A DNA stretch of 34,788 nt from Desulfotomaculaceae bacterium (GTDB taxonomy: Bacteria; Bacillota; Desulfotomaculia; Desulfotomaculales; Pelotomaculaceae). The stretch lies in contig JAQVGZ010000018.1 in NCBI GenBank assembly GCA_028696455.1, positions 1-34,788 of the forward strand, in the 5' to 3' direction. The position numbers and the translations under genes are program-made. The notes beneath the pieces are model-generated. The model saw only the letters and a program-made list of their open reading frames with translations. It was not told the DNA's origin and made no database searches. Positions 1 to 34,788 of this stretch are shown piece by piece; within the stretch, counting starts at the first letter, position 1, and the number at the start of each line of letters is the position of its first letter.

Positions 1-975
1 ATGGCTCTGATCCAGATCCCTACTCTGATCCGAGCCGGCTACCGGTACCAGCCGGTGCTTGAGCTCGGGCACCCTGGTGTGAAAAAGGTTTTTAACCTAA
101 TCCTGCCGGCTGTCTTGGCCATTACGGTCAATCAGGCGTATATTTTAATCGAAAAAATTATTGCTTCCGGAATGCCGGAAGGTAGTATTGCTGCTCTAAA
201 TTTTGCCAACAAGCTGGTACAATTTCCAGTTAGTCTTTTAGTAATGGCCCTGGGTACTGCGGTTTTCCCTACGATTACTAGAATGGCGACAACTGGTGAG
301 CGCAACGAGCTTTCTGTTACTTTAGTCAGGTTGCTCAAGCTATTAATCCTGGGGATGTTTCCAGCATGTGCCGGTTTAATGGTGCTGCGTTATCCCATTG
401 TCAGCCTGCTGTTTGAGCGGGGCGCCTTCGACCGGTGGGATACGGAATTAACAGCTTATGCATTATTGTTCTATTCTATTGGTCTGGCCGGACAGGCTGC
501 TAATATAATCCTTACCAAGGCTTTTTACTCGCTTCAGGATACCAGGACACCGGTTAAGATTACCTTGTTCACTGTTCTGGTCAACCTGGGCTTAAGTCTG
601 GTTTTAATCAGATTTCTTCAGCACGGTGGGCTAGCCCTAGCCAACTCACTTGCTTCGCTGACCGGCACGGCATTGTTCATGATCTTACTGGAAAGAAAGA
701 TTGAGCCTTTGAAATGGGCTGGACTGCTAAAGTTTTCCCTGCCAGTTTTGGTAGCCTCGGGGTTAATGGCCGCAGTCAGTTATTTTGTGAGCTTTGTTTT
801 GGCCGGATATCTTGATTTGAATTCTATTATTGGCCTGGCCATTCAGGTGGGTGTCGCGATGACGGCTGGAGTGGTAGTTTTTGCAGTAGCTGCCTTTGTC
901 CTCAGGGTTGAGGAGTTTGCTAGCATATGGAAATTATTAAGAGGTATTCCTACTGGCGGGATTAATAATAGTTAA
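1..975 (+). CDS. murJ: MurJ lipid II flippase, C-terminal part (gene enters from the left)
   Basis: This is the C-terminal 324 residues of a MurJ/MviN-family flippase, which moves the peptidoglycan precursor lipid II across the cytoplasmic membrane. The frame is open from base 1 and the family is normally about 500-530 residues, so the true start lies before the window and the ATG at base 1 is probably internal. Visible hallmarks are the segment ILPAVLAITVNQAY near the N-terminal end of this part, the FANKLVQFPVSLL and ALGTAVFPTIT stretches, and a series of hydrophobic membrane spans to the end. The next gene follows after about 100 bases, with no clear terminator between. Family identity is secure; only the 5' end is missing. 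Confidence 0.9.
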   Translation: MALIQIPTLIRAGYRYQPVLELGHPGVKKVFNLILPAVLAITVNQAYILIEKIIASGMPEGSIAALNFANKLVQFPVSLLVMALGTAVFPTITRMATTGERNELSVTLVRLLKLLILGMFPACAGLMVLRYPIVSLLFERGAFDRWDTELTAYALLFYSIGLAGQAANIILTKAFYSLQDTRTPVKITLFTVLVNLGLSLVLIRFLQHGGLALANSLASLTGTALFMILLERKIEPLKWAGLLKFSLPVLVASGLMAAVSYFVSFVLAGYLDLNSIIGLAIQVGVAMTAGVVVFAVAAFVLRVEEFASIWKLLRGIPTGGINNS

Positions 976-1073
976 ATATTTGTATTAAATTAGGGCAGTA
1001 CTAGGAAAATTAAATCGCCGGTATGAACCATTTTAGCAGCAGGGGCATACTCTAATGGCAGGAGGTGACCAGC

Positions 1074-1307
1074 ATGTTTAAAATTTCTGACCTGGGGTTG
1101 AGGGATACGGTAAACCTGGTTGATGGCGCCAAGCTAGGCCCGGTGAAAGATGTTCATATAGACATGGAAACTGGGAAAGTGCTGTCGCTGGTGCTGTCAG
1201 GGGGCAGAAAATATTTTGGACTTCTATCTGCTGGTAAGGATGTCGAAGTACCATGGGAAAAAATTAAAAAAATAGGAAAGCATACTGTATTATTAGAATT
1301 AGATTAA
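1074..1307 (+). CDS. YlmC/YmxH family PRC-barrel protein
   Basis: A 77-residue protein of the YlmC/YmxH sporulation-associated family, a single small PRC-barrel-like beta domain. Features seen are the opening KISDLGLRDTVNL, a glycine-rich turn LSGGRKYFGLL and the VPWEKIKKIG segment typical of the family. The start is taken at the ATG at 1074, because GGAGGTG at 1061-1067 is an ideal ribosome site 7 bases before it. A GTG at 1065 would overlap that site. Members occur in most endospore formers; their biochemical role is not established. It sits between murJ and the metK promoter. Confidence 0.85.
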   Translation: MFKISDLGLRDTVNLVDGAKLGPVKDVHIDMETGKVLSLVLSGGRKYFGLLSAGKDVEVPWEKIKKIGKHTVLLELD

Positions 1308-1334
1308 CCAGCCCATTTATTTTTTCTGTTATTG

Positions 1335-1364
1335 TTGACATTTCTTGTCCGGTTTTGTTAGAAT
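1335..1364 (+). promoter_or_regulatory. Sigma-A type promoter for metK
   Basis: TTGACA at 1335-1340 and TAGAAT at 1359-1364, separated by 18 bases. The -35 is perfect and the -10 matches at 5 of 6. The leader to the metK start is about 110 bases and contains the direct repeat and hairpin listed below. Confidence 0.75.
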
Positions 1365-1396
1365 CATGTAAACTAAGGTTTTTGTTTCATGTAAAC
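1364..1396 (+). repeat. Direct repeat TCATGTAAAC x2 at the metK transcription start
   Basis: TCATGTAAAC occurs at 1364-1373 and again at 1387-1396, a 23-base period (about two helical turns). It begins at the last base of the metK -10 box and runs into the early leader. The placement suits an operator for a dimeric regulator. No S-box (SAM-I) consensus was seen in the leader. The regulator is unknown. Confidence 0.4.
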
Positions 1397-1421
1397 GTAA
1401 GAATTGCAATACGCTGTTTAA

Positions 1422-1447
1422 AAACCTCTGCTCGGAGGTTTAATTTT
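1422..1447 (+). promoter_or_regulatory. Terminator-like hairpin in the metK leader
   Basis: AAACCTC (1422-1428) pairs with GAGGTTT (1435-1441) around a 6-base loop, followed by AATTTT. It lies 37 bases before the metK ATG. It could be a weak attenuator or simply a leader hairpin; the U-tract is short. Confidence 0.35.
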
Positions 1448-1483
1448 ATGCATTGTGTTTGTACAGGATAAGGAGTGATAATT

Positions 1484-2674
1484 ATGGCCAGGCGATTATT
1501 TACTTCCGAGTCGGTTACCGAGGGACATCCAGATAAGGTTGCCGACCAGGTTTCAGATGCGGTTCTTGATGCAATTTACAAAGAAGATCCACTCGCCCGT
1601 GTTGCCTGCGAAACTTTGGTTACTACCGGCCTGGTTTTGGTTAGCGGCGAGATCAGTACTAATTGTTATGTTGATATTCCCCGGGTGGTCCGGAAAACTA
1701 TCCGGGAGATTGGCTATACCAGGGCCAAGTACGGCTTTGACTGCGATACCTGTGCGGTAGTTACCTCTATTGACGAGCAGTCCAGTGATATTGCCCAGGG
1801 GGTAAACCAGGCCCTGGAAACTAGAGATGGTAAGGATACTGGTGATGAACTGGACTCCATCGGCGCTGGTGACCAGGGCATGATGTTCGGTTATGCCACG
1901 AACGAAACCGCGGAACTGATGCCCATGCCAATAGCCCTTGCTCATCGCCTGGCCAAACGCCTGGCTGAGGTCCGCAAGAGTAGGCTGGTTCCCTATCTCA
2001 GGCCGGACGGAAAAACCCAGGTGACCGTTGAATATGAGGGTAACCGCCCCTTACGGGTGGACAACATTGTTATTGGAACCCAGCATCATCCTGAGATCAC
2101 CCTGGCAGAAATCCGAAGAGATATGCTAGAAAAGGTAATAAAACCGGTTATTCCTGCAGAATTATTAGATGAGTCTACCGGTTACCTGGTCAATGCCACC
2201 GGCCGCTTTGTAATTGGCGGCCCCCAGGGGGACACTGGACTGACCGGGCGAAAGATCATAGTTGATACATATGGCGGCATGGCCAGGCATGGCGGTGGGG
2301 CGTTCTCAGGAAAGGACCCGACTAAAGTGGACCGTTCTGCCAGCTATGCGGCACGCTATGTGGCAAAAAATATTGTGGCTGCCGGGCTGGCCGAGAGGTG
2401 TGAACTGCAATTGGCCTACGTTATTGGAGTAGCTCGCCCGGTATCGATTATGGTTGACACTTTTGGTACTGGTAAGGTTGATGAGCAAACCCTGGTGAAG
2501 CTGATTAATAACCACTTTGATCTGCGGCCGGCTGCCATCATCAAGGATCTGGACCTGCGCAGGCCGATTTACAGGCAGTTGGCTGCTTACGGACATTTCG
2601 GGAGAAATGACCTTGATTTACCATGGGAGCGCGCGGATAAGGCAGATGTACTAAGTCAGCAAGCAGGAATTTAA
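1484..2674 (+). CDS. metK: S-adenosylmethionine synthetase
   Basis: MetK makes S-adenosylmethionine from methionine and ATP in the cytoplasm, releasing phosphate and pyrophosphate. The protein is 396 residues, the usual length. The N-terminal [13 protein letters not shown] motif, the central [12 protein letters not shown] and the phosphate-binding [16 protein letters not shown] segment are all intact. The start is set at the ATG at 1484, after ATAAGGAG. A GTG at 1475 lies inside the ribosome site and is less likely. The gene has its own promoter and a strong terminator, so it is probably monocistronic. Regulation may involve the leader repeat and hairpin rather than a SAM riboswitch, which I could not find. 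Confidence 0.97.
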
Positions 2675-2705
2675 GTAATTTAATAAATTGCCCTAAAGAT
2701 TTAAC

Positions 2706-2739
2706 AAAGCAGTTTCTAATGAGACTGCTTTTTCTTTTT
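2706..2739 (+). terminator. Rho-independent terminator of metK
   Basis: An 11-bp stem (AAAGCAGTTTC with GAGACTGCTTT, one G-U pair) around a TAAT loop, running into TTTTCTTTTT. Confidence 0.9.
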
Positions 2740-2794
2740 GTTGACACCCCTTCAAGTTACCTGGAATAAAGTGTCGTAAAGGGGGGGCGAACAG

Positions 2795-3253
2795 TTGAAA
2801 CTGTTGCTAGTGTCTTTGGTGTTGTTGATTGTATCAGGCATATTGATACTTAGGAAGCTAATCTGGTTCCACAAACAGGCCAGTTTTAGCATGGTCAGTA
2901 TTATCATTATTGTTAAGGACCAGGAGCAATGGATAGAGGGTTTTGTCCGTAAATTGTTTATATTATTAAAAAGTTTGCCTCAGGCTAAGGTCTTGTTTAT
3001 CAATAATGGATCCAGCGATAAAATGCTGGAGGTGTTGCGCTGCCTGCAGAGGCAATATCCATTTGAGCTGATGTCTGTCGCTGGAAATAGGCCGGAAATA
3101 AATATTCTGAAGCTGGTGAACATAGACAGTTTATACCCAGTATTATTGAAATATGATGCTAGGGGCTTAAAAGGAAAAGATCTTCTAAGTGCGCCTTTAT
3201 TTTCAGACCTGGCCCGCTTCAACGCAGGTAAATTTTTTGTTTTGTCGAAATAA
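2795..3253 (+). CDS. Small membrane-anchored glycosyltransferase-2-like protein
   Basis: A 152-residue protein. It starts with a hydrophobic segment (residues about 2-20), followed by a stretch resembling the N-terminal half of a GT-A fold: VSIIIIVKDQEQW, then VLFINNGSSDKMLEVL, which parallels the nucleotide-binding DDGSTDKT region of family 2 glycosyltransferases. It stops before any DxD metal motif or acceptor domain, so a full catalytic domain is absent. The start is TTG at 2795, 7 bases after a run of G residues (2778-2787). Its stop codon overlaps the start of the GGDEF gene (TAATG), which implies translational coupling. It may be a sensor partner or a degenerate transferase; function is unknown. 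Confidence 0.65.
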   Translation: MKLLLVSLVLLIVSGILILRKLIWFHKQASFSMVSIIIIVKDQEQWIEGFVRKLFILLKSLPQAKVLFINNGSSDKMLEVLRCLQRQYPFELMSVAGNRPEINILKLVNIDSLYPVLLKYDARGLKGKDLLSAPLFSDLARFNAGKFFVLSK

Positions 3254-4980
3254 TGGGTTTGAGGTGCATCCACTTGCAGTTAAGACAAAATTTTACTCAT
3301 ATCTTTTACACCTGGCTTGTAGTAGCCCTGGCGATCTGGCAGCTTTGCCTCCTTTTTCCTGCTCTGGATATGGACAGGGGACGGGATTTAATTTGCATTG
3401 TTTTTCTTGGGATGCTGGCTGAATGGCTGGCGGTTGCTCTCCCCCATGGACAGTTTTCAGTCAATTTTGCCCTGGTATTGTCCACCTTTTTAATCTTTGG
3501 GCCGGCGGCAACTGCCTGGGTCAGTGGTCTCTCCGCAGTTTTCGGGCTGGGTATTGCCAACCGGGGTGTTTCAGTGCGCACAACTTTATTCAATGCCTGT
3601 CAATACGTACTAGCAGCTATTGCGGCGGGATACGTCTTTAAACTATGCGCGGGTGTGCCTGGTCTGGTTAGTATGAGCAACGCTTTTCCGCTGGCTGCCT
3701 TTACCATATCTTATATTGTGATTAACCACCTGCTGGTTTATTTTTATTTGCTGCCAAAGCAATATTATTCCCCACCTGCGGCCTGGCTGGAGGCGTTAAA
3801 GTGGGATGGGATGACCTATCTGCTAACTGTTCCCCTGGGTTTATTGGTGGCAATCAATTTTGCGTATACAGGACTATCCGGCTTATTGCTATTATTTTCG
3901 TTAATACTGGTGCTTCAATTAATAATGCGCTTTTATATGAGATTTCTACTTAGGGAAGCTGACCGGGAGCTCGCTTTTTTTCATGAGGTTGCCATGTTTT
4001 TGGAAAAAGAGCCCAGACCACAAAAGGTGCTGGCTTATATCATAAAAGTTTCAAAAAGAGTGTTTTCCTATCATTCCGGGGTGGCCTATTTCCGCTCCGG
4101 GGATGGACGCGCCTACGTGCCGGTTGCCGTTTCTGGTCCTTATTCCAGGGAATTGCAAAATACCGCTGTCTATATGGGTGAGGGAATTATCGGCCGGTCT
4201 TTAATTAATCAGAAGCCTGAAATTGTTTTCGACTCCAGACGTGATCCTCGCACCCGGAATGAAGCTGGCTTGTGCCAGGTTATGCGCTCGTTGTTAATCA
4301 TTCCGCTTTTCTCCGGCAAGGAGGCGAGCGGAATAATTGTACTGGGAGATAAGGCCCCTATGTACTTTGATGAAAAACATATGCGTATTATGGTTGTCCT
4401 TGGTGGACAGGCAGCTATTCATGCCGAAAAATGGGCCTTGGGCAGCAGAATAGAATACGCGGCTTCTCGAGATGCGCTTACCGGTCTGTTAATTTCCAGT
4501 GCTTTTTATCAAGCTGTCATAGAGGTATGCGAAAAAGTGGGTGAAGAAAAAGCGTCAGTCGGGTTAATGATCATTGATGTGGACCATTTTAAATTATTCA
4601 ATGACCGTTATGGCCGTCAGTACGGTGACTGGCTACTGGCCGAACTGGCTGGTCTCATCGAAGATTGCACTTATGAAGATGAAATTGCCGGCCGTTACGG
4701 GGGAGATGAGTTCGCTATCTTGCTGCCCAATACTGATTGCAGGCCACTTATGGATGTTGCTGGTCGTTTAATTAAAGAAGTTAGAGGCGGCTACTTTTTG
4801 GAAAATATCGGGAGACAGGCTAGAATCACTGTTAGTATCGGGGTGGCGGAGTATCCGCGTGATGCCAGTGATGTCCCAGGTCTCTTCAGAGCAGCACAGC
4901 GGGCGCTGGAAAAGGCCAAAAAAGATGGCCGGGACAGGGCCAGCGCCGCCGTTGTTTCGATGATCGGATTATCCCATTAA
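3253..4980 (+). CDS. Membrane sensor diguanylate cyclase (multi-TM, GAF, GGDEF)
   Basis: A 575-residue signalling protein expected to make cyclic di-GMP from two GTP. Residues about 15-235 are a run of hydrophobic spans (MASE-like membrane sensor), about 245-395 look like a GAF domain, and about 410-570 form a GGDEF domain with an intact GGDEF at residues 483-487 (GRYGGDEFAILLPN). The RxxD inhibitory site that normally lies just upstream is absent (YEDE at the equivalent place), so product inhibition is probably weak or lost. The ATG overlaps the stop of the preceding gene by one base. No c-di-GMP effector was recognised in the window. Confidence 0.9.
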   Translation: MGLRCIHLQLRQNFTHIFYTWLVVALAIWQLCLLFPALDMDRGRDLICIVFLGMLAEWLAVALPHGQFSVNFALVLSTFLIFGPAATAWVSGLSAVFGLGIANRGVSVRTTLFNACQYVLAAIAAGYVFKLCAGVPGLVSMSNAFPLAAFTISYIVINHLLVYFYLLPKQYYSPPAAWLEALKWDGMTYLLTVPLGLLVAINFAYTGLSGLLLLFSLILVLQLIMRFYMRFLLREADRELAFFHEVAMFLEKEPRPQKVLAYIIKVSKRVFSYHSGVAYFRSGDGRAYVPVAVSGPYSRELQNTAVYMGEGIIGRSLINQKPEIVFDSRRDPRTRNEAGLCQVMRSLLIIPLFSGKEASGIIVLGDKAPMYFDEKHMRIMVVLGGQAAIHAEKWALGSRIEYAASRDALTGLLISSAFYQAVIEVCEKVGEEKASVGLMIIDVDHFKLFNDRYGRQYGDWLLAELAGLIEDCTYEDEIAGRYGGDEFAILLPNTDCRPLMDVAGRLIKEVRGGYFLENIGRQARITVSIGVAEYPRDASDVPGLFRAAQRALEKAKKDGRDRASAAVVSMIGLSH

Positions 4981-4995
4981 TAAGGAGGCGGCCTG

Positions 4996-5739
4996 GTGCT
5001 TTCCAAATTGTTTGATGGCCTGCTCGACTTGTTCTTTCCCCCACGGCCGGAATGTCCTTTTTGCGGTGCTTCCAGTAAAGTGGGAGTGGTTTGCGCAAAC
5101 TGCCGGTTGCGATTTAGAGAGTACCGTATGGCCCCTCATTGTCCCCGTTGTGGCCGGATTATGAGGCCGGAAATTGCTATTCCATCTGATATGGTACCAC
5201 TATGCCGCGAATGCCGGGTCCATGGCTGGCCCTTCGACCTGGCCCGTGCTTTAGGTCCATATGAGGATAATTTAAAGCAGGTGATCCACCGGCTTAAATA
5301 TGGGGGCAGTCGCTGGCTGGCCAGGCCGGTTGCCTCCTTAATGGCTGAAGTATTAGAGTTTGGGGAAATGCCGGTCATGTTTGATCTGATTGTACCAGTG
5401 CCCCTTTCCAGGGATAAACTTCGCCACAGAGGATTTAACCAGTCTGCCCTGCTGGCAAAAGAAATAGGCACTGTTTTAGGAATACCAGTGGACGAACGGT
5501 CACTAATAAAAGTACTGGAAACACCGGCTCAGACCGGTCTTAACAGGACTGCGCGCCAATTAAACCTAAGGGGTGCTTTCCAAGTAGCGAACAGGTCTGG
5601 CATTTATAGTAAAGATATCTTAATTATCGATGATGTTTTCACAACTGGCAGTACTATGTCAGCTGTTGCCACCACACTAAAACAATCCGGGGCGAAACAG
5701 GTATTTGGTCTTACGGCAGCCACCGGCAGGTATGTTTAA
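4996..5739 (+). CDS. comFC: ComF family protein (phosphoribosyltransferase fold)
   Basis: A 247-residue ComFC homologue, linked to natural transformation in Bacillus. The N-terminus has a zinc-finger-like set of cysteines (CPFCG, CANC, CPRCG, CREC; residues about 20-75). The C-terminal half is a type I phosphoribosyltransferase fold with VPVPLSRDKLRHRGFNQS and the PRPP-binding loop ILIIDDVFTTGSTM. GTG at 4996 is the start, behind TAAGGAGG immediately after the GGDEF gene's stop, so the two are likely cotranscribed. No comFA is visible beside it. Its position before hpf-secA-prfB matches the Bacillus gene order. Confidence 0.9.
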   Translation: MLSKLFDGLLDLFFPPRPECPFCGASSKVGVVCANCRLRFREYRMAPHCPRCGRIMRPEIAIPSDMVPLCRECRVHGWPFDLARALGPYEDNLKQVIHRLKYGGSRWLARPVASLMAEVLEFGEMPVMFDLIVPVPLSRDKLRHRGFNQSALLAKEIGTVLGIPVDERSLIKVLETPAQTGLNRTARQLNLRGAFQVANRSGIYSKDILIIDDVFTTGSTMSAVATTLKQSGAKQVFGLTAATGRYV

Positions 5740-5773
5740 AAATCAACAAAAAGCATCTCACACTTGTTCTTTA

Positions 5774-5780
5774 TTCGACA
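5774..5780 (-). promoter_or_regulatory. Spo0A-box-like motif (distal)
   Basis: The minus strand reads TGTCGAA, the core Spo0A box, in the comFC-csp intergenic region. It is a short motif, so a chance match is possible. Confidence 0.3.
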
Positions 5781-5845
5781 CCATCTGCGTAAACGTCTTG
5801 AGTTACTCACAATAAAACCATAGATTTTATTAGTTACTAACAAAC

Positions 5846-5863
5846 TTATCAACATTATCCACA
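5846..5863 (+). promoter_or_regulatory. Two abutting DnaA boxes
   Basis: TTATCAACA (5846-5854, one mismatch) is followed without a gap by TTATCCACA (5855-5863, exact consensus TTATNCACA). They lie about 100 bases upstream of the cold-shock gene promoter in a 304-base intergenic region holding no other gene. They could be a DnaA-regulated or DnaA-titrating site. No dnaA, dnaN or AT-rich unwinding element is near, so this is not argued to be oriC. Confidence 0.5.
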
Positions 5864-5898
5864 AGAACTTCTTCACAAACAGTCTTCAACACATTTAT

Positions 5899-5907
5899 TT
5901 TCGACAA
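5899..5907 (-). promoter_or_regulatory. Spo0A box
   Basis: The minus strand reads TTGTCGAAA, an excellent match to the Spo0A box (TGTCGAA core). It is 36 bases from the DnaA boxes and about 53 bases upstream of the csp -35. It suggests control by the sporulation master regulator; this is inferred from motif only. Confidence 0.4.
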
Positions 5908-5959
5908 TAGCAGAAGTGGATGAAGATACATGTATATTAGAAGTATAATGTGGAAAGGC

Positions 5960-5988
5960 TTGACAGAGTAATGTCCCTATGTTAACAT
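5960..5988 (+). promoter_or_regulatory. Sigma-A promoter for the cold-shock gene
   Basis: TTGACA at 5960-5965, a 17-base spacer, and TAACAT at 5983-5988 (4 of 6). It gives a leader of about 50 bases before the GTG start. Confidence 0.65.
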
Positions 5989-6043
5989 GACTATGCGTGA
6001 GTTTAATGACCCACGGAATTAAGTTTCTAGGAGGTATGTTTTT

Positions 6044-6241
6044 GTGTTAGGTAAGGTTAAGTGGTTTAACCAGGAAAAAGGTTACGGTTTTATCGAGAGG
6101 GAGGATGGTGGGGACGTATTCGTCCACTTTTCGGCGATTCAGGAAGAAGGCTTTAAGACCTTAAACGAGGGTCAGAAGGTTGAATTCGATATTGTCGAAG
6201 GCGCCCGGGGGCCGCAAGCGGCCAACGTTGCAAAAATATAA
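6044..6241 (+). CDS. Cold-shock domain protein
   Basis: A 65-residue single cold-shock domain protein that binds single-stranded RNA or DNA as a chaperone. It shows the [15 protein letters not shown] opening with RNP1 (KGYGFIE) and RNP2 (VFVHF), and the closing GPQAANV. The start is GTG at 6044, after AGGAGG at 6030-6035. It has its own promoter and terminator, so it is a single-gene unit. Close to CspA/CspB in length and motif order. Confidence 0.95.
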
Positions 6242-6248
6242 ATGTGGT

Positions 6249-6275
6249 TAACCCCAGCCAGTCTGGGGTTTTTGC
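6249..6275 (+). terminator. Terminator of the cold-shock gene
   Basis: AACCCCAG pairs with CTGGGGTT around a 5-base loop and is followed by a short T run. Confidence 0.85.
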
Positions 6276-6325
6276 TTACTTAGTAGCTATCCGGCATTAA
6301 AATCCCTAGGCTTGCTAAAAAATAT

Positions 6326-6352
6326 GCAGGAATTGATCTTTGCTTAGGGAAT
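6326..6352 (+). promoter_or_regulatory. Sigma-H type promoter for hpf
   Basis: GCAGGAATT (6326-6334), 11 bases, then AGGGAAT (6346-6352). This fits every position of the sigma-H consensus RnAGGAWWW-N11-12-RnnGAAT. The ribosome site of hpf follows at about 6373. In Bacillus the hpf homologue yvyD is known to use sigma-H as well as sigma-B, which supports the call. Confidence 0.6.
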
Positions 6353-6387
6353 AATAGTGATCTAAGATACCAAAAGGAGGTGTTTCC

Positions 6388-6912
6388 ATGAAAGTACACG
6401 TGCGCGGCAGAAATATTGAAGTAACGGATGCGTTAAAAGAGTATATAGTAAAGCGCGTAGGCAAGCTGGATAGATACATTGACAATTTGGGTGACGCCCA
6501 GGTTACCATGACGGTTGAAAAGGATTCACACCGGATTGAAGTAACCATACCGGTTAACGGTATGATCTTGAGGGGTGAGGAAAGCACCGGTGATATGTAT
6601 GCCTCTACCGATTTGGTGGTAGAGAAACTGGAAAGGCAAATCGGAAAATATAAGGGTAAACTACAAAAACGCGGTGTAAGGGTAGTGAATGTTCCTAATT
6701 TAACGACACCTGGAGATAATGATGAAGAAGCGCCAAGGTTGGTGAGGACCAAGCGCTTTGCCATCAAGCCCATGCCGATTGACGAAGCGGTGCTTCAAAT
6801 GAATTTGCTTGGGCATAGTTTTTTTGTTTTTTTCAATGCGGAAACTGAGCAGGTCAACGTAGTTTATAAGCGTAAGGATGGTAATTACGGCCTAATTGAG
6901 CAGGAATTCTAA
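6388..6912 (+). CDS. hpf: Long-form ribosome hibernation promoting factor
   Basis: A 174-residue long HPF, which dimerises 70S ribosomes into inactive 100S particles in stationary phase. Residues 1 to about 105 form the S30AE ribosome-binding domain (VRGRNIEVTDALKEYIVKR). A linker precedes the C-terminal dimerisation domain (about 118-174, KRFAIKPMPIDEAVLQM ... GLIEQEF). The ATG at 6388 follows AAAAGGAGG. A sigma-H-like promoter precedes it and a terminator follows it, so it is transcribed separately from secA. Its position directly before secA and prfB matches many Firmicutes. Confidence 0.96.
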   Translation: MKVHVRGRNIEVTDALKEYIVKRVGKLDRYIDNLGDAQVTMTVEKDSHRIEVTIPVNGMILRGEESTGDMYASTDLVVEKLERQIGKYKGKLQKRGVRVVNVPNLTTPGDNDEEAPRLVRTKRFAIKPMPIDEAVLQMNLLGHSFFVFFNAETEQVNVVYKRKDGNYGLIEQEF

Positions 6913-6958
6913 TCAGAATCAAAAATAATGGTTACTAAATAAGTTGTTATACTGGTGC

Positions 6959-6982
6959 AGCGCCTCGCAGGGGGCGCTTTTA
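6959..6982 (+). terminator. Terminator of hpf
   Basis: AGCGCC pairs with GGCGCT around a short loop, followed by TTTTAA. Confidence 0.75.
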
Positions 6983-7002
6983 ACTTGATAATAATGCTTA
7001 AT

Positions 7003-7031
7003 TGACCATATCGTAATTATTAAAGTATAAT
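7003..7031 (+). promoter_or_regulatory. Sigma-A promoter for secA-prfB
   Basis: TTGACC at 7003-7008, a 17-base spacer, and a perfect TATAAT at 7026-7031, about 48 bases before the secA start. Confidence 0.8.
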
Positions 7032-7078
7032 AGCCCTGTATTATTTTTTGTTTTTGAACGGATTAAGAGGTGGTATAA

Positions 7079-9733
7079 GTGCTTGGATTCATTAGAAACT
7101 GGCTTGATGATAATGCCCGTGAAGTTAAGAAGATACAGCGCATTGTAAACGAGGTCAACGCCTTTGAACCCAGAGTATCCGCCTTGTCAGAGGGTGAGCT
7201 AAAGGGTATGACGGCGGTATTCAGGGAACGTTTAGACAAAGGGCAGAACTTGGAGGATATTTTGCCCGAGGCCTTTGCTGTGGTGCGGGAGGCATCCCGC
7301 CGGGTACTGGGGATGAGGCACTTCGATGTACAGCTGCTGGGCGGGATTGTGCTGCATCAGGGACGCATCGCCGAGATGAAGACTGGTGAGGGAAAAACCC
7401 TGGTAGCCACCCTACCGGTTTACCTGAATGCCTTAACCGGCATGGGGGTTCACGTGGTTACGGTGAACGACTATCTAGCCCGGCGGGACAGTGAGTGGAT
7501 GGGCCAGATATATCGCTATCTGGGTTTAAGTGTTGGTCTGGTGGTACACGGCCTGGATTGGGAGGATCGCCGTCGTGCCTACCTTTCTGATATTACCTAT
7601 GGAACTAATAATGAGTTTGGTTTCGATTATCTGAGGGATAATATGGCCCACCATCCGGACCAGTTAGTGCAGCGGGAGTTAAACTACGCCATCGTGGATG
7701 AGGTGGACAGTATCCTGATTGATGAGGCCAGGACCCCGCTAATTATTTCCGGCCAGGCGGAGAAATCAACTGAATTATACTATACCTTTGCCAAAATTAC
7801 GCCCCGGCTTATCCGGGATACCGACTACACTGTAGATGAAAAAGCGCATACAGTAGCAATTACCGAATCCGGAGTGGCCAAGGTAGAAAAAATGCTTGGG
7901 GTCGAAAACCTTTACGATGACAAAAACATTGAGCTTACCCACCACCTGAACCAAGCCTTAAAGGCTTATGGCTTGATGAAGCGGGATCGGGACTATGTGG
8001 TAAAGGACGGGCAGGTGATCATTGTTGATGAGTTTACCGGCCGCTTAATGTTCGGCAGGCGATACAGTGACGGCCTGCACCAGGCTATTGAGGCTAAAGA
8101 GGGGGTCAAGATCGAGCGGGAGTCCCAAACTCTAGCGACCATTACTTTTCAAAACTATTTCCGGATGTATAATAAACTGTCCGGTATGACTGGCACAGCG
8201 GAAACTGAGGAGCAGGAGTTAAAGAAAATTTACGGTTTGGACGTAGTGGTAATACCCACAAATAAGCCGATGATCCGGAAGGACCTGCCGGATGTGATCT
8301 ACAAAACAGAGAAGGCCAAGTTCCAGGCGGTAGTTGACGAGATAGTGACCAGGCACGACCATGGACAGCCAGTACTGGTTGGCACAATTTCCATTGAAAA
8401 ATCAGAATTACTCAGCCGTATGCTTAAACATAAGGGTATTGAACACCAAGTATTAAATGCCAAGTACCACGATAAAGAGGCCGAAATAATAGCTCAGGCC
8501 GGGCGCTGGGGGGCTGTTACCATTGCTACCAATATGGCTGGAAGGGGTACTGACATTCTGCTTGGTGGTAATCCGGATTTTTTAGCCCGACAGGAACTGC
8601 GCCGGCTGAACACTAACCCTGAAGCAAGCCCGGAAGCCGCTTCCTCGGAAACGGAAGACCTGATCAGTAAGGAATTGCAGGAGAAATACCGAGAGCAGGC
8701 AGAAGAAGAGCGTCGCCTTGTTGTTGAACGGGGCGGACTGTATATCCTGGGAACAGAGCGGCACGAGAGCCGGCGGATTGACAACCAGCTCCGCGGCCGT
8801 TGCGGCCGTCAAGGTGATCCCGGAGCTACCCAGTTTTTTAGCTCCCTAGAGGATGATTTGATGCGCCTTTTCGGTTCAGATAATATTTCAGGGATTATGG
8901 ACAGGTTGGGTATTGAGGAAGACGTGCCCATTGAGCACGCTATGATTACTAAATCTATCGAAACTGCTCAGAAAAGAGTGGAGAATCGCAACTTTGATAT
9001 CCGCAAGCATGTGCTCCAGTATGATGATGTGATGAACCAGCAGCGTGAAATAATTTATAAACAGCGCCGGCAGGTACTTACTGGCAGCAATCTAAAAGAT
9101 AATATCTTGGAAATGGTTGATGCCACAGTAGAGCGGGCGGTAGCCACCTACGCCCCGGAAGGGGTCTATCCAGAGGAGTGGGATTTGGAAGGGCTATTGG
9201 AGTATTCCGAACAGCTTTACCTGCCAGGCCACAAGCTGGCGCCCGAGGACCTGGATGGAATGGGGCGCCATGAACTGCAATCTTTTCTGATTGAGCGTTC
9301 CCGGGAGATGTATCAGAGCAGGGAGCAGGAACTTGGCTCTGATATGATGCGGGAGATCGAGCGGGCGGTTTTGCTTCGCATTGTTGATGAAAAGTGGATG
9401 GACCATTTGGATGCCATGGACCAACTCAGGGAAGGTATTGGTCTTAGGGCCTACGGTCAGAAAGACCCGCTGGTAGAGTACAAGTTCGAAGGTTATGAGA
9501 TGTTTCAGAACATGGTCAACACTATTCAGGAAGAAGTGGTGCGCTACATCTTCCGGGTAAATGTTGTTCAGCCGGAACAGCAGCAAAAGCGGGTGGTCGT
9601 AGAAAACCGCTATGCGGAAGAAGGGCCGAAAAAACCCTTGCGCCGGGAAAATAAGATCGGGCGCAATGATCCCTGCCCGTGCGGCAGCGGCAAGAAGTAT
9701 AAGAAATGCTGCGGCCGTGCAGAAGCTGTATAA
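7079..9733 (+). CDS. secA: Protein translocase ATPase SecA
   Basis: SecA is the ATPase motor that drives preproteins through SecYEG. This copy has 884 residues, a normal length. Walker A is KTGEGKT (residues 101-107). The DEAD-type motif is [17 protein letters not shown], preceded by the preprotein-binding region, and the second nucleotide domain carries [12 protein letters not shown] and [13 protein letters not shown]. The C-terminus ends with the zinc-binding SEC-C tail ([13 protein letters not shown]), which contacts SecB or ribosomes. The start is GTG at 7079 after AAGAGGTGG. prfB follows after 32 bases without a terminator, so they probably form an operon. Confidence 0.98.
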
Positions 9734-9765
9734 TACACTGACCAGTTACAAGAAGAGGTGAGATA

Positions 9766-10876
9766 ATGTACACAGACTTAAAAAGGGAGCTTGAACCACT
9801 TAAAAGGCGTATAGAAGATTTGAGGGTTTCTCTTTGACATACTTAAAAAGGAAAGGGAAATATCTTTACTTGAAAAGCAGATGTTAACAACCGGTTTCTG
9901 GGAAGTGCAGGACCAGGCGCAAAGAATTGTCCAGCGGATAGCGCAATTAAAGGATAAGGTAGCACTTTTCCAGGAACTGGCCATGGATTTTGAGGATTTG
10001 GAAGTACTGGTCGAACTGGGTGAAGAAGACAACGATGAGACTGTAGCCACTGAAATAAGGGAGGGAATTATATCCCTTTCCCGCAAGGTGGCGGACCTGG
10101 AGCTGACTGTATTATTAAGCGGCCCATACGACCGTGGTAATGCGATCATCTCACTTCATGCCGGGGCTGGGGGTACCGAGGCCCAAGATTGGGTGGCGAT
10201 GCTGGTCCGCATGTATACCCGTTGGGCGGAGCGCCACAAATTCAAGATTGATGTGCTTGATATGCTTCCAGGCGATGAGGCGGGCACAAAAAGCGCTACC
10301 CTTGAAGTAATCGGCCCAAACGCTTACGGCTACCTGCGTTCAGAAAAAGGGGTGCACCGGTTGGTGCGCATTTCCCCTTTCGATGCAGCCGGCCGCCGGC
10401 ACACGTCCTTTGCCTCACTGGATGTTCTTCCCGAGGTGGAAGACGATGTAGACGTAAAAATAAATCAGGAAGATTTAAAAATTGATACCTTCCGCTCCAG
10501 TGGCGCAGGGGGACAGCATATTAATAAGACAGACTCTGCTGTTCGGATCACTCACATCCCTACGGGAATTGTTGTTACATGTCAGAATGAGCGCTCCCAG
10601 TTTTCCAATCGTCTGGCTGCTATGAAAATGCTCCGGGCCAGGCTAACCGATTTAGAACTACGCAAAAAAGAAGCTGAACTGGCTGCCATGCGCGGCGACC
10701 AGCAGGAAATTGCCTGGGGCAGTCAGATACGCTCCTATGTTTTTCACCCCTACAGCCTGGTGAAAGACCATCGCACCAATGAGGAAACCGGGAATATCAA
10801 CGCTGTTATGGATGGAGAAATAGACTCCTTTATTGCCACCTATTTAAAAGAAAAAGCACGAGTTCAGGAAGGATAG
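9766..10876 (+). CDS. prfB: Peptide chain release factor 2, with programmed +1 frameshift
   Basis: RF2 releases finished peptides at UGA and UAA. The first 23 codons (ATG 9766 to CTT 9832-9834, ribosome site GAAGAGGTG) end at an in-frame TGA (9835-9837). The rest of the protein continues in the +1 frame from GAC at 9836, giving about 369 residues in all. After the shift the protein has the RF2 signature SPF tripeptide that reads the stop codon (VRISPFDAAG) and the GGQ loop that triggers hydrolysis (SGAGGQHINKTDSA). Calling only the downstream frame, for example from the ATG at 9881, would lose the first 38 residues. It probably shares the secA transcript and ends at a clear terminator. Confidence 0.97.
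9823..9838 (+). other. RF2 autoregulatory +1 frameshift site
   Basis: The sequence reads AGG GTT TCT CTT TGA C: a Shine-Dalgarno-like AGGG upstream, the slippery CTT, the UGA stop and the poor C context after it. This is the conserved RF2 feedback switch: low RF2 lets the ribosome pause at UGA and slip one base forward. Confidence 0.95.
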
Positions 10877-10888
10877 CGTGGGTGTGGA

Positions 10889-10919
10889 AGGCCGTTGCTG
10901 CTTGCAACGGTCTTTTTTA
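10889..10919 (+). terminator. Terminator of prfB
   Basis: A 9-bp stem (GGCCGTTGC with GCAACGGTC) around TGCTT, followed by TTTTTT. Confidence 0.9.
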
Positions 10920-10994
10920 TTTGAGCAATTTCGACTTCAGGGAGGAATCTCTTGTTGAGAAAAGAATATAACTTTTTATAGCTGGGAAGTCTTC

Positions 10995-11022
10995 TGGACA
11001 ATATAGATTTATCCAGTATAGT
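10995..11022 (+). promoter_or_regulatory. Promoter for yitT-transketolase
   Basis: TGGACA at 10995-11000, a 16-base spacer and TATAGT at 11017-11022. Each box matches at 5 of 6. Confidence 0.5.
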
Positions 11023-11048
11023 TACATCTTGTTTCGGAGTATAACACC

Positions 11049-11891
11049 ATGCGCATTAACTTTATCAGGGAAATTGCCGGGGTCAGTGTCGGCGTTTTAC
11101 TAACTGGCCTGGGTCTGGACATGTTTCTTATCCCCAATAAAATTGCGGCCGGTGGAGTCAGCGGAATTGCCACAATCCTGCATTATGTAATTAATGTGCC
11201 GGTTGGAGCGGCTATGCTTGTTTTAAATGTGCCCCTTTTTGCTATGGCCATATACCGAATGGGGCTTCATTTTGGCTTTCGATCCCTCTATGGTACGATT
11301 GCACTTTCCCTGATTGTTGATGCGCTGGCGCCTTATCTGCCCGTTCCCACTAAAGATCTCTTATTGTCCAGCCTGTTTGGCGGGGTGTTGGTTGGCCTGG
11401 GGCTGGGGTTTGTTTTTAAGTATAATGGCACTACCGGGGGCACTGATCTGCTGGCGGCGATATTGCGCACATATACAGGAATTAATATTGGGCAGCTGCT
11501 GTTTTTGGTGGATGCTACGATTGTAGTTGTGGCCGGGCTCGTTTTTGAATCAGCAGAGCTTTCCATGTATGCCCTTATTACTATCTTTGTCACTTCCTGG
11601 CTGATTGATTTGGTACAGGAGGGATTTAGTTATACCAAGGCCTTTTTAATTATATCTGATCATCCGGAAGAAATTTCGGCTGCTATTGTAGAAGGATTAA
11701 ACCGCGGCGCCACTGCCTGGCCTGCTCGTGGGGTATACACAGGTGTGGGGAAGGAGGTGCTCCTGTCAGTAGTGAACAGGTCGGAGGTAACCCGCTTAAA
11801 AGATATCATTTATGAGGTTGATCGTCATGCCTTCGTGATTCTGGCGGATGTGCATGAGGTGCTCGGTGAGGGCTTTAAAGAGTATAAATAA
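11049..11891 (+). CDS. YitT/YvjA family membrane protein (DUF161 + DUF2179)
   Basis: A 280-residue integral membrane protein. The first about 200 residues hold roughly five or six hydrophobic spans with the family's glycine motifs (GLDMFLIPNKIAAGGVSGIA; YNGTTGGTDLLAAIL). The C-terminal about 80 residues are a soluble DUF2179 domain (ending VILADVHEVLGEGFKEYK). The family is common in Firmicutes and its transport role is unproven. The ATG at 11049 is preceded by only a modest CGGAG ribosome site. A YitT-family gene (yvjA) lies between prfB and ftsE in Bacillus, which matches its place here. The transketolase genes follow 18 bases later. Confidence 0.9.
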   Translation: MRINFIREIAGVSVGVLLTGLGLDMFLIPNKIAAGGVSGIATILHYVINVPVGAAMLVLNVPLFAMAIYRMGLHFGFRSLYGTIALSLIVDALAPYLPVPTKDLLLSSLFGGVLVGLGLGFVFKYNGTTGGTDLLAAILRTYTGINIGQLLFLVDATIVVVAGLVFESAELSMYALITIFVTSWLIDLVQEGFSYTKAFLIISDHPEEISAAIVEGLNRGATAWPARGVYTGVGKEVLLSVVNRSEVTRLKDIIYEVDRHAFVILADVHEVLGEGFKEYK

Positions 11892-11909
11892 ATTACTGGA
11901 GGTTGTAGA

Positions 11910-12722
11910 ATGGGGGAAATCGACGAACTTCAGAAAAAGGCGAGAGAAATAAGAAAACATATTATTAAGATGCTGGGTGAAGCAGGTTCGGGACATCCGG
12001 GCGGGTCCCTGTCTGCGGCTGATATTGTCGCGGCTCTTTACTTTCATGAGATGCGGCTAGACCCCGACCGTCCGGAGTGGCCAGAACGTGACCGCTTTAT
12101 TCTGTCCAAGGGGCATGCGGCCCCAGTGCTCTACGCTGCCCTGGCGGAGAGGGGATTTTTCCCGGTGGAAGAACTAATGACGCTGCGTAAATTGGGCAGC
12201 CGCCTGCAGGGGCATCCGGATATGCGTAAGCTGCCGGGGGTAGAGATGTCTACCGGTTCCCTGGGGCAAGGCCTTTCCGCTGCCAACGGCATGGCCCTGG
12301 CTGGCCGCCTGGACGAAAGAAACTATCGTGTATACGTGATGCTCGGTGACGGTGAGTTGGACGAGGGAATGGTTTGGGAAGCGGCTATGGCAGCCGCCCA
12401 TTATAAACTGGATAATTTAGCAGCTTTTGTCGACCATAATGGCTTCCAGATCGACGGCCCGATAGCTGAAGTGATGTCCCCCGAGCCAGTGTCTGATAAA
12501 TGGCGTGCTTTTGGCTGGCATGTAATCAATATCAACGGGCATGATATCGGGCAGATTCTGGGCGCCCTGGCAGAGGCGAAAAATATTAAGGGGAAACCAA
12601 CCATGATTGTGGCGGAAACAATTAAAGGCAAGGGTGTTTCATTTATGGAGAACCAGGTAGGTTGGCACGGTGTTGCACCAAAGCCTGATGAAGTGCAGAG
12701 GGCGCTGGCGGAATTGGGTTAG
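11910..12722 (+). CDS. Transketolase, N-terminal (TPP-binding) subunit
   Basis: A 270-residue N-terminal half of a split transketolase, which transfers two-carbon ketol units in the non-oxidative pentose phosphate pathway. It carries the substrate/TPP residues of this half: GSGHPGGSLSAADI, KGHAAPVLYAALAERG, GSLGQGLS, and the TPP-metal motif GDGELDEGMVWE followed by VDHNGFQIDG. The ATG at 11910 follows TGGAGG. The partner subunit begins 35 bases downstream. Split transketolases of about 270 + 310 residues are common in Clostridia and Archaea. Confidence 0.95.
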   Translation: MGEIDELQKKAREIRKHIIKMLGEAGSGHPGGSLSAADIVAALYFHEMRLDPDRPEWPERDRFILSKGHAAPVLYAALAERGFFPVEELMTLRKLGSRLQGHPDMRKLPGVEMSTGSLGQGLSAANGMALAGRLDERNYRVYVMLGDGELDEGMVWEAAMAAAHYKLDNLAAFVDHNGFQIDGPIAEVMSPEPVSDKWRAFGWHVININGHDIGQILGALAEAKNIKGKPTMIVAETIKGKGVSFMENQVGWHGVAPKPDEVQRALAELG

Positions 12723-12757
12723 AAGGATTAGCACTCTTAATTAGGAGGATTGTCTTG

Positions 12758-13699
12758 ATGAGTAAAAAGATAGCAACCAGGGAGGCTTACGGCGAGGCGC
12801 TGCTGCAGTTAGGCCGAGAAAACCCTGATATAGTGGCTTTGGACGCCGACCTGGCCAAGTCCACCAAGTCTTATGACTTTGGGAAGACTTTTCCCGAGCG
12901 TTTTTTTGATATGGGTGTGGCTGAGCAAAACATGATTGGTACAGCGGCCGGCCTGGCTGCAGCAGGTAAAATCCCTTTTTGCAGCTCATTTGCCATCTTT
13001 GCCTCAGGCCGTGCCTTTGAACAGGTGCGCAATAGCGTTGCCTACACGCGCTTAAATGTTAAAATTGGGGCAAGCCACGCCGGAATAACGGTTGGTGAGG
13101 ACGGAGGATCTCATGCGTCGGTGGAAGATATCGCCATCATGCGGGTGCTGCCTAATATGACTGTTTTTGTCCCTGCCGATGCGGTAGAAACGGTCGGTGC
13201 GGTAAGAGCAGCTGCGGCCATAGACGGTCCTGTATATATCCGCCTGGGACGATCTGCCGTGCCGGTTTTGCACAAGGAAGGCTTTCAGTTCGAGCCGGGC
13301 AAGGCGGTTGTGCTGCGCGAAGGAAAAGACGCGACTATTGTTGCCACCGGGATTATGGTCGCTGCTGCCCTGGAGGCCGCGGAACAATTAGAAAGTAAAG
13401 GTATTAGGATTGGAGTGCTGGATGTTCACACCATTAAGCCGATCGATGTAGAGGCTATTGTGAATGCAGCCAGAAAAACAGGTGCAGTAGTCACAGCGGA
13501 AGAACACAGTATTATTGGCGGCCTGGGTGGGGCAGTGGCCGAAGTGCTCGCTGAACACTGTCCCATACCACTAAAGCGGGTGGGTATACCGGACCAATTT
13601 GGGGAATCAGGTGCTCCTGCTGAGCTGTTAGAAAAAAACGGTATGACTCCCAGACATCTAATAGCTGCTATAGAAGAAATAATTACAAAAAAAGGTTAA
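12758..13699 (+). CDS. Transketolase, C-terminal (pyrimidine-binding) subunit
   Basis: A 313-residue C-terminal half of the split transketolase, expected to form the active enzyme with the upstream subunit. The pyrimidine-binding domain shows the conserved glutamate motif GVAEQNMIGTAAGLAA, with GASHAGITVGEDGGSH further on. The last about 120 residues are the transketolase C domain (VDVHTIKPID, EEHSIIGGLGGAVAE). The start is placed at the ATG at 12758 after AGGAGG; a TTG at 12755 is also in frame. It ends at a strong terminator, closing the yitT-tkt transcription unit. Confidence 0.95.
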   Translation: MSKKIATREAYGEALLQLGRENPDIVALDADLAKSTKSYDFGKTFPERFFDMGVAEQNMIGTAAGLAAAGKIPFCSSFAIFASGRAFEQVRNSVAYTRLNVKIGASHAGITVGEDGGSHASVEDIAIMRVLPNMTVFVPADAVETVGAVRAAAAIDGPVYIRLGRSAVPVLHKEGFQFEPGKAVVLREGKDATIVATGIMVAAALEAAEQLESKGIRIGVLDVHTIKPIDVEAIVNAARKTGAVVTAEEHSIIGGLGGAVAEVLAEHCPIPLKRVGIPDQFGESGAPAELLEKNGMTPRHLIAAIEEIITKKG

Positions 13700-13713
13700 C
13701 TATCCTTTATTAA

Positions 13714-13742
13714 TGCCCTTGCTTGGTGCAGGGGCTTTTTTG
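13714..13742 (+). terminator. Terminator of the transketolase unit
   Basis: GCCCTTGC pairs with GCAGGGGC (two G-U pairs) around TTGGT, followed by TTTTTTG. Confidence 0.85.
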
Positions 13743-13822
13743 TTACATTTATGCTGGAGAAATGAGAATTTTTATTGTAGATTTGGTGAAAAACACGCAC
13801 TGTTGGCAGGAATTTATTTAAC

Positions 13823-13832
13823 CTTGTCGAAA
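13823..13832 (+). promoter_or_regulatory. Spo0A-box-like motif upstream of ftsE
   Basis: CTTGTCGAAA contains the TGTCGAA Spo0A core. It lies 100 bases upstream of ftsE and 75 bases before a TATAAT, a spacing compatible with regulation. Single-motif evidence only. Confidence 0.35.
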
Positions 13833-13906
13833 TCAGATTATATCTTGGGTGGTTTTATCATTTTATGGTAATTAGGAGTCGAGTGGTTCGATAGTTGACG
13901 ACAAAA

Positions 13907-13912
13907 TATAAT
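13907..13912 (+). promoter_or_regulatory. Candidate -10 element for ftsEX
   Basis: A perfect TATAAT at 13907-13912, with no good -35 at the usual distance (TGGTTC). Transcription would start around 13919, leaving a very short leader to the ATG at 13932. The weak -35 suggests activator dependence. Confidence 0.4.
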
Positions 13913-13931
13913 TTACACTATGGGGTGGGTG

Positions 13932-14612
13932 ATGATCCAGCTTTTTAATGTAACTAAGATGTATCCCGGTGGAATTAAAGCTCTGGATGATGTTAGCATT
14001 CGCTTCAAAAAAGGTGAGTTTATTTTTTTAGTAGGTCCCAGCGGTGCTGGGAAGTCTACACTGATGAAATTAATTTACCGTGAAGAGCATCCTACCCGTG
14101 GACAGGTTATTTTTAATGGCAAGAATATCACCCGGCTGCGCCAGCGAGAGGTGCCCTATTTGCGCCGCAAAATTGGAATGGTATTCCAAGACTTTCGCTT
14201 GCTTCCGCAGAAAACCGTTTTTGAGAATATTGCCTTTGCAATGGAGATCACCGGGGCGTCTAGCCGGGAAATTAAAAGGGCTGTGCCTGAGGTACTGGAA
14301 ATGGTTGGCCTTGCGCATAAAGCCAACGAATTTCCTGAACACCTCTCGGGTGGCGAGCAACAGCGGGTCAGTATCTCCCGGGCTATTGTTAACAGGCCGG
14401 TTTTAATTATTGCTGACGAACCTACGGGTAATCTAGATCCGGATACCTCGTGGGGTTTAATGAATCTCTTTTTAGATATTAGCCAGCGGGGCACCACCAT
14501 CATAATGGCTACCCATGCCTGGGATATTGTCAGTAATATGAAAAAACGCGTTGTAGAATTAGCCGGTGGGCAGATAGTGCGGGATGAAGAGAAGGGGACA
14601 TACAGCCTATGA
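13932..14612 (+). CDS. ftsE: Cell division ABC transporter ATPase FtsE
   Basis: A 226-residue ATPase of the FtsEX complex, which controls peptidoglycan hydrolase activators at the division or sporulation septum. It has Walker A (GPSGAGKST), the ABC signature LSGGEQQR, Walker B with ADEPTGNLDPDTS and the H-loop (ATHAWD). The start is taken at the ATG at 13932 with GGGGTGGG as ribosome site, giving the family-typical MIQLFNVTK opening; ATG 13920 is in frame but lacks a ribosome site. Its stop overlaps the ftsX start (ATGA), showing translational coupling. Confidence 0.96.
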   Translation: MIQLFNVTKMYPGGIKALDDVSIRFKKGEFIFLVGPSGAGKSTLMKLIYREEHPTRGQVIFNGKNITRLRQREVPYLRRKIGMVFQDFRLLPQKTVFENIAFAMEITGASSREIKRAVPEVLEMVGLAHKANEFPEHLSGGEQQRVSISRAIVNRPVLIIADEPTGNLDPDTSWGLMNLFLDISQRGTTIIMATHAWDIVSNMKKRVVELAGGQIVRDEEKGTYSL

Positions 14613-15496
14613 GGCTAAGGACGATCTGCTACTATTTTCGTGAGGCGCTTCAATCAATATTGCGAAACAGCTGGCTTTCGGTAGCCTCGATAGGGGTAGT
14701 GGCCGTATCCCTCTTAATCCTGGGCGGGTCTCTCTTAATTGTTTTAAACGCAGGCAATGTGGCGGATAATTTGGAATCAAGCGTTGAAGTCAGTATATTT
14801 CTAAAGGACGAAGCCACCCCTGAGCAAATTAAAGAAATTGAGAACAAATTAATAGGCCTGTCCGAAGTAGCCCAGTATGTGTTTGTAACCAAGGAAAAAG
14901 CGCTGGAGGAAATGAAGCAAGACTTTGGGGAAGAAAAGGATATTCTGGCTGGCCTTGAGGAAAAAAATCCACTACCGGATACTTTCAGAGTCAAGACGCA
15001 CATGGTAGAGCAGGTAGCACCCCTAGCCAGGCAGTTTGAAGGCCTGGCTCAGGTGGATGAGGTCCGTTATGGCCAGGGTGTGGTTGAACAGTTAATGGCT
15101 TTAAGTCACTGGGTGCGTATTGCTGGGCTCACTACCATGGTCTTGCTGGGGGTGGCAGCTGTTTTTCTGATCGCTACCACAATTCGCCTGTCTGTTTTTG
15201 CCAGACGGCGGGAGATTGAAATAATGAAGTTTCTGGGGGCAACCAACTGGTTTGTTCGCTTACCATTTCTGCTGGAAGGTATGTTTTTAGGGTTAGCCGG
15301 CTCTTTTATCTCGGTGGCTGCCATATATTATGGCTACTTTTTAATAATTAACAGCATTCAAGTTTCCCTGCCTTTTGTGCCAATGGTAAGTGACCGTGAT
15401 TTAATTATACTTCTGATGGAGGGGCTCCTGTTTTTGGGGCTGCTCATTGGTGCGGCAGGCAGTATGATCTCCGTGCGCAGGTTTTTAAAAGTGTAA
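14609..15496 (+). CDS. ftsX: Cell division protein FtsX
   Basis: A 295-residue permease-like partner of FtsE with four predicted membrane spans: one near residues 22-45 and three in the C-terminal about 120 residues. The large extracellular loop (about 48-165), which in characterised systems binds the hydrolase activator, opens with [20 protein letters not shown], as usual for FtsX. The FtsX domain motif [20 protein letters not shown] is present. The activator gene follows 31 bases downstream, which fits a complete FtsE-FtsX-activator module. Confidence 0.95.
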
Positions 15497-15527
15497 ATAT
15501 TTTGAGATACCAGGAGGGGTAACCTGG

Positions 15528-16658
15528 ATGGGAACCGGTTTTTTAAAGAAAAAAATAGTTATAGGTTCGGTGAGCCTGGCATTACTGGCAGGTACGTTTG
15601 GAGTGGCCTATGGGGCTAGTCTCGAGCAGCAGCTAGACGCTACCAGGGAGCAGTTGGAGCAGAAGAATCATGAAGCCAGCAAGGCTAAAAATGTTGTAAA
15701 GGATTACACACAGCAGGTTGCTTTTCTTAATCGCTCCATAGATGAAAAATCCCTGCAGATTATGGAGATTGAAAAAAACCTGAGTGTAGCCAAAGAGAAT
15801 TTGCGCAATACTGAGGTAGAACTCCAGAAGGCTGAAAAAAAGCTCGAGGAAAGCACTGAGGAACTAAATAAAAGGATTCGGAATATGTATCAGGCAGGTA
15901 ATATCAGTTATTTGGAGGTATTATTAGAATCTCAAAGCTTCAGTGATTTCGTGAACCGTTATGAACTTTTGAAGCGGGTGGCCCAGCAGGATGCTGCTTT
16001 AGTCGATCAAGTTAGAGCCGACCGCGAAATAATAAATAGCCGGAAGGCCAAACAGGAAGTTCAACAGCAAGAGCTTGTGGCCATGCTTTCTGAACAGGAA
16101 AAAGCCCGCAAGGAACTGGAAGCAAAACAAAGTGAAAAAAAGGCCCTGCTTAAAGAGGCAAATCAAAACCTGTGGAATATTGAGGCGGAAGCTGATCGCC
16201 TGGAGGCAAAAGAACAGGAAATCTTACGGCAGATCGCCAGGCAGCGCTCGAATTCCCAGCCGATCTCCACAGGAGCTTTCACCTGGCCAGTACCGGGGCA
16301 TTCAAGAATATCTTCCAACTTTGGTTTACGTGTGCACCCTGTGATGGGGGGCACTAGAATGCACAACGGGATTGATGTCCCTGCCCCTACTGGTACTACT
16401 GTGGTAGCTGCCCAGTCCGGGGTAGTGATCGATGCCAGCTACATGAGCGGTTATGGCAAAATTGTCATGATCGATCATGGCGGCGGGCTGACTACTCTTT
16501 ACTCTCACCTATCGTCACAGCTGGTTGGAAGCGGTGCGAAAGTCAAAAAAGGTCAGGCCATTGGCAGGGTGGGAAGCACCGGCATGTCAACCGGACCACA
16601 CCTGGACTTTTCAGTAAGAGTAAACGGCAACCCGGTTAATCCACTTAATTATTTATAG
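15528..16658 (+). CDS. EnvC-like murein hydrolase activator (coiled coil + degenerate LytM/M23)
   Basis: A 376-residue exported protein with a signal peptide (residues about 1-30, cleavage near AYGA-S), a long coiled coil (about 31-240) and a LytM/M23 domain (about 252-376). Of the metallopeptidase residues, H279 and D283 (HNGID), H327 (YSHLSS) and H358 are present, but the last zinc ligand, normally the second His of HxH, is Asp360 (GPHLDF). It may therefore be an activator rather than an enzyme, as in EnvC, or use Asp as ligand. It lies directly after ftsEX with its own AGGAGGGG ribosome site and ends at a terminator, so it is presumably the FtsX-bound partner. Confidence 0.88.
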
Positions 16659-16678
16659 CCACCATGCGGTGGCTTTTT
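16657..16678 (+). terminator. Terminator after the ftsEX-envC unit
   Basis: AGCCACC pairs with GGTGGCT around ATGC, followed by TTTT. The stem begins within the stop codon of the envC-like gene. Confidence 0.85.
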
Positions 16679-16865
16679 AATCTTTGTTTGTATCGGTTAA
16701 TCCTTTCAATTTAGCTTTTTGAAAACTAGTAAATGCAGCTTTGGTAAAGATGATTAAACAAGTGAAAAAACGCAAAAGATAGGAGAGTTACATAGTATTA
16801 ACACAGGAATAGATACAAAAATTAACTATTCGGGGCCAACTAGTCTAATTACCATAAAATTGTAG

Positions 16866-16871
16866 TATAAT
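16866..16871 (+). promoter_or_regulatory. Candidate -10 element for ctpA
   Basis: A perfect TATAAT 34 bases before the ctpA start. No convincing -35 was seen at 16-18 bases upstream. Confidence 0.4.
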
Positions 16872-16904
16872 ATTGTAAGGACATGATCGGAAGGTGTAGA
16901 TAAG

Positions 16905-18068
16905 TTGGGCTATCATAATTTCAGTGCCGGTGGGGGGCATAAATGGCGCTCAATACTGGTGGTTTTTGTTCTAGCCGTTATTTTGACAGCGGGGAGCCTC
17001 CTTTATAGTAATTACCTGCATGCCGGCAACCTGGTTAAAGTCATTACCCTGATCCAGACCCATTATTTGCACCCGGTAGACAACACCCGGATGGTTGATG
17101 GGGCTATCAAGGGCCTGGTCAATTCCTTAAATGATCCGTATTCGGTTTACCTGGATCCAAGTACTTTTGCCAAGCTCCAAGAGCAAATCAAGGGTACTTT
17201 CGGTGGATTGGGTATTTTGGTTGGAGTCAAAGAGGATTATCTTATGGTGGTGCGTGCCTATCAGGGGACACCGGCTGCAAGGGAGGGTATCATGGATGGG
17301 GACATAATAGTAAAAATTGATGACCATGATACCAGAGGGATTGACCTGGACACAGCCATTAACCTGATGCGTGGCCCGGTGGGGTCACAAGTTAGGCTGA
17401 CTATCGACAGAAAGCAGGGAACACGGGAAGGACAACAGTTTACCCGTACCCTGATCAGAGAAGAAATCAGTGTCCCGACGGTCGAAGGGCGTAAAATCCC
17501 CGGTACCGAAATCATGTATATTTCTATAACCCAGTTCACTGAGCGATCAGATGATGAAATGAGAGAGGTCCTGAGCAAGTTAGAGGGCGAGCCTGTTCAG
17601 GGAATTATTTTAGATCTCCGGGACAACCCGGGTGGTGAGCTCACTGCAGCAGTGGAAGTGGCGAGGAATTTTGTGCCAAAAGGCCCCATTGTCTATATTG
17701 ACTACCGGGTAGGGCAAGAACAGGTCTTTCAATCCGAGGGGCAGGTCATAGATCTTCCGCTGGTGGTCCTGATCAACGAGGGCAGCGCCAGCGCTGCTGA
17801 AATTTTAGCTGGTGCAATTAAAGACACCGGCTCAGGTACCTTGGTTGGTGCGAAAACTTTCGGCAAAGGAATTGTTCAAACGGTGTTTCCACTAGATGGC
17901 GGAGCTGGGTTAAAGCTTACTACTGCTCGATACCTGACACCAGCTAGAAATGATATCCACGAAAAGGGGATCCTGCCTGATACTCAGGTCAACTCTTTTG
18001 AGGACCCCTCCCGGGACTTTCAGCTTGAGCAGGCGCTAGAAATTATGAAGCAGAAGATAAGCGGATAA
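16905..18068 (+). CDS. ctpA: Carboxyl-terminal processing protease (S41 family)
   Basis: A 387-residue membrane-anchored serine protease. A single N-terminal membrane anchor (residues about 15-35) precedes a PDZ domain (about 95-180, with GTFGGLGILVG and GDIIVKIDD) and the tail-specific protease domain. The catalytic Ser lies in NEGSASAAEIL and the catalytic Lys in AKTFGKGIVQT. The start is TTG at 16905, after GGAAGGTG at 16889-16896. In Bacillus the homologue at this locus (CtpB) cleaves a sporulation checkpoint protein; a similar role is an inference. The following PDZ membrane protein may be its partner. Confidence 0.94.
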   Translation: MGYHNFSAGGGHKWRSILVVFVLAVILTAGSLLYSNYLHAGNLVKVITLIQTHYLHPVDNTRMVDGAIKGLVNSLNDPYSVYLDPSTFAKLQEQIKGTFGGLGILVGVKEDYLMVVRAYQGTPAAREGIMDGDIIVKIDDHDTRGIDLDTAINLMRGPVGSQVRLTIDRKQGTREGQQFTRTLIREEISVPTVEGRKIPGTEIMYISITQFTERSDDEMREVLSKLEGEPVQGIILDLRDNPGGELTAAVEVARNFVPKGPIVYIDYRVGQEQVFQSEGQVIDLPLVVLINEGSASAAEILAGAIKDTGSGTLVGAKTFGKGIVQTVFPLDGGAGLKLTTARYLTPARNDIHEKGILPDTQVNSFEDPSRDFQLEQALEIMKQKISG

Positions 18069-18196
18069 AATACACCGGTGAATTACTGGCCTCAAGTAAT
18101 AGCGTTGGTGTGCAGCAGGTACATCTGTGGGAAAATCCTCCGCAGTCTTTGACTAGCTTTAAACCGCACCGGGCGATGTAATTGGGGTGGAAGATT

Positions 18197-19450
18197 TTGT
18201 TTCCCTTTGCTGAGGTTTTTCCATTAATTCTGCAGACTTTTATACAGATGCTGACTGACCTGCATTTTTTACCGCTCTTTCTGGTGATAATGATCATAAT
18301 TGCTATGCAGTACAGGCGTGCGGAAAAAATAAAGGAAGAGCTATTTGGCATGAAAAACAGTGGGTTTTGGGCTGACGTGTTCATGTCAACTGGCTTTGGG
18401 CTGCTAGGTGGTCTAGTTGGTAGTTTCCTAATGGTTTTTATCGGCCTGTCCCTATCTGAATCGGGTCTCATTTATCTATGGCCGATAGCCATCCTACTCA
18501 TGTTGATAAATGTACGCTTTCTATGCTTTGCCTATTCAGGTGGAATATTATCACTATCCAGTCTACTGCTAGGGTTTCCCCAGGTTAATGTGTCACAAAT
18601 TATAGCTTTGGTGGCCGTGCTGCATATAGTCGAGAGTCTTTTAATTCTTGCCGGTGGTCACTTGGGGGCAGCGCCGGCTTATATCAAGGGCACTGGCGGT
18701 AAGGTTACTGGCGGCTTCACCCTGCAAAAATTCTGGCCGATACCGCTCGTGGTTCTGGCCGTTGCAGGTGCTGGTCCAATCCAGGGTGGTGTTGAAATGC
18801 CTTCTTGGTGGCCGTTAATCAAACCAGGCCTACCTGGAGACCCGCAAAATATGGTATATACTTTGATGCCTGTAATTGCCGGGCTGGGCTACGGTGACAT
18901 GGCCATGGCCAGGAGCCCAGTGGAAAAAAGCCGCTTGTCTGCAATTTACCTGGGTGTTTACAGCCTGCTCCTGCTAATCCTGGCTGTGCTTGCAGAACAT
19001 AGCAGAGTGGTAATGTTGACGGCAGCGCTGTTCTCCCCACTTGGTCATGAGGCAGTGGTTTTAATCAGCCGCAGGTTCGAATTTATGAATGAACCGCTGT
19101 ATGTTGCGCCTGACCGGGGGGTTAAGGTTCTTGATGTTTTGCCCGGTGGAGTAGCCTGGCGGGCAGGCATTCGCTCTGGGGACATTATTCTGGCGATTAA
19201 CGATGAGGATTTAAATAATAAAAGTGAGCTGGCGCAATTCCAGGCGAGGGCTATTTTCCAACAAAGAGTAGATTATTATAGTCATGCCGCCGGCAAAATC
19301 AGGCGTGGTTTTCTTGCTCCTGCAAACCCGGGCCGGCATTGGGACATGTTGCCCGTGCCGGAAGGAAACGAGGATATATATATCGAATTGCTCCAAGGTG
19401 GTTTGCTGGGGAGCTGGCTCCAAAAGTTATGGAGAGTATTAAAGGGCTGA
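18197..19450 (+). CDS. Multi-TM PDZ protein, MinJ/YvjD-like
   Basis: A protein of about 417 residues with roughly eight hydrophobic spans over the first 290 residues and a C-terminal PDZ domain (about 305-375; VKVLDVLPGGVAWRAG, RSGDIILAIND). The architecture and the position right after ftsEX-ctpA match MinJ (YvjD) of Bacillus, which bridges DivIVA and MinD to place the division septum. Two TTG starts are possible: 18182, or 18197, which is 6 bases after GGGGTGG and is preferred here. No DivIVA or MinD gene is in the window. The homology is inferred from topology and gene order and not from a search, so the name is tentative. Confidence 0.75.
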   Translation: MFPFAEVFPLILQTFIQMLTDLHFLPLFLVIMIIIAMQYRRAEKIKEELFGMKNSGFWADVFMSTGFGLLGGLVGSFLMVFIGLSLSESGLIYLWPIAILLMLINVRFLCFAYSGGILSLSSLLLGFPQVNVSQIIALVAVLHIVESLLILAGGHLGAAPAYIKGTGGKVTGGFTLQKFWPIPLVVLAVAGAGPIQGGVEMPSWWPLIKPGLPGDPQNMVYTLMPVIAGLGYGDMAMARSPVEKSRLSAIYLGVYSLLLLILAVLAEHSRVVMLTAALFSPLGHEAVVLISRRFEFMNEPLYVAPDRGVKVLDVLPGGVAWRAGIRSGDIILAINDEDLNNKSELAQFQARAIFQQRVDYYSHAAGKIRRGFLAPANPGRHWDMLPVPEGNEDIYIELLQGGLLGSWLQKLWRVLKG

Positions 19451-19514
19451 AACTTTTTAAAGAGGCAGCTCCTTTATTTTATTCTAATCAATTAGCAATA
19501 ATGGAGGTCTAGGC

Positions 19515-20126
19515 TTGAACAAAGTTATTTACGATAAAGATCATGACTTGAGCAGTATAAATACCCTTGCGGAATTACATTCCTTAGCCAGGGATTGTAG
19601 GAGGTGCGGTCTGCGGAGCGGCTGCTCGGGGGTGGTTTTTGGAGAGGGGAATCCGGAAGCCAGGTTAATGTTGATCGGGGAAGGCCCGGGGGGTGATGAG
19701 GACCGGCAAGGTCGCCCGTTTGTGGGCAAGGCAGGACAGCTTTTGGACAAGATCCTGGCTGCTGTGAATATGGAACGATTTACCCACGTTTATATAGCTA
19801 ATGTAGTTAAGTGCCGGCCGCCAGGAAACAGAGCCCCGCAAACGGACGAGGCGGCAGCATGTCTTCCGTGGCTATACCGCCAAATCGAGCTGGTTTCCCC
19901 CAGGATTATCGTCTTGCTGGGCAGTACTGCTCTGCAAAACCTAATCGAGCCGGGGGCAAGGATCACTGTTATGCGCGGTAAGTGGTTGGTTAGCAAGAGC
20001 GGGATCAAGATCATGCCCACTTTTCACCCGGCAGCCTTATTACGGGATACCAGCAAGAAGCGACCCGTGTGGGAAGACTTTCAAAAAGTTAGGGATGAGT
20101 ATTTGAGGGAGCAGCGGCAACATTGA
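19515..20126 (+). CDS. Family 4 uracil-DNA glycosylase (4Fe-4S)
   Basis: A 203-residue type 4 uracil-DNA glycosylase that removes uracil from DNA. Conserved motifs are GEGPGGDEDRQGRPFVGKAG (active site), NVVKCRPPGNRAP and the C-terminal HPAALLR. Cysteines suited to the [4Fe-4S] cluster are in CRRC (near residue 30), CRPP and AAACLPW. The start is TTG at 19515, after GGAGG. The last 38 bases overlap the 3' end of the minus-strand YaaL-like gene, a convergent arrangement. Confidence 0.94.
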   Translation: MNKVIYDKDHDLSSINTLAELHSLARDCRRCGLRSGCSGVVFGEGNPEARLMLIGEGPGGDEDRQGRPFVGKAGQLLDKILAAVNMERFTHVYIANVVKCRPPGNRAPQTDEAAACLPWLYRQIELVSPRIIVLLGSTALQNLIEPGARITVMRGKWLVSKSGIKIMPTFHPAALLRDTSKKRPVWEDFQKVRDEYLREQRQH

Positions 20127-20406
20127 CGATGGTTGTGGGCCATACCTTAAGCCCTTCCTGCCGGGCTTGTTTGAGCAGGAACATATAGTATCTTTCCGTA
20201 GAGTTGATTTTATATATGACATAGTCCGTGCAGTCGTTATCAACCTGGTCAAATTCCCTTAGTGCCTGCTGCCAGTCGCGCCGGGCATTATCGATGGCCG
20301 ACATCAGGGTGTGAGACCCAGGGGACGCGGCTAATCGGGCCTTCAATTTTGGTGGCGCAATATTTAATGTGTTTAACCATGATAAGATAACTGTAATTAT
20401 ATTCAT
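20089..20406 (-). CDS. YaaL family protein (DUF2508-like)
   Basis: A 105-residue small protein resembling the YaaL/DUF2508 family of Firmicutes. The recognisable part is ARRDWQQALREFDQVDN and DYVIYKINSTERYYMFLLKQ, a helical pair typical of the family. The first 20 residues (MNIITVILSWLNTLNIAPP) are hydrophobic. GAGGTGGG lies 7 bases before the ATG and an extended -10 promoter precedes it. The 3' end overlaps the uracil-DNA glycosylase gene by 38 bases. YaaL usually sits next to recR/bofA, which is not the case here. Function unknown. Confidence 0.75.
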   Translation of the reverse strand: MNIITVILSWLNTLNIAPPKLKARLAASPGSHTLMSAIDNARRDWQQALREFDQVDNDCTDYVIYKINSTERYYMFLLKQARQEGLKVWPTTIVNVAAAPSNTHP

Positions 20407-20447
20407 TATTTCCCACCTCTGTTAATATCTACGTTGATAAGCGGGAA

Positions 20448-20456
20448 ATTATAACA
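20448..20456 (-). promoter_or_regulatory. Extended -10 promoter of the YaaL-like gene
   Basis: The minus strand reads TGTTATAAT, a TGn extended -10 with perfect TATAAT, about 42 bases upstream of the ATG. The -35 is poor (TAAGAA). Confidence 0.55.
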
Positions 20457-20477
20457 TAAGTTAAACTATTTTCTTAA

Positions 20478-20505
20478 TTGTTATTGCCCGACAAGATAGT
20501 ACAAT
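20478..20505 (+). promoter_or_regulatory. Candidate promoter of the sortase gene
   Basis: TTGTTA at 20478-20483, a 16-base spacer, TACAAT at 20500-20505. It is divergent from the YaaL promoter and leaves a leader of about 90 bases. Confidence 0.45.
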
Positions 20506-20600
20506 GTTACTTATTAAATTCTGCGGAGCGAACGACAACGTCAACCACATTAGCTAAGTAATGACAATAATAGGGACATCGGAGAGGTCAGCAATTAGTT

Positions 20601-21191
20601 ATGAAAAGGTTAAGTGTTATAATTATTTTAATTGGGGTATTGCTAATGGTCTATCCCCTTGTTGTAGAGTATTATGCCCGCTACGAACAGGAAAGAATGA
20701 TCGCTTTGTTTGACCGTAATGTTGCAGCAGTATCAGAAAAAAATGATGACCTGCCGGCTTGCGATCTTCATACTGACGGGTTATCACAAAACACGGAGTT
20801 TCGTGAAGCAAAAATTGAAGTTACAAAAATAGGCCTGTCTGCAGTGGTGGTATGTGGAACATCACTGATAGACCTGGCCAGGGGCCCTGGTTGGTATGTG
20901 GAATCCGCACTGCCGGGTCAGGGGAATACAGCCATTGCCGGACACCGGACCATGCACGGGGCCTGGTTCCGCAACCTGGATCAGCTTAAAGAAAATGATC
21001 TAATAAAAGTTGTATTTGAGGGACAGGACTATTTATATAGAGTCGAAAGAGTTTTTATTATTGCTAAAGATGACTGGAGTGTAATTGACCCCTGCGGTTA
21101 CCCGGCTCTGACCCTGACAACCTGTCATCCGGTCGGGAGAGCTAGTCAGCGCCTGGTGGTGCGTGCAGCCCTGGTCAATGACAGTCAATAA
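20601..21191 (+). CDS. Class D-like sortase
   Basis: A 196-residue sortase, a cysteine transpeptidase that attaches surface proteins to the cell wall. An N-terminal membrane anchor (residues 4-24) precedes the sortase beta-barrel. The catalytic triad is visible: His in IAGHRTMHG, Cys in LTLTTCHPVG and Arg in ASQRLVVRA. The TLTTC motif and length fit class D. The ribosome site GGAGAGG lies somewhat far (about 13 bases) before the ATG. No gene with an LPxTG-like sorting signal was seen in the window, so its substrate is encoded elsewhere. Confidence 0.92.
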   Translation: MKRLSVIIILIGVLLMVYPLVVEYYARYEQERMIALFDRNVAAVSEKNDDLPACDLHTDGLSQNTEFREAKIEVTKIGLSAVVVCGTSLIDLARGPGWYVESALPGQGNTAIAGHRTMHGAWFRNLDQLKENDLIKVVFEGQDYLYRVERVFIIAKDDWSVIDPCGYPALTLTTCHPVGRASQRLVVRAALVNDSQ

Positions 21192-21219
21192 AACAGGGCA
21201 GTGGTATCCGGGCTAGTCA

Positions 21220-23418
21220 CTAGCATTTGGAGAAACCGCAACTTCGGCAAATTAAGCATCCTTCAGCCCTTTCGAGCTTTTGTCCACACTCACATAATAG
21301 AGCCTCATCGATAACTTTTTTCTTCTGTCCGTTATTTTCGCGGCACTGGTTATTCAGTTCCGCTTTAATCTCAGCCACTTTGTATGCTATAGCTGATGCG
21401 CAGGACTTGCCGGGTGAAAGGTTTTTACCCTTCCCTTTAGCGAGCATGTAAGACGGGCAAGAGTGAGTGCCATTTAATTGTTCGACTATTTCATCAACTG
21501 CTATACCGCCGCGTATAGCCAGGCTAATCAGCCTTGAGGTAGCTTCGGTATAGACCAGGCAGCCTCCGTCAGACCCGGTAGTAATGAAGGTTTCTAAAAT
21601 CTTACCACTATCAGGCTGATAGTTTACCGTAAGATATAGCTTGCCACAGCCGGTATCAAGACGATGGGTCATGCCCTGGGCGCTTCTGGGGCGAGGTAAT
21701 ATTTCACCGCGCTGGAGAACCTTTTTCTCCGGGGACTTATCCTGCGTGCCAATGGTTACTGTGCCTTCCTTACAGCCGTCCCGGAAGACAGTAATTCCTT
21801 TTAGTCCGAGTTTATAAGCCATAAGATAGCACTGTCCAATATCCGCAACAGTAGCTGAGCCGGGCAGGTTGATGGTTTTGCTTACCGCGTTATCTACATG
21901 TTTTTGTACTTCTGCTTGCATTAAAATATGGTCTTCAGGAGCAATATCCTGAGCGCTTTTAAAGACCCGTGAAATACCCTCCGGCAGCTGCGCACAGTTC
22001 TGGCAGGTGCCGCGACGGGCTACCTCTTCCAGGGTCTCCTTGGGCACTCCCCGCTCCTGGCATGCTTTCAGGAATAGCGGGCTGAACACCTCAAATTCTC
22101 CTGCTACGTTTGTTGATTTTTTATAAGCTACCGCAAATATTGGCTCAATGCCGTAGCCCTCACAACCGGCCATAGTTGTTACTGAACCGGTGGGGGCAAT
22201 GGTGATGCAGGCGGCATTGCGCCGCTTTTCTGACGGGTAAAATTTGCTGTTTTCCCAAAGAGGAAAACAGCCGCGCAAATTTCCTAGTTCCCGTGAGGCT
22301 TCGCTTGCTGTTTCCTGCATCAGCCCGGTAATTTCCCCTGCATATTTTCTGCCTTCTTCGGAGTCATAAGGCAGTCCAGCCTTGATCAAGACGTCTGCGA
22401 GGCCAGTAAACCCCAGGCCGATTTTCCGGGTTGCTCTGGTTGCCTCGGCAATTATCGGCAGGGGGTAATTGGCTATGTCGATCTGGTTGTCCAGGAACCG
22501 GACGGCATGATAGACTGTATCAATGAGCAGCTCTCGGTTAAGCTGGCCGTTATCCGTTACCATCCTGGCCAGATTAATGCTGCCCAAAAGGCAGGATTCT
22601 CCCGGTAAAAGAGGTTGTTCTCCACAGGGGTTGGTGCAGTTTAGCAGTTTATCCTGTATGGGATTATAAGCTTGTACTGTATCCAGAAAAATAATTCCAG
22701 GATCACCACAAGCATGGGCCGCTTTAACGATAAATTCCCAGAGGGTAGCTGCCGGCAGTACTTCATGTACCTTGCCATTGAATTGGAGCGGCCAATCGGC
22801 TCCTTTTTCCAGAGCTTCCATAAAGGTATCGGTCACGCCAACTGACAAGTTGAAGTTTGTTAAACCACCGTCAAGCTTGGAGTTAATAAAATCAATGATT
22901 TCCGGGTGATCAACATTTAAGATACCCATCGACGCGCCGCGGCGCACGCCGCCCTGCATGACCATATTGGAGGAAGCATTATAAAGCTTTATAAGCTCCA
23001 CCACGCCCGAGGCTTTTCCTTTGGTAGAATATACCAGGGAACCGCGCGGCCTGATCGTGCTGAAGTTATACCCCACCCCGCCGCCAGATTTAAAAATCAT
23101 AGCTGTTGACATCAAGGTGTCATACATAGAGTGCAGCGAATCTTCCACAGCTAGGACAAAGCAGGCGGAAGGCTGCCACGGCCGGTCAGGTTTTCCCATA
23201 TTGGCCCAAATGGGTGTTGACGGCACAAAAAGGAGGTCGCCCATTATGCCGGCAAATTTTTCTTCCCAATGCTTTTGGTTTTCCGGCTCGGCGCTTGCCG
23301 TCACCCGGGCCAGACGGTATACTGCCTCTTCGAAGGTTTCGATAATCCTACCTAGCTCGTCTTTTAAGGCATAGCGTGCGTCGAAAACTTTCTGTCCTGC
23401 TTCAGTTAATCCGGTCAT
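21220..23418 (-). CDS. nrdJ: Adenosylcobalamin-dependent ribonucleotide reductase (class II)
   Basis: A 732-residue class II ribonucleotide reductase that reduces ribonucleotides to deoxyribonucleotides with coenzyme B12, independent of oxygen. The thiyl-radical Cys265 and Glu267 are in TNPCGEQ. The redox pair is Cys86 (SACFVL) and Cys276 (GESCLLG), and the TSCPD-like C-terminus has clustered cysteines (CECGQ, CLICRSC). The ATG follows AAAGGTGG. No ATP-cone domain is present at the N-terminus. A possible -35/-10 lies upstream (TTGCAA ... TAAAGT), but no cobalamin riboswitch was seen. It follows the metal ATPase on the same strand with a 209-base gap. Confidence 0.96.
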   Translation of the reverse strand: MTGLTEAGQKVFDARYALKDELGRIIETFEEAVYRLARVTASAEPENQKHWEEKFAGIMGDLLFVPSTPIWANMGKPDRPWQPSACFVLAVEDSLHSMYDTLMSTAMIFKSGGGVGYNFSTIRPRGSLVYSTKGKASGVVELIKLYNASSNMVMQGGVRRGASMGILNVDHPEIIDFINSKLDGGLTNFNLSVGVTDTFMEALEKGADWPLQFNGKVHEVLPAATLWEFIVKAAHACGDPGIIFLDTVQAYNPIQDKLLNCTNPCGEQPLLPGESCLLGSINLARMVTDNGQLNRELLIDTVYHAVRFLDNQIDIANYPLPIIAEATRATRKIGLGFTGLADVLIKAGLPYDSEEGRKYAGEITGLMQETASEASRELGNLRGCFPLWENSKFYPSEKRRNAACITIAPTGSVTTMAGCEGYGIEPIFAVAYKKSTNVAGEFEVFSPLFLKACQERGVPKETLEEVARRGTCQNCAQLPEGISRVFKSAQDIAPEDHILMQAEVQKHVDNAVSKTINLPGSATVADIGQCYLMAYKLGLKGITVFRDGCKEGTVTIGTQDKSPEKKVLQRGEILPRPRSAQGMTHRLDTGCGKLYLTVNYQPDSGKILETFITTGSDGGCLVYTEATSRLISLAIRGGIAVDEIVEQLNGTHSCPSYMLAKGKGKNLSPGKSCASAIAYKVAEIKAELNNQCRENNGQKKKVIDEALLCECGQKLERAEGCLICRSCGFSKC

Positions 23419-23627
23419 AAATAGCCACCTTTACCCGCCAAAAAAGGCTTATATTTCTAAATTTATTTCATTTATAATTTTAGTATCACTTTATTATGTT
23501 TTAGCTGTCTTTGCAACAATCATAAGTACTGATTACTGGTTAACAGCTTCCGCGTGCTTGCTTTTCAGTTAACTTATAAGTCTATATCAAAAGGGATGAT
23601 TATTACGAGAGCGGCGATAATTTGGTA

Positions 23628-25754
23628 CTAATCCCCAGGTTTTAATCGCATTAGACGGATGCTGTTCAGAGTGACGAGGACTGTTGCCCCCATATCTCCC
23701 AGGATAGCCAGCCATAGCGTAAGCCACCCCGGGAAGACTGCCAGAACCGCAATGGTCTTGATAGCCAGGGCAAAAGCAATGTTCTGTCGGATAATCCTCA
23801 GAGTAGCCCGGCTGAGTCTGATAGTAAAGGGGAGCTTGGTGAGGTCATCTGCCATTAGGGCAATATCGGCTGTTTCCAGCGCTATATCAGTGCCAGCCCC
23901 TCCCATGGCGATCCCTATATTCGCCGTGGCCAGCGCTGGGGTGTCATTAACCCCGTCACCAACCATAGCCACCTTTCCATATTTCTCTTGATAAGTCTCA
24001 ATTGCGGTCACTTTATCCTGAGGTAGAAGTTCAGCGCGATACTCATCCACTCCTGCCCGTTCAGACATAGCCTGAGCTGTGGCCTCATTATCCCCGGTGA
24101 GCATGATCGTATGCTTGATGCCCAGCCTTCTCAAAGCTGCCAGAGAGGCTTTAGTGGTTTCACGGACCTCATCCGCTACAGCGATAAGACCCAGGAAGCC
24201 TTGCCGTGTTCCGACAAGCATGACTGTTTTACCTTCCTTTTGGAGAAGGGCGACTTGCTCATCGATTAAGTTGGATTTGATGCCTAACGACTTGAACAGA
24301 CAGGGGTTACCGATATAAATTTTTTGTTCATTTATTGTGCCCTGGGCTCCCCGGCCGGCAATATTACTAAAATCTTCCGCAGGACTCCAGGCAAGATGGC
24401 GGGCTTTTGCAGCTTTAATAATTGCCTCCGCTAGTGGATGTTCTGAACGGGTCTCCAGAGCAGCGGCGATTTGCAGCAACTTTTGCTCGGAGCAGGTTCT
24501 GGCGGGAATAATGTCGGTGACGGCAGGCACGCCTTTAGTCAGGGTTCCTGTTTTATCGAAGGCGATAGCCTGAATAGTGCCAGCCTCTTCCAGGTAAATG
24601 CCACCCTTGATCAGAACCCCTTGCCGGGCGGCGTTACTGATGGCACTCACGATTGCTACCGGTGTGGATACTACCAGCGCGCAGGGGCAAGAAACTACTA
24701 GGAGTGCCAGACCCCGGTAAAACCAGGGCTCCCAGTCATAGCCAAGGAACAGGGAGGGGGCCAGGATAATCCCTAAAGCGAGGACTAGTACTATGGGGGT
24801 GTAGATAGCAGCAAAACGTTCTACAAAAGCCTGGGCGGGCGCCCGTTTAGACTGGGCTTCTTCCACCAGGTTAATAATTTTCGCAATAGTGGTATCCTGA
24901 ACATGCTTGGTTACTTCAACCTCCAGGGAGCCACTGATATTTAGCGTACCAGCGTAAACTTCAGCGCCGATTCCTTTTTCCACTGGCGCCGACTCGCCCG
25001 TAATCGAAGCCTGGTTAATTGCTGACTCACCCTTAATAATGCGCCCATCCATAGCAATTTTTTCACCGGGGCGAATGATCATAAGGTCTCCCACCATAAT
25101 TTCCTCTACCGGGACATCCACTTCACCATCGGGCCGGGAAATTCGGGCTGCTTTTGGCGCAATGTGCATGAGGCGGTCAATTGCATGGCGCGCCCGGTCC
25201 ATAGTCCAGACTTCCAGCATTTCTGAGATCGCATATAAAAAAGCGACTACTGCACCTTCTTCCCAATGGCCAATGGCCATAGCCCCGAGGATAGCCATGC
25301 TCATCAGCACGCTCATGTTGAAGTCCAGCCGGGATAGAGAGTAAAAGGCCTTACGGAAATTACCCCACCCACCGATAGCTATGGCAGCCACATACATCGG
25401 AATGTAGACTGCTGAAGAGACAGTTATCCACTCTGCGATATAACCGGCCAATAATGCCACCAGGGCGGTTGCCACCCGGATCGGCTCCCAATTAATTCGG
25501 GGCTTTACCGGCCCGGCCAGTGACTCGTGATCGGGGAAAACATTGTAATTTTCCTTTCTGCCTTCCCCCCGGATCGCCTCCAGGCTGACTGCACCCTCAA
25601 CCTTAAGTTTACCTATCATCGTGTTAAAGCTGACTCTGGTTACACCAGGGAGAGCCGCTACGCTTTTCTCAAACTTGACGGCACAGTCCATTCAGGTAAT
25701 CCCCTCTACTCTATAAACAGTGACAGGGGCGGCTAATGCTTTGGCCTTGCGCAA
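23628..25754 (-). CDS. Zn/Cd/Pb-type P1B ATPase with in-frame TGA at the metal-binding CxxC (putative selenoprotein)
   Basis: A heavy-metal efflux P-type ATPase of the CadA/ZntA group. It has the CPC membrane motif (VVSCPCALVVS), phosphorylated Asp in DKTGTLTKG, SEHPLAEAI, GDGVNDTPAL, and the DMGATVLVTLNSIRL end typical of Zn/Cd pumps. The easy call starts at ATG 25691 (687 residues, MDCAVKFEK). However, the frame upstream is open and encodes the missing front of an HMA domain (VTVYRVEGIT), then TGA at 25692-25694, then MDCAVKFEKSVAALPGV. TGA replaces the first Cys of GITCxDC. With TTG 25754 as start (ribosome site GAAGGTGAT) the product has about 708 residues with residue 21 as Sec; ATG 25844 is another possible start. 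Readthrough is unproven. A nonsense mutation with reinitiation at 25691 is the alternative. Confidence 0.85.
25692..25694 (-). other. In-frame TGA at first Cys of CxxC: candidate selenocysteine codon
   Basis: On the minus strand the codons read GGG ATT ACC TGA ATG GAC TGT GCC (G-I-T-*-M-D-C-A). The second Cys of the motif is intact, and homology to HMA domains is continuous across the TGA. Only one base separates TGA from a Cys codon. A SECIS and a Sec-decoding system would be needed; neither can be confirmed from this window. Confidence 0.6.
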
Positions 25755-26430
25755 GATTATCACCTTCGATAATGGTGTTGCTTTAGTATTATCAGACTTT
25801 AAAGAGTCAATGACGCATTTGGGCTTTTGAACTCTCTTAAACATTTCCAGCCAAATATATAATATGATTAGAAGCCATTATCGGTATGTATGGACAAGTT
25901 CAATAAACGTATATTTATGTCTCAGGCAGAAAAAAATCGGCCCGGTGCTGGCCTTGATTATCTGTCGTCAATATTATCGGCCATTATTTTACCCGGGCAT
26001 AATAAACGTATATTTTTTGTCATCGAGCACCCATTTATAATTACCACACTAAACTGGCGCCAAGGCGCAGGACATTATTGTCTACTATGATTTCGTTAAA
26101 GATACTAAACTACCTATAGCTGAGGCAGATACTTGAAAAAAATTCACCAGTGGGAATTCCCCCCCTGGAGCCTCTGTAAGCTATTAAATCTTTTAAGTAG
26201 TACACATTAGTATCAGTAGATGCGCATACAATTATCCTATATCGCTAAAGATGAGGTGAAGCTGTGTTTACCAGGCACTGGATGTTACCTGAAACATGCC
26301 ATTGTAGTTCTGGCTGCTCATCTAAGTCCTGGGCATGACTTTAAACTGCCCCTAAATAAATTAAAAAATAAATTCTGTCCTGACATACATACTCGTGATA
26401 GTCTCTAGGGTATGGCAGATTATACGAAAT
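25755..26430 (+). repeat. Intergenic stretch with a 15-base direct repeat; no recognised gene
   Basis: AATAAACGTATATTT occurs at 25902-25916 and 26001-26015 (99-base period). Short open frames exist at 25890-26090 and 26220-26408 on the plus strand, but they lack convincing ribosome sites, family resemblance or coding character. The part next to the ATPase holds its upstream region. Nothing else was recognised. Confidence 0.4.
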
Positions 26431-26462
26431 AAAAGGGTATTGAACAGCAATACCCTTTTGTA
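26431..26462 (-). terminator. Terminator of the Rnk-like gene (bidirectional)
   Basis: A perfect 12-bp stem (AAAAGGGTATTG with CAATACCCTTTT) around AACAG. It has A/T tails on both sides, so it can act in both directions; the minus-strand gene ends 31 bases before it. Confidence 0.85.
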
Positions 26463-26492
26463 AAAAGCTTGGTTTTCTAGCTAATATTGCTT

Positions 26493-26906
26493 TTACATTT
26501 CCAGCTCGCCAGCTGCTTCCGGCTGGTAAAGAATCTTTTTTACTTCCAGTTTAACTAAACCGTCCGGGACTTTCCAGTCAATGATATCTCCCTCGCGAAA
26601 ACCCAAGATCGCTGTTCCTACGGGGGCCAGTACGGATATCTTATCTTTTGTTAAATCGGCATCTGCGGGGTAAACCAGCGTATAAATCATTTCTTCCCCT
26701 GATTCTAACTCTCTTAGCAATACTTTTGAATTCATCGTGATTGCATCCCGGGGGATTTTTTCAGAGGGTACCACTTGTGCCCGGCTGAGTTCCTGCTCAA
26801 GGTTTCTCAGGTACTCATCATGGCCCTTTTTAAACTCTTTAGCTTTATAGATAAGTTTTTGCAATCTTTCTCTGTCTAATTCAGTAATGAATATCTGTCT
26901 TGACAA
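26493..26906 (-). CDS. GreA/GreB family factor, Rnk-like (nucleoside diphosphate kinase regulator)
   Basis: A 137-residue protein with an N-terminal helical part (SRQIFITELDRERLQKL) and a C-terminal GreA/B domain (TMNSKVLLREL, TLVYPADADLT, VLAPVGTAILGFREGD, ILYQPEAAGE). The YQPEAAG ending and overall layout resemble Rnk, which binds RNA polymerase near the secondary channel. The start is taken at TTG 26906, 6 bases after GGAGGTGG; upstream ATG codons (26930, 26924) lie before or within that site. It has a TTGATT-16-TATTAT promoter and a strong terminator, so it stands alone. Confidence 0.85.
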   Translation of the reverse strand: MSRQIFITELDRERLQKLIYKAKEFKKGHDEYLRNLEQELSRAQVVPSEKIPRDAITMNSKVLLRELESGEEMIYTLVYPADADLTKDKISVLAPVGTAILGFREGDIIDWKVPDGLVKLEVKKILYQPEAAGELEM

Positions 26907-26967
26907 AGCTATTCCACCTCCCATTAACAAAGACGGCGACTACGTTTATATCTGGTAATCGCCGGAT

Positions 26968-26995
26968 ATAATATTAATTTATAATGTAGAATCAA
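26968..26995 (-). promoter_or_regulatory. Promoter of the Rnk-like gene
   Basis: The minus strand has TTGATT (26990-26995), a 16-base spacer and TATTAT (26968-26973). The leader of about 60 bases contains a 6-bp inverted repeat (CGGCGA at 26934-26939, TCGCCG at 26959-26964). Confidence 0.5.
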
Positions 26996-27135
26996 GAAGC
27001 ACTGGGTAAAAATCACCCTATTAGCAATATTATAAGTATTATTTAATTTTATGTAAAGAACATACCGTATTAATTTTTTAAAAAAATTTAATTTAAGGAT
27101 AATAAGGAATAATAAGGTAACTAACAGATTGCATA

Positions 27136-27165
27136 TTGACAAATGATTTTATTTTATCATACACT
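27136..27165 (+). promoter_or_regulatory. Promoter of the candidate structured RNA
   Basis: TTGACA at 27136-27141, an 18-base spacer and TACACT at 27160-27165 (4 of 6). It is divergent from the Rnk-like gene. Confidence 0.5.
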
Positions 27166-27170
27166 ATTAA

Positions 27171-27310
27171 TATGGAAAATATTTGAGTCATTAACAGAGC
27201 AGCAAACATCTAGACTTCAGGTGTGTGGGGCTGGGATGGCACTTGCCAGCTGCAGGTTAGAGTACCTGTGGGACTATAATTATTCAATTATGGTGCCACA
27301 GGTATTTTTT
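27171..27310 (+). ncRNA. Candidate structured leader or small RNA with alternative hairpins
   Basis: Between a promoter and a strong terminator lies about 140 bases with no credible protein. The terminator arms are 27263-27281 and 27286-27304 (19 positions with one G-G mismatch and one G-U, loop ATTC), followed by six T. CAGGT (27253-27257) can instead pair with ACCTG (27264-27268), which removes the 5' arm of the terminator. An upstream stem GCTGG/CCAGC (27230-27234, 27246-27250) completes an attenuator-like layout. It could be a riboswitch-type leader for the tiny gene at 27360 or a free small RNA. It matches no RNA class I could recognise. A 63-residue frame across it (27143-27334) is judged spurious. 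Confidence 0.5.
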
Positions 27311-27359
27311 GTTTTGTTGCTATTAATAATATAATTGAAGGAAAAAGGGGGTTAAATTA

Positions 27360-27563
27360 ATGGGATTTTTATCTAGATCTTCACACTCATCATCTGGCAG
27401 GAAGCACTATAGTCATGGAAAGCACGGCAGCGACTACTACAAGAGATCAGGTAAACGTCGCTCTGGTATTTTAGGGAAAATTATTGACACCATATCCGGT
27501 TCAAGAAGCCATTCTTATTCACATCGTCGCCGTCGCCATTCGCGTAAGAGTTTTTGGTCGTAA
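27360..27563 (+). CDS. Tiny basic Ser/His/Arg-rich protein
   Basis: A 67-residue protein, extremely rich in Ser, His, Arg, Lys and Tyr, with no acidic stretch. It opens MGFLSRSSHSSSGRKHYSHG and ends SHRRRRHSRKSFWS. The ribosome site AAGGGGG lies 8 bases upstream of the ATG. It lies just downstream of the candidate attenuator RNA. It resembles no enzyme; the composition suggests nucleic-acid or metal binding, or a spore-associated basic protein. It might be disordered. Function unknown. Confidence 0.65.
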   Translation: MGFLSRSSHSSSGRKHYSHGKHGSDYYKRSGKRRSGILGKIIDTISGSRSHSYSHRRRRHSRKSFWS

Positions 27564-27622
27564 AGTACTATAATATATATGTTTAATTGATAGGTTGAGC
27601 TTTAGCACTCGGGGGCAGGTTA

Positions 27623-28558
27623 ATGGTTTATCCTTGCACTGATATTAAAAAGTCGTTGAAAAACATGATCGATGAAGAACGTTCCGCTATATTGATCGTG
27701 AATACCCGCTCGCGTAGGGGACAGAAGTTTTTTTCTGCGGCCCTAGAAGAATTAACCAGGCAGGGTGTCTCAATTACGGCGTCCTATCCTGTCAGATACC
27801 CCGAGCGTTTGCCTGAAGTGGTTCAGGAAGCGGTAAAGCATAAACCAAATCTTATTATTGTCGGTGGTGGAGATGGAACAATAAGTTCTGTTGTGAATTT
27901 TATTGCTGACCATGATGTGGTGCTGGGGATACTGCCGCTTGGTACAATTAACAGTTTTGCGCGAACGCTGGACATCCCCTTAAACTTGAGGAAGGCAATT
28001 AGCGTCATTGCCAAAGGAAGAGTAGTTAGTGTGGATCTCGGAAAAGTGGATGATAACTATTTTTCAAATATAGTTGCCCTTGGTGTGGCCGCGAAGGTGG
28101 CCAGGAATATTACCCGCAGGCTAAAGATTTATACGGGTGCTATGGCGTATGGGTTAATGGGGATGATAATTTTGTTTTCCCACCGTCCTTTTGACTGCAC
28201 TTTAACCATGAATAATGAGGTATTCAAATTTAATACGCACCAGGTGGTTATAGCTAATGGAAGATACTTTGGTATAACTCCGATTGTGTCAAAAGCTATG
28301 GCTGATGAACGAGAAATAATCGTGTTTGTTATGGATACCTCCAGCCGTTGGCAAACGCTAAAATTATGGATTGCCTTCTTATTGCAAAAGGCATCCGCCT
28401 CTTCCCAGTTTCGCTTATTTCGCGCGAGAGAAGTTATAGTTGAGGCCGCACCTCCGCAGTATGTTGAAGTGGATGGCGAAATAATTACGAAGACACCGGT
28501 GCATGTTTCACTGGCACCAGGCGCAATGAAGGTTTTAGTGCCTGATGACGGTTATTAG
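27623..28558 (+). CDS. Diacylglycerol kinase family lipid kinase (YegS/BmrU-like)
   Basis: A 311-residue lipid kinase of the DAGK catalytic family, which phosphorylates diacylglycerol or a related lipid at the membrane. It contains the nucleotide-binding IIVGGGDGTISSVVN loop and the LPLGTINSFARTL motif. The C-terminal beta-sandwich ends VEVDGEIITKTPVHVSLAPG. The start ATG at 27623 follows GGGGGCAGG. The DAGK core begins near residue 22 (SAILIVNTRSRRGQKF). It may share a transcript with the tiny basic gene 59 bases upstream. Confidence 0.93.
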   Translation: MVYPCTDIKKSLKNMIDEERSAILIVNTRSRRGQKFFSAALEELTRQGVSITASYPVRYPERLPEVVQEAVKHKPNLIIVGGGDGTISSVVNFIADHDVVLGILPLGTINSFARTLDIPLNLRKAISVIAKGRVVSVDLGKVDDNYFSNIVALGVAAKVARNITRRLKIYTGAMAYGLMGMIILFSHRPFDCTLTMNNEVFKFNTHQVVIANGRYFGITPIVSKAMADEREIIVFVMDTSSRWQTLKLWIAFLLQKASASSQFRLFRAREVIVEAAPPQYVEVDGEIITKTPVHVSLAPGAMKVLVPDDGY

Positions 28559-28603
28559 ACAGCTTAAACAAGCAATAAATACTTACCGAGAGAAGGCTAT
28601 ACT

Positions 28604-29188
28604 ATGGAAAAAATAATCCCAAACAGGTCTCAGGCCTTAGAGCTTTTGCGAGAGTATAATGAGAATGAAAGTTTAATTAAACACGCGCTGGCTGTTGAGT
28701 CAGTAATGTTACACTTTGCTGAAAAACTTAATGAAGAAAATAAGGGCAAATGGGGTGTAATCGGCCTGGTACATGATCTTGACTATGAAAAGTATCCTGA
28801 CCAACATTGCCGGAAAACAAGAGAGATACTGGAGGAAAGGAACTGGCCCGAAGATTATATACAGGCTATCGAGAGCCATGGCTGGGGTATCTGTACAGAT
28901 GTGGAACCGCAAGAAAAGATGGAAAAAGTACTGTACACTATTGATGAGCTAACCGGGTTAATTATGGCAACAGCGCTTCTCCGGCCAAGTAAAAGTATAT
29001 TAGACCTGAATGTAAAGTCCGTAAAAAAGAAATGGAAACAAAAAGGCTTTGCGGCAGGAGTTAACAGACAATTAATTGAATCAGGGGCAAAAAGCCTGGG
29101 CATGGAACTGGATGTAATTATAGAAGAAACAATTAAAGGAATGCAAAAAGTTGCTGAAGAAATCGGTTTAAAAGGTGAAATAGATTAA
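28604..29188 (+). CDS. HD-domain hydrolase
   Basis: A 194-residue HD-superfamily protein, likely a phosphohydrolase. The metal-binding residues are His in LIKHALAVESVM, the HD pair in GLVHDLDYEKYP, and later histidines in HC and ESHGWG. The C-terminal part is helical (KSVKKKWKQKGFAAGVNRQL). This short form is common in Clostridia; its substrate is not known. The ribosome site is weak (GAGAAGG). It is followed by a small terminator hairpin. Confidence 0.88.
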   Translation: MEKIIPNRSQALELLREYNENESLIKHALAVESVMLHFAEKLNEENKGKWGVIGLVHDLDYEKYPDQHCRKTREILEERNWPEDYIQAIESHGWGICTDVEPQEKMEKVLYTIDELTGLIMATALLRPSKSILDLNVKSVKKKWKQKGFAAGVNRQLIESGAKSLGMELDVIIEETIKGMQKVAEEIGLKGEID

Positions 29189-29210
29189 CCATGAGTACCT
29201 GGTTTTTTAA
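29187..29210 (+). terminator. Terminator of the HD gene
   Basis: AACCA pairs with TGGTT around an 8-base loop, followed by TTTT. It overlaps the last two bases of the stop codon. The stem is weak. Confidence 0.55.
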
Positions 29211-29298
29211 TTTTCTTAAAAGGGGTAAAATATAACCGCTGGTAAAATAATAAGTGAAAGTACACAGGTAAAACCAATAATTTTGGGAGGGATCTTAA

Positions 29299-29562
29299 AT
29301 AAAAAAATTTCTCTGGTTATTAACTGTTGTTTTTATGCTCACTTTGTTTGTCTCCGGATGTAGCACTGCACAGGACGTTACCGATAGTATTAATAAAGTT
29401 AATGACAGTGTCCAGGATGTGAATAAAGCCGTTCAGGATATCAATCAGAGCATACAGGATGCAGGAGAGCAATTATTACCTGGCAGTGAAGGCAACGAAT
29501 CCGGAGAGTCCGAATCTGGAGAAAATGATGAAGAGGGGGAAGAGGAGAGCGAGGTAGAATAA
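29299..29562 (+). CDS. Small lipoprotein with heptad repeats; apparent ATA start
   Basis: A predicted lipoprotein of 87 residues. The signal peptide reads (M)KKFLWLLTVVFMLTLFVSGC with a good lipobox (VSGC), followed by heptad-like repeats (INKVNDSVQDVNKAVQDINQ) and an acidic tail. The complete signal sequence begins at ATA 29299, 8 bases after an ideal GGGAGG (29285-29290). The next ATG (29335) would leave a clipped signal peptide with no charged end and no ribosome site, and a TAA lies just upstream (29296-29298). The ATA could be a rare start codon, a mutated ATG or a sequencing error. It would be an envelope protein anchored to the outer face of the membrane. Confidence 0.7.
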   Translation: MKKFLWLLTVVFMLTLFVSGCSTAQDVTDSINKVNDSVQDVNKAVQDINQSIQDAGEQLLPGSEGNESGESESGENDEEGEEESEVE

Positions 29563-29630
29563 TTTTTTGTCGCAGCTACAATTGTCAGCAAACCGGCGGT
29601 TCCAAAACACTGGATGAGGGAAACAACGTA

Positions 29631-29659
29631 AAAAACAGCCGTATATTCCGGCTGTTTTT
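29631..29659 (+). terminator. Terminator of the lipoprotein gene
   Basis: An 11-bp stem (AAAAACAGCCG with CGGCTGTTTTT) around a 7-base loop, with a T-rich 3' arm. Confidence 0.85.
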
Positions 29660-29770
29660 GCTTTCGCCTTCTGAGCGTTTGTTTCTATAGACAGCCGCTT
29701 ATGCAGGCATTACTATGGGTTCTTTATACTGTTTGGCGAATAAAACGAACGCAGTTAAGTCGAGTAAAGA

Positions 29771-29810
29771 AAAAAGGAGCTTTAGGGCTTTAACCCTGCG
29801 GCTCCTTTTT
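29771..29810 (-). terminator. Second, likely bidirectional terminator
   Basis: A 10-bp stem (AAAAAGGAGC with GCTCCTTTTT) with an inner AGGG/CCCT stem. It works in both directions by sequence. The 381-base stretch 29563-29943 holds this, the previous terminator and the start of the hydrolase gene's leader; no gene was recognised in it. Confidence 0.7.
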
Positions 29811-29943
29811 GGGTGTTGCGCCATAGGGAAAAACGGTGTCTTTGCCTGGCTGTTAACGTCAACCAGCTTAATATCATAAACTACTATTGGCTTATACTTT
29901 TTGTGGTTATGTGCAGGAATGTTAAACAAACTTTGCGAGGTAT

Positions 29944-31251
29944 ATGTTTATGTCACGTTCGATATCCCGTAGTGATGATCTGGCCAATCCGGCCGAACCG
30001 TTTTGGCCGCAGCCGGTTTGCTCCCCTCGAAGGGTCAGCTTAAAACCTTATCCTAATGTCCCCCAAAACGCCCTGGACGCTGCAATCTTGGCGGAAATGC
30101 GCAAAAACCAAATTGTTGGAATTTCTACTGCATTTATTAGAAATAGTCAAGTGGTTTGGGCCAAAGGCTATGGGTGGGAAGATTTAGAGGATAGCCGTCC
30201 GGCCGACCATAATACGGTCTACCGGATCGCTTCTATTTCCAAAACCATTACTGCCACTGCCCTGATGCAGCTCTGGGAGTTGGGCCTCTTCCGGCTTGAC
30301 GACGATATCAGCCATTACCTGGGATACCAGGTGAGAAACCCCTTTTATCCAAGCGATAAAATTACTTTTCGTATGCTGCTTACCCATACCTCCAGTATCC
30401 TGGATACCGGTGGCTATGCGTCATCCTTAAGTTCGTCATGCCCGCCGCTTCTGCGGGAAATCCTGCTTCCTGGCTGTGTGGCCAACAGCAATTTGACATG
30501 GGGTACCTACCGGCCAGGGACTCAATTTAATTACTCTAATTTTGGCGCCGGGATTATTGGCGCACTGGTGGAAGTGCTATCAGGCCAGCCTTTTGACCTT
30601 TATACCAGCGAGCACATCTTCAGACCGCTGGGGATGGACGCCAGCTACGCAGCTGCAGATCTGGTCCATTATCAAAAAATCGCTGTTCTCTATGAAACAA
30701 GCGCAAACGGTAGTTTTAACCCTTCTTTCGACTTTTATTCCGAAGGGCAGAGGCCGCCACGGCGGGCGTCTAAACTTCCTTTAGGAAATTACTATATCGG
30801 TCCGGCAGGGGCGGTCAGGTCAAGCGTGCTGGATCTGGCCAAGTTCATGATCGCCCATATCAACGACGGGGTTTATAACGGTGTACGTATTCTTAGAAAG
30901 GATACTGTTGATTTAATGCAGCAGATACAGTGGTCCGGCTTTGGTTTGGAAGGGTTTTATAAACAAATGGGCCTGATGTTTCACATTACCGACGCCCTGG
31001 CAGGCAGGAGGCTGACCGGGCATGCCGGAGAAGCCTACGGTCTGGTCAGTGACATGTACTTTGACCGTGATGAGAGGAACGGGGTTATCTTTATAACAAA
31101 CGGCGGTTATTATCAGTTGTTAATGAGTGGGTTTACCAATATTGAAGAGTTTGTAATAAACTATATCTACGCACAGTTTACCAACGCCAAAGCTATAAAA
31201 AATGGCAGCAAACTAACCAATCTGCAGGCAGGGCCTTTTGTTGATACCTAA
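29944..31251 (+). CDS. Serine hydrolase, class C beta-lactamase/penicillin-binding protein fold
   Basis: A 435-residue serine hydrolase of the beta-lactamase-related (AmpC/esterase EstB) family. The SxxK nucleophile is in RIASISKTITATAL, the YxN motif in FNYSNFGAGIIG and the third motif is HAG in LTGHAGEAYGL. There is no evident signal peptide, so it may act in the cytoplasm or be exported differently. Its first about 40 residues are low-similarity. Two ATG starts are possible (29944 and 29950), with GCGAGGTAT just before. Substrate unknown; resistance should not be assumed, because most members are peptidases or esterases. Confidence 0.9.
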   Translation: MFMSRSISRSDDLANPAEPFWPQPVCSPRRVSLKPYPNVPQNALDAAILAEMRKNQIVGISTAFIRNSQVVWAKGYGWEDLEDSRPADHNTVYRIASISKTITATALMQLWELGLFRLDDDISHYLGYQVRNPFYPSDKITFRMLLTHTSSILDTGGYASSLSSSCPPLLREILLPGCVANSNLTWGTYRPGTQFNYSNFGAGIIGALVEVLSGQPFDLYTSEHIFRPLGMDASYAAADLVHYQKIAVLYETSANGSFNPSFDFYSEGQRPPRRASKLPLGNYYIGPAGAVRSSVLDLAKFMIAHINDGVYNGVRILRKDTVDLMQQIQWSGFGLEGFYKQMGLMFHITDALAGRRLTGHAGEAYGLVSDMYFDRDERNGVIFITNGGYYQLLMSGFTNIEEFVINYIYAQFTNAKAIKNGSKLTNLQAGPFVDT

Positions 31252-31334
31252 TTGGCGGAAGTGCCCGCCCAGTATACCTACTTGCCATCTAGCACATATC
31301 TTCCCTAAGTAATCCCGAGGCGAAATAAAAATAG

Positions 31335-31364
31335 TTGACAATCAAGTATCAGGAGTATTATAGT
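31335..31364 (+). promoter_or_regulatory. Promoter of the DUF6530/GIY-YIG pair
   Basis: TTGACA at 31335-31340, an 18-base spacer and TATAGT at 31359-31364 (5 of 6). Confidence 0.65.
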
Positions 31365-31397
31365 AAATTAGTGATTTACTTAATTACTAATTTACTA
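31361..31397 (+). promoter_or_regulatory. 37-base near-perfect inverted repeat over the transcription start (operator or leader hairpin)
   Basis: TAGTAAATTAGTGATT (31361-31376) and AATTACTAATTTACTA (31382-31397) pair over all 16 positions in RNA (one G-U), with loop TACTT. It overlaps the -10 and covers the +1 region. As DNA, it has the form of a dimer-binding operator; as RNA, it would be a hairpin just before the ribosome site. Confidence 0.7.
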
Positions 31398-31412
31398 CAA
31401 GGGGGTATATAG

Positions 31413-31892
31413 ATGAAAATACCGACCACTTTAAGGCATAAGCCAGTTATTGTTTCTGAAAACTATGAAAATGTTGACGGTCGTTATTCTTATAATTCTG
31501 ACGCCAAAGGTCTCTCACTCGGTTTAGCCCAGTGGAATGACCGGGGCAAGGTAGATATTTCAGCTAAAGTATGGAGGCATACCGGGGAAAAATGGTCCAG
31601 GCAGTCTGAGGAACTGCCGCTGCATCGTGTGCTTGATCTGGCTATTCTGGTTTGCCGGGCCAAACTTCATTTTCAGGAAGCCTACCGGTATGATAAATTA
31701 TATGATACCGGAAAGCCGGTAATAGATAGGGTAGGATTGCAGGGTGATGCCATGACTGTGGCTGTATGCATTGACAACGACAAGATTGATGAGGATATTC
31801 AGTTATTCCGCCAGGTCCTCAGTGATGATGATGAGCTTATTGGTGAACGCCTGCATACTTTATCAAGGATATTAAAGGATATGGGGTATTAG
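31413..31892 (+). CDS. DUF6530-like protein
   Basis: A 159-residue protein that I recognise, with moderate certainty, as DUF6530-like. Distinct segments are MKIPTTLRHKPVIVSENYE, YNSDAKGLSLGLAQWNDRG, KVWRHTGEKWSRQSEELP and RVGLQGDAMTVAVC, ending ERLHTLSRILKDMGY. No catalytic motif is visible and it appears soluble. The ribosome site AAGGGGG precedes the ATG at 31413. It starts a two-gene unit with a GIY-YIG protein 3 bases downstream. Confidence 0.75.
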   Translation: MKIPTTLRHKPVIVSENYENVDGRYSYNSDAKGLSLGLAQWNDRGKVDISAKVWRHTGEKWSRQSEELPLHRVLDLAILVCRAKLHFQEAYRYDKLYDTGKPVIDRVGLQGDAMTVAVCIDNDKIDEDIQLFRQVLSDDDELIGERLHTLSRILKDMGY

Positions 31893-31895
31893 CCC

Positions 31896-32252
31896 ATGGA
31901 CAGAAAAAAGGAGTTAAAGCTTCAATACAAGTTAATGAAGCCACAGATGGGCATCTTTATTATCCGCTCAAAAGAAAGTAATAAATGCTATATTCAAGCG
32001 ACTGCAAATTTGAGAGGCGCGATGAATGGCGCCATTGCCCGATTAAAAGGTGGTTTGCATCCGAACCGGGAGTTGCAAAAGGAATGGGATAAACTTGGCG
32101 CGGAGAGTTTCATCGCCGAAATTCTGGACTATCTGGAATATGATAAGGATGAAGCTAAAACGGATTACAAAGGAGAACTTGCTGTGCTGCAAATGATTTG
32201 GGAAGAAAAATTAGCCAAAAAAAATATGAAATTCTATAAAAAAAGATTATAA
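31896..32252 (+). CDS. Small GIY-YIG family protein (degenerate motif)
   Basis: A 118-residue protein of the small GIY-YIG nuclease-like group. The GIY-YIG signature appears as GIFIIRS ... NKCYIQAT, so the first Tyr is Phe and YIG is YIQ. An arginine follows in the expected helix (NLRGAMNGAIARL), and a C-terminal Glu is available (GELAVLQMIWEE). Catalysis is uncertain. It starts 3 bases after the stop of the DUF6530-like gene and is clearly cotranscribed. Homologues are commonly stand-alone in Clostridia, as I recall; function is unknown. Confidence 0.8.
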   Translation: MDRKKELKLQYKLMKPQMGIFIIRSKESNKCYIQATANLRGAMNGAIARLKGGLHPNRELQKEWDKLGAESFIAEILDYLEYDKDEAKTDYKGELAVLQMIWEEKLAKKNMKFYKKRL

Positions 32253-32405
32253 TTCAAGCCGAATTTTGCAGCATATGTTCCGCTAAAATAGTTGTTAGTA
32301 ATAGCCGGTCGTATTGTTTGTCCGCATCCAGCTTTGTGTTATTATCATCTTTTATTGGACGTTAATGTCTATAGCGGCGGTAAGCTGATCAGTGTACACA
32401 AAGAT

Positions 32406-32448
32406 CGCCCCGCAGGTCTTGTGCAAGCTGCATAAGACCTGCGGGGCG
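32406..32448 (+). terminator. 15-bp perfect GC-rich hairpin
   Basis: CGCCCCGCAGGTCTT (32406-32420) pairs perfectly with AAGACCTGCGGGGCG (32434-32448), with a 13-base loop that contains TGCA-AGC-TGCA. It sits between the convergent GIY-YIG and Cys-rich genes, so a shared bidirectional terminator is likely, but there is no proper T-tract on either side. No gene was recognised in 32253-32539. Confidence 0.5.
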
Positions 32449-32539
32449 GGTCATTCTTTAAGGCTACTATCGTAGCCAAGGGTTAAGACATATTGTTATG
32501 TGTAATGTGTATTGGATAGCTCATGGGTAAGGAATTTTC

Positions 32540-33331
32540 TTAAGCCGTTCCTTTATTACTTTTGTCTTTATCAATGTCTACCGAAAAATTGTTTGCAACC
32601 CCACCTGGTGCTATACCAATAAACTGCTGCCCGGGGCAGACAAAGCCCCCTGGTGTTATACACTGTGAGCCGCCGAATTGGAAAGGTCCGCAGGGTGGTC
32701 CGAATTGAAAGGGGCCGCATCCAAAGGTGAAAGGTCTACAAGGTTGCCCAAACTGGAATGGGCCGCAACCAACGGTGAAGGGTCTGCAAGGTTGCCCAAA
32801 CTGGAATGGGCCGCAACCAACGGTGAAAGGTCTACAGGGCTGCCCAAACTGAAATGGACCACAGAAAAATATCGGGCCGATACAGACAATTTCTGCTTGA
32901 GGATCACTTTCCTGTGATCCCACAAATCCGAAGAATTGTGTTCCTGTACAAGCAAAAGTAACCGGGCACTGGGAGCCTCCCTGAGAGGGTACGTAGCTGC
33001 CCGGGCAGGCAAATGAACCGGTGCAGAGATCAGGTGGCCTGCATGTGTACTGTTGACTGCAGTTAAATTGGGCACCGGTACAAGCTATTTGAGTCTTTAC
33101 TTTTTCTCTTAACTTCTGTGCCAGAGCTTTCATATTTTCTTCGGTGAGAGAACGTTTTACGGGCTCCCAGATAATTTGGATATTTTTCAAATGAATTATC
33201 CCAACTCCATCATCGGTTTCAAAACGTACAGTTTCCTGATCTACTGATGATACCGTAACCGGAAGTATTCTTCCATTAGTTAGCTCAAGAATAATTCTTT
33301 TACCCTGATTGGCTTTCAAATGTTCGAGCAA
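32540..33331 (-). CDS. Cys-rich tandem-repeat protein with Lsm-like N-terminal domain (probable spore coat protein)
   Basis: A protein of about 263 residues. The N-terminal about 60 residues form a small beta domain (GKRIILELTNGRILPVTVSS ... GIIHLKNIQIIWEPV) resembling the Lsm/CotB-type domain of spore coat proteins. Next is a short helix, then about 180 residues rich in Cys, Gly, Pro, Phe and Gln. Residues 157-220 are four 16-residue units of the form CGPFQFGQPCRPFTVG (two Cys each, the last one variant). The likely start is TTG 33331, 8 bases after AAGGAG; GTG 33340 overlaps that site. A sigma-K-like promoter lies upstream. Mother-cell expression and disulfide cross-linking in the coat are inferences. 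Confidence 0.7.
   Translation of the reverse strand: MLEHLKANQGKRIILELTNGRILPVTVSSVDQETVRFETDDGVGIIHLKNIQIIWEPVKRSLTEENMKALAQKLREKVKTQIACTGAQFNCSQQYTCRPPDLCTGSFACPGSYVPSQGGSQCPVTFACTGTQFFGFVGSQESDPQAEIVCIGPIFFCGPFQFGQPCRPFTVGCGPFQFGQPCRPFTVGCGPFQFGQPCRPFTFGCGPFQFGPPCGPFQFGGSQCITPGGFVCPGQQFIGIAPGGVANNFSVDIDKDKSNKGTA
32672..32863 (-). repeat. Four 48-base tandem repeats inside the Cys-rich gene
   Basis: The array is 192 bases long, exactly four 48-base units in frame with the coding sequence. The first three units are nearly identical at the DNA level; the fourth (nearest the 3' end of the gene) has diverged to CGPFQFGPPCGPFQFG. This points to recent repeat amplification. Confidence 0.9.
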
Positions 33332-33370
33332 TTTAACCACTCCTTTAATGGCTATTCAATCCTACTATGT

Positions 33371-33399
33371 TAAGTTATGTTATCTCAAATTGCTTTGTT
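33371..33399 (-). promoter_or_regulatory. Sigma-K-like promoter of the Cys-rich gene
   Basis: The minus strand reads AACA (33396-33399), a 16-base spacer, then CATAACTTA (33371-33379). This matches the mother-cell sigma-K consensus mACm-N16-17-CATAnnnTA. It is about 40 bases before the start codon. These motifs are short, but the fit supports a late-sporulation gene. Confidence 0.5.
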
Positions 33400-33522
33400 A
33401 ACAATCTAGGGGTAATTATTGTAGATCTAAAGATTGGCACTGTGTAAATAAATAAGACAGGTATTTTACAAATAAGCATTCTTGTTAGTTGAGGTATATA
33501 GCATATCGGGAAAACTTGAGGA

Positions 33523-33553
33523 ATAAAAAAACCCTTGTTTTATTCAAGGGTTT
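33523..33553 (-). terminator. Terminator of tRNA-Arg
   Basis: On the minus strand AACCCTTG pairs with CAAGGGTT around a 7-base loop, followed by TTTTTTA. Confidence 0.85.
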
Positions 33554-33560
33554 CGAGATC

Positions 33561-33637
<77 letters not shown>

Positions 33638-33653
33638 TACTATAACATAATTA

Positions 33654-33682
33654 ATGATAGCCATTTACACCGGTAGTGTCAA
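33654..33682 (-). promoter_or_regulatory. Promoter of tRNA-Arg
   Basis: The minus strand has a perfect TTGACA (33677-33682), a 17-base spacer and TATCAT (33654-33659, 5 of 6), about 17 bases before the mature tRNA. Confidence 0.8.
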
Positions 33683-33737
33683 GTTTTTTAGTTTATCGAA
33701 CGCCAAAAATGGGATCATGTAAAAATTAATCGCTAAA

Positions 33738-33766
33738 TTAAGAAGGAGTAATTTTTATGCTATAAT
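33738..33766 (+). promoter_or_regulatory. Promoter of guaB
   Basis: TTAAGA at 33738-33743, a 17-base spacer and TATAAT at 33761-33766, with TGC just before (extended -10). No purine riboswitch consensus was seen in the leader. Confidence 0.7.
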
Positions 33767-33788
33767 AAGTAAATATAAATATTTTGTA

Positions 33789-33802
33789 GCCGGTTCGCCG
33801 GC
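33789..33802 (+). promoter_or_regulatory. Hairpin with TTCG loop in the guaB leader
   Basis: GCCGG (33789-33793) and CCGGC (33798-33802) flank TTCG. It lies immediately upstream of the GGGGGGAGGG ribosome site, so it may tune translation or protect the 5' end. There is no T-tract. Confidence 0.5.
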
Positions 33803-33819
33803 GGGGGGAGGGAAAGGCT

Positions 33820-34788
33820 GTGTGGCCGGAAAAGTTTGAAAGTCAGGGTCTCACTTTCGATGACGTCATGATTATTCCAGCAGCTTCGGAAGTTTTACCC
33901 AGGGATGTAGATACATGTACCAGCTTAACCAGGAACATCAAATTAAATATTCCCCTCATGAGTGCAGGTATGGATACCGTGACTGAGTCCCGGCTGGCAA
34001 TTGCTATTGCTAGAGAGGGTGGAATTGGGGTAATTCATAAAAATATGTCTATTGAGCGACAGGCCATCGAAGTCGACCGGGTGAAACGGTCTGAGCATGG
34101 AGTAATTACCGATCCGATTTACCTGGCTCCGGACAACCTGGTCAGCGAGGCGCTTGTATTAATGGAAAGGTACCGAATTTCCGGCGTCCCTATTACTGTC
34201 CGGGGCAAATTGGTCGGCATTCTCACCAACCGTGATCTGCGCTTTGAGCAAGACTTTTCCAAACAGATCGGCGAGGTAATGACCAAGGAAAACCTAATCA
34301 CCGCTCCTTTAGGGACAACTTTGGAACAGGCCAAGGAAATCCTTCAGCATTATAAGGTAGAGAAGTTGCCGATAGTCGATAAAGAATTTAATCTTAAGGG
34401 TCTAATAACCATTAAGGATATTGAAAAATCACGCCAGTACCCTAGCTCTGCCAAAGATAAAGGGGGCAGGCTGATGGTGGCGGCGGCGGTGGGCGTTGCT
34501 TATGACACGGAAGATCGGATCGAGGCCCTGGTGCAATCCAGTGTTGACGCCATCGTGATTGATACCGCCCACGGTCATTCTAGAGGTGTGCTTGATACAG
34601 TTGCCCGGACAAAAGAAAAATACCCTGATTTAGATGTTATTGCAGGGAATATTGCTACTCCTGACGGAGCTCGGGACCTGATTGAGGCGGGTGCGGATGC
34701 GGTTAAAGTAGGAATAGGCCCCGGTTCGATTTGTACAACGCGGGTCGTGGCGGGGATCGGAGTGCCCCAGATAACCGCTATCTATGAT
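33820..34788 (+). CDS. guaB: IMP dehydrogenase, N-terminal part (gene leaves window)
   Basis: The first 323 residues of IMP dehydrogenase, which oxidises IMP to XMP in guanine nucleotide synthesis. It opens [20 protein letters not shown], continues with [20 protein letters not shown], and contains the paired CBS regulatory domains (about 95-210). The catalytic-loop start is present: [17 protein letters not shown], with the active-site Cys in GSICTT. GTG 33820 is the start after a GGGAGGGAAAG ribosome site. The frame is open to the end of the window; the rest, including the finger/flap, lies outside. Confidence 0.97.

What the first reader, a model, noticed from the sequence alone, without database searches (positions are those of the whole stretch)
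23628..25754. P1B metal ATPase with UGA at the first Cys of its CxxC metal site: candidate selenoprotein
The frame upstream of the apparent ATG (25691) encodes the expected start of an HMA domain, VTVYRVEGIT, and is separated from MDCAVKFEK only by TGA. In HMA domains that position is the first Cys of CxxC (here GIT-TGA-M-D-C). A stop arising by chance exactly at a Cys codon whose recoding by Sec would give a UxxC motif is notable. If real, a heavy-metal pump binds metal through a selenolate. The alternative is a single-base nonsense change (TGC or TGT to TGA), with reinitiation at ATG 25691 helped by GAGGGG 9 bases before it.
Basis: partly seen in the sequence, partly recalled or inferred. 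Interest (0 to 1): 0.88.

Follow-up and report, generated by a model that had tools for sequence, protein, structure and literature searches.

The report
Selenocysteine metal pump, known selenoprotein family
This bacterium's zinc/cadmium-type export pump almost certainly carries selenocysteine, read from an in-frame UGA, in its front metal-binding site; the family was already on published selenoprotein lists, so this is a well-supported new member rather than a new kind of thing.

Summary
In detail: on the minus strand a TTG start (25754) leads through VTVYRVEGIT-UGA-MDC into a P1B-2 (CadA/ZntA-like) ATPase, and the UGA (25694-25692) sits at the first Cys of the HMA CxxC. It is not a sequencing error or a single-strain nonsense change. 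UGA occupies the same column in at least ten genomes among 100 relatives, and in 60 of 63 hits of a motif scan across about 85,000 species. In 398 genomes of the phylum a motif allowing TAA, TAG, TGA or TGG found 11 sites, all TGA. The genome has SelA, two SelB, tRNA-Sec and a UGA-containing SelD. A SECIS-like hairpin starts 9 nt after the UGA, shows compensatory changes, and is stronger than the protein sequence demands. In one Bacillaceae-like family, UGA forms occur only in SelA-positive genomes (10/0). [quoted passage not shown] Modestly new: breadth (Bacilli, Coriobacteriia), mixed C/U tandem HMA domains, the SECIS evidence, and one Sec-less host carrying UGA copies.

The parts
23628..25754 (-). 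Gene for a 708-residue P1B-2 (CadA/ZntA-like) ATPase with one in-frame UGA read as selenocysteine (residue 21)
   Evidence: Translation with TGA=U; NCBIfam ATPase-IB_hvy 620 bits, ZntA model 617 bits against CopA model 377 bits; 53.7% identical to Staphylococcus aureus plasmid CadA
25752..25754 (-). Inferred TTG start codon, with GAAGGTG Shine-Dalgarno-like sequence at 25761-25767
   Evidence: Read directly from sequence; no experimental start
25692..25694 (-). UGA codon at the first Cys position of the HMA CxxC (UMDC)
   Evidence: same column in relatives
25683..25685 (-). Second metal-ligand codon of the motif, TGT (Cys)
25654..25682 (-). SECIS-like hairpin: lower stem 25682-25678/25658-25654, upper stem 25674-25671/25665-25662, loop GAGAA 25670-25666
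   Evidence: MFE -13.0 kcal/mol, z -1.69 on its own; 32 homologues with this stem: all 9 pairs in most, compensatory changes, energy -18.4 against -12.4 for synonymous shuffles, p=2e-9
25566..25718 (-). HMA (heavy-metal-associated) domain
   Evidence: Pfam PF00403
24681..24689 (-). CPC transmembrane metal-site motif
   Evidence: Residues 356-358
24543..24557 (-). DKTGT phosphorylation motif
   Evidence: Residues 400-404; PF00122 and PF00702 domains

Best explanation
The gene encodes a P1B-2 type Zn2+/Cd2+/Pb2+ exporting ATPase whose N-terminal metal-binding site is UxxC instead of CxxC. Translation starts at TTG 25754. SelB with Sec-tRNA-Sec, recruited by the hairpin that starts 9 nt downstream, decodes the UGA as selenocysteine, and the ribosome goes on to make the full pump. 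The selenolate and the second Cys would bind the soft metal ion and pass it to the CPC site in the membrane, or sense it, probably with higher affinity or faster exchange than a CxxC. Shown here by sequence: gene, motif, conservation, Sec machinery, hairpin. Inferred: actual Sec insertion, the metal carried and the advantage of Se.
For: Frame and motif. UGA at the same column in relatives L011-L017, L021, L024, L026 and in 60 of 63 hits of a motif scan across Bacillota, Actinomycetota and Methylomirabilota, nearly all followed by a long P1B ATPase frame (about 690 residues where the fetched stretch is long enough). Stop specificity: 11 of 11 sites are TGA, 0 TAA/TAG, 0 in the reversed control, 398 genomes. 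Own genome: SelA 516 bits, two SelB over cut-off, tRNA-Sec 66.7 bits (cut-off 47; ARAGORN anticodon tca), SelD with its own in-frame TGA. SelA in 41 of 42 genomes reached through UGA-ATPase loci and in 0 of 3 chance-hit genomes. In one family of 29 genomes, UGA forms in 10 SelA+ and 0 SelA- genomes; p=5e-5. Hairpin favoured by synonymous codon choice in Sec forms (p=2e-9), not in Cys forms. ArsR-type repressors next to many copies.
Against: No protein, 75Se or read-level data. Alicyclobacillus sp. ALC3 has two UGA copies but no SelA or SelB, so the gene can sit in a host that cannot decode it; one of the two is also broken further down. The hairpin of the window alone is not exceptional by shuffling (z -1.69). 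RNAalifold over all 58 divergent windows gives no single consensus structure; the long stem is confined to a subgroup. Metal specificity rests on homology only.
Confidence: 0.94

Rival explanations
1. Nonsense mutation or sequencing error in this strain; the pump is made from ATG 25691 by reinitiation and lacks the first part of the HMA.
For: An ATG directly follows the UGA, with GAGGGG upstream.
Against: UGA is fixed at the same column in many species; only TGA, never TAA or TAG; the ATG after it occurs in only 10 of 62 windows; the coding sequence upstream of the UGA is kept, with mostly synonymous change between own genome and a same-genus relative (5 synonymous, 1 nonsynonymous of 10 codons, L011 against L013; other pairs are less clear).
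Confidence: 0.02
2. UGA is read by leaky near-cognate readthrough as Trp, Arg or Cys rather than as Sec, giving a small amount of full-length pump.
For: Alicyclobacillus ALC3 keeps one long downstream frame after the UGA without Sec machinery.
Against: Strong co-occurrence with SelA, UGA only, hairpin selected at synonymous sites in UGA forms and not in Cys forms.
Confidence: 0.02
3. Regulatory recoding: with selenium the full UxxC pump is made, without it a shortened pump starting at or after the UGA, so that selenium supply sets metal affinity. (A variant of the best explanation, not exclusive of it.)
For: ATG directly after the UGA in this window and several Desulfotomaculaceae relatives. 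In ALC3, a Sec-less genome, a long frame persists downstream of the UGA.
Against: The ATG is absent in most members (52 of 62); nothing shows the short product.
Confidence: 0.06

Closest known systems
[quoted passage not shown]
   Same: Same protein family, same UxxC motif; listed in PMC9312934 and PMC13188914, 32 proteins in 25 organisms in PMC5029168, one metagenomic gene in PMC2398784.
   Different: Those papers list the family with motif and counts; the passages I read give no SECIS analysis or taxonomic spread. The example sequence itself was not available for alignment here.
CadA (Staphylococcus aureus plasmid cadmium ATPase)
   Same: 53.7% identical over 99% of the length; same P1B ATPase architecture.
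   Different: CadA has CxxC in its HMA (from my own knowledge); here the first Cys is UGA-encoded.
ZntA (P1B-2 Zn/Cd/Pb exporter)
   Same: Matches the ZntA models best among the named pumps.
   Different: Scores below the curated ZntA equivalog cut-off (617 against 1005 bits), so it is ZntA-like, not ZntA proper.

Membership tests
P1B-type heavy-metal ATPase (TIGR01525) | Score over the curated family cut-off | tested here: met
   620 bits against cut-off 346
P1B-type heavy-metal ATPase (TIGR01525) | CPC, DKTGT, TGES, HPLA and GDGVND motifs | tested here: met
   All found
ZntA equivalog (PRK11033) | Score over the curated equivalog cut-off | tested here: not met
   617.5 against 1005 bits; so filed as ZntA/CadA-like only
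Bacterial selenoprotein (cation-transporting ATPase UxxC family) | In-frame UGA aligned with Cys of homologues | tested here: met
Bacterial selenoprotein (cation-transporting ATPase UxxC family) | Host encodes SelA, SelB, SelD and tRNA-Sec | tested here: met
Bacterial selenoprotein (cation-transporting ATPase UxxC family) | SECIS hairpin just downstream of the UGA | tested here: met
   Hairpin with compensatory changes and synonymous-site selection; single-sequence z only -1.69; SelB binding not tested
Bacterial selenoprotein (cation-transporting ATPase UxxC family) | Selenium present in the protein | not testable with these tools
   Needs 75Se labelling or mass spectrometry
Zn2+/Cd2+/Pb2+ exporter | Metal-stimulated ATPase activity or resistance phenotype | not testable with these tools
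   Inferred from homology and from ArsR neighbours in relatives

The most novel reading that the evidence does not exclude
Selenium supply switches the pump between a full UxxC form and a shortened form, so that the cell couples heavy-metal export (perhaps of Hg2+ or Cd2+, which bind selenolate very tightly) to selenium status. The members with tandem HMA domains in C,U,U or U,C arrangement would then be graded metal sensors.
Probability: 0.06. Interest if true: 0.75.

Novelty: new member of a known kind. Interest (0 to 1): 0.38.

Why it matters
Most selenoproteins of known function are redox enzymes. Here Sec sits in a metal-binding site of a transporter, so it tests whether nature uses selenium for metal coordination rather than catalysis. 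The family is on published lists but, as far as I could find, its biochemistry has not been studied; the many cultivable Bacillaceae with a UGA form, some in the same family as Cys forms, make the question testable. Practically, a standard gene caller would start such genes after the UGA or call them broken (inference), so the metal site would be lost from annotations.

Tried and rejected
The family's example protein ABB15669 is not in the record collections, and the 2005 Carboxydothermus genome paper is not held. PMC1794560 and PMC1914089 do not mention this ATPase. RNAalifold over all 58 divergent windows gave no consensus structure, so the hairpin was tested on the upper stem for all and on the long stem for the matching subgroup. 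A first pass through the relatives read minus-strand loci in the wrong orientation and was redone. L019 first looked like a Cys form, but it is the same contig as L072 and has two HMA domains, first U then C; it was removed before recounting (4 changes of U/C on the tree). Plasmid records hold only homologues under 60% identical; whether any carry UGA was not checked. An RNase P search was used only to learn the window's genome.

Full report
The observation. On the minus strand the window reads, from a TTG at 25754 with GAAGGTG 6 nt upstream, LRKAKALAAPVTVYRVEGIT, then TGA (25694-25692), then MDCAVKFEK and a complete P-type ATPase to a stop ending at 23628. Pfam HMA rises from 20.1 bits (below the 24.8 cut-off) to 35.7 bits when the TGA is read as a Cys-like residue. 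The protein is a P1B heavy-metal ATPase (620 bits for TIGR01525), nearer to ZntA than to CopA models but below the ZntA equivalog cut-off, and 53.7% identical to S. aureus plasmid CadA. CPC, DKTGT, TGES, HPLA and GDGVND motifs are present.

Is the UGA chance or error? No. Among 100 related genomes the best matches carry one in-frame TGA; reading each shows TGA at the same HMA column in L011-L017, L021, L024 and L026, from 79% down to about 53% identity, while other homologues have TGC or TGT there. A DNA motif with TGA at that column, scanned over one genome for each of about 85,000 species, gave 63 hits; 60 are HMA-ATPase frames with the UGA in place and three (L068, L093, L106) are short chance matches. 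The same motif with TRR in place of TGA, in 398 genomes of the phylum, found 11 sites: all TGA, none TAA, TAG or TGG, and none with the reversed control pattern. Reinitiation at the ATG after the UGA cannot be the general explanation, since only 10 of 62 distinct windows have ATG there.

Is the machinery there? The window's genome has SelA (C36, 516 bits), SelB next to it and a second SelB on C64, tRNA-Sec (66.7 bits, cut-off 47; ARAGORN agrees, anticodon tca) and SelD, itself with one in-frame TGA. Of 42 genomes reached through loci with the UGA ATPase, 41 have SelA; the three genomes of the chance hits have none. All 28 relatives of the same order that were tested have SelA whether their ATPase is U or C, so that group does not discriminate. 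The discriminating group is the family of G126 (Bacillus sp. FJAT-44742), where 14 of 29 genomes have SelA over cut-off: UGA ATPases occur in 10 SelA-positive and 0 SelA-negative genomes, close Cys orthologues in 8 SelA-negative and 2 SelA-positive genomes, one of which also has a UGA copy (Fisher p=5e-5 over all 29 genomes, 1e-4 among those with a close orthologue). These genomes are related, so the p-values overstate independence.

The SECIS. Starting 9 nt after the UGA, the window folds into a lower stem of 5 pairs, an upper stem of 4 pairs and a GAGAA loop (-13.0 kcal/mol, z -1.69). Alone this is weak. Across 59 distinct UGA windows, the upper stem forms 3.54 of 4 pairs against 2.97 expected when synonymous codons are reshuffled with each gene's own usage (p=2e-9); in 20 Cys homologues it is 1.45 against 1.56, no difference. 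In 32 windows with the long stem the observed mean energy is -18.4 against -12.4 kcal/mol for synonymous shuffles (p=2e-9), with two-sided changes at pairs 14/38 (C-G, G-C, T-A) and 23/29 (C-G, T-A). The sequences are related, so these p-values too are upper estimates of significance. RNAalifold over all 58 windows together gives no structure, so the lower stem is not universal.

History. On a FastTree phylogeny of 98 proteins U and C change 4 times (5 times before a mislabelled two-HMA protein was removed). The most distant group is all Cys; within the UGA-bearing part, Cys forms are nested three times. This fits one old gain and three losses, though unrooted counts cannot prove direction. 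Multi-domain members exist: a Syntrophomonas protein (L094) has three tandem HMA domains with C, U, U, and a Pelotomaculum contig (L072/L019) has U then C.

How it most likely works. Shown: gene, UGA at a metal ligand, machinery, conserved and selected hairpin. Inferred: SelB-dependent insertion of Sec; UxxC binds Zn2+, Cd2+, Pb2+ or a softer ion and hands it to the CPC site. ArsR-type regulators lie just upstream of many relatives, and one pair of copies sits with a cation diffusion facilitator, one of them beside a Tn3-type resolvase. In the window the neighbours are an Rnk/GreA-like gene upstream and a B12-dependent ribonucleotide reductase downstream, so the local context adds nothing.

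An unexplained case. Alicyclobacillus sp. ALC3 (complete chromosome) has two copies with the UGA but neither SelA nor SelB. One copy keeps an open frame to the end of the fetched stretch; the other is broken after 175 residues. The resolvase and transposase-like frames next to one copy suggest transfer into a host that cannot decode the UGA. It shows that the gene's presence is not proof of Sec insertion in every host.

Comparison with what is known. This is a member of a recorded selenoprotein family. [quoted passage not shown] PMC5029168 counts 32 such proteins in 25 organisms; PMC2398784 has one in ocean data. PMC13188914 groups it among predicted transporter selenoproteins mostly implicated in metal or metalloid resistance whose roles need study. 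I found no biochemical paper in the library on this family. So the finding is real and correctly read, but a new member of a known kind. Interest is moderate: Sec as a metal ligand in a transporter is unusual and untested, and the present data name cultivable organisms in which to test it.

Noticed in passing
L098 and L112 (Alicyclobacillus sp. ALC3 chromosome): Two UGA-bearing CadA-like genes next to ArsR and CDF genes, one beside Tn3-type resolvase/transposase-like frames, in a complete genome without SelA or SelB.
   Followed up: partly
L094:3259-6000: Syntrophomonas sp. STD2_151 pump with three tandem HMA domains, the first with CxxC and the next two with UxxC, so two UGA codons in one gene, downstream of an ArsR gene.
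   Followed up: partly
L072/L019 (Pelotomaculum sp. UBA4789, same contig) and L119 (Dethiobacter sp.): Two-HMA pumps with U in the first HMA and C in the second.
   Followed up: partly
L054:3781-5703 and L053:6898-8820 (own genome): Two full selB genes; one beside selA, the other beside an FdhA fragment and an FlpD/MvhD gene. A same-genus relative (G002) has three matches, G013 two.
   Followed up: partly
window 9767-10876 (+): prfB (release factor 2) with an apparent programmed +1 frameshift site, CTT TGA C near 9832-9838, the usual autoregulation of RF2.
   Followed up: no
window 32540-33340 (-): Cys-, Gly- and Phe-rich protein with repeated CGPFQFGQPCRPFTVG units; no Pfam match.
   Followed up: no
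L129 (own genome, selD): SelD contains one in-frame TGA, as in known Sec-containing SelD proteins.
   Followed up: no
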